From: Barrientosiimonas humi
GTDB lineage: Bacteria > Actinomycetota > Actinomycetes > Actinomycetales > Dermatophilaceae
NCBI RefSeq assembly: GCF_006716095.1
Contig: NZ_VFOK01000001.1
Coordinates: forward strand, 186,001-250,000
DNA: 64,000 nt
Direction: 5' to 3'
Notes under the pieces: model-generated
Databases searched by the model: none
What the model was told of the DNA's origin: nothing
Seen by the model: the letters and a program-made list of their open reading frames with translations, nothing else
Program-made: the position numbers and the translations under genes
In this document: piece after piece, positions 1-64,000 of the stretch
Layout of the letters: each line of letters begins with the position of its first letter
Position numbering within the stretch: position 1 is the stretch's first letter

Positions 1-2
1 GC

Positions 3-509
3 ACCAGCTCGGTGCCGTTCCGCGACCGCGGTGCCCGGGTCGTACCCGCCGACTTCTCGCTCGGCATGCTGCGCCAGGGCAAGAAGCAGCAGCCGACGCT
101 CGCGTTCACCGCCGCCGACGCGATGCAGCTGCCGTTCGCCGACAACTCCTTCGACGCGGTGACGATGTCGTTCGGGCTGCGCAACGTCGTCGACCCCGAG
201 GGCGCGCTGCGCGAGTTCCTGCGCGTCACCCGCCCGGGCGGCACGGTGGTGATCTGCGAGTTCTCGACGCCGACCAACCCGGCCTTCCGCAAGGTCTACT
301 CCGAGTACCTCATGGCCGCCCTCCCGCGCATCGCGCGCCGCGTGGGCTCCAACGCCGAGTCGTACGTCTATCTCGCCGAGTCGATCAGCTCCTGGCCCGA
401 CCAGGCCGGCCTCGCCGACGTCCTGCGCGCCGCCGGCTGGACCACCCCGCAGTGGCGCGACCTCAGCGGCGGCATCGTCGCCCTCCACCGCGCTACCAAG
501 CGCCCCTGA
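3..509 (+). CDS. menG: Demethylmenaquinone methyltransferase (MenG/UbiE family), 5' end outside the window
   Basis: SAM-dependent C-methylation of demethylmenaquinone, the last step in menaquinone synthesis. The reading frame is open to the left edge, so the N-terminus and most of the SAM-binding glycine motif are missing. What remains shows the family pattern: an acidic loop entering [16 protein letters not shown], the UbiE/MenG signature [19 protein letters not shown] and the late [14 protein letters not shown] segment. The stop is at 507-509. The menJ-like gene, nuo operon and polyprenyl synthase downstream all concern menaquinone, which favours MenG over a ubiquinone role. Family assignment is secure; substrate is inferred from context. 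Confidence 0.93.
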
Positions 510-511
510 CC

Positions 512-693
512 CACAACCCCCGATATCGGCCGCAGCTGCGGGTTTCGGCGCCGCTGGGACGTCACAACCCCCGATGTCGGCCGCAGTTGCGGGTTGCGGC
601 GCCGCTGGGACGTCACAACCCCCGATATCGGCCGCAGTTGCAGGTTGCGGAGCCGCTGAGACGTCACAACCTCCGGTATCGGGGGATCGGTGC
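512..693 (+). repeat. 51-bp tandem repeat array, 4 copies (array 1)
   Basis: Units begin at 512, 563, 614 and 665, an exact 51-bp period. Each has a core of about 28 bp starting ACGTCACAACCCCCGATATC and ending GGCCGCAG, with the palindrome CCGATATCGG at 520 and 622 and one-base variants at 571 and 673. A 23-bp filler rich in TTGCGGGTTGCGGCGCCGC follows and is nearly the same between units. The array runs from the menG stop to the stop codon of the minus-strand DUF559 gene. Array 2 at 1729-1897 is the same core in opposite orientation with a different filler. Confidence 0.9.
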
Positions 694-1632
694 TCAGTAG
701 TCGCGGAAGTACCGGGCGAAATCCGGCCGAGGCGTCAGCTGCCCTCGCCACCCGCGGCTGCGCAGTGCGTCGTGAACACGGCGAACCGTGCGCGACGGCT
801 GGCGGTAGACGTCCTCCTTGAGGAAGACCGTGCTGAGCCACCCGTCGGTCGCGACGACCTCCCTCCGCTGCAGGTCCTTGCCCCACTGCTCGTCACTCGC
901 CCGATGGCCTGCGCCGTCGTACTCGGCCGCGAGCAGGTACTCGCGGTAGCCCAGGTCGAAGCGGAAGAGCAGGATGCCCGACTCGTCGCGCACCTCGAGC
1001 TGGACCGTCGGCTCGGGCAGCCCGCCGAACACCAGGATCAACCGCAGGCGAGATTCCGGCCGCGAGTCGACTCCGGCCCGCACGAGGGCGGCAGCCTCTC
1101 GAGCCTGCACCGCTCCGTCCCCGCGGAAGGTGCTGCACAGCTCGCGCAACGACTCGGGAGTCGCCCAGCCCATGCGTACGATCGAGTCGCCCAGCGTCAC
1201 GAGGGCCACCAGGTCCAGGGTGTCGGCGAGCTCGAGGAACACCGTGGTCGGCGCAGACAGCGGCAGCCCGTCGCGGATCCAGACGGCGTCTTCGGCGCGA
1301 CCCTCGCCATGCGACTGGCACTGGTGGGCGCGGACCCCTTGCCGGTTCGTCCGGTGCGGCGCCGCGCGGCACACGTGCACCTCCGGATGAGGGTCGACCC
1401 ACAGCCCCAGCAGCTCCGCCGCGGTGTGGTGACTGATGTGGGCATCGTCGGGCAGGCACAGCAGCGCGGCGCGGCACCGCACTTTCAGGTCCACGGTGAC
1501 GTCTGCTCCGATGAACACGCCGCGGTGCAGACGCCGAATATCGCGCGACCGCAGACGGCTCATCGGCATGCCGCCGGCTCTGGCGGTCGCCGTGGTGAAC
1601 GGCTGTGAGGTGTCGAACGTGTCGCCCGTCAT
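694..1632 (-). CDS. AbiEi/DUF559-type protein with a PD-(D/E)XK-like C-terminal domain
   Basis: 312 residues. The N-terminal ~60 residues (PFTTATARAGG, then SRLRSRDIRRLHRGVFIG) resemble the winged-helix AbiEi-type antitoxin N-terminal domain. The C-terminal third (a glutamate before RLRLILVFGGLPEP, then FRFDLGYREYLLAAEYDG) has the E ... D ... ExxG layout of DUF559/Vsr-like restriction-fold proteins. Such proteins are common single genes in actinobacteria and their function is unknown. No partner toxin is adjacent. The gene sits alone between menG and the menJ-like gene on the opposite strand, bracketed by inverted 51-bp repeat arrays, so it looks like a cassette inserted into a menaquinone/complex I block. 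Start is the ATG at 1630-1632. Nuclease activity is inferred from the fold only. Confidence 0.75.
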   Translation of the reverse strand: MTGDTFDTSQPFTTATARAGGMPMSRLRSRDIRRLHRGVFIGADVTVDLKVRCRAALLCLPDDAHISHHTAAELLGLWVDPHPEVHVCRAAPHRTNRQGVRAHQCQSHGEGRAEDAVWIRDGLPLSAPTTVFLELADTLDLVALVTLGDSIVRMGWATPESLRELCSTFRGDGAVQAREAAALVRAGVDSRPESRLRLILVFGGLPEPTVQLEVRDESGILLFRFDLGYREYLLAAEYDGAGHRASDEQWGKDLQRREVVATDGWLSTVFLKEDVYRQPSRTVRRVHDALRSRGWRGQLTPRPDFARYFRDY

Positions 1633-1728
1633 GCAAGCAGCGTGGGATCGAGGCCTGTGCCGGCCAACCTCCGCGTCCGCACCTGTGGAACACCCGCCGC
1701 GCCCGCGCGCGCATGTGGATGACGTAGA

Positions 1729-1897
1729 TCGGCCGATATCGGGGGTTGTGACGTGCCGGGGCCTCGGGGGCCTGCACCTGCGGCCGATATCGGGGGTTGT
1801 GACGTGCCGGGGCCTCGGGGGCCTGCACCTGCGGCCGATATCGGGGGTTGTGACGTGCCGGGGCCTCGGGGGCCTGCACCTGCGGCCGATATCGGGG
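1729..1897 (-). repeat. 51-bp tandem repeat array, 4 palindrome copies (array 2, inverted relative to array 1)
   Basis: The palindrome CCGATATCGG recurs at 1733, 1784, 1835 and 1886, exactly 51 bp apart. Read on the minus strand each unit has the array 1 core (ACGTCACAACCCCCGATATC then GGCCGCAG), but the 23-bp filler is different (GTGCAGGCCCCCGAGGCCCC) and identical between units. The array lies in the 399-bp gap between the DUF559 gene start and the menJ-like gene. The rest of that gap holds no gene that I can support. Confidence 0.9.
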
Positions 1898-1944
1898 CTT
1901 ACCGCCCGCCGTACGCCCTCCGCACCTCACGCAGGCCGGCAGGG

Positions 1945-1958
1945 TAAGGGTTTCCTTA
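1945..1958. promoter_or_regulatory. Short inverted repeat upstream of the menJ-like gene
   Basis: TAAGG GTTT CCTTA, a 5-4-5 inverted repeat 74 bp before the GTG start at 2032. A possible -10 hexamer (TAGACT) lies at about 1985. The location suits an operator, but the spacing does not match a standard 19-bp DtxR/IdeR iron box, so no regulator is proposed. Confidence 0.25.
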
Positions 1959-2031
1959 GTAGGGCCGCAGGAGCTGGCGGTCCTAGACTCGTCGAGTTCG
2001 TGAAAGCAGTCACAAGCGCGAGGAAGTAGTC

Positions 2032-3339
2032 GTGCCAGAGGCCACCGGAGCCACCCCCGACCACCAGGCCGATGTCATCGTCGTCGGCGCAGGTCCGGGC
2101 GGCTCGGCCGCAGCGGCCTACCTGGCGATGGCAGGTCTGGACGTCCTGCTGCTGGAGAAGACCAGCTTCCCGCGCGAGAAGGTCTGCGGCGACGGTCTCA
2201 CCCCGCGCGCGGTCAAGGAGCTGATCACCCTCGGCGTCCCGACGCCCGAGGACGACGGCTGGATCCGCAACAAGGGGCTGCGCATCATCGGCGGCGGCAT
2301 GCGGCTGCAGCTGGACTGGCCCGACCTCACCAGCTTCCCGCCCTACGGCCTGGTGCGCACCCGGCAGGACTTCGACGACATCCTCGCCAAGCACGCCGTC
2401 AAGCACGGCGCCCGGCTGCGCGAGCGCACCAACGTCACCGGCGCGACCCGCGACGCCCAGGGGCGCATCACCGGCGTGACCGCCAAGGACGTCGACGAGA
2501 ACGGCCGCGCCACCGGCACCACGAGCACGTTCTCGGCGCCGCTGGTCATCGCCGCCGACGGCAACTCCTCGCGGTTGTCGCTCGCGATGGGCCGCGAGAA
2601 GCGCGAGGACCGCCCGATGGGCGTGGCCGTGCGCACGTACTACACCAGCCCCCGGCACGACGACGACTACCTCGAGTCCTGGCTCGAGCTGTGGTCCAAG
2701 GACGACCAGGGCAAGGACGTCCTGCTGCCCGGTTACGGCTGGATCTTCGGTGTCGGCGACGGCACCTCCAACGTCGGCCTGGGCATCCTCAACACCTCCA
2801 GCGCGTTCGGCAAGACCGACTACAAGGAGGTCATGCGGCGCTGGGTCGCGACGATGCCGGACGAGTGGACCTACAACGACCAGACGATGGTCGGCACCAT
2901 CCGCGGCGCGGCGCTGCCGATGGGCTTCAACCGCCAGCCGCACTACGCCGACGGCCTGCTGCTCGTCGGCGACTCCGGCGGCATGGTGAACCCGTTCAAC
3001 GGCGAGGGCATCGCGTACGCCATGGAGTCGGGCCGGCTCGCCGCCGAGGTCGCGGCGCAGGCGTTCGCCCGCGGCGACGACGCCGGGCGCGAGCGCGTGC
3101 TGCTCGGCTACAACGGCGTGATGAAGGACGCCCTGGGCGGCTACTTCACGCTCGGCCGCGGCTTCGCCAAGGTCATCGGCAACCCTGACGTCATGCGCCT
3201 CGCGGTGAAGTACGGCCTGCCGCGCGAGACGATGATGCGTTACCTGCTCAAGGTGATGGCCAACCTGTCCGAGCCGCACGGCGGTTCGGCCGGGGACCGC
3301 CTGCTCAACGCGATGTCCCGGATCACCCCCGCGGCGTGA
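2032..3339 (+). CDS. Geranylgeranyl reductase family flavoprotein, probable menaquinone reductase MenJ
   Basis: 435 residues. An N-terminal FAD-binding Rossmann motif (DVIVVGAGPGGSAAAAYLAM, about residues 14-33) ends in the acidic LLLEK. The family segment PREKVCGDGLTPRAV follows, and a second flavin motif, GLLLVGDSGGMVNPFNGEGI, lies near residue 310. These are hallmarks of the geranylgeranyl reductase group, which includes mycobacterial MenJ, the enzyme that saturates one isoprenyl unit of menaquinone. In Mycobacterium tuberculosis menJ lies near a menG-type methyltransferase and grcC1; here the equivalent genes bracket the nuo operon, supporting the same role. The GTG start is preceded by GAGGAAG. 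An archaeal-lipid or chlorophyll-type role is unlikely in this context. Confidence 0.88.
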   Translation: MPEATGATPDHQADVIVVGAGPGGSAAAAYLAMAGLDVLLLEKTSFPREKVCGDGLTPRAVKELITLGVPTPEDDGWIRNKGLRIIGGGMRLQLDWPDLTSFPPYGLVRTRQDFDDILAKHAVKHGARLRERTNVTGATRDAQGRITGVTAKDVDENGRATGTTSTFSAPLVIAADGNSSRLSLAMGREKREDRPMGVAVRTYYTSPRHDDDYLESWLELWSKDDQGKDVLLPGYGWIFGVGDGTSNVGLGILNTSSAFGKTDYKEVMRRWVATMPDEWTYNDQTMVGTIRGAALPMGFNRQPHYADGLLLVGDSGGMVNPFNGEGIAYAMESGRLAAEVAAQAFARGDDAGRERVLLGYNGVMKDALGGYFTLGRGFAKVIGNPDVMRLAVKYGLPRETMMRYLLKVMANLSEPHGGSAGDRLLNAMSRITPAA

Positions 3340-3409
3340 ACCACCCGGTGTACACCGTGAATACGATGGACCAGCGCCACGCCCGCGGCGCACGGAAGGA
3401 GCCAGCAGC

Positions 3410-3784
3410 GTGAATGGGCTGACCAACTACTCCTACCTCCCGCTGCTGTTCTTCGCGGGGATCGGTGCGTTCTTCGCGGTCTTCTCGGTCGTCGCCGGGG
3501 CGCTCGCCGGCCCCAAGCGCTACAACCGCGCCAAGGTCGAGGCGTACGAGTGCGGCATCCAGCCGAGCCCCCACGCCGAGGGTGGCGGGCGCGTGCCGAT
3601 CAAGTACTACCTGACGGCGATGCTGTTCATCATCTTCGACATCGAGAGCGTGTTCCTCTACCCGTTCGCGGTCGCGTTCGACCAGCTGGGGCTGTTCGCG
3701 CTGATCGAGATGGTGCTGTTCATCACGACCGTGTTCGTCGCCTACGCCTACGTCTGGCGGCGCGGCGGCCTGGAGTGGGACTAG
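3410..3784 (+). CDS. nuoA: NADH-quinone oxidoreductase subunit A
   Basis: 124 residues, three predicted membrane helices. Membrane-arm subunit of complex I. The conserved loop [17 protein letters not shown] (about residues 43-59) and the acidic [13 protein letters not shown] helix are diagnostic. The GTG start has a strong GGAAGGAG site upstream. First gene of a 14-gene operon; a possible -10 (TACGAT) lies about 45 bp upstream of the start, near a GTGTACAC palindrome. Confidence 0.96.
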
Positions 3785-3809
3785 TCCCCCCAGGGAGAAG
3801 GAGCGAGAC

Positions 3810-4360
<551 letters not shown>

Positions 4361-4364
<4 letters not shown>

Positions 4365-5299
4365 CCGACGACAACGGCGCCAAGCCCGACAAGAACCCGG
4401 CCGACCAGCCCGTCGACGCCAACGCCGGCAACAACACGGCCGACAAGCCCGCCGACAGCAACAACGCGGACAAGAGCAACGCCGACAAGCGCAACGCCGC
4501 CGACAAGACCGGCGACAAGCCCACGCTCGGCCCGCCGACCACCGGTCCGGTCACCGAGCCGCCGACCGACCCCAAGCCGCTCACCGAGGCCGCCCAGGAG
4601 GGCGCGGTGCTGCCGTCCGAGCAGCGCCAGCCCGAGCCGGTCGAGATCGCCCGCCGCAAGGGCATGTTCGGCTCCTCGCTCGGCAACGACACCAGCGGTT
4701 ACGGCGGCCTCGAGCGGCCGATCATCTTCCCGGGGGCGACCCCGCGCCCGTACGGCGGCTGGTTCGACCAGCTCGCCGACGGCCTCGAGGCGGCGCTGCC
4801 CGCCGTCGGCACCGGCTTCGGCGACGCCGTCGAGCGGGTCGTCATCGACCACGGCGAGATGACGCTGTACGTCCGTCGCGAGCTGCTCGTGCCCGTCGCC
4901 CGCGCGCTGCGCGACGACCCGGCCCTGCGCTTCGAGATGTGCACCGGCGTCTCCGGCGTGCACTACCCGCAGGAGTCGCGTCGCGAGCTGCACGCGGTCT
5001 ACCACTTCCTGTCGATCACCCACGGCAGCAAGCGGATCCGCGTCGAGGTGACCTGCCCCGACGACGACCCGCACATCCCCTCGATCGTGGAGGTCTACCC
5101 CTCGGCCGACTGGCACGAGCGCGAGACCTGGGACATGTTCGGCATCCAGTTCGACGGGCACCCGGCGCTGACCCGGATCCTCATGCCCGACGACTGGCCG
5201 GGCCACCCGCAGCGCAAGGACTACCCGCTCGGCGGCATCCCCGTGGAGTACAAGGGCGCCACCGTCCCGCCACCCGACCAGCGGAGGTCGTACAGCTGA
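4361..5299 (+). CDS. nuoC: NADH-quinone oxidoreductase subunit C with a long disordered N-terminus
   Basis: 312 residues from the GTG overlapping the nuoB stop (GTGA). The catalytic-arm 30-kDa domain starts near residue 100 and has the family signature [16 protein letters not shown] and the C-terminal [11 protein letters not shown]. The first ~90 residues are low complexity, built of D, K, N, A and P with repeated ADK units, well beyond the usual length. The frame also stays open upstream inside nuoB, but the overlapping GTG keeps the operon's start-stop pattern. Function of the extension is unknown. Confidence 0.95.
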
Positions 5300-6642
5300 T
5301 GAGCACCACCCAGCACGAGCAGCCGAACGACGTCTACGGCGACGAGCAGGACGCCCCCGTCCTCAACGCCTTCGGCGGCGACTGGGACGACATCGCCGAC
5401 GAGGCGTCCGCCCTCCACGAGGAGCGGATCGTCGTCAACATGGGCCCGCAGCACCCGTCGACCCACGGCGTGCTCCGGCTCATCCTCGAGCTCGACGGCG
5501 AGACCGTCACCGAGGCGCGCGCCGGCATCGGCTACCTGCACACCGGCATCGAGAAGAACATGGAGTTCCGCACCTGGGTGCAGGGCGTCACGTTCTGCAC
5601 CCGGATGGACTACGTCATGCCGCTGTTCAACGAGGCGGCCTACTGCATGGCGGTCGAGAAGCTGCTCGACATCACCGACCAGGTGCCCGAGCGGGCGCAG
5701 ACGATCCGGGTGCTCATGATGGAGCTCAACCGGATCACCTCCCACCTGGTGGCGCTGGCGACCGGCGGCATGGAGCTGGGCGCGACCACGGTCATGACGA
5801 TCGGCTTCCGCGAGCGCGAGCGCATCCTGTCCATCTTCGAGATGGTCACCGGGCTGCGCATGAACAACGCCTACATCCGCCCCGGCGGCGTCGCCCAGGA
5901 CCTCCCGCCCGGCACGATCGACAAGGTCCGCGAGACCATCCCGGAGCTGCGCCGCGGCATCGGCGAGCTGGAGTCGCTGCTGCTGGAGAACCCGATCCTC
6001 AAGGGCCGCACCGTCGACGTCGGCTACCTCGACCTCGCCGGGTGCATGGCGCTCGGCATGACAGGCCCGATCCTGCGCTCGACCGGCCTGCCGTACGACC
6101 TGCGCAAGGCCGACCCGTACTGCGGCTACGAGACGTACGACTTCGAGGTCGCCACCTGGGACACCTGCGACGCCTACGGCCGGCTGCGGGTGCGCGTCGA
6201 GGAGATGCACCAGTCGCTGCGCATCGTGGAGCAGGCGCTGGAGCGGCTCGAGGCGAACCCCGGCCCGGTCATGGTGGCCGACAAGAAGATCGCCTGGCCG
6301 GCCCAGCTGTCGGTCGGCAGCGACGGTCAGGGCAACAGCCTCGACCACATCCGCGAGATCATGGGTGAGTCGATGGAGTCGCTCATCCACCACTTCAAGC
6401 TGGTGACCGAGGGGTTCCGCGTCCCGCCGGGGCAGGCGTACGTCGGGATCGAGAGCCCCAAGGGCGAGATCGGGTGCCACGTGGTGTCCGACGGCGGCAC
6501 GCGCCCCTACCGCGCGCACTTCCGCGATCCCAGCTTCAACAACCTGCAGGGCACGGCGGCGATGTCCGAGGGCGGCGCGGTCGCCGACGTCATCGTGGCC
6601 GTGGCCTCGATCGACCCCGTGATGGGTGGTGTCGACCGTTGA
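5299..6642 (+). CDS. nuoD: NADH-quinone oxidoreductase subunit D (quinone site)
   Basis: 447 residues. 49-kDa subunit, which with NuoB forms the quinone-reducing chamber. The ATG overlaps the nuoC stop (TGATG). Typical motifs are [20 protein letters not shown] near residue 50, [25 protein letters not shown] and the C-terminal SFNNLQGT, with the final VDR. The first ~45 residues are a variable acidic leader ahead of the conserved domain. Translation coupling to nuoC is likely. Confidence 0.97.
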
Positions 6643-6675
6643 GCCACGACGGACTGCGCCAGGAAGGCCCGTGTC

Positions 6676-7566
6676 ATGACTGATATCGACGCGCACAGCG
6701 ACCCGCTGCACCAGCTGACGCCGCTGCAGGCCAGCGACGAGCCGTACGACGAGCAGACCCTGGCCGACCTGCGCGAGGACGCGGCCGAGGTCATCGCCCG
6801 CTACCCGCAGAAGCGGTCGGCGCTGCTGCCGCTGCTGCACCTGATCCAGAGCGTCGACGGCTTCGTCACCGGCCGCGGCGTGCGGTTCTGCGCCGAGCAG
6901 CTGGACCTGTCCGAGGCGGAGGTCTCGGGCGTCGCGACGTTCTACACCCAGTACAAGCGCCACCCCAACGGCGACTACACCGTCGGCGTGTGCACCAACA
7001 CGCTGTGCGCGGTGATGGGCGGCGACCTCATCTGGGAGACGGTCTCGGAGCACCTCGGCGTCGAGCACGACGAGACGACCCCCGACGGCAAGATCACCCT
7101 CGAGCGCATCGAGTGCAACGCCGCGTGCGACTTCGCCCCGGTGGTCATGGCCAACTGGGAGTTCTTCGACAACCAGACCCCCGAGTCGACGGTGCGCCTG
7201 GTCGACGACCTGCGCGCCGGGCGCGACGTGCGTCCGACCCGCGGCCCCGGCAAGGTCTGCACCTTCAAGCAGGTCTCGCGGGTGCTCGCCGGCTTCCCCG
7301 ACGGCCTCGCCGACGAGGGCGTGGGCGCCGGAGCCGCCTCGCTCGAAGGGTTGCGCCTGGCCAAGGAGGCCGGCGTCGACACCAGCTCCGACGCCAGCGC
7401 GGCCGAGGCGAGCCAGGGCGACACCGAGCGCTCGGTCGCCGCCGACGACGCCGCCACGCCCGCGACGCCGCCCGTCACCGGCTCCACCGACACCCCCGCC
7501 AACGCTCCGGACGCCGACCCGCAGCCGCAGTCGCACACGCCCGCGAAGGAGGACGAGCAGTCATGA
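6676..7566 (+). CDS. nuoE: NADH-quinone oxidoreductase subunit E with C-terminal extension
   Basis: 296 residues. Thioredoxin-like [2Fe-2S] subunit (cluster N1a) of the NADH-oxidising module. Ligands are the cysteines in GVCTNTLCAVMGG and IECNAACDFAP. The core ends near residue 200; the rest is an Ala/Asp/Thr/Pro-rich tail with no predicted fold, whereas most NuoE proteins are about 160-200 residues. The stop overlaps the nuoF ATG. Confidence 0.95.
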   Translation: MTDIDAHSDPLHQLTPLQASDEPYDEQTLADLREDAAEVIARYPQKRSALLPLLHLIQSVDGFVTGRGVRFCAEQLDLSEAEVSGVATFYTQYKRHPNGDYTVGVCTNTLCAVMGGDLIWETVSEHLGVEHDETTPDGKITLERIECNAACDFAPVVMANWEFFDNQTPESTVRLVDDLRAGRDVRPTRGPGKVCTFKQVSRVLAGFPDGLADEGVGAGAASLEGLRLAKEAGVDTSSDASAAEASQGDTERSVAADDAATPATPPVTGSTDTPANAPDADPQPQSHTPAKEDEQS

Positions 7567-8900
7567 GCAGTGCCGCCGAGAAGCTCACTCCGATCCTCAC
7601 CAAGTTCTGGGACGACCCGCAGTCCTGGACCCTCGCGACGTACGAACGCCACGAGGGCTACCAGGCGCTGAGCAAGGCCCTGGCCATGACGCCCGAGGAC
7701 CTCGTGCAGATGTCCAAGGACTCCGGCCTCCGCGGTCGCGGCGGCGCCGGCTTCCCGACCGGCATGAAGTGGGGCTTCCTGCCGCCGCCGGACGGCGGGC
7801 CGCGCTACCTCGTGGTCAACGCCGACGAGTCCGAGCCGGGCACCTGCAAGGACATCCCGCTGATGATGGCGGCGCCGCAGTTCCTCATCGAGGGCGTGGC
7901 GATCACCTCCTACGCCATCGGCTGCAACCACGCCTTCATCTACGTGCGCGGCGAGGTCGCCCACGTCTACCGCCGCCTGCTGCGCGCGGTCGAGGAGGCG
8001 TACGCCGCCGGTCACCTCGGCACGAACATCCACGGCAGCGGCTTCGACCTGGACATCACCGTCCACGCCGGCGCCGGCGCCTACATCTGCGGCGAGGAGA
8101 CCGCGCTGCTGGACAGCCTCGAGGGCCGTCGCGGCCAGCCGCGCCTGAAGCCGCCGTTCCCCGCGGTGGCCGGCCTGTACGCCCGCCCCACCGTGGTCAA
8201 CAACGTGGAGAGCATCGCGTCGATCCCGCCGATCGTGCTGCACGGCGCCGACTGGTTCGGCGGCATGGGCACCGAGAAGTCCAAGGGCTTCGGCATCTTC
8301 AGCCTGTCCGGCCACGTCGAGCGCCCGGGGCAGTACGAAGCCCCGCTCGGCATCACGCTGCGCGAGCTGGTGGACCTGGCCGGCGGCATCCGCAAGGGCC
8401 ACCGGCTGAAGTTCTGGACGCCGGGCGGCAGCTCGACGCCGATCTTCACCGACGAGCACTGGGACGTGCCGCTGGACTTCGAGTCGGTCGCCGCGGCCGG
8501 GTCGATGCTCGGCACCCGCGCGCTGCAGATCTTCGACGAGACGGTGTCGGTCGTGCGCGCGGTGTCGCGCTGGATCGACTTCTACGCCCACGAGTCCTGC
8601 GGCAAGTGCACCCCGTGCCGCGAGGGCACCTTCTGGCTCAAGCAGATCCTGACCCGCCTCGAGCACGGCCAGGGCACCCAGGACGACATCGACAAGCTCG
8701 TCGACGTCTGTGACAACATCCTCGGTCGCAGCTTCTGCGCGCTGGGCGACGGCGCGACCTCGCCCGTCACCTCGGCCGTGCAGTACTTCCGCGACGAGTT
8801 CGAGGCCGGTATGACCACGCCCTGGTGGGAGCTGTTCCCGCCGGAGCGCTCGGTGCTGTTCCCGACGGCCGCACCGGCGAAGGAGAACGTCAGCGCATGA
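7563..8900 (+). CDS. nuoF: NADH-quinone oxidoreductase subunit F (NADH and FMN site)
   Basis: 445 residues. Binds NADH and FMN and holds cluster N3. Motifs in order: [18 protein letters not shown] (FMN/NADH), [29 protein letters not shown] and the [4Fe-4S] segment [13 protein letters not shown] with a later cysteine in RSFCALGDG. The ATG overlaps the nuoE stop as ATGA. Length is normal for the family. Confidence 0.97.
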
Positions 8901-11392
8901 CCACCACCGCCCCCGCCCCCAAGGAGCAGGCGACCGACCTCGTGACCCTCACGGTCGACGGGGTCGCCGTCAGCGTGCCCAAGGGCACCCTGGTCATCCG
9001 GGCCGCCGAGCAGATCGGCATCCAGATCCCGCGGTTCTGCGACCACCCGCTGCTCGACCCGATCGGCGCGTGCCGGCAGTGCCTCGTCGAGGTGTCGACC
9101 AAGGCCCCCGACGGCGCGATGAAGCCGATGCCCAAGCCGCAGGCCTCGTGCACCCTCGAGGTCAGCGAGGGCATGGAGGTCAAGACCCAGCAGTCCTCGC
9201 CGGTGGCCGACAAGGCCCAGCAGGGCGTCATGGAGCTGCTGCTGGTCAACCACCCGCTCGACTGCCCGGTGTGCGACAAGGGCGGCGAGTGCCCCCTGCA
9301 GAACCAGGCGATGAGCAACGGCCGGCCCCGCACCCGGTTCGAGGACATCAAGCGCACCTTCCCCAAGCCGATCAGCATCTCCAGCCAGGTGCTGCTCGAC
9401 CGCGAGCGCTGCGTGCTGTGCGCGCGGTGCACCCGCTTCTCCGACCAGATCGCCGGTGACCCGTTCATCGCGCTCATCGAGCGCGGTGCGCTGCAGCAGG
9501 TCGGCATCTACGAGGAGAAGCCGTTCGAGTCCTACTTCTCCGGCAACACGATCCAGATCTGCCCGGTCGGCGCGCTGACCAGCGCGGCGTACCGGTTCCG
9601 CTCCCGCCCGTTCGACCTGATGTCGACCCCGAGCGTGTGCGAGCACTGCGCCAGCGGTTGCTCGCTGCGCGTCGACCACCGCCGCGGCGTGGTGCTGCGT
9701 CGCATGGCGCTGGAGAACCCCGAGGTCAACGAGGAGTGGAACTGCGACAAGGGCCGCTGGGCGTTCACCTACGCCACGGCCCGCAACCGCCTCGAGACGC
9801 CGCTGGTGCGTGACGCGTCGGGTGCGCTGCAGGTCGCGGCGTGGCCCGAGGCGATCGCGGCGGCCGCGGCCGGCCTGCAGATCGCGCGCGACGCCGGTGG
9901 CGTCGGCGTGCTGCCCGGTGGCCGGGTCAGCGCCGAGGACGCCTACGCCTACAGCAAGTTCGCGCGCATGGTGCTCGGCACCAACGACATCGACCTGCGG
10001 GCGCGCCCGCACTCGGCCGAGGAGGCGGCGTTCCTCGCGCACGCCGTCGTCGGCACCGGCCCCGACACCGGCGCGGTGACCTACACCGACGTCGAGCACG
10101 CCCCGTCGGTGCTGCTCGTCGGGCTGGAGCCCGAGGAGGAGTCGCCGATCCTGTTCCTGCGGCTGCGTCGCGCGTTCCGCAAGAACAAGACCAAGGTCGT
10201 CTCGCTCGCGCCGTACGCCACCCGCGGCCTGGAGAAGGTCGGCGGCACCCTGGTGCCGACGGCCCCCGGCACCGAGGCCGAGGTGCTCGACGCCCTCGCC
10301 TCGGGCGCGGCCGACCTCGGTGACGACGTGGCCGCGACCGTGCAGGACCTCGGCGCCGACTCGCTGATCCTCGTGGGGGAGCGGCTGGCCACGGTGGCCG
10401 GCGGCTTCTCGGCGGTGCTCGAGCTCGCCAAGGCCAAGGGCGCCCGCGTCGCGTGGGTCCCGCGCCGCGCCGGTGAGCGCGGCGGCGTCGAGGTCGGCGC
10501 GCTGCCCAACCTGCTGCCCGGCGGCCGGCTGGTCACCGACGCGGCCGCGCGCGACCAGGTCGCGACGATCTGGGGCGCCACCGACCTGCCCGACACCGAG
10601 GGCCGCGACCTGACCGCCATCCTCGAGGCCGCCGCCTCGGGGCAGCTGGCCGGTCTCGTCGTCGGCGGGGTCGACCCCGACGACCTGCCCGACCCGCAGC
10701 TCGCGCGCCGCGCGCTGGAGAAGGCGTTCGTCGTCTCCCTGGAGATCCGCGAGGAGGCCGCGGCGTCGTACGCCGACGTCGTGCTCCCCGTCGCGCCGCA
10801 CCAGGAGAAGGCCGGCACGTTCTTCGACTGGGAGGGCCGCCCGCGCCCGTTCGAGCAGTCGCTGGAGTCGGTCGCGATGGCCGACTTCCGGGTGCTCGAC
10901 CTGCTCGCGGCCGAGCTGGGGGAGTTCCTCGGCACCCGTTCGCTGGACCAGACCCGCGCCGAGCTCGACGAGCTGGGCACGATCGGCAGCACCGGCGCCC
11001 CGGCGCCGCGCGTGCGCCGCGGGGGAGTGCCGCGGCCGCTCGTCGGCGAGGCCGTCCTCGCGACGTGGAGCCAGCTGCTCGACCTCGGCCTGATGCAGCA
11101 GAACGAGCCGTTCCTCGCCGGCACCGCCCACCGGCCGGTCGTGCGCCTCTCGGCGGCCACCGCCCAGGGCGTCGGCGTGGTCGAGGGCCAGCCGCTGAAC
11201 GTGTCGACCAAGCGCGGCACCATCACCCTGCCCGCCCGCATCACGGCGATGCCCGACCACGTCGTCTGGCTGCCCACCAACTCGCCCGGCTCGACCGTGC
11301 GGGCGACCCTCGGTGCGGTCGGCGGCGACCTCGTGCGGCTCACCCCGGGTGAGGCGCTCCCGCAGCAGACCACCAAGGACGGTGTCGCATGA
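8897..11392 (+). CDS. nuoG: NADH-quinone oxidoreductase subunit G (iron-sulfur, molybdopterin-like fold)
   Basis: 831 residues. N-terminal ferredoxin domain with [19 protein letters not shown], then [29 protein letters not shown] and ICPVGALTS for the other clusters. The four cysteines CEHCASGC ... WNCDKGR near residues 250-290 match the ligand set of the additional cluster N7, which only some bacteria retain. The C-terminal half has the molybdopterin-enzyme fold but is divergent, as is usual for NuoG. The ATG overlaps the nuoF stop. Confidence 0.96.
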
Positions 11393-12780
11393 GCCTGCTC
11401 GCCACGGCCGCGCAGGCGGTCCCCGCCGCCGTCACCGACAACCCGTCGGCCGACTTCAGCGACACCCCCTGGTGGCTGTCGCTGGTCAAGGCGGTGCTGC
11501 TGTTCGTCTACCTGCTGCTCAGCACGCTGCTGGTCATCTGGTTCGAGCGGCGCGTCATCGGCCGCATGCAGCAGCGCCCCGGCCCCAACCGCACCGGCAA
11601 GTTCGGTCTGCTGCAGACCCTGGCCGACGGTGTGAAGCTGGCGCTGAAGGAAGACGTCGTCCCGCGCAACGCCGACAAGATCATGTTCTGGCTGGCGCCC
11701 GCGCTCGCCGGCGCGATGGCGTTCGTGTCGTTCGCGATCATCCCGCTCAGCAACGGCGTGTGGATGTTCGGTCACTTCACCCCGCTGCAGCTCACCGACA
11801 CCCCGATCGCGGCGCTGCTGGTGCTCGCGGTCGCCGGTGTGGGTGCCTACGGCATCGTCCTCGCGGGCTGGAGCTCCGGCTCGACCTACCCGCTGCTCGG
11901 TGGACTGCGCTCGAGCGCCCAGGTGATCTCGTACGAGATCGCGATGGGTCTCGCGCTCGTGGCGGTCTTCCTCTACGCCGGCTCGATGTCGACCAGCCAG
12001 ATCGTGACGGCGCAGAAGGGGCTGTGGTTCATCATCCCGGCCTTCTTCTCCTTCGTCGTCTACGTCATCACGATGGTCGGCGAGACCAACCGGCTCCCGT
12101 TCGACCTGGCCGAGGGCGAGGGCGAGCTCACCGGTGGCTTCCACACCGAGTACTCCTCGCTGAAGTTCGCGATGTTCTTCCTCGGCGAGTACGTCAACAT
12201 GTTCACCGTCTCGGCCCTGGCCACCACGCTGTTCCTCGGCGGCTGGCAGGCGCCCCCCGGCATCGCCGCCATCGGTGACGGCATGTTCAACGGCGGCTGG
12301 TGGGGCCTGTTCTGGTTCACCGCCAAGCTGTGGGCCTTCGTGTTCCTGTTCGTGTGGCTGCGCGGTTCGCTGCCGCGCGTGCGCTACGACCAGTTCATGA
12401 AGCTGGGCTGGAAGGTGCTCATCCCGACCACCCTGGTGTGGGTCGTCATGGTGGCCTTCATCCGCGCCTCCGAGCTGGGCTTCCTCGGCGAGGGCCGGGT
12501 CAGCCTGCTGGGCCGGGAGTACTCCCGCGCCACGCTGTTCGTGATCGCCTGCATCGCGCTGCTGGTGCTCGCCGCCGCCTGGATGTGGGACAGCCGCCAG
12601 GCGCGCAAGAAGGCTGAGCGCGAGGCCGACCGGCCCGCCGAGGAGGTCGACCCCTTCGCCGGCGGGCACCCCGTACCCCCGCTGCCGGGGCAGCGACTCG
12701 TCGAGCCCGCCCCGGCGCTGGCCGCCGCCCGTCCGCAGCGGGCCACCGACGACCACCCGACGGAGGAGATCCGTGGCTGA
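11389..12780 (+). CDS. nuoH: NADH-quinone oxidoreductase subunit H
   Basis: 463 residues, about eight membrane helices. Membrane subunit next to the quinone channel. Signatures: [54 protein letters not shown] and [18 protein letters not shown]. From about residue 405 there is a charged, proline-rich cytoplasmic tail. The ATG overlaps the nuoG stop and the 3' end overlaps nuoI by 8 bp. Confidence 0.97.
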
Positions 12781-13480
12781 CAACGCCAAGAGCAACGACG
12801 ACGCGGGCATGCTCGCGAAGGTCGCCGGCTTCGGCGTGACCTTCTCGACCATGTTCCGCAAGGTCAAGACCGAGCAGTACCCCGAGGAGAAGCGGCCGAC
12901 CCAGCTGCGCTACCACGGCCGTCACCAGCTGAACCGGCACCCGGACGGGCTGGAGAAGTGCGTCGGCTGCGAGCTGTGCGCCTGGGCCTGCCCGGCCGAC
13001 GCGATCCTGGTCGAGGGCGCCGACAACGACGACGCCACCGGGCAGCGGTTCTCGCCCGGCGAGCGCTACGGCCGCGTCTACCAGATCAACTACCTGCGCT
13101 GCATCTTCTGCGGGCTGTGCATCGAGGCGTGCCCGACGCGCGCGCTGACGATGACCAACGAGTACGAGCTCGCCGACGACAACCGCGCCGACCTGATCTT
13201 CACCAAGGAGCAGCTCCTCGCCCCGCTGCAGGCGGGCATGCTGCCGGCGCCGCACCCGATGGTCGCCGGCATGGAGGAGCGCGACTACTACCAGGGCAAG
13301 GTCACCGGCGCCACGCAGCAGCAGGAGGAGTGGGTGCGCACGCACGAGCACGACGAGCAGCCCGACGGCGCGCAGCGGGAGACCGCGCAGCCGCAGGGCG
13401 CGCGACCGGACGGCTCGCAGCCGGTGGGCGGCGCGTCCACCGGCGCCACCCGGGCCGGTGCCGACGGGGCCGCCCGATGA
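12773..13480 (+). CDS. nuoI: NADH-quinone oxidoreductase subunit I (clusters N6a/N6b)
   Basis: 235 residues. Two [4Fe-4S] ferredoxin motifs, [12 protein letters not shown] and [12 protein letters not shown], relay electrons to NuoB. The family segment [22 protein letters not shown] precedes the first. Beyond residue ~175 the protein is a Gln/Gly/Ala/Asp-rich tail not found in short homologues. The GTG start lies inside the end of nuoH, with GGAGGAG just upstream. Confidence 0.96.
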
Positions 13481-14301
13481 TGGCGCTCGGTGGCGGCGAG
13501 GCCGCGCTCTTCTGGATCGCCGGCCCGCTGAGCGTGTTCGGCGCGCTGACCCTGCTGTTCGCCCGCAAGGCCGTCCACGCCGCGATGGGCATGGCGCTGA
13601 CGATGGTGCTGATGGGCGTGTTCTACATCGCCCAGCAGGCCGAGTTCCTCGGCGTCATCCAGATCTTCGTCTACTCCGGCGCCGTGATGATGCTGTTCCT
13701 GTTCGTCATCATGCTCGTCGGCGTCGACTCCTCCGACTCCCTCGTCGAGACGATCAAGGGCCAGCGCGTCGCCGGCCTGCTGCTCGCCGGGGCGCTCGCG
13801 GCCATGTCGCTCGCGCTGATCGCGCGCACCCAGTTCCGGCCGATCAACGCCTCGGTCGACCCCAACGCCGACGGCAACGTCAGCGGCGTCTCCAAGCTGA
13901 TCTTCGGCCCGTACGTCTGGGCGTTCGAGGCGACCAGCGCGCTGCTGATCACCGCCGCGCTCGGCGCCATGGTGCTCGCGCACCGCGAGCGACTGCGCCC
14001 GAAGCCGACCCAGGCCGACTGGGCCCGCCGCCGGGTCCAGTCCGGCGAGAACGTCGCCGGTCTGCCCGCGCCCGGTGTGTACGCCCGGCACAACGCGGTC
14101 GACACCCCGGCCCTGCTGCCCGACGGGCAGCCCTCGGAGCTGTCGATCTCGCGCGTGCTGCGCGCCCGCGGCCAGGTGGCCCCGACCGGCGGCTACCTCG
14201 AGGCCACCGAGGACGCCGACCGCGAGACCGGTCAGCCCGACCCCGACTCCGACGGGACGCAGACCGCGGTCGCCGACACCACCCCGGGAGGTGCCCGATG
14301 A
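13477..14301 (+). CDS. nuoJ: NADH-quinone oxidoreductase subunit J
   Basis: 274 residues. Membrane-arm subunit with five helices in the first ~165 residues; [20 protein letters not shown] is the conserved helix 3 with its pi-bulge region. Two consecutive in-frame ATGs (13477 and 13480) overlap the nuoI stop; the first is used here. The C-terminal ~100 residues are charged and Pro/Asp-rich, giving a longer protein than the usual ~170-260. Confidence 0.94.
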
Positions 14302-14597
14302 ACGTGACCAACTACATCTACCTCTCGGCGATTCTGTTCGCCATCGGCGCCGCCACGGTGCTGCTGCGCCGTAACGCGATCATCGTGTTCATGGGCGTCG
14401 AGCTGATGCTCAACGCCGCGAACCTGGCGTTCGTCACCTTCGCCCGGATGCACAGCGAGCTCGATGGTCAGGTCATCGCCCTGTTCGTCATGGTCGTCGC
14501 TGCCGCCGAGGTCGTGGTCGGCCTGGCCATCATCATGGCGATCTTCCGTGCCCGCCGGTCGGCCTCGGTCGACGACGCCAACCTGCTGAAGCTGTAA
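14298..14597 (+). CDS. nuoK: NADH-quinone oxidoreductase subunit K
   Basis: 99 residues, three membrane helices, the standard length. The conserved helix [18 protein letters not shown] carries the intramembrane glutamate used in proton transfer, and a second glutamate lies in [11 protein letters not shown]. The ATG overlaps the nuoJ stop. The many ATG and GTG codons upstream in this frame lie inside nuoJ and are not real starts. Confidence 0.96.
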
Positions 14598-14606
14598 GGA
14601 GCCGGT

Positions 14607-16568
14607 GTGACCCTCATGACCCCCACGGGCCTGGTGGCCTCCGGCGCCACCGAACAGGCTGCCGCGGCCACCGGTGCCGCGTCGGTCGCCTGGCTCCTCG
14701 TCGCGCTGCCGCTCGCCGGCGCCGCGCTGCTGCTGCTCGGCGGCCGCGCCTTGGACAAGGTCGGCCCGCTCGTCGCCACCGCCCTGTCCTGGGGCAGCTT
14801 CGTCGTCGGCGCGCTGATCGTGCTGCAGATGATGGGCCGCGACCCCGAGGCCCGCGCCCAGCACCTGGCGCTGTACGACTGGATCCCGGCCGGCGCGTTC
14901 AACCTCAAGGCCGGTCTGCAGATCGACCAGCTGTCGATGGTCTTCGTGCTGCTCATCACGTTCGTGGGCTCGCTGATCCACGTCTACTCGCTGGGCTACA
15001 TGGAGCACGACCCGGCCAAGCGGCGCTTCTTCGCCTACCTCAACCTGTTCGTCGCGGCGATGCTGCTGCTCGTGCTGGCCGACAGCTACCTGCTGCTGTT
15101 CGTCGGCTGGGAGGGCGTGGGTCTCGCGTCCTACCTGCTGATCGGGTTCTGGAACTACAACCCGGCGTACGCCACCGCGGCCAACAAGGCGTTCATCGTC
15201 AACCGCGTCGGCGACATCGGCATGCTGCTGGCGATCTTCACGATGTTCGCCACCATCGGCCGCGTCGACTTCGTGGGCGTCAACCAGGCCGTCGGCTCGA
15301 TGAGCCAGGGCGCGCTGCTCGCGATCGGGCTCTTCCTGCTGCTCGCCGCCTGCGGCAAGTCCGCCCAGTTCCCGCTGCAGAGCTGGCTGGGCGACGCGAT
15401 GGCCGGCCCGACCCCCGTGTCGGCGCTGATCCACGCCGCGACCATGGTGACCGCCGGCGTCTACCTCATCGTGCGCAGCGGGGCGATCTTCGACGCCTCG
15501 CCCGACGCGCGCCTCGCGGTCACCATCGTCGGTGCGATCACGCTGCTCTACGGGGCGATCGTCGGCTGCGCCAAGGACGACATGAAGAAGGCGCTCGCCG
15601 CCTCGACCATGTCGCAGATCGGCTACATGATGCTGGCCGCGGGCCTCGGCCCGGTCGGCTACGCCTTCGCGATCTTCCACCTGCTGACGCACGGCTTCTT
15701 CAAGGCCGGGATGTTCCTCGGCGCCGGCTCGGTCATGCACGGCATGAACGACCAGGTCGACATGCGCCGGTTCGGTGGGCTCAGCGCCGTCATGAAGATC
15801 ACCTGGGTGACCTTCGGCCTGGGCTACCTCGCGATCATCGGCTTCCCGTTCCTGTCCGGCTACTGGTCCAAGGACAAGATCATCGAGTCCGCCTTCATCG
15901 GCGAGGGCTGGCGGCCGTGGGTCTTCGGCGGCGTGGCGATGCTCGGTGCGGGGATCACCGCGTTCTACATGTCGCGGATGTTCTTCATGATCTTCCAGGG
16001 CAAGCGCCGCTGGCTGGAGGAGTTCAACGGCAAGCCGGTGCATCCGCACGAGTCCCCGGCGACCATGACCATCCCGATGATGGTGCTGGCGGTCGGCTCG
16101 GCCCTGCTGGGCCTCGCGCTCGGCCCGACCGGGATCATCACCGACTGGCTCGAGCCGGTCGTCGGCGGCCACGGCGAGGAGCACCCGGTGCTGCCCGTCC
16201 CGGTCATCACCGGCGGCACCCTGCTGGTCGTCGCGCTCGGTGCCGGCCTGGCCTACCTGCGCTACTGGCGCGACGAGGTCCCGGTCACGCCACCGGTCGG
16301 GTCGGTCGCGACCCGGGCCGCGCGCAAGGACCTCTACCAGGACGACATCAACGAGGCGGTCTTCGCCCGTCCTGGTCTGCACCTGACCCGCTCGCTGGTC
16401 TACTTCGACAGCAAGGGGATCGACGGTGCCGCGGGCGGTCTGGCCGCGATGGTGGGCGGTAGCTCGTCCCGGTTGAAGAAGGTCCAGAACGGCTTCGTGC
16501 GGACCTATGCCCTGACGATGCTGCTCGGTGTCGTCGCGATCCTCGGTGCCGTCTGGGTGGTGCAGTGA
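14607..16568 (+). CDS. nuoL: NADH-quinone oxidoreductase subunit L (antiporter-like)
   Basis: 653 residues. Distal proton-pumping subunit. Antiporter core motifs include [59 protein letters not shown] and [21 protein letters not shown]. The C-terminal region continues into the lateral amphipathic helix. GTG start with AAGGAG 5-6 bp upstream (14597-14602); a possible in-frame ATG lies three codons further in. Last codons overlap the nuoM start. Confidence 0.97.
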
Positions 16569-18121
16569 TGTCTAGCTCGTTCCCCTGGCTCACCGTCCTC
16601 GGGGTCGTCCCGCTGGTCGGTGCGCTCCTGATCCTGGTGCTGCCGCGTCGCTCGGCCGCGCTCGCGCGCCCGATCGCGCTCGCGACCTCGCTGGTCGCGC
16701 TGCTCGTCGGCGTCGGCGCCGCCACCCAGTTCGACTGGGGCGGCGGCGAGGGTCAGTTCCAGCTGACCGAGACCCACGCGTGGATCCCGCAGTTCGGCGT
16801 CTCGTACGCCCTCGGCGTCGACGGCATCGCGCTCGCCCTGATCCTGATGAGCCTGATCCTCGTCCCCATCTGCCTGCTGGCGGCCTGGGACGACGTGGCG
16901 CCCGACGACGGGCGCCGGCTGCAGACGTACATGGCGCTCATGCTGGTCCTGGAGACCTTCATGATCGGGGTCTTCGCCGCGCGGGACGTCTTCCTGTTCT
17001 ACGTCTTCTTCGAGGCCATGCTCATCCCGGTCTACTTCCTGATCGGGATGTTCGGCGGGGCGCGCCGGCAGTACGCCGCCGTGAAGTTCCTGCTGTTCTC
17101 CCTGGCCGGCGGGCTGATCATGCTCGTCGCCGTCATCGGGCTCTACCTGCAGGGCCCGCGCGGTGGCGACGGCTTCCTGGTCGAGAGCCTGACCGGGCTC
17201 GACCTCGGCACCGGCGTGGAGCGGTGGCTGTTCCTCGGGTTCTTCATCGCCTTCGCGGTGAAGGCGCCGATGTGGCCGGTGCACACCTGGCTGCCCGACG
17301 CCGCGTCGGCCTCGCGCCCGGCGACCGCGACCCTGCTGGTCGGCGTGCTCGACAAGGTCGGCACCTACGGCATGATCCGGTTCTGCCTGCAGCTGTTCCC
17401 CGAGGCGTCGCAGTGGGCGACCCCCGTGGTCATCACGCTCGCGGTGATCTCGATCATCTACGGCGCGATCGTGGCCATCGGCCAGGACGACATGATGCGC
17501 CTGATCGCCTACACCTCGGTGAGCCACTTCGGCTTCATCGTGCTCGGCATCTTCGCGCTGACGACGACCGCCGGCATCGGCTCGAACCTGTACATGATCA
17601 ACCACGGGTTCACCACCGCCGCGCTGTTCCTGTTCGCCGGGATGCTCATCAAGCGCCGCGGCAGCAGCCGGATCAGCGACTTCGGCGGCTGGCAGCGGGT
17701 CACCCCGGTGCTCGCCGGCGTCTTCTTCGTCGCGGGTCTGTCGGGTCTGGCGCTGCCGGGTCTGAACTCCTTCGTCTCCGAGTTCCTCGTGATGGTGGGC
17801 ACGTTCGGCAAGTACAAGGTCGCGACGATCATCGCCGTGGTCGGCGTCGTGCTCGCGGCGCTGTACATCCTGCTGATGTACCAGCGGGTGATGACCGGGC
17901 CGAAGCCCGACGACCCGGAGATCGACGGGCGGCCCGTGCGCGACCTGAACGTGCGCGAGAAGCTCGTCGCCGCCCCGCTCATCGCCCTGTTCCTGATCCT
18001 GGGCTTCTTCCCGAAGCCCGCGCTCGACCTGCTGCGGCCCGCCGTCACCACGACGCTGCAGCACGTCGGAGTCACCGACCCGGCACCCACGCAGGGTGTC
18101 GCTGAGGGGAGCAACCCGTGA
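16568..18121 (+). CDS. nuoM: NADH-quinone oxidoreductase subunit M (antiporter-like)
   Basis: 517 residues from the ATG overlapping the nuoL stop (TGATG); a GTG one codon earlier is also possible. Proton-pumping membrane subunit. Signatures: FVFFEAMLIPVYFLIGMFGG, the lysine helix AVKAPMWPVHTWLPDAASAS, and QDDMMRLIAYTSVSHFGFI. About 14 membrane segments and normal length. Confidence 0.97.
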   Translation: MSSSFPWLTVLGVVPLVGALLILVLPRRSAALARPIALATSLVALLVGVGAATQFDWGGGEGQFQLTETHAWIPQFGVSYALGVDGIALALILMSLILVPICLLAAWDDVAPDDGRRLQTYMALMLVLETFMIGVFAARDVFLFYVFFEAMLIPVYFLIGMFGGARRQYAAVKFLLFSLAGGLIMLVAVIGLYLQGPRGGDGFLVESLTGLDLGTGVERWLFLGFFIAFAVKAPMWPVHTWLPDAASASRPATATLLVGVLDKVGTYGMIRFCLQLFPEASQWATPVVITLAVISIIYGAIVAIGQDDMMRLIAYTSVSHFGFIVLGIFALTTTAGIGSNLYMINHGFTTAALFLFAGMLIKRRGSSRISDFGGWQRVTPVLAGVFFVAGLSGLALPGLNSFVSEFLVMVGTFGKYKVATIIAVVGVVLAALYILLMYQRVMTGPKPDDPEIDGRPVRDLNVREKLVAAPLIALFLILGFFPKPALDLLRPAVTTTLQHVGVTDPAPTQGVAEGSNP

Positions 18122-19680
18122 TCGCCGCGCCCATCGGCGTGCCCGCCGCAGAGTTCCAGCCGAGCGACTTCGCCTATTCGGCGCTGCTGCCGATCTTCAT
18201 CGTGTTCGGCGCCGCGCTGGTCGGGGTGCTGATCGATGCGTTCGCGCCGCGCGCCAGCCGCTACGTCGCTCAGGTGACGCTCACCTGCGTCGCGCTGGTC
18301 GCCGCGTTCGTCGCGGTGGTCACGATCTCCCGCGACAACCTGTCCAAGACCGCCTCGGGCGCGATCGTGATCGACGGCCCGAGCCTGTTCCTGCAGGGTG
18401 CGGTGCTGGCGCTCGGCTTCACCGCCGTGCTCGCGATGGCCGAGCGGCTCGACCGCGACCAGCCCGACACGTTCACCCAGGCCGGAGCGGCCACGCCGGG
18501 CTCGCCGCAGGAGACCGCGGCCGTGCGGCTCGGCGCCACCAGCACCGAGGTCTTCCCGCTGACGCTGTTCTCCATCGCGGGCATGATGATGTTCGTCGCC
18601 GCCGGTGACCTGCTGGTCATGTTCGTGGCGCTCGAGGTCCTCTCCCTCCCGCTGTACATCCTCGCCGGGCTCGCGCGGCGCCGTCGCCTGCTGTCGCAGG
18701 AGGCGTCGCTGAAGTACTTCCTGCTCGGGGCGTTCTCCTCGGCGTTCTTCCTCTTCGGTGCGGCGCTGATCTACGGCTACTCCGGCTCGGTGCACCTGAA
18801 CGAGATCGCCGCGTCGCTGAACCAGGTCGTCGGGCAGGACCCGCTGCTGATCACCGGGCTGGTGCTGGTGCTGGTCGGCCTGCTGTTCAAGATCGGCGCG
18901 GTGCCGTTCCACTCCTGGACGCCCGACGTCTACCAGGGCTCGCCCACCCCGGTCACCGGGTTCATGGCGGCCTGCACCAAGCTCGCGGCCTTCGGCGCAC
19001 TGCTGCGCGTGCTGTACGTCGGGTTCGACGGGCTGGCCTGGAACTGGAAGCCGATCATCGCCGTCGTCGCGGTGCTGACGATGGTCGTGGGCGCCGTGCT
19101 GTCGGTGACGCAGACCGACGTCAAGCGGCTGCTGGCGTACAGCTCGATCACGCACGCCGGGTTCATCCTGGTCGGGCTGATCGCGCTCGACCGCGCCGGC
19201 CTGTCCGGGGTGATGTTCTACCTCGTCGCCTACGGCTTCAGCACCATCGCGGCGTTCGCGCTGATCGCGCTGGTGCGCAGCCAGGGCAGCGAGGCGACGC
19301 ACCTGTCGCAGTGGGCCGGTCTCGGCCGGCGCAGCCCGCTCGTGGCGGCGCTGTTCAGCTTCCTGCTGCTGGCCTTCGCCGGCATCCCGCTCACGGCCGG
19401 GTTCACCGCCAAGTTCGCGGTGTTCGGCGCCGCGATCGGTGGCGGGGCCACCTGGCTCGCGGTCGTCGGCGTGGTCGCCTCGGCGGTCACGGCGTTCGTC
19501 TACGTCAAGGTGATCGTGCTGATGTACTTCTCCGAGCCGACCGGTGACACCGCCGCCGTCGTGCCGTCGGCGCTGGGCGCCGTGTCGGTCGCCATCGGCG
19601 TGCTCGCCACGGTCGTGCTCGGCGTCGCGCCGTCGCCGCTGCTCGACCTCGCGCACTCCTCGTCGTTGTTCATCCGGTGA
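18118..19680 (+). CDS. nuoN: NADH-quinone oxidoreductase subunit N (antiporter-like)
   Basis: 520 residues. Third antiporter-like subunit of the membrane arm. Diagnostic segments: FVALEVLSLPLYILAGLARR, KIGAVPFHSWTPDVYQGSPT, TQTDVKRLLAYSSITHAGFI and AGIPLTAGFTAKFAVFGAAI. The GTG start overlaps the nuoM stop; its own stop overlaps the GTG of the polyprenyl synthase, so the operon continues past complex I. Confidence 0.97.
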   Translation: MIAAPIGVPAAEFQPSDFAYSALLPIFIVFGAALVGVLIDAFAPRASRYVAQVTLTCVALVAAFVAVVTISRDNLSKTASGAIVIDGPSLFLQGAVLALGFTAVLAMAERLDRDQPDTFTQAGAATPGSPQETAAVRLGATSTEVFPLTLFSIAGMMMFVAAGDLLVMFVALEVLSLPLYILAGLARRRRLLSQEASLKYFLLGAFSSAFFLFGAALIYGYSGSVHLNEIAASLNQVVGQDPLLITGLVLVLVGLLFKIGAVPFHSWTPDVYQGSPTPVTGFMAACTKLAAFGALLRVLYVGFDGLAWNWKPIIAVVAVLTMVVGAVLSVTQTDVKRLLAYSSITHAGFILVGLIALDRAGLSGVMFYLVAYGFSTIAAFALIALVRSQGSEATHLSQWAGLGRRSPLVAALFSFLLLAFAGIPLTAGFTAKFAVFGAAIGGGATWLAVVGVVASAVTAFVYVKVIVLMYFSEPTGDTAAVVPSALGAVSVAIGVLATVVLGVAPSPLLDLAHSSSLFIR

Positions 19681-20681
19681 CGCAGGCACCCGCCGCCCTG
19701 TCCGGCCTCCCCGGCGCCTCGCCCGAGCTCGCGGCTCGGCTGCTCGAGGGCCTCGGCCGGGTCGACGCCCGGCTGCGCGAGGTCGTCGACCACGACGACC
19801 CGTTCGTCGCGCAGGCCTCGCAGCACCTGGTCGACGCCGGGGGCAAGCGCTTCCGGCCGATGCTGACGCTGCTGGCCGCCGAGATCGGGGGAGGCGTCTC
19901 GCCCGAGGTGGTCGACGCCGCCACCGGCGTCGAGCTGACCCACCTGGCCTCGCTCTACCACGACGACGTCATGGACGAGGCCACGCTGCGGCGCGGCGTC
20001 GCCAGCGCCAACGCGGTCTACGACAACTCCACCGCGATCCTCGTCGGCGACCTGCTGTTCGGGCGGGCCTCGGAGATCATCGCCGGGCTCGGCGCCGAGG
20101 CGGTGCGCATCCAGGCGCAGACGTTCGTGCGGCTGTGCGCCGGTCAGATCCAGGACGACCGGCAGGCGCCCGGCGACACCGAGCCGATGGCGTACTACCT
20201 GCAGGTGCTGGCCGACAAGACCGGTGTGCTGATCGCGACGGCCGCGCGCTACGGCGCGATCTTCTCCGGCTGCACCGACGAGCAGGTCGAGACGCTGCGC
20301 GCGTACGGCGAGCTCATCGGCATCGTCTTCCAGCTGTCCGACGACATCCTCGACGTCACCAGCGAGGCCGACGACTCCGGCAAGACCCCCGGCACCGACC
20401 TGCGCGAGGGCGTCGCCACCCTGCCCGTGCTGTACGCCCGCGCCGACGAGTCGCCCGCCAACGCCCGGCTGCGCGAGCTGCTGGCCGAGCCGCTCACCGA
20501 CGACACGCTGCACGCCGAGGCGCTGGAGCTGCTGCGCGCCCACCCGGCGATCGAGCAGGCCCGCGCGCACACGCTGCGGCTGGCCGACCAGGCCGCTGAC
20601 CTGGCCCGCCGGCTTCCCGCCGGCGACGCCCGCGACGCGCTCGAGGCGCTGCCGCTGTCGGTGGCGCAGCGCTCGGCCTGA
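19677..20681 (+). CDS. Long-chain polyprenyl diphosphate synthase (menaquinone side chain)
   Basis: 334 residues. Trans-isoprenyl diphosphate synthase: condenses isopentenyl diphosphate onto an allylic primer. The two aspartate-rich motifs are DDVMD (residues 96-100) and QLSDDILD; GGKRFRP is the substrate loop. A small residue (Ala91) sits five positions before the first motif, as expected for long-chain enzymes. The GTG overlaps the nuoN stop, so it is probably translated with complex I. The equivalent mycobacterial gene is grcC1. Product chain length cannot be read from sequence; C40-C45 would suit actinobacterial menaquinones. Confidence 0.92.
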   Translation: MTQAPAALSGLPGASPELAARLLEGLGRVDARLREVVDHDDPFVAQASQHLVDAGGKRFRPMLTLLAAEIGGGVSPEVVDAATGVELTHLASLYHDDVMDEATLRRGVASANAVYDNSTAILVGDLLFGRASEIIAGLGAEAVRIQAQTFVRLCAGQIQDDRQAPGDTEPMAYYLQVLADKTGVLIATAARYGAIFSGCTDEQVETLRAYGELIGIVFQLSDDILDVTSEADDSGKTPGTDLREGVATLPVLYARADESPANARLRELLAEPLTDDTLHAEALELLRAHPAIEQARAHTLRLADQAADLARRLPAGDARDALEALPLSVAQRSA

Positions 20682-20729
20682 GCGGGCGGGCTTCCTCCGT
20701 CGACGTCCCCGCCCTGCCTCCGTTCCCTG

Positions 20730-20799
20730 GCATGAAACCGGGTTAGGTGCGTTTGACCCCCATCGATCGAGGTCAAACGCACGTAACCCGGTTTCATGC
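20730..20799. repeat. 70-bp hairpin element, copy 1 (29-12-29)
   Basis: Arms of 29 nt (20730-20758 and 20771-20799) starting GCATGAAACCGGGTTAGGTG, pairing with one mismatch around a 12-nt loop. The same element occurs at 48970-49039 with perfect arms and a different loop. Here it lies just after the polyprenyl synthase stop, between convergent genes, and could stop transcription from both sides, although it has no U-tract. Confidence 0.9.
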
Positions 20800-20833
20800 G
20801 GAGGGGGTGGCGGATCCGCTGCCGGCCGGGCGA

Positions 20834-20943
20834 GCCCCGTCCCGCAACGGGGCGAGCGCGCACGAGCCCGGCGATGACGTACGCCCTCGCCCACGCACGA
20901 GCGCCCGGCACCGTGGTGGTCCCGGGCGCTCGCGTCGTACGTC
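20834..20943. terminator. Two further hairpins in the convergent intergenic region
   Basis: GCCCCGT (20834-20840) pairs with ACGGGGC (20847-20853). CGAGCGCCCGG (20898-20908) pairs perfectly with CCGGGCGCTCG (20922-20932), and this second stem is enclosed by outer arms GACGTACG (20876-20883) and CGTACGTC (20936-20943). Position between a plus-strand operon end and a minus-strand gene end suggests a bidirectional terminator. No T-run follows, so rho-independent function is uncertain. Confidence 0.5.
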
Positions 20944-20973
20944 GTGGTCGAGCGGTACGTCCTCGCGACCTGG

Positions 20974-23121
20974 TCAGTCCTGCTCGGCCGGGTCGTTGAT
21001 CCGGCGGCCGGCGACCGCCGCGCCACCGACGACCGCGGCGCCCACGGCTGCGGCGGCCACCGAGGTGGCGGCGTTGCTGCCCTGGCGGGAGACGCCGGTC
21101 TCGACGGGCGGGCCCGTGGGGCCGGTCGGCTGGGTGCCCGTGGCCGTCGGCGAGGGCGCCTGCGTGCCGGTCGCGGTCGGCGACGGCGAGGGCTCGCCCG
21201 GCTCGTCGGTCGGCTTCTCGACGTAGAGCTGGATGACCGACGGGCGCGGCTGGCCGGTGCCGTCGTAGGGGAACAGCGAGGCCGGGTTGGCCGGGGTGCG
21301 GCCCTCGATCTCGCCCGGGTGCTGCACCGAGCAGAGCACCGTGATGTCGTCGACGATGAGCGGCCCGGCCGACTCGGCGCCGTGCGGCACGGTGTGGAAC
21401 TGCTGCAGGTGACCGGCCTTGTCACCGGCCAGCGGCATCATGAAGAACGCGTCGGCGTTGCCGAGGTCGTTGCCGTCGGTCGAGATCCACAGGTTGCCCT
21501 TGCCGTCGAACGCGACGTTGTCGGGGCAGGAGATCGGGCTGACCTGCGACTTGTCGTAGCCGTCGAAGTAGGTCGTCGGGTCCTTCGGGTCGCCACAGAT
21601 CAGCACGAGCTTCCAGACGAAGTCGGTCTTGGTGTGGTCGTTGCCGGGCGCGGTGATCTCGAGGATCTGGCCGTGCTTGTTGTTCGCCCGCGGGTTGGCC
21701 TCGTCGATCTGGCTCGGGACGCGCTTGCTGTTGTTGGTGAGCGCGGCGTACACCCGGGTGTTGACCGGGTTGACCTCGACGTCCTCGGGGCGGTCCATCT
21801 TGGTCGGGCCGACCTTGTCGGCGGCGATGCGGGTGTGGACCAGCACCTCCTCGACGCTCATGCCGGGCACCTTCGACTTGCCGCCGACGACCAGCGGCAG
21901 CCACTCGCCGGTGCCGTCGCTCACGCCGTCGTCGGCGCCGTCGCCGGTGAACTTCGCGACGTAGAGGTCGCCGTCCTCGAGCAGCTTCTTGTTGTGCTGG
22001 CGCGAGCCGGCGACGTACTTCTTGCGCGAGACGAACTTGTACATGTAGTCGAAGCGCTCGTCGTCACCCATGACCGCGACGACGCGGCCGTCGGGGGCCA
22101 CGGTCACGTTGGCGCCCTCGTGCTTGAAGCGGCCGAGGCCGGTGAGCTTCTTGGGGGTGGAGGTGGGGTCGAGCGGGTCGACCTCGACGATGTAGCCGAA
22201 CCGGTTGGGCTCGTTCGGCTCCTGCGCGGTGTCGAAGCGCGGGTCGACCTTGTCCCAGCCGCGGCCCTCGCCGTCGATGCCGTAGCGGGCGTACGACTCC
22301 TCCTGGCCGGCCGGGGCCGACTCGGCCTTGAAGTAGCCGTTGAAGTTCTCCTCGCCCGACAGGATCGTGCCCCACGGCGTCATGCCGCCGGCGCAGTTGG
22401 CGATCGTGCCGAGGACGGTGCGGGCCTTCGGGTCGGCCTTGGTCGCGAGCAGCTTGCTGCCGCGCAGCGGGCCGACGACCTCGAACGGCGTGGAGGCGGT
22501 GATGCGGCGGTTCTTGCCGGCGCCCATGTGCGCGGTCCACTCGGCGCCCTTGCGGCTGACCTCCACGATCGACAGGCCGTGGGCCATCATGACGACCTTC
22601 AGCTGCTCGACGCTCAGCTCGGACGCCTCGAACATCAGCTCGTCGTTGGTGTACTCGTTGTTGACCACGAGGACGCCCGCGTCGTCACCGGTCTTGACCA
22701 GGCCGACGTAGTCGCAGTTGTAACCGAACTGCTTCTCCTGCGCGGCGGCCGTCTGGTTGTCGAAGTCGAACTCCGGCGCGCCCTTGACGATCGGGTCGCC
22801 CCACTTGACCAGCGGCTTCCACACGAAGCCCTCGGGGGTGACGACCTTGTCGGTCTCGAACGGCACGGGGGCGGTGCCGGTGAAGTCGTAGACGAAGCGG
22901 CTGCGGGTGGCCGGCGCGGCGGGAGCGGCGGCCGGTGCGGCGGCGGCGCGCTGCCCGCCGGCGAAGGTGGTGAGGCCGGCGATGGCGGCCACGGCGCCGG
23001 ACGCCTGCAGCACGCGGCGGCGGCTGGCGCCACGGGCGACGATGTCGCCGAAGTAGTCGTTGTCGGAGGTGTTCGGCACCGGCTTGGAGCAGGCGTCGTC
23101 ACACTTGTACTTGCAGGTCAT
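20974..23121 (-). CDS. PhoX-family alkaline phosphatase, Tat-exported, with C-terminal tail
   Basis: 715 residues. PhoX (DUF839) enzymes release phosphate from organic esters outside the cell and are calcium/iron dependent. A twin-arginine signal, GASRRRVLQASG (residues 31-42), is followed by a hydrophobic stretch and an Ala-rich cleavage region. Family segments: DYVGLVKTGDDAGVLVVNNEY, NCAGGMTPWGTILSGEENFN, FGYIVEVDPLDP, RPEDVEVNPV and CPDNVAFDGKGNLWISTDGN. After the domain come a Ser/Pro/Thr linker (repeated PSPTATGTQ), ETGV, a glycine/alanine-rich hydrophobic segment and a short RR-containing end, suggesting attachment to the surface. The ATG at 23119-23121 is chosen; an upstream GTG/ACG-rich stretch stays open but lacks a clear ribosome site. 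Confidence 0.88.
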   Translation of the reverse strand: MTCKYKCDDACSKPVPNTSDNDYFGDIVARGASRRRVLQASGAVAAIAGLTTFAGGQRAAAAPAAAPAAPATRSRFVYDFTGTAPVPFETDKVVTPEGFVWKPLVKWGDPIVKGAPEFDFDNQTAAAQEKQFGYNCDYVGLVKTGDDAGVLVVNNEYTNDELMFEASELSVEQLKVVMMAHGLSIVEVSRKGAEWTAHMGAGKNRRITASTPFEVVGPLRGSKLLATKADPKARTVLGTIANCAGGMTPWGTILSGEENFNGYFKAESAPAGQEESYARYGIDGEGRGWDKVDPRFDTAQEPNEPNRFGYIVEVDPLDPTSTPKKLTGLGRFKHEGANVTVAPDGRVVAVMGDDERFDYMYKFVSRKKYVAGSRQHNKKLLEDGDLYVAKFTGDGADDGVSDGTGEWLPLVVGGKSKVPGMSVEEVLVHTRIAADKVGPTKMDRPEDVEVNPVNTRVYAALTNNSKRVPSQIDEANPRANNKHGQILEITAPGNDHTKTDFVWKLVLICGDPKDPTTYFDGYDKSQVSPISCPDNVAFDGKGNLWISTDGNDLGNADAFFMMPLAGDKAGHLQQFHTVPHGAESAGPLIVDDITVLCSVQHPGEIEGRTPANPASLFPYDGTGQPRPSVIQLYVEKPTDEPGEPSPSPTATGTQAPSPTATGTQPTGPTGPPVETGVSRQGSNAATSVAAAAVGAAVVGGAAVAGRRINDPAEQD

Positions 23122-23347
23122 GGGGCTTCGGCCACCTGCGTGCGACGGGCGCAGGAGCGGCAGGAACGTGCGGGTGGGGGCAGTCACGTGAACGGAGTCC
23201 TTCGTCGTCCTTGATGGGGTCCCCAGGACGCTAGAGCGACAGGGCGCCCGGTGTCTCGGGTTAGAGGGAAGCCTGGGGGAAGGGTTGGTGACATCGAGGA
23301 GAACGAGCCTGCGACGTGGGGGGCGAGCGAGCCTCGGGCGAGCCGAC

Positions 23348-23442
23348 GTGCGGGTGGCAAGCCGGCGTACGGGTGGCGAGCCGGCGTGCGGGTGGCGAGT
23401 CGATGTGCGGGTGGCGAGCCGGCGTGCGGGTGGCGAGCCGAC
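23348..23442 (+). repeat. 19-bp tandem repeat, 5 copies
   Basis: Units of the type GTGCGGGTGGCGAGCCGGC start at 23348, 23367, 23386, 23405 and 23424, each with zero to three changes. The 19-bp period is not a multiple of three, and the array lies in the 381-bp gap between the divergent phosphatase and PLP-enzyme genes, so it is non-coding. The phosphatase side of the gap has GTTCACGTGAC near 23187, a weak half-match to a PHO box. I see nothing else in the gap. Confidence 0.85.
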
Positions 23443-23502
23443 GGCCGGTGCGGGCGCACGAGCCTCCGGCGAACCGACGTACGACCGCGTAGCCTGACGG
23501 AC

Positions 23503-24640
23503 GTGTCGTCGCCGTGGTCGTCCGTGCTGGAGGGGATCGCCGCGCCGACGGCGGTCATCGACGCGGCGGCGCTGCGCGCCAACGCCGACGACCTGAGGCG
23601 CCGATCGCCGATGCCGATTCGCTTGGCCTCCAAGTCGATTCGCGTGCGCGGGTTGCTCGAGCGGCTGCTGGGCGAGGACGGTTTCGCCGGGGTGCTGGCC
23701 TACTCCGCGGCCGAGGCGCGGTGGCTGGTCGGGCACGGCGTGCAGGACGTGCTGGTCGCCTACCCGACGGTCGATCGCGACACCGTGCGTGCGGTCAGCG
23801 CCGACCCGGTGGCGGCGGAGCAGGTGACGTTCATGGTCGACCTCGAGGAGCACGTGCGGCTGCTCGCGGAGTCCGCGACGGAGCACCCGGTGCGGGTGTG
23901 CATCGACGTCGACAGCTCGCTGCGGCTCGGCCCGGTCCACCTCGGTGCGCACCGCTCGGCCGTGCACTCGCCGGGTGAGGCGTCTGCGCTCGCGGCCGAG
24001 GTCGTACGTCGGGCGAACCTGCGGCTCGTCGGTCTGATGTTCTACGACGCGCAGGTCGCGGGGGTGCCGGACACCGGTCGGCACGTGCGGCTGATGAAGG
24101 AGCGGTCGTGGGCCGACCTGGTGCGGCGGCGCCGGGCGGTGCGGGAGGCCGTCGAGCAGCACGCGCCGCTGGAGATCGTGAACGCGGGCGGGACGGGGAG
24201 CCTGCACCGGTTCGCCGACGACGGGGTGGTCACCGATCTCGCTGCGGGCTCGGGGCTGTTCGCGCCGGCGCTGTTCGACCGCTACGACGGCGCGCGGCTG
24301 CGATCGGCGGCGTTCTTCGTCTCGCCCGTGGTGCGCAAGCCGGCCGACGATGTCGTCGTGACGTTCGCCGGCGGATATCTCGCGAGCGGCCCGGCAGGCC
24401 CTTCGCGCGAACCGGTCGTGGCATTCCCCGAGGGGCTGAAACCGTTGTCCCAGGAGGGTTTTGGCGAGGTGCAGACTCCGCTGCGTGGGCCGGCGGCCCG
24501 GTCGATGCGGCTCGGTGACCCGGTGTGGTTCCGGCACGCGAAGGCCGGGGAGATGTGCGAGCGGTTCGACCAGGTGCTGCTCGTGGAGGCGAGCGGCGAG
24601 GTCGAGCCGCTGCGGACGTACCGCGGGGAGGGTAAGAACT

Positions 24641-24648
<8 letters not shown>
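23503..24648 (+). CDS. PLP-dependent alanine racemase-fold enzyme (D-threonine aldolase/amino acid deaminase type)
   Basis: 381 residues. The N-terminal barrel begins PTAVIDAAALRANADDL; RLASKSIRVRGL supplies the lysine that would bind pyridoxal phosphate, as in the alanine racemase-like D-threonine aldolase/deaminase group. The segments GVLAYSAAEARWL, LRLVGLMFYDAQVAGVPD, IVNAGGTGSLHRF and the C-terminal PVWFRHAKAGEMCERFDQVLL fit the group. GTG start at 23503. It overlaps the lactone oxidase gene by 8 bp, a pairing that implies shared expression. The actual substrate is not apparent. Confidence 0.82.
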
Positions 24649-25976
<1,328 letters not shown>

Positions 25977-25981
25977 GGCCA

Positions 25982-26080
25982 GCTGCATTTCGTACGTTCA
26001 TGCACGATCTGAGAGGCCCCGCCCCGGGATCTCGTGGGCGACCCGCTGTATTTCGTGCGTTGGTGCACGATCTGGAGGCT
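25982..26080 (+). repeat. Imperfect ~36-bp direct repeat pair, each with a small dyad
   Basis: Copies at 25982-26017 and 26045-26080 share GCTGyATTTCGTrCGTT and TGCACGATCTG, 63 bp apart. Each contains TCGTRC and GCACGA as an inverted pair around six bases. They lie in the 240-bp non-coding gap after the G-run; a third, looser GCACGATCTGTGCAC match occurs near 26840. Confidence 0.65.
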
Positions 26081-26125
26081 CCGGTCCGCGCCATGCTGGT
26101 CGAGTAGTCCGAGCAAGCTGGTCGA

Positions 26126-26170
26126 GTAGTCCGAGGCGCTGGCCGAGGGCGTATCGAGACCGATCGGTCA
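26126..26170 (+). repeat. 45-bp direct repeat, left copy (GTCGAGTAG family)
   Basis: GTAGTCCGAGGCGCTGGCCG is followed by AGGGCGTATCGAGACC and GATCGGTCA. It matches 26997-27041 in all but one base, so the two copies bracket the lipoprotein gene in direct orientation. Two extra GGTCGAGTAG starts lie at about 26099 and 26120. Belongs to the dispersed repeat family also seen at 29268, 36811, 38036 and 39541. Confidence 0.85.
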
Positions 26171-26185
26171 CGAGCGGCGGAAGGC

Positions 26186-26815
26186 TCAGAGCTCGTTATC
26201 GCGGCAGTACTGCTGCTCGGCAGGGGTGAGGTCGACGTCGCCGTTCTGCCACGCCCAGCACAGCTGTGGCGAAACGGCATTGGGCGGCAGGGCGGGGTCG
26301 TCGCCCGTCTGCGAGCGGGAGTACTTGTCGACGCACTGCAGGTACTGCTCGTGCGTGTCGGGGGTGCGACACTGCGTCAGGGTGGGGCCCTTGACTCGCT
26401 CGATGCGCCGCTGCAGCTCCCGCCACTCGGTTCGCGTGCAGGCGCGCGTCGTGCCCGTCTCCGGATCCGTGCAGCTGTACGCCCGCGTGGGTGCGGGAGT
26501 TGACGCGTGCGTTGTCCCCGTCGGCCGCTTCGTCGTCGAGGGCGAGCTGCTCCGCTCCGCGGTCGAGGTCTGCGGGGCGGGTGCGCTCGGAGTCGGGGTC
26601 GGTGCCTTGGTCGGAGAAGGCGACGTGGTCGCCGACGGGGTCACAGTCGTGGGCGGTGCGGGGCTCGATCCGGTTGAGTTCGTCGCCGTAGTGGTCGACA
26701 TCGTCGCGCTCGACGTTGCGGAGCCCTGCGGTGGATCGTCGCCGTCGGCGGCGCAGCCGGCGAGGACCAGCGATCCTGCGACGCCGAGCGCGATGAGTGT
26801 CGGTGTCCGTGACAT
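26186..26815 (-). CDS. Hypothetical lipoprotein with Ser/Thr/Pro linker
   Basis: 209 residues. A signal peptide ends in the lipobox LVLAGC (cysteine near residue 21), so the protein should be lipid-anchored outside the membrane. Residues ~25-110 are a Ser/Thr/Pro-rich spacer. The C-terminal domain of about 95 residues contains paired cysteines (YSCTDPETGTTRACTRTEW, TQCRTPD, YLQCVDKYSRS, PQLCWAWQNG, QQYCRDNEL), probably disulfide-bonded. I do not recognise the domain. The gene stands alone between two direct copies of a dispersed repeat. Confidence 0.78.
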   Translation of the reverse strand: MSRTPTLIALGVAGSLVLAGCAADGDDPPQGSATSSATMSTTTATNSTGSSPAPPTTVTPSATTSPSPTKAPTPTPSAPAPQTSTAERSSSPSTTKRPTGTTHASTPAPTRAYSCTDPETGTTRACTRTEWRELQRRIERVKGPTLTQCRTPDTHEQYLQCVDKYSRSQTGDDPALPPNAVSPQLCWAWQNGDVDLTPAEQQYCRDNEL

Positions 26816-26996
26816 TCAGAATCCCCCTGCTCGACCGCACGATCTGTGCACCTGCTGCCACGAAACGTAGCGTTCCAGCGCCGTGGTCGGGGTGTTCGGG
26901 ATCAGCAGCCGCGGTCGACGGCCCGGCTTGTGCGATGCCCTCGAGAGCGGGCGGGGCGGCTACCCAGCTCGCGGTGAGCCGAACAAGCGGGTCGAT

Positions 26997-27041
26997 GTAG
27001 TCCGAGGCGCTGGCCGAGGGCGTATCGAGGCCGATCGGTCA
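26997..27041 (+). repeat. 45-bp direct repeat, right copy (GTCGAGTAG family)
   Basis: Same 45-bp sequence as 26126-26170 except one A-to-G change in CGAGRCC. It lies in the 325-bp gap between the lipoprotein start and the end of the HNH gene. The remainder of that gap shows no gene; it probably contains the lipoprotein promoter, which I could not pinpoint. Confidence 0.85.
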
Positions 27042-27140
27042 GAAGCGGCCGCCGGGGACAGCATGAGCGGTCAGCGGCGCAGCCCGCCAGCGACCGGCGG
27101 GTCAGGCCGGTGTGCGACAGCCCGGGGAGGGCGGTCTACC

Positions 27141-29159
27141 TCAACGGTCGAGCGACACGGGGTAGGCGAGGTCGTCGAGGAGTTCGAGGAGGCCGGGCCT
27201 GGTGGTGTGCGTACGACCGGTGGGGCTGGTCCATGTGCAGGTCCCGTCGGGGGTCATGACGACTCGCCACCCGGCTTCGTGCTTCGTGCAGTGGTGGTGC
27301 CGGCAGAGGTTCTGCAGGTTGGTCGCGGTCGTCCGCCCCCTCGGCCAGGGTTCGACGTGATCGAGGTCGGTGAACAGGGCGCGCCGGTCGCAGCCGGGGT
27401 AGCGGCAACGCCGGTCGCGGCGTTTCACGGCGCGGCGCAGCCGCGCTCCGGGACGGTAGCCGTTGCTTCCTGCTGCGGGTGGTGCGACCGACCGTTCCTC
27501 GGGAGGGTCGTCGGCCAGGGCGTGCGGGTCGAAGCGTTCCACGGTGACGCGGGCAGCGCGTTCGCGCAGCAGCTGGATGACCTGTCCGGTCGGGACCGGA
27601 CCGGCGCGATCGTGGACCACGACGGTCGCGGAGCTCTTCAGGATCTCGGCGGCCTGTTCGAGGGTGACGGGCGAGCGGGCTGACGTGGCGGCCGCCGCAC
27701 GGGTGGCCGAAGCGCTGACTGCGCACGGGTCATCGTCAGGGTGCTGGCATGGGACGGCAGCGGAGCCGTTTCCTTCGGGCGGGGAGGCGTCCCACTCCGG
27801 CGGTGAACCTTCCGCCGGCGATGAGCCGCCCTTCCCTGTCGGCGGTGACCCGCCGGCCGGCGGCGGGGCGTCGCTCTGCGGCGTCTGCGGCGGCGGTCCT
27901 CCGGGCGGGACGATCAGCTCGAGATGAGCGATGAGCTCCACGTTGGCCAGGGCCAGGTCGTGCAGCGCGTTGGCGCGGTGCTGTCCGAGCAGCAGCGGCC
28001 CACCGGCGCCGTCGCCCGACTTCGCTTCCTGCTGGGCGGCGCGGGCACGCTGGTCGACCGCGTCCATGACGGAGGCGGCCTGCCCGGTGGGCATGACCGC
28101 AGTGAGGGCGGACAGCCCGGGGGTGGTGTGCGGGTCGAGCCAGACCCCCGTGTGCTGGGCCTGGGTGCGGCGCAGGGTCGTGCGGGCGGCGCTGGCTTCG
28201 AACCGCTCGACCAGGGTGCGTGCCGAGCGGCGGGCCTGGGTGGTCGACCGGTGGTGGACCTCGCGGCCGAGCACGGCCTCCTCGACCAGCTCGCACGTGT
28301 CGGGGCGGGCGTCCTGGACCTCGCGCGCGATCGCGGCGGCGGTGTCGAGGTTGGCCTCGCCCCGCGCGACCTCGGCCAGCACGGCCGGGACCCGTTGGGT
28401 CAGCCAGACCGCCTCGTCGACCATCGAGTCCGCCGCGTGCGGGCCGAGCCGCAGGGAGGGCGCCAGCAGGTCACCGGCGAAACGGCCCCGGTGGCCCGCG
28501 GGGTGCTCGGTGACGTCTCCGGGACGCGGCGCGTCGCCAGCCAGGCAGTCCGTGGCCGACCAGCGCGCCGAGTCGGGAGCAGTATCGAACCGGGCGCAGC
28601 GCTCGACTGCGTACGCCCGGACCGCACCGGCCTGGTTCATCAGCTGGTGAGCCAGCACCGTGACGTCCTCGAAACGTGCCAACCGGGCCGCGGCCTCGTC
28701 AGCATCACGCCACGCCTGCGGCATCTCCGCAGCGGCCTCGGCGTGCACGGTGACGTCCGGAGGGGCATCGTCGGTCGCGGCAGCAGCTGCGGGCGCAGTG
28801 CCGGCGCCGGCGGGATCGCTCCCGGCAGCATCCACCTTCGCGCCGGGCTCGGTGCCCTTGCCCTGGGGGAGGTCGGCCGGGTCGAACCAGGCGTCGTCGC
28901 GCTCGATGGTGAACGGGTCGGACTGGTTCATCCGCCGCGCGACGTCGGCGGCGAGCAGCTTCATGCCTTCCAGCTGGAGAGTCACGGGGTCGGTGCCGGC
29001 GACCTCGACGCCGCTCAGCATGGTCTCGAGCGCGCCCAGCAGGCCGTCTTCGCACATCAGGTGCTCGAACACCTCACGCGCCCGCGCGGCCTCGTCGGCC
29101 GGCGGTTGCTGGTCGCTCCACATCCCCTCGCCGGGGATCGGAGCGGTGTTCGAACTCAT
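27141..29159 (-). CDS. DUF222/HNH endonuclease-domain protein (13E12 type)
   Basis: 672 residues, long for the group (usually 400-550). The N-terminal DUF222 region spans about residues 130-400. A Pro/Gly/Ser-rich linker (about 405-480) follows, then a C-terminal HNH domain: RRCRYPGCDRRALFTDLDHV, then NLQNLCRHHHCTKHEAGW, with the CxxC and H-N-H residues intact. These genes occur in many copies in actinobacterial genomes, and some are linked to inteins or selfish DNA; their role is unsettled. The ATG at 29157-29159 is used. A 64-bp tandem repeat array lies 105 bp upstream. Confidence 0.88.
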   Translation of the reverse strand: MSSNTAPIPGEGMWSDQQPPADEAARAREVFEHLMCEDGLLGALETMLSGVEVAGTDPVTLQLEGMKLLAADVARRMNQSDPFTIERDDAWFDPADLPQGKGTEPGAKVDAAGSDPAGAGTAPAAAAATDDAPPDVTVHAEAAAEMPQAWRDADEAAARLARFEDVTVLAHQLMNQAGAVRAYAVERCARFDTAPDSARWSATDCLAGDAPRPGDVTEHPAGHRGRFAGDLLAPSLRLGPHAADSMVDEAVWLTQRVPAVLAEVARGEANLDTAAAIAREVQDARPDTCELVEEAVLGREVHHRSTTQARRSARTLVERFEASAARTTLRRTQAQHTGVWLDPHTTPGLSALTAVMPTGQAASVMDAVDQRARAAQQEAKSGDGAGGPLLLGQHRANALHDLALANVELIAHLELIVPPGGPPPQTPQSDAPPPAGGSPPTGKGGSSPAEGSPPEWDASPPEGNGSAAVPCQHPDDDPCAVSASATRAAAATSARSPVTLEQAAEILKSSATVVVHDRAGPVPTGQVIQLLRERAARVTVERFDPHALADDPPEERSVAPPAAGSNGYRPGARLRRAVKRRDRRCRYPGCDRRALFTDLDHVEPWPRGRTTATNLQNLCRHHHCTKHEAGWRVVMTPDGTCTWTSPTGRTHTTRPGLLELLDDLAYPVSLDR

Positions 29160-29267
29160 GTACGCATACTACGAGCGACCACTGACAACCACCCTGAGCC
29201 CGGGTGACCCAGGGGGGTCGGAGGTCGAACCGGACGCGAAGAATCTGTGGGTCTGGCGGGCGTGCCG

Positions 29268-29562
29268 GCGTGGTCTCGATACGCCGCTCGGCTAGCGCCT
29301 CGCGGCTACTCGACCAGCTTGGGGAGGGCTGGCGTGGTCTCGATACGCCGCTCGGCTAGCGCCTCGCGGCTACTCGACCAGCTTGGGGAGGGCTGGCGTG
29401 GTCTCGATACGCCGCTCGGCTAGCGCCTCGCGGCTACTCGACCAGCTTGGGGAGGGCTGGCGTGGTCTCGATACGCCGCTCGGCTAGCGCCTCGCGGCTA
29501 CTCGACCAGCTTGGGGAGCGGCTACTCGACCACCTTGGGGAGCGACTACTCGACCACCTTGG
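29268..29562 (-). repeat. 64-bp tandem repeat array, 4 full copies plus 2 short ones
   Basis: TGGTCTCGATACGCCGCTCG recurs at 29271, 29335, 29399 and 29463 (period 64). Each unit ends in GGCTACTCGACCAGCTTGG. Two truncated 24-bp units (CTACTCGACCACCTTGGGGAGCG) follow and run into the 3' end of the next gene, supplying its stop codon. This is the GTCGAGTAG ... CGTATCGAGACC family in minus orientation. It fills most of the 386-bp gap between the HNH gene and the deoxyribosyltransferase-like gene. Confidence 0.92.
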
Positions 29563-29887
29563 GTGAGGTCGGCTCGGTGAAGGCTACGGGTTTGCCGGCG
29601 GCGCGGGCGTACGCGATCTCCCGTGCGGTGGTCTCGCCGACGTACCCGCCGGGGTCGACGATCAGCACCCGGTCTGCCAGGTCGATCTTGCGCAGGTGGA
29701 GGGCGCCCAGTGCCGCCTTCTGCTCCTCGGTGAGCGGCTCGGCGGTCGTGGCACCCTGGCCGTACGGAAGCACGCTCGGCCCGACGACGATGACACCGGC
29801 GAGGGTCAGGTCGCGGGTGGCGGCGAGGATCTGGTCCGCGAACCGGACGGAGCCGCAGAGGCAGACGATCTCAGGTCGGTCGGGCAC
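29546..29887 (-). CDS. Small nucleoside 2-deoxyribosyltransferase-like protein
   Basis: 113 residues. The start IVCLCGSVRFADQI, the central LRKIDLADRVLIVDPGGYVG and ETTAREIAYARAAGKPV are typical of the Rossmann-like deoxyribosyltransferase/DUF4406 group, which cleaves or transfers the glycosidic bond of nucleoside derivatives. The function of the short standalone versions is unknown. GTG start at 29885-29887. The last residues (SPKVVE) and the TAG stop are encoded by the dispersed repeat, so the native C-terminus may have been replaced. Confidence 0.75.
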   Translation of the reverse strand: MPDRPEIVCLCGSVRFADQILAATRDLTLAGVIVVGPSVLPYGQGATTAEPLTEEQKAALGALHLRKIDLADRVLIVDPGGYVGETTAREIAYARAAGKPVAFTEPTSPKVVE

Positions 29888-29938
29888 GGGGTGGTCCTTC
29901 GTGACGAGGTGGGGGAGCGTCCAGCATCCCCGAGCGTG

Positions 29939-30868
29939 TCAGACCGGCGCCGCGGCGAGCCGTGCCGCCCGACGCGTCCGTCGCGCCGCGCGCAACGAGT
30001 CGACCGTGAGCACTACGAGCGCGAGCCAGACGATCCCGAAACCGACCCACCTGGCCGTCGACATCTGCTCGCCGAGCAGCAGCACGCCTGCGAGCAGCTG
30101 CAGGATCGGCGTGATGAACTGCAGCAGCCCGATGGTCACCAGCGGCACGCGCCGGGCCGCCGCCGCGAACAGCAGCAGCGGGATCGCCGTCGCCACCCCC
30201 GAAAGCACGAGCAGCGCCGTGTGCCAGCCGCCGTGCCCGGTGAACGTCGTCTCGCCGCGCAGCGTCAGGACGACGAGGATCGCCGCCGCCACCGGGCTGA
30301 GCACCAGCGTCTCGGCCGACAGGCTCTGCAGCGCCGTCATCGAGCCGCCGACGCGCTTCTTGATGAGTCCGTACGTCGCGAACGACCCGGCCAGCGCCAG
30401 CGAGATCCACGGGGGCCGGCCGTACGCGATCGCCAGGTATGCGCACGCGACCGCACCTATCCCGACCGCGACCCACTGCAGCCGGCGCAGTCCCTCGTGC
30501 AGCACGACGACCCCGAGCGCCACGGTGACCAGCGGGTTGAGGAAGTAGCCGAGCGCCGCCTCGGTGGTGCGTCCGGAGATGACGGCGAGGACGTACAGAA
30601 CCCAGTTCGTGGCGATGAAAAAGCTTGCGGCACAAAGCAGTCCGAGTCTGCGCGGATCGCGGAGGAGTCGCCCGAGCGACCGCAGCCGGCGGGTGAGCGC
30701 GAGCACCAGCACGCACAGCAGCGCCGTCCAGAGGATGCGGTGGGTGAGGATCTCCCACGCCCCGGCCGGGATCAGCGCGTGGAAGTAGAGCGGGAACGTC
30801 CCCCACAGCAGATACGCCAGGAAGCCGTAGACCGCGCCCTTGCGCGCCTCGACCTCCTGCTCGTCCAC
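29939..30868 (-). CDS. rarD: EamA-family permease RarD
   Basis: 309 residues with ten predicted membrane helices from two EamA repeats. The N-terminus GAVYGFLAYLLWGTFPLYFH and HRILWTALL, then FFIATNWVLYVLAV and LGYFLNPLV, are characteristic of RarD (chloramphenicol-sensitive RarD type). The family exports small metabolites, but the substrate of RarD is not established. GTG start. It stands alone, 73 bp from the end of the ABC operon, which is transcribed in the same direction. Confidence 0.88.
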   Translation of the reverse strand: MDEQEVEARKGAVYGFLAYLLWGTFPLYFHALIPAGAWEILTHRILWTALLCVLVLALTRRLRSLGRLLRDPRRLGLLCAASFFIATNWVLYVLAVISGRTTEAALGYFLNPLVTVALGVVVLHEGLRRLQWVAVGIGAVACAYLAIAYGRPPWISLALAGSFATYGLIKKRVGGSMTALQSLSAETLVLSPVAAAILVVLTLRGETTFTGHGGWHTALLVLSGVATAIPLLLFAAAARRVPLVTIGLLQFITPILQLLAGVLLLGEQMSTARWVGFGIVWLALVVLTVDSLRAARRTRRAARLAAAPV

Positions 30869-30941
30869 CCCGCAACGATAGGGCTGTGGTGGGACGACCG
30901 GCCGCCGCGTCCGAGGGCCAGACCCGTCGCCGACGCAGTGC

Positions 30942-31595
30942 TCAGTCGTGGCGGGTCCGCCGGGCCGTCCATCGCGAACGGCCGAGCGTCAGGGTCCACG
31001 CCGCGACTGCGACGAGCACGACGACCAGCGTCGGCCAGGGGTGTGGCTGCAGGTTCGTGCGCGCACCGCTGACCGGCAGCCTCGCGGCGAGGGCGGGGGA
31101 CAGCTGCTGCACGCCGATCGTCCCGACGTACGCCATCAGCGCCACCGCGGGCCCGGCCAGTCGGCCGAACACGCAGGTGGCGACCAGCGCCACCGCCGCG
31201 AAGAGTGCCACGTTGCAGGTGATGTCGACCCACCTGGCGTCGTCGGGGAGGCGGAACTGGGCGACCCAGGGGATGCTTGCCGGAATCGTGACTGCGGCCA
31301 CGGCGACCGTCGCCGCCCTGGTCCGCAGCCGCCGGTGCTGCGTGTGCTCCCAGCTCGCGAGACGTGACACGAGCAGCGCGGGGAGCGCTGCGGCGAGGAG
31401 CACGGGCACCAGTTCCCACACCGGGGTGAATCGCGGGATCTCGGTCGCGACGAGGCGAACCTCGAAGACGGTGACGCCGCTGGCGAGCACGAGCAGGAGC
31501 GCCCCGACCGACACGGCGATGGCCGCGACGGTGCCGCGTGCGGCGAGATAGAGCCGCCAGCCCGTCACCGGATCGCGCTGCTCGGGAGGCGGCAC
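30942..31595 (-). CDS. Hypothetical integral membrane protein, third gene of an ABC operon
   Basis: 217 residues from the GTG at 31593-31595; a GTG at 31566-31568 that overlaps the upstream stop as GTGA gives 208 residues and is equally plausible. About five membrane helices (for example VAAIAVSVGALLLVLASGVT and YVGTIGVQQLSPALA). No family recognised. Coupled to the 431-residue membrane protein and an ABC ATPase, it is probably part of the same transporter. Homologous domain boundaries would settle the start. Confidence 0.65.
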   Translation of the reverse strand: MPPPEQRDPVTGWRLYLAARGTVAAIAVSVGALLLVLASGVTVFEVRLVATEIPRFTPVWELVPVLLAAALPALLVSRLASWEHTQHRRLRTRAATVAVAAVTIPASIPWVAQFRLPDDARWVDITCNVALFAAVALVATCVFGRLAGPAVALMAYVGTIGVQQLSPALAARLPVSGARTNLQPHPWPTLVVVLVAVAAWTLTLGRSRWTARRTRHD

Positions 31596-32860
31596 TCCCG
31601 CAGCCGATCCCCGTCCCGGCGCAGCAGCGCGAGCACCGAGCTCGGCTGCAACCGCTGCAGCTTCGCCGACATGCCGCTGTCGGGCGACCCGTCGAGCTGC
31701 GGTGGCGCGAACCCGGCCGCCTCGGCGATCCACCGAGCGAACCCGACCGAGGTGGCACGCGCGTCCTGGGCCGGGCCGACGGCGTCGCCGTAGACGTCCC
31801 CGCGCCGGTCGCAGGCGGGCAACCCGGCCAGCTGGGCCGCGAGGTCGCCGGCTGCCCAGCCGTCCCAGTCGGACTGGTCCGTCTGGAGGGAGAGAACGGT
31901 CGTAGCCGGATCGCGCGGCACCCCGAGCGCGTCGTCGGCGACCCCGGCCCCGAGCGCTCCTGCCGGGGCGTCGGCGGCGGTAAGGACCCGGTCCACCACC
32001 TCCGCGAGAGGAGCGAGAATCGCGGCCTTGGCAGCGTGCACGCACACCGGCGTGCCCTGCACCGTGGTGCAGCGGGCAGCTGGCGACGACTCCCGCTGCA
32101 CCGCCGCCGGCGCCGACTGCCGAGCGATCCCACCGATCAGGAGAGGGACCAGGAGCAGCGCCACCCCTGCGTACGTCGTCGCTCGGCGGACGACGGAACG
32201 CTCGCTCACCGCGTGGCTGGCAGCGGCGGCGAGCAGGGCCACGACGCTGGCGAAGAAGAGCAGGCGGAAGACGGTGACCGGGCCCGACTCGATCAGACCT
32301 GCGGCTGGAGTCGCTAGCCGCACAGGCGCCACCGCGGGGCCCCACACGTCGACCGCGAGGATGCCGAGCAGGGTCACCGAGGCGGCCACCGTGACGGAGG
32401 CGACGCGGGGGAGCAGGCACCCGAGGAGATATCCGAACGCTACGGCGGTGAGCAGCACCAGAGCTGCCCCGGCGATGACCAGCAGGTCGGGACCGCCCGC
32501 CCGCGCGTTGCGCGCCGTCCAGACAAGCAGCGGCGCACACCCCATGAGCCAGCCCACCACCGCGGCCAGGCTTAGGAGTCCGAGCTGGGCGACTGCGACC
32601 GGACGTCCCGAACGGGTCGCGGACGGAGGGCACATGATGTTTCGGGGCGAGAGGTACCGACCGGCGGTCCACGCAGCGACGGCCGCTGCCCATGGCAGCG
32701 CGAGCACGAGCGACTCACGGGTCGTGGCCGAGGTCGCGATCCAGTCGGCGTACGCCCACGTCATCAGCGACCAGGCGCGCAGCAGCACGACGGCTGCGAC
32801 CCCGCCTGCCAGGACGGCGAGCGCTGACCGCGGGACTGCTCGGAATCGCTGACAGCTCAT
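31565..32860 (-). CDS. ABC-2-like membrane protein with a large C-terminal soluble domain
   Basis: 431 residues. Six or seven hydrophobic segments lie in the first ~250 residues. The C-terminal ~180 residues form a soluble domain with four cysteines (RCTTVQGTPVCVHAAKAA, LPACDRRGD, RLRECRLPSS), consistent with disulfides outside the membrane. I do not recognise this domain. The ATG overlaps the stop of the ATPase gene, and its own stop overlaps the next gene. Likely a permease of a small exporter; substrate unknown. Confidence 0.65.
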   Translation of the reverse strand: MSCQRFRAVPRSALAVLAGGVAAVVLLRAWSLMTWAYADWIATSATTRESLVLALPWAAAVAAWTAGRYLSPRNIMCPPSATRSGRPVAVAQLGLLSLAAVVGWLMGCAPLLVWTARNARAGGPDLLVIAGAALVLLTAVAFGYLLGCLLPRVASVTVAASVTLLGILAVDVWGPAVAPVRLATPAAGLIESGPVTVFRLLFFASVVALLAAAASHAVSERSVVRRATTYAGVALLLVPLLIGGIARQSAPAAVQRESSPAARCTTVQGTPVCVHAAKAAILAPLAEVVDRVLTAADAPAGALGAGVADDALGVPRDPATTVLSLQTDQSDWDGWAAGDLAAQLAGLPACDRRGDVYGDAVGPAQDARATSVGFARWIAEAAGFAPPQLDGSPDSGMSAKLQRLQPSSVLALLRRDGDRLRECRLPSSAIR

Positions 32861-33636
32861 GGAGATTCGTCCGCCCGTGGGCCGTGGAGTGCGGCGAGAT
32901 AGCCCGCTTCGTAAGGGCTGGTCCCGGCGCCGGTTGCCTGGCCGGCGCCTGTTGTTCCGCGGGCGCCGAGCCTGGCCAGATCGTCCGGCGTGCCCGTGAA
33001 CCGCACCTGCCCGTCGGACAGGATGATCACGCGGTCGGCGGCGTGCACCGCGTCGTCGAGCAGGTGGGTGGACAGCAGCACCGTGGCGTCCGTCGCCGAT
33101 CGGACCGACCGCCGGAAGTGCACGCGCTGCTCAGGGTCGAGCCCCGCCGTGGGTTCGTCCAGCAGCAGCACGCGCGGGCCGTGCGCGGTGGCGGCCGCCA
33201 GCCCGAGCCGTTGACGCTGGCCGCCGGACAGCGTGCGGACCCGTTCGCGCTCGCGGCTCGCCAGGCCGACCCGGTCGAGAGCGTCCGACGCCAGGCGGAA
33301 GGCGTCGCCCTCGCTGACACCGCTGGCCCACGCGGCGAACGCCACCGTGTCGAGCAGGCGCATCCCGCCGGCGAGGTCGAAGCGCTGCGGCAGCCACCCG
33401 AGGAGCTCTCGCGCGGCAGCCCGCCCGTCCGTGGTCCCCACGTCGTGGCCGTCGACGAACGCGACGCCGGCCCCGACGGGTTGCGCGGTCGCCAGCACCG
33501 ACAGCAGCGTCGTCTTGCCGGCGCCGTTCGGGCCCAGCACGGCGTTCACGACACCCGGCTGGGCGGTCAGCGAGACGCGGGCAAGCGCCTCACGGCGGCG
33601 GTATGCCACCGTGAGCCCGCGCACCTCGACACCCAT
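32857..33636 (-). CDS. ABC transporter ATP-binding protein
   Basis: 259 residues. Walker A GPNGAGKTTLLS (about residues 35-46), Q-loop LLGWLPQRFD, signature LSGGQRQRLGLA, Walker B VLLLDEPTAGLD and the switch histidine in LLSTHLLDDAV are all intact. Resembles ABC-2 type exporters of the CcmA/NatA group. First gene of a three-gene operon with two membrane proteins. The ATG at 33634-33636 opens just below the KorB gene end. Substrate not evident. Confidence 0.9.
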   Translation of the reverse strand: MGVEVRGLTVAYRRREALARVSLTAQPGVVNAVLGPNGAGKTTLLSVLATAQPVGAGVAFVDGHDVGTTDGRAAARELLGWLPQRFDLAGGMRLLDTVAFAAWASGVSEGDAFRLASDALDRVGLASRERERVRTLSGGQRQRLGLAAATAHGPRVLLLDEPTAGLDPEQRVHFRRSVRSATDATVLLSTHLLDDAVHAADRVIILSDGQVRFTGTPDDLARLGARGTTGAGQATGAGTSPYEAGYLAALHGPRADESP

Positions 33637-33690
33637 GAATCCCCCCGGCGTGTGATGCGCCGAGGCTACTCAGTCCCGCGACCGCGCACG

Positions 33691-33730
33691 GCGGATCCGC
33701 AGACCTGCGCTCGCAGGTGCGGGCACCCGC
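33691..33730. terminator. Small GC-rich hairpins between korB and the ABC operon
   Basis: GCGGATCCGC (33691-33700) is a perfect palindrome, and ACCTGCG/CGCAGGT (33703-33718) makes a second stem just after the korB stop in transcription direction. No T-run follows, so this is only a possible terminator. Confidence 0.3.
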
Positions 33731-33736
33731 CCCGAC

Positions 33737-34834
33737 CTACGCCAGCTGCTCGGGACCCACGCTCCACGTGTCGCTGCCGGCGAGCAGTCGCGCCAGGTCC
33801 GCGTCGGTGGCGGGGCCGCCGCCCTCGCTCACGGCGGTGTCGATCTGCGCTCGCACGCCGTCGTCGTACGTCGGGCGCTGGACCGAGCGGAACACCCCCA
33901 TCGGGACCTGGGCGAACGAGGGGTCGTCGAGCCGGCTCAGCGCGAACGCCTGGGCCGGGTCGTCGGCGTCGGCCCGGTGCCGCACGACGCGCGCCTCGTC
34001 GGCCTCGGACTCGGGCACGACCTGCAGCTGGCCGTCGTCGTCGCGCACGACCACGCGCGCCTGCTCGCCCGACCCGACCCGCACGGGCTCGCCGTCGACC
34101 AGGTGCATGATCCGCGCCGACGCCTCGTCGCGATCCTTGAGGATCTCGAACGCACCGTCGTTGAAGATCGGGCAGTTCTGATAGATCTCGACCAGCGCCG
34201 TGCCGCGGTGCTCGGCCGCCTGGCGCAGCACCTCGGTGAGGTGCTTGCGGTCGGAGTCCATCGTGCGCGCGACGAACGTCGCCTCGCTGCCGAGCGCCAG
34301 CGACACCGGGTTGAACGGCCGGTCGACCGACCCCTTCGGCGTCGACTTGGTGACCGCGCCGACGTCGGAGGTGGGGGAGTACTGCCCCTTGGTGAGGCCG
34401 TAGATCTTGTTGTTGAACAACAGGATCGTGAGGTTCACGTTGCGGCGCATGGCGTGGATGAGGTGGTTGCCGCCGATCGACAGCCCGTCGCCGTCGCCGG
34501 TCACGACCCACACCGACAGGTCGGGTCGCGACGTGGCGATGCCGGTGGCGATCGCCGGGGCGCGCCCGTGGATCGAGTGCATGCCATAGGTGTCGAGGTA
34601 GTACGGGAACCGCGACGAGCACCCGATGCCCGACACGAACACGATGTTCTCGCGCTTGAGCCCGAGGTCGGGCAGGAAGCCCTGCACGGCCGCGAGGATG
34701 GCGTAGTCGCCGCACCCCGGGCACCAGCGGACCTCCTGGTCGGAGGTGAAGTCCTTGCGGTTCAGCGTCTCGCCCTCGGCGAGCGCGGGGACGCCGGCGG
34801 TGCCCACCTGGGGCAGTCCGAGGTCGATGCTCAT
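33737..34834 (-). CDS. korB: 2-oxoacid:ferredoxin oxidoreductase, beta subunit (KorB)
   Basis: 365 residues. Thiamine-diphosphate-binding subunit that decarboxylates a 2-oxoacid, most likely 2-oxoglutarate, and passes electrons to ferredoxin. The cluster cysteines start at RWCPGCGDYAIL and continue with GIGCSSRFPYY. The ThDP motif is VVTGDGDGLSIGGNH ... NNKIYGLTKGQYSPT. The ATG overlaps the korA stop. With korA it forms the two-subunit type seen in mycobacteria as an oxygen-tolerant alternative to 2-oxoglutarate dehydrogenase. Confidence 0.93.
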   Translation of the reverse strand: MSIDLGLPQVGTAGVPALAEGETLNRKDFTSDQEVRWCPGCGDYAILAAVQGFLPDLGLKRENIVFVSGIGCSSRFPYYLDTYGMHSIHGRAPAIATGIATSRPDLSVWVVTGDGDGLSIGGNHLIHAMRRNVNLTILLFNNKIYGLTKGQYSPTSDVGAVTKSTPKGSVDRPFNPVSLALGSEATFVARTMDSDRKHLTEVLRQAAEHRGTALVEIYQNCPIFNDGAFEILKDRDEASARIMHLVDGEPVRVGSGEQARVVVRDDDGQLQVVPESEADEARVVRHRADADDPAQAFALSRLDDPSFAQVPMGVFRSVQRPTYDDGVRAQIDTAVSEGGGPATDADLARLLAGSDTWSVGPEQLA

Positions 34835-36711
34835 GAAGTCTCCTGGAGCTCTTCGACATGGTCGGCGATGACACCGGCCAGTTCCGTTGTGCTGAAAGGA
34901 AGTCCGCGCACGGAGGTGTGGCTCTGCACGTCGACGAGGTACTTCCCGCGCAGCAGCAGGGCCAGCTGGCCGAGGTTCATCTCGGGCACCACGACCCGGT
35001 CGTACGCCTTCAGCACCTTCTCGAGGTCGGCCGGGAACGGGTTGAGGTGGCGCAGGTGCGTCTGGGCGACGCTCGCGCCGGTCGCCCGCACCTGGCGGAC
35101 GGCCGCGGTGATCGGGCCGTAGCTAGACCCCCACCCGAGCACGAGCACCTTGGCGTCGCCGGTCGGGTCGTCGACCTCCAGCGGCGGCAGCGAGTCGGCG
35201 ATCTTGTCGATCTTGCGCTGGCGCATCCGCACCATGTGGTCGTGGTTGGTGGGGTCGTAGCTGATGTTGCCGGTGACGTCGGCCTTCTCGATGCCGCCGA
35301 TGCGGTGCTCGAGGCCCGGCGTGCCGGGCACCGCCCACGGCCGCGCGAGCGTCTCGGGGTCGCGGGCGTACGGGTGGAACGTCGGGTCGCCTTTGTCGTC
35401 AACGGCGTTCGGCTCGGTCGCGAGGTCGACGTGCAGGTCGGGCAGCGACTCGATCGAGGGCACCTGCCACGGCTCGGACCCGTTGGCGAGGTAGCCGTCG
35501 GACAGCACGATCACCGGGGTGCGATAGGTCGTCGCGATGCGCACCGCCTCGAGCGCGATGTCGAAGCAGTCGGTCGGGGTGCTCGGCGCGATCACCGCGA
35601 CCGGCGACTCGCCGTTGCGGCCGAACATCGCCTGCAACAGGTCGGCCTGCTCGGTCTTGGTCGGCAGCCCGGTCGAGGGTCCGCCGCGCTGCACGTCGAC
35701 GACGACCAGCGGCAGCTCGAGGGACACCCCGAGCCCGATCGTCTCGGCCTTCAGCGCGAGGCCGGGGCCGGAGGTGGTGGTCAGCCCGATCGCCCCGGAG
35801 AACGCCGCGCCCAGCGCCGCACCCACCCCCGCGATCTCGTCCTCGGCCTGGATCGTGGTCACCCCGAACCGCTTCAGCCCGGACAGCACGTGCAGCAGGT
35901 CAGAGGCGGGGGTGATCGGGTAGGAACCCAGCACCAGGGGCCGGTGCGCGCGGTGCGCTGCGGTGACCATGCCGTACGCCATCGCCGTGTTGCCGGTGAT
36001 GTTGCGGTAGGTGCCGCTCGACATCGGCGCCGGGTCGATCTGGTAGGTGACCGCGAACGCCTCGGTCGTCTCGCCGTAGGCGTGCCCGGCGTGCAGCGCC
36101 GCCAGGTTGGCCTCGAGCACCTCGGGCTTCCTGGCGAACTTGGCCTTGAGGAACGCCTCGGTGCCGTCGGTCGGACGGTTGTACATCCACGACAGCAGGC
36201 CCAGCGCGAACATGTTCTTCGCGCGCTCCTTGTCCTTGCGCGTCAGCTCGGTGAACTCGGCGAGCGCGTCGACCGTGATCGAGGTCAGCGGCACCGCCTG
36301 CACCTGCCACGACTCCAGCGAGTCGTCCTCGAGCGGGTTGGTCTGATAACCCACCTTGGCGAGGTTGCGCTTGGTGAACTCGTCGCTGTTGGCGATGATC
36401 GTCGCCCCGCGCGGCAGGTCGCCGAGGTTGGCGCGCAGCGCGGCGGGGTTCATCGCCACGAGCACGTCGGGGGCGTCACCGGGGGTGAGCACGTCGTGGT
36501 CGGCGAAGTGCAGCTGGAAGGAGCTGACACCCGGCAGCGTGCCCTGCGGCGCGCGGATCTCGGCGGGGAAGTTGGGGAGGGTCGACAGGTCGTTGCCCAG
36601 GATCGCGGTCTCCGCGGTGAACCGGTCACCGGTCAGCTGCATGCCGTCGCCGGAGTCCCCGGCGAATCGGATGACGACACGATCGACTCGCTGGACGTGC
36701 TTAGCGCTCAC
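34831..36711 (-). CDS. korA: 2-oxoacid:acceptor oxidoreductase, fused gamma-alpha subunit (KorA)
   Basis: 626 residues. The N-terminal ~190 residues form the gamma domain (VVIRFAGDSGDGMQLTGDRF); the alpha domain follows, with ITPASDLLHVL, the substrate region TTTSGPGLALKAETIGLGV and DVQRGGPSTGLPTKTEQADL. The C-terminal domain has LGWGSSYGPI. GTG start at 36709-36711. The fused arrangement is usual in actinobacteria. Exact 2-oxoacid cannot be proved from sequence. Confidence 0.93.
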   Translation of the reverse strand: MSAKHVQRVDRVVIRFAGDSGDGMQLTGDRFTAETAILGNDLSTLPNFPAEIRAPQGTLPGVSSFQLHFADHDVLTPGDAPDVLVAMNPAALRANLGDLPRGATIIANSDEFTKRNLAKVGYQTNPLEDDSLESWQVQAVPLTSITVDALAEFTELTRKDKERAKNMFALGLLSWMYNRPTDGTEAFLKAKFARKPEVLEANLAALHAGHAYGETTEAFAVTYQIDPAPMSSGTYRNITGNTAMAYGMVTAAHRAHRPLVLGSYPITPASDLLHVLSGLKRFGVTTIQAEDEIAGVGAALGAAFSGAIGLTTTSGPGLALKAETIGLGVSLELPLVVVDVQRGGPSTGLPTKTEQADLLQAMFGRNGESPVAVIAPSTPTDCFDIALEAVRIATTYRTPVIVLSDGYLANGSEPWQVPSIESLPDLHVDLATEPNAVDDKGDPTFHPYARDPETLARPWAVPGTPGLEHRIGGIEKADVTGNISYDPTNHDHMVRMRQRKIDKIADSLPPLEVDDPTGDAKVLVLGWGSSYGPITAAVRQVRATGASVAQTHLRHLNPFPADLEKVLKAYDRVVVPEMNLGQLALLLRGKYLVDVQSHTSVRGLPFSTTELAGVIADHVEELQETS

Positions 36712-36731
36712 GGCGGTCCTGATAGATCGGC

Positions 36732-36778
36732 AATAGGTCCTGGTGTCGATCGTACGCCTGTACTTAGGTGGACCTATT
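36732..36778. promoter_or_regulatory. Inverted repeat upstream of korA
   Basis: AATAGGTCC (36732-36740) and GGACCTATT (36770-36778) are perfect inverted arms 29 bp apart, within 70 bp of the korA start. The right arm lies inside the shorter palindrome TAGGTGGACCTA. Could be a regulator site for korAB; no regulator is suggested by sequence. Confidence 0.3.
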
Positions 36779-36810
36779 CACGACCGCCATGTGGAAGGCC
36801 CCCACCCCTC

Positions 36811-36903
36811 AAGGTGGTCGAGTTGCCGGACAACGCTGGTCGAGTAGCCGGACCACGCTGGTCGAGTAGCGCGAGGAACGAGCGCGTATCGAGACCACGA
36901 CCA
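36811..36903 (+). repeat. GTCGAGTAG-family dispersed repeat
   Basis: GGTGGTCGAGTTGCCGGACAACGC, a second start CTGGTCGAGTAGCCGGACCACG, then a full unit CTGGTCGAGTAGC ... GCGCGTATCGAGACCACGACC. It lies between the divergent korA and glycerophosphodiesterase genes. Confidence 0.85.
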
Positions 36904-36970
36904 CGCATCGACCCCCGATCGCCATCTGCGCGTCGCCCCAGGGTCGCCCACGTTGGGCCAGCCTGACCGC

Positions 36971-38047
36971 ATGAAGCGCATCGCCTCGGCCGGGCTGCTG
37001 CTCGGCGCCCTGCTCGCCCAGCCCGTGCTCGCCGGTCCGGCAGTCGCAGCCCGCCCGCCGGGCCCGCCGCCGCGCGTCGCGTTCGACCTGCAGGCCCACC
37101 GCGGCGGCATCGGCGAGCGCACCGAGAGCTCCATCTCCTCCTTCGACAACGCGCTGCACACGGGGGTGTCGACGCTGGAGCTGGACACCCAGATCACCAA
37201 GGACGCCAAGGTCGTCGTCACCCACGACCGGCAGACCAACCCCGACGTCTGCCGCGACACCGCACCGGCGACACCGGGCGACCCGCAGTTCCCCTACGTC
37301 GGCAAGTACGTCAAGGACCTCACCCTCGCCCAGCTGAAGACCCTCGACTGCGGCTTCCAGCAGCGCCCGGGCTACCCCGAGCAGGTCAACACCCCCGGCT
37401 CGCGGATGATCGAGCTGTCCGACGTGTTCGACCTCGTGAAGAGCCACCGCGCCAACAAGGTCAGGCTCAACGTCGAGACCAAGGTCGAGGCCGGAGCACC
37501 CGAGCAGACCGCCCCGCGCGAGCAGTTCGTACGCCTGGTGCAGCGCGAGATCGCCCGCTCGGGTCTGTCGCGCCAGGTCACGGTGCAGAGCTTCGACTGG
37601 GGCGCGCTGCGGGTCATGAACCGTCTCGACCCGTCGCTGCCGCTGGTCGCGCTGACGAACAGGGACTTCCTGCAGGTCGGGCAGCCGGGCGCCTCGCCGT
37701 GGCTCGGCGGCCTCGACGCCGACGACTTCGGCGGCGACTTCGTCGCGGCGGCCGACGCCATCCCGGGCGTGACCACGCTGTCGCCGGTCGACGGGTTCCC
37801 GCAGGGCTGCTCGGTGTCCGACCCGGCCTGCGAGCCGTACGTCACCCGCGACATGGTCCAGCGCGCGCACGACCGCCGGCTCAAGGTCGTGCCGTGGACG
37901 GTCGACGACCCGGCGACCTTCCGCTACCTACTGAGCACCGGCGTCGACGGCATCATCACGAACTACCCGACGCGGGCGCGCGCCATCCTCGCGGCGGAGG
38001 GCTACAAGCTCCCCAGGCCGGTCAAGCAGCCCAAGCAGGTCGAGTAG
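36971..38047 (+). CDS. Secreted glycerophosphodiester phosphodiesterase
   Basis: 358 residues. Hydrolyses glycerophosphodiesters to glycerol-3-phosphate and an alcohol. The catalytic TIM-barrel motif AHRGGIGERTESSISSFDNA (about residues 41-60) is followed by ELDTQITKDAKVVVTHD, giving the metal-binding Glu/Asp and the catalytic histidines. A signal peptide (KRIASAGLLLGALLAQPVLA) points to export, and the ATG at 36971 begins it; a TTG six codons earlier is less likely. The last codons, CAG GTC GAG TAG, coincide with the start of the dispersed repeat array, so the repeat provides the stop. Confidence 0.92.
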   Translation: MKRIASAGLLLGALLAQPVLAGPAVAARPPGPPPRVAFDLQAHRGGIGERTESSISSFDNALHTGVSTLELDTQITKDAKVVVTHDRQTNPDVCRDTAPATPGDPQFPYVGKYVKDLTLAQLKTLDCGFQQRPGYPEQVNTPGSRMIELSDVFDLVKSHRANKVRLNVETKVEAGAPEQTAPREQFVRLVQREIARSGLSRQVTVQSFDWGALRVMNRLDPSLPLVALTNRDFLQVGQPGASPWLGGLDADDFGGDFVAAADAIPGVTTLSPVDGFPQGCSVSDPACEPYVTRDMVQRAHDRRLKVVPWTVDDPATFRYLLSTGVDGIITNYPTRARAILAAEGYKLPRPVKQPKQVE

Positions 38048-38285
38048 AACGCAAGCAGGTCGAGCAGCCCCCAGGCGGTCGAGTGGAACCCAAGGCGGTC
38101 GAGTAGCGGCGAGGGACGAGCCGCGTATCGAGACCCACCCGGCATCGAGCAGCCCTAAGGCGGTCGAGTGGCGGCGAGGGACGAGCCGCGTATCGAGACC
38201 CACCCGGCATCGAGCAGCCCTAAGGCGGTCGAGTAGCGGCGAGGGACGAGCCGCGTATCGAGACCCACCCACCCGGCATCGAGCC
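38036..38285 (+). repeat. 65-bp tandem repeat array of the GTCGAGTAG family, 3 copies plus partial units
   Basis: AAGGCGGTCGAGT starts at 38092, 38157 and 38222 (period 65), each followed by GGCGAGGGACGAGCCGCGTA and TCGAGACCCACCCGGCATCG. Partial GGTCGAG units lie at 38038, 38058 and 38077. The array begins in the last codons of the glycerophosphodiesterase gene and fills most of the 347-bp convergent gap. Confidence 0.92.
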
Positions 38286-38310
38286 ACGCGCACATCGACC
38301 ACGGCGCCGC

Positions 38311-38381
38311 ACGACGGACCGGCACAACCGTCCCGAACGGGCCGATTCGGAGCCGTCGGACCCGTTGTGCCGGTCCGTTGT
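38311..38381. terminator. Large dyad between convergent genes
   Basis: ACGACGGACCGGCACAAC (38311-38328) pairs with GTTGTGCCGGTCCGTTGT (38364-38381), 17 of 18 positions. The 35-nt loop holds the smaller palindromes CCCGAACGGG and CCGATTCGG. It separates the plus-strand phosphodiesterase from the end of the galactoside operon, so bidirectional termination is plausible. No T-run. Confidence 0.55.
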
Positions 38382-38394
38382 CGGGTGGCGCGGG

Positions 38395-39693
38395 TTACCG
38401 GAGCCGGCGGGCGCCGTCACCCGGCTCGGCGACGAACGCGACCGGGGTCGGGTGGCCGGCGCGCGCCGCGGCGTCGGTGACCGCGGCCGTGACGCGATCG
38501 ACCGCGCCGGCGTCGACCAGCGCGATCACGCACCCGCCGAAACCACCCCCGGTCATCCGCGCGCCGTACGCCCCCGCCGCCACCGCGGCCCGCTGGATCG
38601 TGTCGACGGTCGGGACGGTGATCTCGAAGTCGTCGCGCATCGACGCGTGCGAGGCGTCCAGCAGCGGCCCCAGCTCGCGTGGGTCGGCCCCGGAGGTCAG
38701 CAGCGCCGCGGCCTGCTCCACGCGGTCGCTGTCGGTGACCACGTGACGTGCGCGCCGGCGCAGCAGGTCGGGCAGCTCGGCCAGACGCTGCTCCAGACCG
38801 TCGACCGGCACGTCGCGCAGCTCCTCGACCCCGAGCGCCGCGGCGGCCCGCCGGCACGACTCGCGGCGCTCGGCGTACGCCCCGTCCACCAGCGCGTGCG
38901 GCGTGCGGCTGTCGATCACGAGCAGCGCGAGCCCGGCGGCCGCCGGGTCGAACGGCAGCCAGGTGATCTCGACCGAGCGGGTGTCGATCTCGAGCGCGTG
39001 ACCCTTCCGGCCGCAGACCGACGCGAGCTGGTCCATGACGCCAGTCGGGGCGCCCGCCACGTGGTTCTCGGCGTCCCGCCCGAGCGCGGCGATCTCGACG
39101 TCGGGCAGGTCCCACCCGGCCAGGTCGGCCCACGCGCGAGCGGTCACACAGCTGAGCGCCGCAGACGACGAAAGCCCAGCACCCGCAGGCACGTTCGACG
39201 ACACGGCCAGATCGATCCCCGGCACCGGCAGCCCCCGCTGCGCAGCCGCCCAGCCGACCCCGGCGACGTACGCCGCCCAGTCCAGACCGGCGTCCGGGCC
39301 GACGTCGCCCAGCCGCACCTGCACCGTGCTCCCGAGGTCGGTCGAGTGCACGCGCACCAGGTCGTCGTCCCGACGGCGTACGCACGCCACGGCACCGCGC
39401 TCCAGCGCCAGCGGGAGCACGAACCCGCCGTTGTAGTCGGTGTGCTCGCCGACGAGGTTGAGCCGCCCAGGGGCGAACCACGCCCCGTCGGGGGTGGCAC
39501 CCAGCACGTCGCGGAAGGCGCGGTCGGCGTCGTCGAGGAGAGTCTCGATACGCGGCTCGGCCAGCGCCTCGCCGCTACTCGACCGGCTTGGGTTCTCGCC
39601 GCTCATGCTTTCTGTCGCGCTCGGTCGCGCTCCGCTGCGGCCGCGTGCTCGTTCCTCGCCCGCAACCTCCGCTGCGCGCTCCTCGCCGCTCAT
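38395..39693 (-). CDS. galK: Galactokinase with an unusual repeat-encoded N-terminus
   Basis: 432 residues from the ATG overlapping the galT stop. Phosphorylates galactose to galactose-1-phosphate (Leloir pathway). Motifs: FAPGRLNLVGEHTDYNGGFV (GHMP substrate motif), VPAGAGLSSSAALS (ATP loop) and MTGGGFGGCVIAL. Ordinary galactokinases begin about 20 residues before the first motif; here roughly 40 extra residues precede it, first a Ser/Glu/Arg/Gly-rich stretch with two MSGE starts, then SSSGEALAEPRIET, which is encoded by a dispersed repeat read in a frame that avoids its TAG. An alternative ATG at 39604-39606 would shorten but not remove this. Confidence 0.92.
   Translation of the reverse strand: MSGEERAAEVAGEERARGRSGARPSATESMSGENPSRSSSGEALAEPRIETLLDDADRAFRDVLGATPDGAWFAPGRLNLVGEHTDYNGGFVLPLALERGAVACVRRRDDDLVRVHSTDLGSTVQVRLGDVGPDAGLDWAAYVAGVGWAAAQRGLPVPGIDLAVSSNVPAGAGLSSSAALSCVTARAWADLAGWDLPDVEIAALGRDAENHVAGAPTGVMDQLASVCGRKGHALEIDTRSVEITWLPFDPAAAGLALLVIDSRTPHALVDGAYAERRESCRRAAAALGVEELRDVPVDGLEQRLAELPDLLRRRARHVVTDSDRVEQAAALLTSGADPRELGPLLDASHASMRDDFEITVPTVDTIQRAAVAAGAYGARMTGGGFGGCVIALVDAGAVDRVTAAVTDAAARAGHPTPVAFVAEPGDGARRLR
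39541..39595 (-). repeat. GTCGAGTAG-family repeat inside the galK reading frame
   Basis: On the minus strand: CCAAGCCGGTCGAGTAGCGG, CGAGGCGCTGGCCGAGCC, GCGTATCGAGACT. It is one unit of the family found at 29268 and 38036, here in frame with galK and encoding its N-terminal extension. AGT AGC is read across the element's usual TAG. Confidence 0.88.
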
Positions 39694-40763
39694 GCCGATC
39701 GCAGCCTCTCCGCCAGCTGCTCCGGCTGGCCGTCGTTGACCCAGCCGCCCTGGCCCGACTCGGAGCCGGCGAGGAACTTCACCTTGCCCTCGGCGCGGCG
39801 CACCGACAGCAGCTCCAGGTGCAGCCAGGCCTCCTCGCGGTGCTGGCGCGTGGGCGCCTGCTGCCACGAGGCGATGTACGGCGTCGGCTGGGAGTAGAGC
39901 CCGTCGAGCCGGCGCAGCACGTCGAGATAGACGCGGGCGAAGTCGTCGCGCTGCGCGTCGTCCAGCTCGGGCAGGTCGCGGACCCGCCGCGTCGGATAGA
40001 GATGGACCTCGATGGGCCAGCGGGCGGCGTACGGCAAGAACACGATCCACTCGTCGGTCTCGACGAGAACCCTTGTGCCAGCACGGCGTTCGGCTTCGAT
40101 GATGTCGCCGAACAGGTTGCGGCCGTGCTCGGCGGCATACGCCTCGGCGCGCGCGAGCTCGCGGGCGGCGACGGGCGGGAGGTAGGGGTAGGCGTAGATC
40201 TGACCGTGCGGGTGCTGCAGCGTCACGCCGATCTCGACGCCCCGGTTCTCGAACGGGAAGACGTAGTCGACCGACCCGATCCGGCCCAGCTCGCGCGTGC
40301 GGTCCGCCCAGGCGTCGACCACCAGCCGCGCCTGCTGCGGCGTGAGACCGGTGAAGCTGGTGTCGTGGTCGCTGGTGAAGCACACGACCTCGCACCGGCC
40401 GAGCCCAGGACGCGCCTGGAACAGCCCGTCGTCGACGACCTGGTCGGCGCCCGAGCCCAGGCTGAACGAGGGGAACCGGTTCTCGAAGGCGACGACCTGG
40501 TAGTCCGCAGAGGGGATCTCGGTGTGCCGGCCGTCGCGCGAGGGGCACAGCGGGCACTCGTCGGCGGGCGGGAGGTACGTCCTCGTCTGCCGGTGCGAGG
40601 CCACCGTGATCCAGTCCCCGGTCAGGGGGTCGAGCCGCAGCTGGGAGCTGCTGGCGGCCGGCGGCAGGTCGCGCGGGTCCGGGGTGGGCGTGCGCGCGGT
40701 GCCGGCGCGGTCGTACCAGACGATCTCGCGGCCGTCCGCGAGCGTGCCGGTGGTGCGTTCCAC
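39690..40763 (-). CDS. galT: Galactose-1-phosphate uridylyltransferase
   Basis: 357 residues. Exchanges UDP between UDP-glucose and galactose-1-phosphate. Zinc-site cysteines in ECPLCPSRDG; the catalytic motif GVTLQHPHGQIYAYPYLPP contains the nucleophile histidine. The GTG at 40761-40763 is chosen because AAGGAGAG lies 9 bp upstream; a GTG 12 codons earlier lacks such a site. The stop overlaps the galK ATG. Sixth gene of the galactoside operon. Confidence 0.95.
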   Translation of the reverse strand: MERTTGTLADGREIVWYDRAGTARTPTPDPRDLPPAASSSQLRLDPLTGDWITVASHRQTRTYLPPADECPLCPSRDGRHTEIPSADYQVVAFENRFPSFSLGSGADQVVDDGLFQARPGLGRCEVVCFTSDHDTSFTGLTPQQARLVVDAWADRTRELGRIGSVDYVFPFENRGVEIGVTLQHPHGQIYAYPYLPPVAARELARAEAYAAEHGRNLFGDIIEAERRAGTRVLVETDEWIVFLPYAARWPIEVHLYPTRRVRDLPELDDAQRDDFARVYLDVLRRLDGLYSQPTPYIASWQQAPTRQHREEAWLHLELLSVRRAEGKVKFLAGSESGQGGWVNDGQPEQLAERLRSA

Positions 40764-40806
40764 GGTGCGGTCTCTCCTTGTCGGTGGCGTGCCCAACACT
40801 GCAGGA

Positions 40807-42201
40807 CTACTTCGCGGCCAGCGCGAGCAGGTCGTCGAGCTGGCGGTTCAGGCCGGTCAGCGACGACACCTTCTCGCTCCCGATGTAGATCGCGTCGAGC
40901 TGGGGCTGCATGAGCGCCGTGACGTCGGCCGAGTTGGAGGTCATCGGGAACAGGAAGGTCGTGCGGTCGCGCACCTGGTCGGTGAACGGTGACACGTCGA
41001 TCCCCCGCTCGGTGCGGTTGTAGTCGATCGCGGCCTGGGTGCCGGCGGGGCGCGCCGGGAAGACGACGCCGCTGCGGCCGATGATCTGCTGGCAGGCGTC
41101 GCCGGAGAGGAACTTCACCCACTGCGCCGACGTCTGCGGGCTGTCGCTGCTGCGGGTGATCGAGTCGGCGATGCCGTTGAACATCGACGCCCGCCTGCCG
41201 TTCGGGCCGACCGGTGTCGGAGCGATGCCGATGTCGAGCTTCTTGCCCTGCGCGTCGGTCAGCGACGTGAACGTGCCGAGCATCCACGACCCGCTGATCG
41301 CCATCGCCGCCTGACCGGTCTGCACCTGCTTGTCGACGCTGGTCCCCTCGGAGCCGCCGATCTCGCGGTAGCTCGGCATGAACCCCTTGCGGTTCAGCCC
41401 GAAGTACCACTCGATCGTGCGCTGCACGCCCGGCTCGTCGAAGCGGAACGTGCGCCCCCACGGGTTCTGGTCCAGCGGCTGCCACCCGGTGCTGCCGGTG
41501 AACGGCGACCACTGCGTCTGCCCCCAGTTGTCGCCGCCGCCACCGCCGCTGGCGAAGCCGTACGTCCGCACCCGGCTCTTGTCGAACCCGGCCTGGTCGC
41601 CGCGTCGGCCCCGCTCGTCGACCGTGAGCCGCGAGACGATCCGCTGGAAGCTGCCGCCGTCGGTCGGGTTCCACGTCATGGTGCTCAGCTGCTGCGGCGT
41701 GATGCCCGCGGCCGCCACCTTCCGCTTGTCGTAGAACACCGCGACGGTGTCCCAGTCCTTCGGCGCCCCATAGCGTTTCCCGTCCTGGCCCTTCCACAGC
41801 TGGCCGAGCCCGGGCTGGAACTCCGCGTCGGTGATCGTGCGCGTCGGCCCGAGCTCGTCCAGCGGCCGCAGCACGTCGAGGTCGGTGAACTGCGGGAACT
41901 TGCTGACGTGGTTGACGAACACGTCGGGCGCGGTGTCCGCGATGAAGCCCGCAGTGATCTTCGACCAGTAGTCGTCCCAGCCGTACTGCGTGATGCGGAT
42001 GCGGGTGCCGGGGTTGGCGCGCTCGAACGCGTCGGCGCAGCGCTGGTAACCGGGCACCTGCGAGGCGTCCCACATCCAGTAGTCGACGGTGGTGCCGGAC
42101 GAGCCGCCGGAGCCGCCGCCTCCGCAGGCGGCCAGGGACAGGCCGAGCGCGAGCGCGCCGGCGACGACGGACGTACGGCGGGTGGTGGTTCTGCGTCGCA
42201 T
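40807..42201 (-). CDS. Sugar ABC transporter substrate-binding lipoprotein
   Basis: 464 residues. Signal peptide with lipobox SLAAC (cysteine near residue 26) and a Gly/Ser linker; extracellular solute-binding protein family 1 features follow (AFERANPGTRIRITQYGWDD, SGSWMLGTF, FLSGDACQQII). Together with the two permeases it forms a CUT1-type importer. Operon context with an alpha-galactosidase suggests melibiose, raffinose or related oligosaccharides as ligand. No ATPase is encoded here, so a shared one such as MsmK is expected elsewhere. Confidence 0.9.
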   Translation of the reverse strand: MRRRTTTRRTSVVAGALALGLSLAACGGGGSGGSSGTTVDYWMWDASQVPGYQRCADAFERANPGTRIRITQYGWDDYWSKITAGFIADTAPDVFVNHVSKFPQFTDLDVLRPLDELGPTRTITDAEFQPGLGQLWKGQDGKRYGAPKDWDTVAVFYDKRKVAAAGITPQQLSTMTWNPTDGGSFQRIVSRLTVDERGRRGDQAGFDKSRVRTYGFASGGGGGDNWGQTQWSPFTGSTGWQPLDQNPWGRTFRFDEPGVQRTIEWYFGLNRKGFMPSYREIGGSEGTSVDKQVQTGQAAMAISGSWMLGTFTSLTDAQGKKLDIGIAPTPVGPNGRRASMFNGIADSITRSSDSPQTSAQWVKFLSGDACQQIIGRSGVVFPARPAGTQAAIDYNRTERGIDVSPFTDQVRDRTTFLFPMTSNSADVTALMQPQLDAIYIGSEKVSSLTGLNRQLDDLLALAAK

Positions 42202-42209
42202 GGTGGACC

Positions 42210-43151
42210 TCACTTGATGCCGCTGAAGCCGATCGAGTTCACGATCCGCCTGGCGAACACCGCGAACAGGACGAGCATCGGAAGGGCCGCGACGAGCGTC
42301 GCCGCCATGAGACCGGGCCAGTCGGGGCCGGTCTGCGGAGTCTGGCTCTTGAACACGCCGAGCCCGACGGTGAGCACCCGCGAGCGGTCGGTGTAGCTCA
42401 CCATGAGCGGCCAGAAGTAGTCGTTCCACGAGGCGATGTAGGTGAGGATCGCCAGCGTCGTGATCGGGGCGGCCGACATCGGCACGATCAGCCGGAAGAA
42501 CACCCGCACCTTGCTCGCGCCGTCGATGAGCGCGGCCTCCTCGACCTCGCGGGAGATGCCGAGGAAGAACTGCCGCAGGAAGAACACGGCGAACGGCGTC
42601 ATGATCATCGACGGCAGCGCGATGCCGAGCAGGGTGTCGACCAGACCGAGCTGCTTGATCAGCACGAAGTTCGGCAGCAGCGTGAAGATCGTCGGGATCA
42701 TCAGGCCGGCCAGGAAGAAGCCGAACACCCGGTCGCGCCACTTCCAGCGCAGCCGGGAGAAGGCGTACGCCGCGAGGGCCGAGAAGAACACCTGCCCGGC
42801 CGTGACGAGCGTCGAGACGATCATCGAGTTGAGCAGGTATCGCCAGAAGTTGATCGGCTGGCCGGCGCCGCCGGCGTCGATCGCCTCCTGCCCGGTCTGC
42901 ATCCCGAAGACGCGTCGGAAGCCGCCCCAGGAGAACTGGACGGGCAGCGGGTCGCTGGCGCCGGCGTACAGCGCGTTGTTGCTCGACAGGGCCGTGCGCA
43001 GCATCCAGTAGAACGGGAACAGGCTGCCCAGCACGACGAGGACCATGAAGGCCCAGGCGAGCGCGCGGCCGACGGTGAACCGGGGCCGGGTCGCCGGCTC
43101 GGTCGGTGCGGTGGTGACCGGGTCGGTCCCGGTGGTGGTCGCAGTGGTCAT
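42210..43151 (-). CDS. Carbohydrate ABC transporter permease (MalG type)
   Basis: 313 residues with six membrane helices after a Thr-rich N-terminal tail. The EAA loop EEAALIDGASKVRVFFRLIV (about residue 205) contacts the ATPase. Partner of the permease encoded at 43159-44097; the genes are 7 bp apart. Inner-membrane channel for the alpha-galactoside importer. Confidence 0.93.
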   Translation of the reverse strand: MTTATTTGTDPVTTAPTEPATRPRFTVGRALAWAFMVLVVLGSLFPFYWMLRTALSSNNALYAGASDPLPVQFSWGGFRRVFGMQTGQEAIDAGGAGQPINFWRYLLNSMIVSTLVTAGQVFFSALAAYAFSRLRWKWRDRVFGFFLAGLMIPTIFTLLPNFVLIKQLGLVDTLLGIALPSMIMTPFAVFFLRQFFLGISREVEEAALIDGASKVRVFFRLIVPMSAAPITTLAILTYIASWNDYFWPLMVSYTDRSRVLTVGLGVFKSQTPQTGPDWPGLMAATLVAALPMLVLFAVFARRIVNSIGFSGIK

Positions 43152-43158
43152 GACGGCC

Positions 43159-44097
43159 TCAGTCCAGGTCGCTGGAGTCGGCGCGCAGCAGGCGGTACTG
43201 CACGAACGAGATGGTCATCAGCACGACCAGTAGGGCGACGGAAAGCGCTGAGGCATAACCGAACTGGAAGCGTCCGAAGGCCAGGTCGTAGATGTAGAGC
43301 TGGAGCACGCGCGAGGCGTTGACGGGGCCGCCGCCCGTCGCGATCGCGACCGTGTCGAACACCTGGAACGAGCCGACGACGGTGATGATGAGCACCAGCG
43401 CCATGATCGGGCGCAGCAGCGGCAGCGTGATGCTGAAGAACATCCGGACCTCGCCGGCGCCGTCCATCCGGCCCGCCTCGTAGACCGAGGCCGGGATGGT
43501 CTGCAGGCCCGCGAAGATCAGCAGTGCGGTGTAGCCGACGTGCCGCCAGACGTTGATGCCCGCGATGGTCGGGATGACCCAGTTCTCGTCGGTGAGGAAC
43601 GGGATCCGCTCGAGGCCGACCTGGGTGAGCAGGAAGTTCCCGAAACCCAGCTGGTAGTCGAGGATCCAGAGGAAGACCATCGCCGCGACGACGTTGGAGA
43701 CGAGGAACGGCGTGAGCACCACGCCGCGCAGCCAGGTGCGCTGGGTGAGGCGCTGCATCATCACCGCGATGACGAGCGCCAGGACGGTCTGCAGACCGAT
43801 GTTGATGGCGACGTACTGCAGGGTGACCCGCATCGAGTTCCAGAAGATCGGGTCGCCGAGCATGCGGCGGTAGTTGTCCAGGCCGGTGAACTCCGCCGGC
43901 GTGAGCAGGTTGTAGGTGGTGAAGCTGAGGTAGATGCCCCGGATCGTCGGCCACACGAGGAAGACGAGGAATCCGATGAGGGCCGGTGCGATGAACGCGA
44001 GCGCGAGACGGGTGTCGTCGCGGGGCTTGGGTCGGGCGGTGGGAGGCTTCTTGACGGGCGCCGAACGTGACTCGGCGCGTGCGGAACTGGTTGTCAT
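43159..44097 (-). CDS. Carbohydrate ABC transporter permease (MalF type)
   Basis: 312 residues. The first helix region LALAFIAPALIGFLVFLVWP and the EAA loop YEAGRMDGAGEVRMFFSITL are typical of the first CUT1 permease. About six membrane helices and normal length. Starts 12 bp after the alpha-galactosidase gene in the operon. Confidence 0.93.
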   Translation of the reverse strand: MTTSSARAESRSAPVKKPPTARPKPRDDTRLALAFIAPALIGFLVFLVWPTIRGIYLSFTTYNLLTPAEFTGLDNYRRMLGDPIFWNSMRVTLQYVAINIGLQTVLALVIAVMMQRLTQRTWLRGVVLTPFLVSNVVAAMVFLWILDYQLGFGNFLLTQVGLERIPFLTDENWVIPTIAGINVWRHVGYTALLIFAGLQTIPASVYEAGRMDGAGEVRMFFSITLPLLRPIMALVLIITVVGSFQVFDTVAIATGGGPVNASRVLQLYIYDLAFGRFQFGYASALSVALLVVLMTISFVQYRLLRADSSDLD

Positions 44098-44109
44098 GGG
44101 CGAGGTTTC

Positions 44110-46374
44110 CTACATCTCGGCGCGCACCCTGAAGAGCACGACCTGGTCCGGCTGGATGCGCGGCGGTTGTACGCCGGCAGCCAGGAGAGCGGCGCCGTGC
44201 AGCACGGTGCCGGGGTAGGTGCCGTCGGCGGCCCGCTCGCCCCACCAGCGGGGCGGGACGAGGCCGGTCGGCGGCACGGCGGGGAGGAGGGGGCTGATGC
44301 GGTAGCGGCGCTCGGGGTCGAGGCCGCGCAGCACCAGCCGCGGGCTGGGGTCTTCCAGCCCGAAGTCGTGGACGACGTAGGCGAACAGGGCGTCGTCGCG
44401 GTCGGGGGACACGACGCCGTGCACCAGCACGCCGTCGCCGGGGGCGTCGATGCGCACCGTGTCACCGGTGTGCAGCAGCTCGCGCAGGTCGCGATAGACG
44501 TCGATCCACGCGCCGAGCTCGGCGAGCTCCTGCTCGCTGGCCTCGGCCAGGTCCCACTCGATGCCGAAGTGTCCGAAAAGCGCTGTGCCAGCGCGATATC
44601 CGAGCGTATGCCGGCGACCGGTCGTGTGCGACCGGCCGCTCGCGACGTGCGAGCCGCACAGCTCGGGCGGGAGCAGCTGGGTGGTCCAGCGCAGCATCTG
44701 CTGCCGCTCGTGCGGGTCGATGCAGTCGCTGACCCACACGCGGTCGCAGTGCTCCATCACGCCCAGGTCGACCCGGGCGCCGCCGGACGAGCACGACTCG
44801 ATCTCCAGGTCCGGGTGGGCGGCCTTGAGCTCGGCCATCAGGCGATAGGTCGCGAGGGTCTGCGCGTGCACGGCCGGCCGTCCGTCACGGGTCCGGTCGC
44901 CGGCCTCGACGAGGTCGCGGTTGTGGTCCCACTTGATGTAGCCGATGGGGTACTCCTGCAGGAGCGCCATCATCTGGTCGCGCACGTGGGCGTACGCCTC
45001 GGGGATCGACAGGTTCAGCACCTGCTGGTTGCGCGCGAGCACCGGCTGCTCGCGGCGGGCGCCCATGATCCACTCGGGGTGGGCGCGGGCGACGTCGCTG
45101 TCGGGGTTGACCATCTCCGGCTCGAACCACAGGCCGAACTCCATGCCGTGCTCGCGCACGCGGTCGACGAGGGGGTGCAGCCCGTCGGGCCAGACGTCGG
45201 TCGAGACGACCCAGTCGCCGAGGCCCGCGGTGTCGTCGCGGCGGGCACCGAACCACCCGTCGTCGAGCACGAGCCGCTCGACGCCGAGCGCTGCGGCACG
45301 GTCGGCGAGGTCGAGGAGCCGGGGGATGTCGTGGTCGAAGTAGACCGCCTCCCACACGTTCAGCGTGACCTTGCGCGGGCTGCTGGGGTGCTCGGGTCGG
45401 GCGCGCAGCAGGCGGTGCAACCGGTGCGCGACGTCGTCGAGTCCGACGCCGAAAACGCCGTAGAGCCAAGGCGATTCGTAGGTCTCGTCACGCTTCAGCT
45501 GCACCTCGCCGGGGAGCAGCAGCTCGCCGCCGCCGATGACGCGGTGGCCGTCGAACGTGCGCTCGGCGTAGTGCACGTGGTTGCCGCTCCAGGCGGTGTG
45601 CACCGCCCAGATCTCGCCGCCGCCGAACCCGAACCCTGCCTCCCCGGCGTGCAGGACGCCGGCCGCGTCGGCGCCGGTGCGGCCCTTGCGGCCCTCGCGC
45701 AGGTGGGTGCCGACGCCGAACGGGCTGCGCTGCGGCACCTTCTCCTTGCCCCAGCGACCGGCGAGGTCGAGCAGCTCGCCCGCCCGCGCCGGCACCGGCA
45801 GCGCCAGGGTCAACCCGTCGAGGGTGTACGTCTCGCCCCGGTTGGTGAGGCGGGCGCGGCTGCGCAGCACCCCCTCCGGCGTCAGCTGCACGATCAGCTG
45901 CAGACCGAGCTGCTGCTCGGGGTCCTCCGCCTCGATCGTGACGGTGGCGGGGCCGGACTCGAGCAGGTCGGTGGCATCGGGGGTGGAAGTGCCACGGTCG
46001 TCGGGGCGCGTGGTGTGGGGGCGCGCGGTGTCCGAGCGTTCGGTGTCGAGCCGCGCGAGGTCGAGACCCGTGACCGTGAAGCGGGGCGACCAGGCGGTCC
46101 CGGTGCGCGACCCGGAGATGCCGGGCCGTCCGACGAAGCCGGTGCGGTGCTCGGGGAGGAGCGACAGGCGTACGGGCTCGTCGACGGCGTTGGACCCGAC
46201 GGTGGGCACGGCGGCCTCGGCGAGCGCGCGGGCGGACTCGGGCGTCTGCGGCCCGAGGTCTGAGCCCCAGTGCACGACCGCGGGGAGCTGGGCGTCGGTG
46301 AGGTCGAGCAGGAGGGAGGTGCCGGCCGCGCGCAGGTGCACGAGGGAGGGGAGGCGGGGGTCGGTGCTGGGCAT
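44110..46374 (-). CDS. Alpha-galactosidase, glycoside hydrolase family 36
   Basis: 754 residues. Removes terminal alpha-galactosyl groups from melibiose and raffinose-type sugars; with no signal peptide it should act in the cytoplasm on imported sugars. GH36 signatures: WFEPEMVNPDSDV, the nucleophile motif YIKWDHNRDLVEAG, and SCSSGGARVDLGV ... VWVSDCIDPHERQ with the acid/base aspartate. A linker-like insertion rich in Thr/Arg/Asp lies near residues 110-135 of the N-terminal sandwich domain. The gene begins 16 bp after the LacI gene. Confidence 0.94.
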   Translation of the reverse strand: MPSTDPRLPSLVHLRAAGTSLLLDLTDAQLPAVVHWGSDLGPQTPESARALAEAAVPTVGSNAVDEPVRLSLLPEHRTGFVGRPGISGSRTGTAWSPRFTVTGLDLARLDTERSDTARPHTTRPDDRGTSTPDATDLLESGPATVTIEAEDPEQQLGLQLIVQLTPEGVLRSRARLTNRGETYTLDGLTLALPVPARAGELLDLAGRWGKEKVPQRSPFGVGTHLREGRKGRTGADAAGVLHAGEAGFGFGGGEIWAVHTAWSGNHVHYAERTFDGHRVIGGGELLLPGEVQLKRDETYESPWLYGVFGVGLDDVAHRLHRLLRARPEHPSSPRKVTLNVWEAVYFDHDIPRLLDLADRAAALGVERLVLDDGWFGARRDDTAGLGDWVVSTDVWPDGLHPLVDRVREHGMEFGLWFEPEMVNPDSDVARAHPEWIMGARREQPVLARNQQVLNLSIPEAYAHVRDQMMALLQEYPIGYIKWDHNRDLVEAGDRTRDGRPAVHAQTLATYRLMAELKAAHPDLEIESCSSGGARVDLGVMEHCDRVWVSDCIDPHERQQMLRWTTQLLPPELCGSHVASGRSHTTGRRHTLGYRAGTALFGHFGIEWDLAEASEQELAELGAWIDVYRDLRELLHTGDTVRIDAPGDGVLVHGVVSPDRDDALFAYVVHDFGLEDPSPRLVLRGLDPERRYRISPLLPAVPPTGLVPPRWWGERAADGTYPGTVLHGAALLAAGVQPPRIQPDQVVLFRVRAEM

Positions 46375-46390
46375 GGGGGGAGAGGGCCTT

Positions 46391-47419
46391 TCAGCGGGTC
46401 CGGGTCTGCGGGGCGGGGCGGGCGGTGGAGTCGCGACGGACGAGATCGCCTGGGAGAGAGAAGGTTTCGGGTGCGGCCTCGGCGGCGAGGACGAGCTCGA
46501 CGGCCTTCTCGGCCATCTCCTGGTGGGGCGGGGCGACGGTGGTCAGCGGCGGGTGGAGCGACTCGACGATCGGCTCGAGGTTGTCGTGGCCGATGACGGT
46601 CAGGTCCTCGGGGATGCGCAGCCCGAGCCGGCGCGCGGCCTCGTAGGCGCCCATCGCCATCCGGTCGTTGAAGCAGGCGAGCGCAGTCGGGCGGTCGGGA
46701 CGGTCGAGCAACGACAGCGCGCCCTCGAGACCGCCCGCGGTGGTGGCGGCGAAGTCGGGCGAGACGTGCACCCGCAGGTCGTCGTCCGCGCGGCCCTGCT
46801 GCTCCCACGCGGCGCGGAGGCCGGCGAGGCGGCTCTCGGCCTCCAGCGACGGGGCGATGGTGACCAGCCCGACCCGCTCGTGGCCGAGCGAGCACAGCTC
46901 GTCGACCACCAGGGCGGCCATCGACCGCTCGTCGGGAAGCACCGTCGTGACGGGCGAATCTGTCTGTGCTGTCTCAAGATTCAGCAGCACCAGCCCGCGC
47001 GATCGGGGAGTCTCGATGCGACGGTGATAGATCGAGGCGAGGATCGTGCCGCTCACCTGCTGGCCGGCCGCGTGGTCGAGCGCGTCGCGCAGGCGGGTCG
47101 GCTCGCCACCGGTCGGGAGCAGCAGCACGCGCACCCCCTGCTCCCAGCAGGCGCGATAGAGGCCGTCGAGCAGACCGAGCCCGTAGGGCAGCGTCGACAG
47201 GTCGTCCTCTGCGACGACGGCGACCGCCCGCTCTGGGGTGGTCCGCAACCGGCGGGCCGCGACGTTGGGGGTGTAGCCGAGCTGCTCGGCCGCCTCGTGG
47301 ATGCGCCGGCGGGTGTCGTCGGAGACCCGGGCGGTCGCCTTGCCGTTGAGCACCACGCTGACCGTCGAGGGGGCCACCCCGGCCAGGGCGGCGACGTCGC
47401 GGATGCGCGGGACCGACAT
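46391..47419 (-). CDS. LacI-family repressor of the alpha-galactoside operon
   Basis: 342 residues. N-terminal helix-turn-helix RDVAALAGVAPSTVSVVLNG followed by the hinge helix PNVAARRL. The periplasmic-binding-like effector domain ends with LVRRDSTARP, usual for the family. ATG at 47417-47419 chosen over upstream in-frame codons because it begins the standard MSVPRIRDVA N-terminus. First gene of the operon, so it is likely autoregulated; a dyad touching its start codon is the candidate operator. The inducer is probably an alpha-galactoside or galactose. Confidence 0.92.
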   Translation of the reverse strand: MSVPRIRDVAALAGVAPSTVSVVLNGKATARVSDDTRRRIHEAAEQLGYTPNVAARRLRTTPERAVAVVAEDDLSTLPYGLGLLDGLYRACWEQGVRVLLLPTGGEPTRLRDALDHAAGQQVSGTILASIYHRRIETPRSRGLVLLNLETAQTDSPVTTVLPDERSMAALVVDELCSLGHERVGLVTIAPSLEAESRLAGLRAAWEQQGRADDDLRVHVSPDFAATTAGGLEGALSLLDRPDRPTALACFNDRMAMGAYEAARRLGLRIPEDLTVIGHDNLEPIVESLHPPLTTVAPPHQEMAEKAVELVLAAEAAPETFSLPGDLVRRDSTARPAPQTRTR

Positions 47420-47462
47420 TGACGAATCCTTTCGGCAGACACGCTGAAAAAACGATTCGTCA
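47420..47462. promoter_or_regulatory. Inverted repeat touching the LacI start codon, candidate operator
   Basis: TGACGAATC (47420-47428) and GATTCGTCA (47454-47462) are perfect inverted arms 25 bp apart. Pairing extends partly into T-runs next to the arms. The left arm abuts the LacI ATG, so binding there would block transcription or translation of the whole operon. Single LacI operators are usually compact palindromes, so this may be two half-sites or an mRNA hairpin. Confidence 0.5.
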
Positions 47463-47501
47463 CTGTGGCACGGGTCACGCCGGAGCGGCAAGGCTCGGAC
47501 A

Positions 47502-47544
47502 GAAAAAGGCCGCTGACCTGGGCGGATGCCTCAGGTCAGCGGCC
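47502..47544 (-). terminator. Strong intrinsic terminator after the small membrane-protein genes
   Basis: On the minus strand a perfect 13-bp stem, GGCCGCTGACCTG paired with CAGGTCAGCGGCC around an 11-nt loop (stem at 47508-47520 and 47532-47544), is followed by TTTTTCT. It lies 23 bp after the stop of the last small gene and 83 bp upstream of the LacI start, separating the two operons. Confidence 0.92.
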
Positions 47545-47567
47545 GGGAGAGCTGCGGTGGGCGTACG

Positions 47568-47774
47568 TCAGACGCCGCCGCCGCCGCTCGCGTTGCGGCT
47601 CTGGTGCGCGTTGCGCCACTGGGTGCCGTTGGTGCGCGACCCCTCGGCGCCGAGCGACACCCCGTCGCTGAGGTTGCGCTTGGAGCCTCCGGCGCCGCCG
47701 CCGCGTCGCGCGACGACAGCGATCAGCCCGAGGAACACCAGCAGGACGATCGCGATGCCGATGTAGAAACCCAT
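47568..47774 (-). CDS. Small single-pass membrane protein, paralogue 1 of 5
   Basis: 68 residues. MGFYIGIAIVLLVFLGLIAV is an N-terminal membrane helix, followed by ARRGGGAGG and the soluble tail KRNLSDGVSLGAEG ... QWRNAHQSRNASGGGGV. The ATG at 47772-47774 is preceded by AAGGGGG at good spacing; an ATG two codons earlier is too close to that site. Paralogue of the next two genes upstream (shared MGFYIGIAVVLL, a basic glycine patch and an RxL(S/T)(D/E) motif). No known family recognised. Last gene before the intrinsic terminator. Confidence 0.8.
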   Translation of the reverse strand: MGFYIGIAIVLLVFLGLIAVVARRGGGAGGSKRNLSDGVSLGAEGSRTNGTQWRNAHQSRNASGGGGV

Positions 47775-47886
47775 GACCATTCCCCCTTCGGTTGGTGACC
47801 GCCATCCTCCCACCTGCCGCGGGCGCGACGGGGTTTATGCACCGTCCGTGACCGGATCGAGGCCGCCGCCCACGGCGGGGCCGGGG

Positions 47887-48087
47887 TCAGTGGCCGCCCC
47901 ACCCGACGTTCTTGGCCTCGGTGTGGCGCGTCTCGTTGCGCTGCCTCGTGTAGGCACTGTCGCCGGTGCCGACGCCCTCGCTCAGCTCCCGCTGCCGACG
48001 ACCGCTGCCACCTCCACGGCGCGCGATGGCGTAGACCAGTGCGCCGAGCACCAGCAGCACGACGGCGATCCCGATGTAGAACCCCAT
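47887..48087 (-). CDS. Small single-pass membrane protein, paralogue 2 of 5
   Basis: 66 residues. MGFYIGIAVVLLVLGALVYA is the membrane helix; then IARRGGGSGRRQRELSEGVG and a polar tail with AYTRQRNETRHTEAKN. AGAGGAGA lies 5 bp before the ATG. The N-terminal 20 residues are almost identical to paralogue 3. Tail sequence diverges, suggesting the helix and basic patch are the conserved function. Confidence 0.82.
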   Translation of the reverse strand: MGFYIGIAVVLLVLGALVYAIARRGGGSGRRQRELSEGVGTGDSAYTRQRNETRHTEAKNVGWGGH

Positions 48088-48154
48088 GACGGTCTCCTCT
48101 GGTTGATGGCGATTGGTCGACGCCGCGGCGCGGTGGGGTGTCCGCCGAAGGGAC

Positions 48155-48376
48155 TCACCTGCCGAAGGTGCCGCCGTGCCGCGCGTTGCGGTAATCCTGC
48201 TGCGCCTGGGCCCGGTGCAGGTTCTGGATGCTGGAGCGTTCGTGCTCGCTGCCGGTCGACAGCTGGTCGGTCAGATTGCGCTTCGTTGCCGCGCCACCAC
48301 CGTCGCGCCGAGCGATGACGTAGACCAGTGCGAAGAGCACCAGCAGCACGACGGCGATCCCGATGTAGAACCCCAT
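48155..48376 (-). CDS. Small single-pass membrane protein, paralogue 3 of 5
   Basis: 73 residues. MGFYIGIAVVLLVLFALVYV then IARRDGGGAATKRNLTDQLS and a longer charged tail (SSIQNLHRAQAQQDYRNARH). The ATG has GGGAGGT 4 bp upstream. The frame is open further upstream, but without a ribosome site. Same orientation and spacing pattern as its neighbours. Confidence 0.82.
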   Translation of the reverse strand: MGFYIGIAVVLLVLFALVYVIARRDGGGAATKRNLTDQLSTGSEHERSSIQNLHRAQAQQDYRNARHGGTFGR

Positions 48377-48425
48377 GGCTACCTCCCTCGGCTGCTCGTG
48401 CTTGATCAGTGGTCCGTCGGGCTGC

Positions 48426-48626
48426 TCACGGCGGCATCGCGCTGCCACCGCGCTTGGTCGCGAACTCGGTCGAGGCCGAGGTGTTGTTCGCTCCGCGAGC
48501 CCCGCCGGTCAACGGTTGCCGCCGGTCGACGCGCGACCGGTCCAGGTCGCGGCGGCGGCGCACCGAGTAGCCGAGCACGGCGATCAGCACGGCCAGCGTG
48601 ACGACGGCTGCGATGACGTATCCCAT
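48426..48626 (-). CDS. Small single-pass membrane protein, paralogue 4 of 5 (second subtype)
   Basis: 66 residues. MGYVIAAVVTLAVLIAVLGY forms the helix, followed by SVRRRRDLDRSRVDRRQPLT and the C-terminal block SASTEFATKRGGS. That block is shared with paralogue 5 but not with 1-3, so the cluster holds two subtypes. GAAAGGGG precedes the ATG. Confidence 0.8.
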   Translation of the reverse strand: MGYVIAAVVTLAVLIAVLGYSVRRRRDLDRSRVDRRQPLTGGARGANNTSASTEFATKRGGSAMPP

Positions 48627-48687
48627 GACGTCCCCTTTCGTCAGGACGGTGCCGCGCTGACCTTCCGGTGCGGTGCGGCGAGGTCGA

Positions 48688-48894
48688 TCAGCCCACCGGG
48701 CCGACGGTGCCACCCGATCGTTTGGTGGCGAACTCGTTCGAGGCCGAGGTGCTGTTGCCCCGGGATCCGCCGCGGGACAGGTCCCGCGGGTCGCGGTGCG
48801 TGAGGTCGCGGTCGCCGCCACGGCGTATCGCCAGGCGGATCACCCCCACCAGCACGAGCGCGGCCACGAGGAGGCCGACGACGTAGTAGCCCAT
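48688..48894 (-). CDS. Small single-pass membrane protein, paralogue 5 of 5 (second subtype)
   Basis: 68 residues. MGYYVVGLLVAALVLVGVIR is the helix; IRRGGDRDLTHRDPRDLSRG and the block SASNEFATKRSGG follow. GGAGGGG precedes the ATG at good spacing. First gene of the cluster in transcription order; its promoter should lie in 48895-48969, where I could not pick clear hexamers. Confidence 0.8.
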   Translation of the reverse strand: MGYYVVGLLVAALVLVGVIRLAIRRGGDRDLTHRDPRDLSRGGSRGNSTSASNEFATKRSGGTVGPVG

Positions 48895-48969
48895 GCGAAC
48901 CCCCTCCGGGAGAGTGACCTCCATCATCCCACCGAACGGCGCTCCTCGGCACGCCTTGTGACGCTTTCG

Positions 48970-49039
48970 GCATGAAACCGGGTTACGTGCGTTTGACCTT
49001 GATGGATTCGGGTCAAACGCACGTAACCCGGTTTCATGC
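48970..49039. repeat. 70-bp hairpin element, copy 2 (29-12-29, perfect arms)
   Basis: Arms 48970-48998 and 49011-49039 (GCATGAAACCGGGTTACGTG ...) are perfectly complementary around a 12-nt loop. Same arms as the element at 20730, different loop. Lies between the permease gene end and the small-protein cluster start, both on the minus strand, so here it is not between convergent genes. Confidence 0.92.
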
Positions 49040-49127
49040 GCAGGGTCGGGGGCGTGGCTCGTACGCCGGTGGCGGCTGATCAGGGCCTGGCGGGATCACC
49101 GCGCGGCGGGATCAGGGAGTGGCGGGA

Positions 49128-50768
49128 TCAGGGAGTGGCGGGCAGGACGTGGGTCCCGTCGCGGTCGGTGGCCAGGCACAGCGAGCACAGCGCCCCGGCG
49201 CCGGTGGCCGAGTGCAGCATGTCGGGGCGCTCGAACGTCTGCGCGCACACCATGCAGTCGAGCTCGGCGGCCGAGGGGTTGCCCAGCTCGTCGCGCATCG
49301 GCAGGTGGGCGAGACCGTCGTCGCCCCGGCGAAGGTAGAACCGCCCGCCCGTCGCCACGGCGATGACCGGCGGGAGCGTCGCGGCCAGGACCACGGCGAC
49401 GGCGGCCGAGTAGGGCTGCAGGCCCTCGCCCAGCGCGCCGAAGTAGCACGCGATGGACACCCCGCCGCCCACGACGACGGTGCCGAAACCGACCGGGTTG
49501 ACCGCGTGGAGCATGCCGCGCCGGAACTCCGGCTCCTTGGGGGACAGGCCGAGGACGTACTTGTTGATGGTGATGTCGCTCGCGACGGCGACGATCCAGA
49601 CGATGCCGAGGTTGGCGTAGAAGCTCAGGATGCTGTTGAGCACGCTGAACATGTCGGCCTCCATGAGCGCCAGCGCGATGCCCACGTTGACGAAGACGAA
49701 CACCAGCCGTCCCGGGTAGCGGCGGGTGAGCCGGGTGAAGGAGTTGGTCCAGGCGAGCGAGCCGGAGTAGGCGTTGGTGACGTTGATCTTCAGCTGGGAG
49801 ATCACGACGAGCACGACGGCCAGCACCATCGCGAGCCACGGCGGCATGAGGCGTTCGTAGACGGCGAGGAACTGGTGCACCGGTTCGTTCGCGACGCCGG
49901 CGCCCTCTGCCGAGCGTCCGATCAGGTAGACCGCGAGGAACAGTCCGACCGCCTGCTTCAGCGCGCCGAGCAGCACCCAGCCGGGTCCGGCGGCGATGAC
50001 CGCGGTCCACCAACGTCCAGCGTTCTCAGGGGTTTTCGGCGGCATGAACCGCAGGTAGTCGATGTTCTCGGCGATCTGCGCGATGAGCGACAGGCAGACG
50101 CCCGCGGCGAGCATCGCCGAGGCCAGCGAGGCGGTCTGCTGCCCGTCGCTGCCGCGATAGTCCCAGAACGCCTCGACGCTGCCGGGCTCGACGGCGAGCA
50201 GGTAGCCGAGCGGCGCCACCATGAGCACCAGCCACAGCGGGGTGGTCCACAGCTGCATCTTCGCCAGCGCCCGCATGCCGTAGATCACGAGCGGGATCAC
50301 GACCAGGCTGGAGACGGCGTACCCCAGCCACAGCGGGATGCCCAGGCCGATCTGCAGGCCCTGCGCCATGATCGATCCCTCGAGCGCGAAGAAGATGAAG
50401 GTGAACGTCGCGAAGATGACGTTGGTCAGGATCGAGCCGTAGTAGCCGAAACCGGAGCCGCGGGTGATCAGGTCGAGGTCGAGGTTGTACCGCGCGGCGT
50501 AGATCGCGAGCGGGATGCCGGTCAGGAAGATCACGGCGGCCGCGATGGCGATGCCCCACAGGGCGCTGGCGGTGCCGTACGCCATCCCGATGTTCGCGCC
50601 GATCGCGAAGTCGGCGAGGTAGGCGATCCCGCCGAGCGCCGAGGTCGCGACGACGCCGGGTCCCCACCGGCGGTACGACCGTGGCGCGAAGCGCAGCGTG
50701 TAGTCCTCCAGGGTCTCGCTGGGGTCGCCCGCGGCGCGGGTCTCGACTGGTGCGGTGGTCGTGGCCAT
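49128..50768 (-). CDS. NCS1-family nucleobase permease with a C-terminal four-cysteine motif
   Basis: 546 residues from the ATG at 50766-50768. NCS1 (purine-cytosine permease/allantoin) transporters import nucleobases or related compounds with cations. About twelve membrane helices; the N-terminus ETLEDYTLRFAPRSYRRWGP and the GGIAYLADFAIGANIG helix fit the family. After the last helix comes a ~75-residue cytoplasmic tail with CMVC ... CSLC (CX2CX19CX2C), a zinc-ribbon-like arrangement not usual in this family. A 16-bp direct repeat (GGCGGGATCAGGGAGT, twice) spans the stop codon. Proximity to urease suggests uptake of a nitrogen compound, but that is inference. Confidence 0.85.
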   Translation of the reverse strand: MATTTAPVETRAAGDPSETLEDYTLRFAPRSYRRWGPGVVATSALGGIAYLADFAIGANIGMAYGTASALWGIAIAAAVIFLTGIPLAIYAARYNLDLDLITRGSGFGYYGSILTNVIFATFTFIFFALEGSIMAQGLQIGLGIPLWLGYAVSSLVVIPLVIYGMRALAKMQLWTTPLWLVLMVAPLGYLLAVEPGSVEAFWDYRGSDGQQTASLASAMLAAGVCLSLIAQIAENIDYLRFMPPKTPENAGRWWTAVIAAGPGWVLLGALKQAVGLFLAVYLIGRSAEGAGVANEPVHQFLAVYERLMPPWLAMVLAVVLVVISQLKINVTNAYSGSLAWTNSFTRLTRRYPGRLVFVFVNVGIALALMEADMFSVLNSILSFYANLGIVWIVAVASDITINKYVLGLSPKEPEFRRGMLHAVNPVGFGTVVVGGGVSIACYFGALGEGLQPYSAAVAVVLAATLPPVIAVATGGRFYLRRGDDGLAHLPMRDELGNPSAAELDCMVCAQTFERPDMLHSATGAGALCSLCLATDRDGTHVLPATP

Positions 50769-50824
50769 GCGCAGACGATTCACCGCCGGTGTTGCGGTGG
50801 CGTCTGGGCGCCGTTACGTCGGTG

Positions 50825-51580
50825 TTAAGGCTTCGCAGCCGGGTTCGGCTGCGAGGGGGCGCCCGCGATCGCGTCGGCGATCCAGCCCCATCGCCGGCCC
50901 CACGTGGCGTCGAGCTCGGCCGTGCGCCGGGTGGCGGTGGTCGCCTTGCGCGAGCCGGCGGCGTAGTGCTTGCGGAACCAGGGGGAGCCTGGCCGCGCGA
51001 GCCGCACCGCCCCGACGAACGCGACGGCCGGGACGCAGATCGCCAGCACGATCAACCGGTACTTCCCCTTCGCGACGCAGACCAGGCAGGCCAGCACGGT
51101 GAGGGCGATGCTCAGCGCGAGCGCCCAGCGGGCCTGCTGCCCTCCGGTGAGGTCCTCCGACCGGGCGGGGGTGAACCCGAGCAGCACCAGGGCCAGGCAC
51201 GACGCCGTCAGGGCGACGGCCTGCACCGACGCCTGCCCCTCCTGCGACCAGTAGACGTCGCTCAGGTGCAGGATCAGCGCGAACTCGTCGAGCACGAGAG
51301 AGGCACCCACGCCCACGAGAACGCCTGCGGTGGCACGGAATCCGCCGTGCTCGGCGCTCAGCGCGACGAACGCCCCGATGAGCAGCAGCCCCAGGCCGGG
51401 GACGGCGTGATGGATGTGCACGCCCGACGACGTGACGTTGTTGCGGAACGGTCCGCGGCCCGCGCGGATCATCCGGGTGATGCCTCGGGTGGCGAGGAAG
51501 GTGACGACGAAGGCGAGGAAGCACAGCAGCATGGGCAGCTTGCCCGCGCCGACGATCTCGACGTTCCACCATTCGCTCAT
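50825..51580 (-). CDS. Integral membrane protein of unknown function
   Basis: 251 residues. Six or seven membrane helices. The segment GVHIHHAVPGLGLLLIGAF carries an HIHH motif, and VLDEFALILHLSDVYWSQEG follows; acidic and histidine residues next to helices might bind a metal. The C-terminus is a basic tail. Similar hypothetical membrane proteins are frequent in actinobacteria, and I know no function. Not clearly coupled to a neighbour. Confidence 0.75.
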   Translation of the reverse strand: MSEWWNVEIVGAGKLPMLLCFLAFVVTFLATRGITRMIRAGRGPFRNNVTSSGVHIHHAVPGLGLLLIGAFVALSAEHGGFRATAGVLVGVGASLVLDEFALILHLSDVYWSQEGQASVQAVALTASCLALVLLGFTPARSEDLTGGQQARWALALSIALTVLACLVCVAKGKYRLIVLAICVPAVAFVGAVRLARPGSPWFRKHYAAGSRKATTATRRTAELDATWGRRWGWIADAIAGAPSQPNPAAKP

Positions 51581-51610
51581 GGCTCAGGGTGGCACGCACT
51601 CCGCGGTCGG

Positions 51611-52084
51611 TCAGCGACGCCGGCGCGAGTCGATCACGCCGGTGTCGAAACCGGCCAGGTGCAGGCCTCCGTGGAAGCGGGCGTGCTCGACCTTCAGGCA
51701 GCGGTTCATCACGACCTGCAGCCCGGCGTCGGTGGCGCGGTCGGCGACGTCCTGGTCGAACAGGCCGAGCTGCAACCACAGCACCTTGGCGTGCGCGGCG
51801 ATCGCGTCGTCGGCCACCTGCGGCAGGTCGGACGCCTTGCGGAAGACGTCGACGACGTCGGGCTCGCCGGGAAGGTCGGCGAGGGAGGGATAGACCTTCT
51901 GCCCGAGCAGCTCGGTGAGGCGCGGGTTGACGAACCACAGGTCGTACGTCGTCTCGGCCTGGAGATAGGTGGAGACGAAATAGCTTGCGCGAGAAGGGTT
52001 GTCGGACGCCCCGACGATCGCGATGGTGCGCGCCTGGCGCAGGATCGCCTGACGCTCGAGGGCGGACGGCTCGGTCCAGGTCAT
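51611..52084 (-). CDS. CoA-binding (YccU-like) protein
   Basis: 157 residues. Rossmann CoA-binding domain: TIAIVGASDNPSRASYFVST at the N-terminus, LWFVNPRLTELLGQKVYPSL and VLWLQLGLFDQDVADRA; MNRCLKVEH is the usual C-terminal motif with a conserved cysteine. The ATG overlaps the stop of the sulfhydrylase gene, so the two are translated together. The pairing with a homocysteine-forming enzyme is recurrent in actinobacteria; its role there is unknown. Confidence 0.85.
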   Translation of the reverse strand: MTWTEPSALERQAILRQARTIAIVGASDNPSRASYFVSTYLQAETTYDLWFVNPRLTELLGQKVYPSLADLPGEPDVVDVFRKASDLPQVADDAIAAHAKVLWLQLGLFDQDVADRATDAGLQVVMNRCLKVEHARFHGGLHLAGFDTGVIDSRRRR

Positions 52085-53409
52085 GCGTCGCCTCCCGGCT
52101 TCGTCGCGGCGTCGAGCGCCTGGTCGAGGTCCCACAGGATGTCGTCGACGTCCTCGATGCCCACGCTGATGCGCACCAGGTCGGGGCGCACGCCGCCGGC
52201 GACGAGCTGGTCGTCGTTCAGCTGCTGGTGCGTGGTCGAGGCGGGGTGGATGACCAGGGTGCGCGCGTCACCGATGTTGGCCAGGTGGCTGCACAGCCGG
52301 ACCGCCTCGATGAACCGTTGCCCGGCCGCCCGCTCCTCGCCGTCGGGCGCGGCGACCCCGAACGAGAAGACCGCGCCCGGTCCATCGGGGAGGTACCGCT
52401 GCGCACGGTCGTGGTCGGGGTGGTCCGGCAGCCCGGCGTACGCCACCCACGCCACCCGCTCGTCCGCGGCCAGCCACTCGGCCACCTGCCGGGCGTTGCG
52501 CACGTGCTCGGTCATCCGCTGGGCCAGCGTCTCGACCCCCTGCAGCAGCAGGAACGCGCTGTGCGGCGACAGCGCCGCCCCGATGTCGCGCAGCTGCTCC
52601 GAGCGCAGCTTGGTGAGGAAGCCGTACTCGCCGAAGTTGCCCCACCACGACACCCCGCCGTACGACGCCACGGGCTCGGTCATCATCGGGAACTTGCCGT
52701 TGTCCCAAGGGAATCGGCCCGACTCGACCACCACGCCGCCGAGCGTCGTGCCGTGCCCACCGAGGAACTTGGTGGCGGAGTGGATGACGATGTCGGCGCC
52801 GTGCTCGATGGGGCGCAGCAGGAACGGCGTGACGGTCGTCGCGTCGACGACCAGCGGGATGCCCGCGGCGTGCGCGACCTCGGCGAGGCCCGCGATGTCG
52901 GCCACCGCGCCGGAGGGGTTGGCGACCGCCTCGACGAACACGCAGCGGGTGCGCTCGTCGATCGCCGCGGCGTAGTCGGCCGGGTCGCCACCACCCACGA
53001 AGACGGTGTCGACGCCGAACCGCCGCAGCGTCACGTCGAGCTGGGTGAGCGTGCCGCCGTAGAGGTTGGACGAGGCGACGATGCGGTCGCCCGCGCCGGC
53101 GAGCGCGGCGAACACCGCGAACTCCGCGGCCTGCCCGCTCGCGGTCGCGACGGCGCCGAGCCCGCCCTCGAGGCTGGCCATCCGCTCCTCGAGCGCGGCG
53201 ACCGTCGGGTTGCCGATGCGGGTGTAGATGTTGCCGTACTTCTGCAGCGCGAACAGCGTCGCGGCGTCGGTGGTGTCGTCGAAGACGAAGCTGGTCGTCT
53301 GATAGATCGGCACGGCGCGCGCGCCGGTGGAGGGGTCGGGGACCGCTCCGGCGTGCACCGAGCGGGTGCGGAAGCCGAAGGTCCGGTCGCGCGGTCGGTC
53401 GGCGGTCAT
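52081..53409 (-). CDS. metY: O-acetylhomoserine sulfhydrylase (aminocarboxypropyltransferase)
   Basis: 442 residues. PLP enzyme that makes homocysteine from O-acetylhomoserine and sulfide. Family segments: FRTRSVHAGAVPDPSTGARA, PIYQTTSFVF, YGNIYTRIGNPT and the PLP lysine in VIHSATKFLGGHG. The ~430-residue length separates MetY from shorter cystathionine enzymes. ATG at 53407-53409. I see no SAM riboswitch in the 31 bp before it. Confidence 0.9.
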   Translation of the reverse strand: MTADRPRDRTFGFRTRSVHAGAVPDPSTGARAVPIYQTTSFVFDDTTDAATLFALQKYGNIYTRIGNPTVAALEERMASLEGGLGAVATASGQAAEFAVFAALAGAGDRIVASSNLYGGTLTQLDVTLRRFGVDTVFVGGGDPADYAAAIDERTRCVFVEAVANPSGAVADIAGLAEVAHAAGIPLVVDATTVTPFLLRPIEHGADIVIHSATKFLGGHGTTLGGVVVESGRFPWDNGKFPMMTEPVASYGGVSWWGNFGEYGFLTKLRSEQLRDIGAALSPHSAFLLLQGVETLAQRMTEHVRNARQVAEWLAADERVAWVAYAGLPDHPDHDRAQRYLPDGPGAVFSFGVAAPDGEERAAGQRFIEAVRLCSHLANIGDARTLVIHPASTTHQQLNDDQLVAGGVRPDLVRISVGIEDVDDILWDLDQALDAATKPGGDA

Positions 53410-53440
53410 CGGGCGGCTCGCTTCACAGGCACGAGCGTAA

Positions 53441-54238
53441 TCAGTCGCCCGCCGCGCGAAGCTCACCCCGCCAGGCGTCCCAGATGCCGGAGAGCCGGGA
53501 GCGGTGGGCCTGGTCCACCAGCTCACGGGCGTACGCCCCCGTCGCCGCGAGCGAGAAGCATGCCGGCCCAGCGTGGCCGGGCGCCGTCGCGCCGGGGGTG
53601 GTCGGGCCGGGTGCGGTCGCACTGGGGGTGGTCGGGCCGGGTGCGGTCGCACCGGCGGGGACGGTCTGCGCCGGCCGCCACCCGAGCGCGGTGACCGTGT
53701 CGACGACCCGGGCGCCCGCGAGCATCCCTGGCAGCAGGCAGGACTCGGCGTCGAGCGTCAGGTCCTCGACGAGCGCCGGCTGCCCGGCGAGGGTCATCCG
53801 GGTGCGGCAGTCGATCTCGCCGGGGCGCTCGCCGCTGCGGCCGAGCGCGACCCGGTCGCGCAGCAGCAGCCGCCCGGTCTGCTCGACCTGCACGTGCATG
53901 GTGCGCTCGACGCGCGCCCCCTCGGCCACCACCAGCGGTTCGCCGTGCCACACCAGCGTCGAGCCGGCACCCACGGCGACCGAGACGTCCCAGTGCGCCG
54001 GCTCGCCCCGCCCGTCGTAGGCCACGGTCCCGGCCACGTCGACCAGCTCCAGGGTCGCGCCGTCCTCGACCCGCAGGTCCAGGCTGACCCGGTCGCCACC
54101 CAGCAGGGTCGCACCGGTCGCCACCAGCGCGACCCGGGCGGTCCCGGCAGGCGATCGCAGCAGCCGCGGGGAGAGCAGCCCGCCGCGCAGCCGCACCCGC
54201 GGTCGCGCGCCGCAGCCGGCGACGTGGACCTGGGTCAT
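53441..54238 (-). CDS. ureD: Urease accessory protein UreD
   Basis: 265 residues. Scaffold protein that binds apo-urease and channels nickel. Typical strands: [65 protein letters not shown] and [16 protein letters not shown]. Low sequence conservation is normal for UreD. A tandem [14 protein letters not shown] repeat forms a Pro/Thr insertion near residues 200-230. Last gene of the urease operon; overlaps ureG. Confidence 0.88.
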
Positions 54239-54945
54239 GCGTGACGGTGACCCTGCACGAGCGCGTCCTCGTCGCGGGAGTGCGAGTGCGGCGCCATCGG
54301 GCCCGGGTCGCTGGGCACCAGTGCGCCACGACGGAACTCGGCGTACGTCCGGCGCACCCAGTCCGCCAGCTCACCGACCGACGCCGGGTCGCGCCGGGAC
54401 AGCCCCACCACCGGTCGGCCGTCGCGAGCGGCGCGGCCCTGGTCGACCATCAGCTCGGCGTCGACGTCGACGTGCGGGGCCAGGTCGGTCTTGTTGACGA
54501 CGAGCAGGTCTGCCCGGGCGATGCCGGGGCCGCCCTTGCGCACCACGTCGCCGCCGCCCGCGACGTCGAGCACGAACAGCTGGGCGTCGACGAGCGCCGG
54601 CGAGAAGGTGGCGGTGAGGTTGTCGCCGCCGGACTCCACGAGCACCACGTCGAGCGGACCGTGGTCGGCCTCCAGGTCCTCGACGGCGATGGCGTTGGCC
54701 GTGATGTCGTCACGGATGGCGGTGTGCGGGCAGGCGCCCGTCTCGACCGCCCGGATGCGGTCGGGCTCGAGCACGCCTGTGGCGCGGAGCATCTCGGCGT
54801 CCTCCTGCGTGTAGATGTCGTTGGTCACGACGCCGAGGCGCAGCTCGTCCGAGAGCGCTCGGCACAGCGTGCCGATGAGTGACGACTTGCCGGTCCCGAC
54901 GGGTCCGGCGACGCCGAGACGCATGGCGCGGGTGGGTTCAGGCAC
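54235..54945 (-). CDS. ureG: Urease accessory GTPase UreG with histidine-containing tail
   Basis: 236 residues. SIMIBI GTPase delivering nickel to urease. P-loop [16 protein letters not shown], the metal-binding CPH in [13 protein letters not shown], the [10 protein letters not shown] switch and VNKTDL for guanine recognition. The C-terminus [18 protein letters not shown] holds several histidines, which could store nickel; no ureE is present. Overlaps ureF and ureD. Confidence 0.95.
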
Positions 54946-55570
54946 GGAACAACCTCCTGGTGGTGCGGGCGTGGGCGTGCTGCCACAGCTCGCCGGCCGG
55001 GGCCGTGGCTGCGGGGATCTGGTCGGGGTCGGTCAGGCCGGCCACGGCCTTGACCACGCGCTCCACCTCGGGGGCGGCGTCCAGCGCCCACCCGACGGTG
55101 TCGAGCGGGTCGAGGGGCAGCAGCTTCAGCGCGGCGGCGCAGACCGACTGCACCTCGTCGTGGCAGACGACCCGGGCCAGGTCGTCGGAGCCGACCTCCA
55201 GCCGAAAAGCCAGGTGCGCCAACGCGATCGGCCGGGGGAGGACCCGGTCGACGGGCTCTCCGAGGCGGGCCAGCAACCGGCCGTAACCGCGGCCGAGCTC
55301 CACCTGCGCGGCGCGCACGACGTCGCTCGGCGTGCGCGCCTCCCAGGCCCGCAGGGCCGGCGCGGGGTCACCGGTGCTGCGCACCAGGTGCAGGGCGACG
55401 ACGGCGGCACCGGCGTCGACGGCGACCGTGGTGCGCAGCCTCGCCAGCAGGAATCCCGGGACCTCCTCCCGCGACAGACCGGCCTGCACTGCGGGCTCGA
55501 GCCCGGCCGACTGGGTGTGGCCGCCGACCGGCAGGCGCCCGTCGGCGAGCAGCAGGGACATCGACGACAT
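54938..55570 (-). CDS. ureF: Urease accessory protein UreF
   Basis: 210 residues. Activator of UreG in the urease maturation complex. [20 protein letters not shown] is the family N-terminus; [20 protein letters not shown] and the C-terminal [11 protein letters not shown] fit. The start lies 6 bp after the ureC stop. Short for UreF but complete. Confidence 0.9.
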
Positions 55571-55576
55571 CGGTCC

Positions 55577-57280
55577 TCAGAACAGGGAGTAGAGCTGGGC
55601 CAGCGGCAGCCGGTCCACCGGCGCGGGCTGCACCCGCTGGCCGTCGATGTCGATCGCGAACGTCTCCGGGTCGATGTCGATGCGCGGCGTCGCGGCGTTG
55701 TTCACCATGTCCGCCTTGGTGACCTTCCGGGTGGATCGCACGCCGATCACGTTGCGCCGCAACCCGATCCGCTCGCCGAGTCCCGACTCTGCGGCCGCGG
55801 GGGCGACGAACGCGACCGACCTGGTCGCCGCGTCGTCCTGGGCGAGCGCCGGTCGCATCAGCACCGGCTGCGGGGTGGGGATCGAGGCGTTCGGGTCGCC
55901 CAGGGCGGCGTGCACGATGACGCCGGACTTGATCACCAGCGACGGACGTACGCCGAAGAACCGGGGGTCCCACAGCACCAGGTCGGCGAGCTTGCCGGGC
56001 TCGACCGAGCCGACCTCGTGGTCGATGCCGTGGGCGACGGCGGGGTTGAGGGTGTACTTCGCGACGTAGCGGCGGGCGCGCTCGTTGTCCGCGCGCTCGT
56101 CCGCGCTCAGCGGCCCGAACCGGCACTTCATCACGTGCGCCACCTGCCAGGTGCGGGTGACCACCTCGCCGATGCGCCCCATCGCCTGGGCGTCGGAGGA
56201 GGTGATCGACAGCGCGCCGAGGTCGTGCAGCAGGTCCTCCGCCGCGATCGTCGTCGCCCGGATGCGCGACTCGGCGAACGCCAGGTCCTCGGGCACCGCA
56301 GGGTTGAGGTGGTGGCAGACGATCAGCATGTCGAGGTGCTCGGCGACGGTGTTGACCGTGTGCGGGAGCGTCGGGTTCGTCGACCCCGGAAGGACGTTCG
56401 GCTGCGCGGCGATCGACAGGATGTCGGGCGCGTGACCGCCGCCCGCGCCCTCGGTGTGGAAGGCGTGGATCGACCGGCCGCCGATCGCGCGCAGGGTCGA
56501 GTCGACGAAGCCCGCCTCGTTGAGGCTGTCGCTGTGCAGCGCCACCTGCAGGCCGTGCTCGTCGGCGGCGCGCAGGGCCGCGTCGATCGCGGCCGGGGTG
56601 GCGCCCCAGTCCTCGTGCACCTTCAGCGCCGCCGCGCCCCCGAGCGCCTGCTCGGCCAGGCCCTCGGCGCTCACCGTGTTGCCCTTGCCCATGAGCAGCA
56701 CGTTCACCGGCAGGGCGTCGAGCCCGCGCAGCACCGACGCGAGGTGCCACGGGCCGGGCGTGACGGTCGTGGCCTTCGAGCCCTCCGAGGGGCCGGTGCC
56801 GCCGCCGCCGAGCGTGGTCAGCCCGGTCGCGAGCGCCTCGTGCACCTGGCTGGTGGACAGGAAGTGCACGTGCATGTCGATGCCGCCAGCGGTGAGGATC
56901 TTCCCCTCGCCGGCGATCACGTCGGTGCCGGGGCCGATCTCCAGGTCCGGGTGCACCCCGTCGGCGACGTCGGGGTTGCCGGCGCGCCCGAGCGCGACGA
57001 TGCGGCCGTCGCGCAGACCCACGTCGGCGCGCACCACGCCCCAGTGGTCCAGCACGACGACGTTGGTGACGACGGTGTCGAGCGCGCCCGCGGCGCGGCT
57101 GCGCACCCCCTGGGCCATCGACTCCCTGATCGACTTCCCGCCGCCGAAGACCGCCTCGTCGCCGCCCACGGTGAGGTCGTCCTCGACCTCGACCCACAGG
57201 TCGGTGTCGCCGAGGCGCACCTGGTCGCCCACCGTCGGGCCGAACAGGTCGGCGTACGCCGCGCGGTCGAGCTCAACCAT
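55577..57280 (-). CDS. ureC: Urease alpha subunit
   Basis: 567 residues, the standard length. Nickel metallo-amidohydrolase hydrolysing urea. Active-site features: GGIDMHVHF (His137/His139), carbamylated Lys220 in [13 protein letters not shown], the two histidines of [10 protein letters not shown] and [14 protein letters not shown], and the flap cysteine in [14 protein letters not shown] at 57278-57280 overlaps the ureB stop; a GTG three codons earlier is possible but gives a non-standard N-terminus. Confidence 0.97.
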
Positions 57281-57608
57281 CGAGCGCACCGCCTGCGGCG
57301 GGGGAGAGCCGGATGCCGGGGACGCGGCGGCGGCCGCCGAGGGCGACCAGCCGCACCTCGCGGGTGACGCCGGGCTCGAACCGCACGGACGTGCCGGCCG
57401 CGACGTCGAGCCGGAACCCGTCGGCCGCGGCCCGGTCGAAGGCCAGCGCGGGGTTCGCGTCGGCGAGGTGCAGGTGCGAACCGACCTGGATCGGCCGGTC
57501 GCCGGTGTTCTCGACGACCAGGTCGCGCGTCTCGCGGCCGGCGTTGAGGGTGATGGTGCCGGGGCGCACGCGGATCGCGCCCGGCCCCTCGTGCTGGGGT
57601 CTGCTCAC
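57273..57608 (-). CDS. ureB: Urease beta subunit
   Basis: 111 residues. Structural subunit. [18 protein letters not shown], then [20 protein letters not shown] and [20 protein letters not shown] are characteristic, ending [22 protein letters not shown] at 57606-57608. Separate from ureA, unlike the fused form of some bacteria. Confidence 0.96.
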
Positions 57609-57654
57609 GGTGCGGTTCCTCGGGGTGCCGGCGCGGACGTACGAGCAAGACGTC

Positions 57655-57957
57655 TCATGCGATGGGGTGGTGGATCGTGACGAGCTTGCGCCCGTCGGGG
57701 AAGGTCGCCTCGACCTGCACGTCGGTGACCAGCTCGGCGACGCCCGGCATGACCTGCTCGCGGGTCAGCACCTCGCGGCCCTGCTCCATCAGGTCCTCGA
57801 CGAGGGCACCCTCGCGGGCGCGCTCGACGACCCAGGTCGAGAGCAGCGCGACGGTCTCGGGGTGGTTGAGGGCCACGCCCCGGGCCAGGCGGTCGCGGGC
57901 GAGCATGCCGGCGACCGCGAGCAGCAGCTTCTCGGTGTCGGCGGGGGTGAGGTGCAT
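57655..57957 (-). CDS. ureA: Urease gamma subunit
   Basis: 100 residues, the standard length, starting [40 protein letters not shown], the [20 protein letters not shown] segment and the C-terminal TIHHPIA identify it. The ATG at 57955-57957 is used; a GTG three codons earlier would add three residues. First gene of ureABCFGD. Promoter hexamers could not be identified in the 98 bp shared with the divergent LLM remnant. Confidence 0.96.
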
Positions 57958-58055
57958 GACCGGCACTCAACGGCACCCGCGTTTCGGCCGTGTTTCGGCG
58001 GCGTTCGTCGCAGGTGAAACCTGCCGGGAACAACCCGTCGGGTGGTTTAGTTGAT

Positions 58056-58313
58056 ATGTCCATGAAGGCATTCGGGTTCCTCAGCTTCGGTCACTACTCG
58101 CCGCTCCCGGGTTCGCAGACGCGCACCGCCGGGGAGATGCTCCGGCAGACCGTCGACCTCGCGGTCGCGGCTGACGAGATCGGCGTCAACGGCGCGTACG
58201 TCCGCGTCCACCACTTCGAGAAGCAGGCCGCCGGGCCCATCCCGCTGCTGTCGGCGATGGCCGCCCGGACCAAGAACATCGAGGTCGGCACCGGCGTCAT
58301 CGACATGCGCTAG
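58056..58313 (+). pseudogene. Truncated LLM-class flavin-dependent oxidoreductase (5' remnant)
   Basis: 85 codons remain of a protein normally about 330-350 residues. MKAFGFLSFGHYS, then VDLAVAADEIGVNGAYVRVH and PIPLLSAMAARTKNIEVGTG are the N-terminal luciferase-like barrel. Reading ends VIDMR followed by TAG exactly inside a 20-bp palindrome. In full-length relatives the segment continues DMRYENPL, so the gene was cut here by insertion of the element that follows. ATG at 58056; a second ATG two codons on is possible. Confidence 0.82.
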
Positions 58314-58321
58314 CGCATGTC
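58302..58321. other. 20-bp perfect palindrome at the chromosome-element junction
   Basis: GACATGCGCTAGCGCATGTC. The left half is LLM coding sequence (Asp-Met-Arg); the right half is not. Its centre is where homology to the LLM gene stops. Candidate crossover site or element end of a mobile element; the other junction lies outside the window. Confidence 0.75.
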
Positions 58322-58339
58322 GCGGTTGCAACACTCGCC

Positions 58340-58666
58340 TTATCGGTCGCTCTCGCCGCCTTGCATGCGGTCGCGCAACGCCTCATCGATCTGTGTTGCC
58401 GCCGGTGCGCCGGCGAAACCGTTCTCAGCCACATAGACACGGCACGCCAGTGAGTGAACGAGTGTTGTCGGGAACAGGTCGATGCCGTCGACGAGAATCG
58501 TAGGCGAGCCTCCGAACCCAGTGTTCGCCGCTTCGGCCTCGGTCCCGATCGTCACCAGCTCGACAGGCACGGCCCCGAGTCCGAGAGCGTCCAGCGCTGC
58601 CCGTGCGTTGGCTTCGGCGATTCCCGTGTTCGGGCAGCCGGCGATGTGCAGCAGTTCCACCTTCAT
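58340..58666 (-). CDS. Thioredoxin-like protein of metal-resistance clusters
   Basis: 108 residues. KVELLHIAGCPN at the start, then GSPTILVDGIDLF, are typical of the small thioredoxin-fold proteins found in actinobacterial mercury and arsenic operons. Only one cysteine remains in the CPN motif; others lie in LACRVYVAENGFAG. Probably binds or transfers metal or thiols. ATG overlaps the lspA stop. Last gene of the resistance operon and nearest to the element's left end. Confidence 0.7.
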   Translation of the reverse strand: MKVELLHIAGCPNTGIAEANARAALDALGLGAVPVELVTIGTEAEAANTGFGGSPTILVDGIDLFPTTLVHSLACRVYVAENGFAGAPAATQIDEALRDRMQGGESDR

Positions 58667-59217
58667 GAAGCTTCTTCCGTTCGTTCACCCTCAGCTGTCG
58701 TGCGAGGGGTCTGCGTGAGGAGGTTCAGACATACCAGGCCGACACCGGCGACGACGAAGACGTCGGCGACGTTCCCGACGAACAGGTCGCCGTAGGCGAG
58801 GAAGTCCGTGACGTGCCCCTGCCCGAACGCGGGCGAGTTCACGAGCCGGTCGACGAGGTTGCCGACCGCGCCGCCGAGGACCAGCCCCAGCGCGACGCCC
58901 CACCGCGCCCCGCGCATCCGTGCGGCAAACACGACCACCGCCACGGCGGCGAGGAGGCCGCTGATCGTGAAGATCCAGGTGGCCCCGGAACCGATCGAGA
59001 ACGCGGCTCCGGGGTTGTAGACCAGCGACAGCCCGAACAGGTCGCCGACCAGCGGGATCCGCTCGCCCTGGGTCAGCTGCGCCGCGGCGAGGACCTTCGA
59101 GCCTTGATCGATCGCCAGAGCGAGCGCCGCGACGACGAGGGCGACGACGAGCGCCTGCCTGCTCCTCGTGGATGCCCCGCCCGTCGACTCGACGACAACG
59201 GCGTCCTGCGCAGTCAC
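58663..59217 (-). CDS. lspA: Signal peptidase II (LspA), element-borne copy
   Basis: 184 residues, four membrane helices. Cleaves lipoprotein signal peptides; catalytic aspartates are Asp123 in GNLVDRL and Asp152 in NVADVFV, with YNPGAAFS and DQGSK upstream as expected. LspA paralogues occur repeatedly in metal-resistance operons, next to P-type ATPases; why is not known. The chromosome should carry its own lspA. Starts overlap on both sides (ATGA type). Confidence 0.92.
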   Translation of the reverse strand: MTAQDAVVVESTGGASTRSRQALVVALVVAALALAIDQGSKVLAAAQLTQGERIPLVGDLFGLSLVYNPGAAFSIGSGATWIFTISGLLAAVAVVVFAARMRGARWGVALGLVLGGAVGNLVDRLVNSPAFGQGHVTDFLAYGDLFVGNVADVFVVAGVGLVCLNLLTQTPRTTAEGERTEEAS

Positions 59218-61127
59218 GCGGCGCTCTTCCGGGTCCGGGCAGCCCGCAGGCCGTTGAGGATCACGACGACCTCGGCGATCTCGTGCACGAGCACCACGGC
59301 CGCGAGCCCCAGGACGCCGAAGAGGGCGAGCGGGAGCAGGGCGGTGATGATCAGCAGCGAAAGGATGATGTTCTGGTTGATGATGTGCCGTCCGCGGCGG
59401 GCGTGGTCGAACGCACGCGGCAGCAGGCGCAGGTCGTGGCCGGTGAACGCGACGTCGGCGGACTCAATCGCGGCATCCGAGCCGGTCGCGCCCATCGCGA
59501 TGCCGATGTCGGCAGCGGCGAGGGCGGGAGCGTCGTTGATGCCGTCGCCGATCATCGCCACAGCCCCCTTCTCGCCGAGTTCTGCGATCGCGGCGGCCTT
59601 GTCCTCCGGGCGCAGCTCGGCACGCACGTCGCCGATCCCGGCTTGGGCGGCGAGGGCGCGGGCGGTGCGAGCATTGTCGCCGGTGAGCATGGTGACCCCG
59701 ATGCCCTGTGCGGCGAGGGTGCGGACGACCTCGGGGACCTCGGGACGCAGCTCGTCGCGGACGCCAATCGCGGCGACCGGCGTGCCGTCGCGGTGCACGA
59801 TCACGACCGTCATGCCCTGCTCCTCCAGCCCAGCAACCTGCTCGCCGAGCGTCCCGGCGTCGAGCCAGCGCGGGCTGCCGACCGTGATCCGCGCACCGTC
59901 GAGGGTTCCCTCGATGCCGTGCCCGGCCTGCTCGGTCACACCGTCAGCCGCGGGGGCCCCGGGGGCCGCGGCGGTGATCGCGGCCGCAAGGGGGTGGGTG
60001 CTGTGCTGCTCGAGCGCGGCGGCCCAGGCCAGCGCCTGCTTCTCGGTCACGCCCTCGGCGGTGAGGACGGCGGTGACGGCGGGCTCGTTGCGGGTCAGGG
60101 TGCCGGTCTTGTCGACGGCGACGTGGCGGATCACGCCGAACCGTTCGAACACGGCCCCGGACTTGATGATCACGCCGAACTTGCTCGCCGACCCGATCGC
60201 GGCCACCACGGTCAGCGGCACCGAGATCGCCAGCGCGCAGGGAGATGCCGCCACGAGCACGACGAGGGCGCGGGTGATCCACAGCTCCGGGTCGCCGAGC
60301 AGCGACCCGATGATCGCGACGAGGGCGGCGAGGATCAGCACGCCCGGGACGAGGGGCCGGGCGATGCGGTCGGCGAGGCGGGCGCGGTCGCCCTTCTCTG
60401 CCTGCGCCTTCTCCACCAGGTCGACGATCGTGGTCAGCGAGTTGTCGGTGCCCGCCGCGGTCGTCTCGACCTCGAGCGCCCCAGCGGTGTTGATCGCGCC
60501 CGCGGAGACAGTGTCGCCGGGTTCGACTTCGACCGGGATCGACTCGCCAGTGATCGCGGACGTATCCAGGCTGGAGCGTCCCGTGCGGACGATGCCGTCG
60601 GTCGCGATCCGCTCACCCGGCCGCACCAGCATCAGCTGACCGACAGCCAGGTCCTTCGCCGGGACCTCGACCGATGCTCCGTCGCGGCGGATGGTCGCGG
60701 TCTCCGGGACGAGCTTGAGCAACGCCCGCAGCCCGCCGCGGGCACGGTCCATGGCCTTGTCCTCCAGCGCCTCAGCGATCGAGTACAGGAACGCCAGGGC
60801 GGCGGCCTCCTCGACATACCCGAGGATCACCGCGCCGACCGCGCTGATCGTCATCAGCAGGCCGATGCCGAGCTTGCCCTTGAACAGCTTCCGGATCGCG
60901 CCCGGGGTGAAGGTCGACGCGCCCAACAGCAGACCGATCCAGAACAGCACCAGCGCCGGGACCTCCAGCCCCGCCCACTCCAGCACCAGGCCGGTCAGGA
61001 ACGCGACGCCGGAGAAGACCGGGACCATGATCCCGCGGTCCCGCCACCAGGGACGCGCCGCCTCCTCGGCTTCCTCTCCCGAAGTGGTCTCAGGCTCGTC
61101 GTGCTCGCAGCCGCACGCCGCGCTCAC
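59214..61127 (-). CDS. P1B-type heavy-metal-exporting ATPase
   Basis: 637 residues. Exports a divalent metal, probably cadmium, lead or zinc given its CmtR-like regulator. Phosphorylation site DKTGTLT (Asp339), TGES at 193-196, TGDNARTARALA and GDGINDAPALA are intact. The membrane metal site is SPC (295-297) instead of CPC, and the last helix has VHEIAEVVVILN; SPC is the P1B-4-type pattern, usually linked to cobalt, iron or zinc, so specificity is open. No N-terminal HMA domain; only a short CGCEHDEPE segment. GTG start overlaps the regulator's stop (GTGA). Confidence 0.92.
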   Translation of the reverse strand: MSAACGCEHDEPETTSGEEAEEAARPWWRDRGIMVPVFSGVAFLTGLVLEWAGLEVPALVLFWIGLLLGASTFTPGAIRKLFKGKLGIGLLMTISAVGAVILGYVEEAAALAFLYSIAEALEDKAMDRARGGLRALLKLVPETATIRRDGASVEVPAKDLAVGQLMLVRPGERIATDGIVRTGRSSLDTSAITGESIPVEVEPGDTVSAGAINTAGALEVETTAAGTDNSLTTIVDLVEKAQAEKGDRARLADRIARPLVPGVLILAALVAIIGSLLGDPELWITRALVVLVAASPCALAISVPLTVVAAIGSASKFGVIIKSGAVFERFGVIRHVAVDKTGTLTRNEPAVTAVLTAEGVTEKQALAWAAALEQHSTHPLAAAITAAAPGAPAADGVTEQAGHGIEGTLDGARITVGSPRWLDAGTLGEQVAGLEEQGMTVVIVHRDGTPVAAIGVRDELRPEVPEVVRTLAAQGIGVTMLTGDNARTARALAAQAGIGDVRAELRPEDKAAAIAELGEKGAVAMIGDGINDAPALAAADIGIAMGATGSDAAIESADVAFTGHDLRLLPRAFDHARRGRHIINQNIILSLLIITALLPLALFGVLGLAAVVLVHEIAEVVVILNGLRAARTRKSAA

Positions 61128-61483
61128 TCGCCCGCCCCCGTCCCGCAGCAACCCGGCACTGTGCACGAAGAGTCCACGCAGGGCGCGTGCTCGTCGACAG
61201 CGAGCGTCACGTCCACCAGTGCGGTGAGCGCCGCCGCCAGATGCGGGTCGGCGATCTCGTAGCGCGTCTGCCGCCCCTCCGGCTCGGCGACGACGATGCC
61301 GCAGTCGCGCAGACAGGTCAGGTGGTTGGAGACGTTCGAGCGAGTCAGCTCCAGCTCGCGCGAGAGTACGGCCGGGTAGCTCGGGCCGTCGAGCAGGGTC
61401 ATCAGAATCCGGGAGCGCGTCGGGTCCGCCATGGCCCGGCCGAGCCGGTTCATGACGTCGAGACGAGAAGCAACAGTCAGCAT
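61124..61483 (-). CDS. cmtR: CmtR-like ArsR/SmtB-family metal sensor
   Basis: 119 residues. Winged-helix repressor released by metal. Cys57 and Cys61 in HLTCLRDCGIV and Cys102 in HAPCVDSS occupy exactly the numbered positions of the cadmium/lead site of Mycobacterium tuberculosis CmtR, and ELTRSNVSNH is the recognition helix. Three extra cysteines lie in the tail (SSCTVPGCCG). ATG at 61481-61483 with no leader: the promoter's -10 is 7 nt upstream. Controls the ATPase, lspA and thioredoxin-like genes. Confidence 0.92.
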   Translation of the reverse strand: MLTVASRLDVMNRLGRAMADPTRSRILMTLLDGPSYPAVLSRELELTRSNVSNHLTCLRDCGIVVAEPEGRQTRYEIADPHLAAALTALVDVTLAVDEHAPCVDSSCTVPGCCGTGAGE

Positions 61484-61520
61484 GCACTGAACTATACAGT
61501 GTTGGCTGACTTATTGTCGA
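61484..61520 (-). promoter_or_regulatory. cmtR: Promoter and operator of the metal-resistance operon (leaderless)
   Basis: On the minus strand TCGACA (61515-61520), an 18-bp spacer and TATAGT (61491-61496) form a sigma70-type promoter; the -10 ends 7 nt before the cmtR ATG, so the transcript should start at or next to the start codon. The -10 sits inside the inverted repeat CACTG AACTATA CAGTG (61485-61501), a good place for repressor binding. Confidence 0.72.
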
Positions 61521-61575
61521 CTCGCCAGGGCTGCCGCACGCGCTCCGCGCGCTTGCCCTCGGGAACCCTGGTCGC

Positions 61576-62478
61576 CTACTTTCGCCAGCGCGGCCACTTC
61601 GGCAGCCCGCGGTCCTTCCAGGTCTCCACGAGGCCAGCGACCCAGCGGACGGACGCGAAGAGCCCGTAGCTGGCCCCGGCGAGGCCCACACCGACCACGA
61701 GCCAGCGCCCGATTCCGAGCCACACGCTCCCGTTTACGTCCAGCGCCCACTGAGCGCCCGTGATGAGCCCGGCGATGCCCATCCAGAGCCCAGCGATGAC
61801 CACGACCACCGGCAGGAGTGCGAGGCACATCGCGGCGGCAGCCGACCAGAGCTGACGGGTCTCCAGCTTCGCCGTGGCGGCGATGATCCGCTCGGCCCGC
61901 TCGTTCGACGCGTCGAGGTTTGCCGTCATCGTCGCCGAGGCCTCCCCGGTGACCTGCTCGACGGCCTTCTCGACCCGCTCCTCGGTGCGCTTCTCGATCC
62001 GCTGCACGGCTCCGCCGACCTGGCTCACGAGCTTCTGGTTCGCTGCGGCCTGCGCCTTGAGCCCCTCAATCGCCGAGGCCGTAGCCGCGTGATTCTTCTG
62101 CGCCTCCGCGACCAAGCTCCGCGACGCGGCGTTCAAGCTCTCGCCGTTGAGACTCCGCGCGAACTCGCCGAGCGTGCTCGCGATCTCGTTCTGCCTGCTC
62201 TCGATACTCGCGATCCTCGCGGACACGTCGCTGGAGGGCGAGGAGGTCGACGCCGGGGCCGCGATCCTCTCCAGCCGCCTCGTCGTCTCCTCGTCCATGA
62301 CCTTCACGAACCCCGCGAGCTTCTTCTGCTGCTCGGCCAGCCGGTCGAGCCTCGCGTTCTGCGCCTCGACGGCGGTGAGGATCGAGGTCAACACCTCCAT
62401 CGTCGCCGGACTGCCGAGCTGCTGCGGCGGCTGCTCGTGCGCGTTCTGCTGCTTCAGCCTGTCGAGCGCTGCGCTCAT
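61576..62478 (-). CDS. Membrane coiled-coil mobilization protein, nested in the relaxase gene
   Basis: 300 residues from the ATG at 62476-62478. Residues ~25-200 are helical with coiled-coil character (ALDRLKQQNA, AQNARLDRLAEQQKKLAGFV, AVQRIEKRTEERVEKAVEQV). Two C-terminal hydrophobic regions (about 205-238 and 250-278) follow, and the end is WKDRGLPKWPRWRK. The first 137 codons overlap the relaxase gene in another frame. This position resembles nested mob genes of ColE1/RSF1010-type plasmids, whose products help the relaxosome reach the transfer channel. No family is recognised with certainty. Confidence 0.75.
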   Translation of the reverse strand: MSAALDRLKQQNAHEQPPQQLGSPATMEVLTSILTAVEAQNARLDRLAEQQKKLAGFVKVMDEETTRRLERIAAPASTSSPSSDVSARIASIESRQNEIASTLGEFARSLNGESLNAASRSLVAEAQKNHAATASAIEGLKAQAAANQKLVSQVGGAVQRIEKRTEERVEKAVEQVTGEASATMTANLDASNERAERIIAATAKLETRQLWSAAAAMCLALLPVVVVIAGLWMGIAGLITGAQWALDVNGSVWLGIGRWLVVGVGLAGASYGLFASVRWVAGLVETWKDRGLPKWPRWRK

Positions 62479-63352
62479 GTTCCTGCTCCTTCTGCTGCTG
62501 GTGGTAGTCGAAGAACGCGGCTGCGCCCTCCGGTGTGAAATCCGCCGAGAGCGCACTCGTGCGCTTGCGGCGCTCAGCGCGCCCGGACTCGCCGCGGCGG
62601 TCCTCGATGTAGAGCGTCCAGGTCTCCTGACCGGCGCGCTTGCCCTTCTTGCTGACTGGGCTGTGCAGGCGCATCCGCGGCACCCGCTCCCCGTCGCCGC
62701 CGAGCTGCTGGTTCTGCTCCGCGATCACCGCCTCAAGACCGGCCTTGTCCACCGACCGGGGATCGGCCAGGGCGGCGCTCATCCGGTCGCCCATCTCGCG
62801 GTCGAGACCGCCCTCGGCGAAGTCCTCGCGGCGCAGCTCCCAGTCCTTCGGGGCGTGCTCCAGCCGCTTCACGACCGAGAGGCCGTGATCGCGCATCAAC
62901 TCGTCGTTCGCCGACTGCACGCCCCGCTGGTTCCCGGCTTTGCGGTCGTGGAACGTGCGGTAATCCGAGAGGGCCTTTCCGGTCCGGTTGCTGTGATTGA
63001 TCACGAGGATGTGGTTGTGCGGCTTCTTGCCCCGACCATCCACGTGGCTGACCACGAGGCAGTCCGAGTCCGGGTGCATCTTCTTCGCGAGCTGGTAGCC
63101 CAGATCGTTCACCCGCTGCACGTCCTCCGGGCTGCTCGAGTCGAACTCCTCGTCGCTGAACGACTGCCGGTAGTGCAGTGCCTCGACGTCGCGCTTCGTG
63201 TTCTGCGTGAGCGCGCGGGCGCGGGCCGAGAATGCGCCGGGGCCTCCCGGCACGTCGCACGTGATCGCGACCCCGCGCTCGTCCTCCTTGCCACGGATGT
63301 AGCGCTCCGTGTCTCCGGCGCTGGTGCTCGGGCTGTAGTGCGTGGTGCTCAT
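62066..63352 (-). CDS. MOB-type relaxase/mobilization nuclease
   Basis: 428 residues. Nicks the transfer origin and pilots DNA in conjugation. The three-histidine metal motif H103 ... H112-x-H114 lies in HVDGRGKKPHNHILVINHSN, with ALHYRQSFS before it, as in MobA/MobL-type (MOBP-like) relaxases. I cannot pick a single catalytic tyrosine; Tyr18 is an early candidate. The last ~137 residues are a highly charged Arg/Glu/Ala region overlapping the coiled-coil gene. The ATG overlaps the mobC-like stop. Confidence 0.88.
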   Translation of the reverse strand: MSTTHYSPSTSAGDTERYIRGKEDERGVAITCDVPGGPGAFSARARALTQNTKRDVEALHYRQSFSDEEFDSSSPEDVQRVNDLGYQLAKKMHPDSDCLVVSHVDGRGKKPHNHILVINHSNRTGKALSDYRTFHDRKAGNQRGVQSANDELMRDHGLSVVKRLEHAPKDWELRREDFAEGGLDREMGDRMSAALADPRSVDKAGLEAVIAEQNQQLGGDGERVPRMRLHSPVSKKGKRAGQETWTLYIEDRRGESGRAERRKRTSALSADFTPEGAAAFFDYHQQQKEQEHERSARQAEAAERARAAAAAARQSGDDGGVDLDPHRRRGAEREARPAGRAAEEARGVREGHGRGDDEAAGEDRGPGVDLLALQRRVREDREYREQAERDREHARRVRAESQRRELERRVAELGRGGAEESRGYGLGD

Positions 63353-63939
63353 GAGTCCGTCCGATCCCCGAGCAGGGTCCGGACCTCGCGCAGCAGCTCG
63401 ATCAGCTCGGGCACCTCCGCCGACAGCGCGACCGCCTCGCCGGCCCGCGCGCGGCGGTCCAGGTCGTTGACGTTGATCGCCAGCGGGCGCACCTGCGCGG
63501 CAAGCTCCCGGGCGTCCGCCGAGGCCTGCACGCGCGCCTCGACCCCGAGCAGGTGCGCGGCCACGGCGGCGTCCAGCTCCTCGCTCCGGGAGGCGTGCAG
63601 AGCATCGCGCACGACGCTCCGCACCCAGGTGCTCGGAGCCAGCCCGAGCCGCTCCGCACGAGTGCGCAGCGCCCCGAGCGTGGCCTCATCGAAGCGCGTA
63701 TCAAGCCGCCCGCCGCCCCCACGACGACGCTTCGCGCCGCCGTGACTCTGGCGCACAGCCTCCGCATCAGCCCGACCGGTTTTCACCTGGGAGTCGGCCT
63801 GCTGCTCCACCTGTACGCCAGAGTGGCAAGCAGTAGGCCTGTCGGACACATCGCTGACGCTCGTGTCCTCCAGCCCTGCTTGCGAGGGGGCTCCGCCCCC
63901 TTCGATCCCCTGGAAGAGCGGGTGCTGATCGGCGCTCAT
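63349..63939 (-). CDS. MobC-like relaxosome accessory protein
   Basis: 196 residues. A variable N-terminal ~75 residues are followed by a ribbon-helix-helix-like region (RLDTRFDEATLGALRTRAER, LGLAPSTWVRSVVRDALHA) and helical C-terminus with QVRPLAINVNDLDRRARAGE, typical of MobC proteins that help the relaxase bind oriT. ATG at 63937-63939 overlaps the stop of the upstream partial gene; the stop overlaps the relaxase start. Confidence 0.8.
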   Translation of the reverse strand: MSADQHPLFQGIEGGGAPSQAGLEDTSVSDVSDRPTACHSGVQVEQQADSQVKTGRADAEAVRQSHGGAKRRRGGGGRLDTRFDEATLGALRTRAERLGLAPSTWVRSVVRDALHASRSEELDAAVAAHLLGVEARVQASADARELAAQVRPLAINVNDLDRRARAGEAVALSAEVPELIELLREVRTLLGDRTDS

Positions 63940-64000
63940 GCCGCACCTCCGATCAGCGCCAGCGGCACGTCCGGGCTGCGCACCGCGAGCCCGCTCAGCA
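63936..64000 (-). CDS. 3' end of an unidentified gene of the mobile element
   Basis: About 21 codons of open frame enter from the right edge, ending LALIGGAA and a TGA that overlaps the mobC ATG (ATGA). The overlap matches the operon style, so this is probably a real gene, but too little is visible to name it. Confidence 0.4.
   Translation of the reverse strand, partial: LSGLAVRSPDVPLALIGGAA

Follow-up and report, generated by a model that had tools for sequence, protein, structure and literature searches.

A tandem array of five small, predicted one-helix membrane proteins in two subtypes, with a likely relative near ureD in Luteipulveratus mongoliensis

Small membrane proteins are common, and few of them have known partners. 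What could be the role of five such proteins encoded one after another, in two subtypes? The array that raises this question consists of five minus-strand ORFs at 47568-48894 of the window, by which we mean the whole 64,000-nt stretch of DNA analysed, and encodes proteins of 68, 66, 73, 66 and 68 aa. In reading order, the type B small membrane proteins P0001 (48688..48894, minus strand, 68 aa) and P0002 (48426..48626, minus strand, 66 aa) are followed by the type A small membrane proteins P0003 (48155..48376, minus strand, 73 aa), P0004 (47887..48087, minus strand, 66 aa) and P0005 (47568..47774, minus strand, 68 aa).

Two groups of paralogous genes and a shared leader

The genes are separated by 61, 49, 67 and 112 bp, and each is preceded by a Shine-Dalgarno-like, purine-rich ribosome site. 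That there are five genes of 66-73 codons on one strand, with their own ribosome sites and gaps of 49-112 bp, had been claimed by the sequence-only reading and is borne out by the ORF coordinates. The array ORFs show the GC pattern of coding DNA, with 0.88-0.93 at codon position 3 and 0.46-0.60 at position 2; at position 3, four neighbouring genes lie above them (0.95-0.98). P0001 has in-frame alternative starts 30 and 33 bases upstream, which would give 78 or 79 aa, and its database relative P0010 (78 aa) was called from the nearer of the two. P0005 has a second in-frame ATG two codons upstream.

For each of the pairs P0003-P0004, P0003-P0005, P0004-P0005 and P0001-P0002, none of 2000 composition-preserving shuffles (helix, tail) scored as high over the whole protein as the real sequences. 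Judged by these comparisons, the three type A genes and the two type B genes form true paralogue groups, and the paralogy proposed earlier within each subtype holds for all A-A pairs and for the B-B pair. Across the subtypes, the scores of P0001 against P0003, P0004 and P0005 were reached by 0, 11 and 1 of 2000 shuffles, whereas P0002 has no significant similarity to the same three proteins (384, 609 and 184 of 2000). Consistent with this, a type A profile run on the own genome picked up P0001 at E 4.6e-4 but not P0002, and it found no further copies below E 0.001. What links the subtypes is therefore P0001, together with their position and the leader common to P0001 and P0005. The shuffles and the own-genome profile search support the idea that a one-helix protein family was duplicated and retained. 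The shared motifs are partly as first described. The type A sequence MGFYIGIAVVLL is exact in P0003 and P0004, whereas P0005 reads MGFYIGIAIVLL; the RxL(S/T)(D/E) tail motif is present in all three type A proteins (RNLTD, RELSE and RNLSD); and the type B motif SASxEFATKRxGG reads SASNEFATKRSGG and SASTEFATKRGGS, its final xGG not being exact in P0002.

The array ends in an intrinsic terminator (47503..47544, minus strand), in which a hairpin at 47508-47544 is followed by five U. Its fold has a z of -4.84, with 0 of 200 shuffles equally stable, and a separate terminator scan flagged a shorter form of the same stem; the strong terminator reported at this end is thus confirmed. A 20-nt leader, GGTGGGAKGATGGMGGTCAC, occurs exactly in two places of the 3.65-Mb genome, and both are in the array: one copy (GGTGGGATGATGGAGGTCAC, 48914..48933, minus strand) starts 39 nt before the ATG of P0001 and the other (GGTGGGAGGATGGCGGTCAC, 47795..47814, minus strand) starts 40 nt before that of P0005. 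A third genomic place, found by whole-genome scan, has three mismatches, and P0002 has a one-mismatch leader-like site at 71 nt, within the end of P0001. Part of the P0001 leader can be read as an in-frame extension, as in P0010, while the corresponding ATG in the P0005 leader is out of frame. We take the leader to be a duplicated promoter or translation leader, a putative role for both copies. The word operon, used in the sequence-only reading, has to be qualified, since leader copies before both P0001 and P0005 would suggest two transcription starts instead of a single one.

Two leaders, several copies and small one-helix proteins with basic tails would also suit an array of type I toxin-like, membrane-active peptides silenced by antisense RNA, and each ribosome site has 4 to 6 of its 8 bases paired in the predicted folds. 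We find this reading very unlikely. Against it, none of the five translation-start regions is more stably folded than its shuffled versions (z -0.23, 0.59, 1.49, 0.81 and 0.39), the window has no Rfam match, and no sigma-70-like promoter was found on either strand of 47350-49150, the last being a weak test in such a genome.

Predicted topology and the conserved part of the proteins

In each protein a hydrophobic stretch of ~20 residues comes right after MG and is followed by RR and a tail. The RR after the helix is invariant across 11 aligned sequences, and so is a glycine near the C-terminus. The tails comprise 44-51 residues (RR counted), are rich in G, S, N, T, R and Q, and carry a net charge of +4 to +7. 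Because RR directly follows the helix and no charged residue precedes it, the positive-inside rule, which is well established, predicts that each protein has a single membrane helix with its N-terminus outside and its tail in the cytosol. The same two features of the sequence led us to reject the possibility that these are secreted proteins. The AlphaFold model of P0005 has a helix at residues 2-24, where the first two ten-residue blocks have pLDDT values of 86 and 90, compared with 47-61 in the remainder. The model of P0001 has a helix at residues 3-25 and low confidence elsewhere. Both models, a helix with a low-confidence tail, have pTM values of 0.32 and 0.30. As the confidence of AlphaFold is low there, the tail is predicted to be disordered.

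Which part of these proteins matters is answered differently by different comparisons. Between P0005 and its close relative P0008, a database protein, the tail is identical at 28 of 29 positions (residues 32-60) and the helix at 15 of 24, which favours the tail as the part that matters. When the type A paralogues are compared, the helix has lower non-synonymous than synonymous divergence per site (pN/pS 0.06/0.14, 0.16/0.38 and 0.20/0.38), whereas the tail is not clearly constrained (0.50/0.53, 0.38/0.33 and 0.46/0.56), and this argues against the tail as the working part; the estimates are rough, as the sequences are short and strongly diverged. Type B is the reverse of type A, in that the tail is the more constrained and the helix has similar synonymous and non-synonymous differences. 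The helix of P0008 is nearer to that of P0004 (21/24 identical; score 87, against 59 to P0005), and its tail is nearer to that of P0005 (score 171, against 37 to P0004). P0008 may thus be a recombinant of array members, as if arrays recombine.

Narrow distribution and a likely relative near ureD

No known family in Pfam, NCBIfam, PHROG or PADLOC and no solved structure in the PDB fits the array proteins, so that the description of the set as undescribed stands for these collections; a literature search found nothing on the family, which is not proof of unpublished status. The best PHROG match (E 0.0023) covers part of a profile of 474 positions, a single match of the lysis class has E 0.026, and no relative was found in viral contigs for either query (A1, A2); we therefore rejected a phage or holin-like identity.

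Among ~5.8 billion proteins, four clusters were retrieved with the type A profile and two with that of type B. The relatives found there are only close copies and one distant relative, P0017, a hypothetical protein of 69 aa from L. mongoliensis, which emerged from a profile that already included its ORF. Homologues outside the strain, on which the sequence-only reading had made its proposal depend, are thus found as close copies in other contigs and as this likely distant relative. A scan of genome contigs with type A gave 86 pattern matches and no relatives, and possibly left out the own genome. Within 186 genomes of the family, the type B profile matched the own genome only at E up to 0.001; the type A profile did likewise below E 0.001 and matched 24 further genomes up to E 0.05. 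As at most 32 candidates per genome were scored in this search (15 in a wider first look), a diverged relative could be missed, and the weak matches inspected were those fetched as loci. A 66-aa one-helix ORF of similar appearance was rejected as a relative because its alignment is no better than chance.

Beyond the family, matches were seen in 39 of 396 genomes at order level (E up to 0.01) and 10 of 394 at class level (E up to 0.001), own genome included in both counts. We read those outside the own genome as chance helix similarity. The frames that hold them have at least 163 residues in all nine class-level cases and 58 to 2703 residues at order level. The best order-level match (E 3.4e-5) lies in a 152-residue frame holding an 83-aa candidate, which by eye we take to resemble a SHOCT-type protein. 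We judge the family to be young and lineage-restricted.

A distribution as narrow as this would be expected if the array were a neutral or selfish expansion, that is, a fast-evolving, short-lived orphan family with little fitness effect, and it agrees with the type A tails and the type B helix, where the per-site differences of the two kinds, synonymous and non-synonymous, are similar. Such an account, possible but doubtful in our view, has to accommodate the near-identity of the P0005 and P0008 tails (28/29), the constraint on the type A helix among paralogues, and the recurrence of copies in 13 contigs for the P0003 cluster and in 10 for the P0009 cluster.

P0017 resembles the array proteins in its MG start, its one helix, an RRGG, a hydrophilic tail ending in FGGGTSI, a leader-like site and a place near ureD. 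It starts 99 bp after ureD, and in the window the array lies 4.5 kb after that gene. It differs in being one copy at its locus, in a tail net charge of +1 instead of +4 to +7, and in having no adjoining permease. Its leader-like element, AGTGGGATGA, lies 41 nt before the ATG with one mismatch in ten; matches of this kind also occur in 8 of 922 80-base stretches of the L. mongoliensis locus and in 7 of 1598 of the window. Among the five array proteins P0005 is the nearest to P0017: 0 of 2000 shuffles reach the observed score, compared with 4 for P0004, and the scores to P0003, P0001 and P0002 are not significant (197, 419 and 1321 of 2000). When P0017 was searched against the 186 family genomes, the best non-self match was P0005 (E 8.2e-5 over residues 1-67), by a small margin, since the next match (E 3.4e-4, in an open frame of 388 residues from another genome) follows closely and, up to E 0.05, at least one match occurs in 61 of the 186 genomes. 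With the type A profile, P0017 came fourth among the non-own matches (E 0.004), behind three (E 0.0022-0.0035) whose open frames are 146-300 residues long.

The urease neighbourhood offers a further comparison. UreG is present in 41 of the 186 family genomes, own included, and urease loci were fetched for 36 of the 40 relatives; the four left out (G014, G021, G022 and G025) have the most diverged UreG. Together with 80 named loci, the best 80 of 342 confirmed, these make up 116 urease loci, with some genomes in both sets. Among their 14,587 small ORFs, the type A profile matched the L. mongoliensis ORF at E 1.8e-4, the next match being at E 0.89, and the type B profile found nothing in these loci (best E 0.45). 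The location supports the weak sequence link of P0017, yet the small gene was seen in 1 of the 36 urease loci of relatives and not found in the other 35. We conclude that P0017 is likely, but not certain, to be homologous to the array proteins.

In the window, ureC, ureF, ureG and ureD lie upstream of the array on the same strand. The window UreG is closest to those of two genomes with the same genus label, G088 (84% identity) and G089, which is L. mongoliensis (81%), placing the host near Luteipulveratus (Dermacoccaceae in NCBI). Between the urease genes and the array are genes for an O-acetylhomoserine sulfhydrylase, a CoA-binding protein, a family-less membrane protein and a permease-like protein; downstream come LacI, alpha-galactosidase, GalT and a pair of importer permeases. 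A Pfam scan of 17 neighbouring ORFs gave matches for 11 (the downstream five, CoA-binding, O-acetylhomoserine sulfhydrylase and four urease proteins) and none for the other six. The membrane protein P0013 (50825-51580) has no family match above cut-off; 4 of the 36 urease loci of relatives contain a counterpart of it, which is encoded on the opposite strand to ureD and at most ~0.2 kb away. For the permease-like P0011 (49128-50765), neither Pfam (searched to E 10) nor NCBIfam (to E 1e-5) has a family above cut-off; the protein bears two CxxC pairs at its C-terminal end, and 8 of the 186 family genomes, counting the own one, have it at E up to 1e-100. A P0011-like gene lies ~0.1 to 1.7 kb after ureD in five relatives (G088, G028, G020, G178 and G001). 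The 233 bp between the array and the permease-like gene contain a genome-wide palindromic repeat. This REP-like element (48970-49039, and again at 20730-20799) has 29-nt arms and a 12-nt centre; its 20-nt half arm has 34 forward and 40 reverse genome matches at up to three mismatches, and the reversed control has none.

These neighbours bear on two further readings. Tandem small cationic peptides made without a leader, each with its own ribosome site, could be multi-peptide leaderless bacteriocins, clusters of which occur in Actinomycetota (PMC11580447). According to the same paper, however, such bacteriocins have mean lengths of 50-55 aa, against 66-73 aa here, and are often accompanied by ABC export or PH-domain proteins, and no PH-domain or export match was found among the 17 neighbouring ORFs (six of which match no Pfam family); the paper also holds that there is no conserved immunity family to test for. 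Moreover, the RR that follows the helix would keep the tail on the inner side, and we regard this reading as highly improbable. RiPP precursors were rejected, as no modification enzyme is among the 11 of 17 neighbours with a Pfam match, the other six matching none. We consider the bacteriocin, type I toxin and RiPP readings less likely.

A tentative role at a membrane partner, and known systems

That the proteins might bind one another, with types A and B as distinct subunits of a hetero-oligomeric assembly, is suggested by the two subtypes kept side by side and by the invariant G2 and G6 of the type A helix, which have the spacing of GxxxG, a known helix-packing motif. Type B is without this spacing, and L. 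mongoliensis has a single small gene at its locus and, in the genome-wide P0017 search, one match, itself; we think such an assembly unlikely. Neither it nor the stress-response role suggested in the sequence-only reading has direct support.

Our best explanation, offered tentatively and as possible rather than probable, is that these two subtypes of one-helix proteins with a predicted cytosolic tail serve a larger membrane protein, on which they dock as accessory proteins. Their layout and the absence of catalytic residues would fit proteins that bind others. We chose this reading by analogy, as the best-studied one-helix bacterial proteins act by binding larger membrane proteins (PMC10710835, PMC7267776 and PMC11539335). 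The models of P0005 and P0001 are likewise predicted to be short one-helix proteins, as expected of transporter modulators. Against a regulator reading, small-protein regulators are defined as generally <50 aa in PMC10710835, and the array proteins, at 66-73 aa, exceed this.

As accessory proteins, they would dock on a larger membrane protein through the helix and engage a cytosolic partner through the tail, and duplication would tune the choice of partner. The array probably grew from a single leader-bearing gene near the urease operon, with the first and last copies retaining the leader and the inner genes probably being read through. The permease-like protein encoded just upstream would be the nearest candidate partner. 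It is a weak one, because 233 bp and a repeat intervene and because in L. mongoliensis the 18.5 kb examined around the small gene do not include that permease; in the one of 36 urease loci of relatives that has the small gene, no permease lies beside it, so that no constant linkage to a partner gene, which would help this reading but is not needed for it, was found. Several partners at a single membrane site would be in keeping with a helix that stays constant and tails that change. One may go further and suppose a newly arisen adaptor set, in which one urease-neighbourhood microprotein was multiplied into two subtypes and five proteins, each made of a helix and a tail, and the tails pick out different partners in the cytosol while all sit at the same membrane site, an elaboration in which we place little faith. 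As a named species has what is likely an outgroup copy, the array allows gene birth, duplication and divergence to be followed, and one deletion would remove all copies that the searches found in the own genome.

Among known systems, CcmD (TIGR03141) resembles P0002 in that the P0002 helix matches its model at E 0.01. The match scores 15.9 bits against a cut-off of 25.95 and no haem-export family is among the 17 neighbouring ORFs, so this identity was rejected. The leaderless bacteriocins of Actinomycetota (PMC11580447) are likewise small basic peptides, sometimes several per cluster; the array differs from them in its helix-plus-tail layout and in having no export or immunity family among its family-matched neighbours. 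A precedent for a one-helix protein binding a transporter is AcrZ (PMC7267776), with further examples given in PMC10710835. Compared with AcrZ and the other small-protein modulators of transporters, the array proteins have longer tails, matched no such family model, and have a partner that is only proposed here; what they have in common with them is that they are one-helix proteins without catalytic residues.
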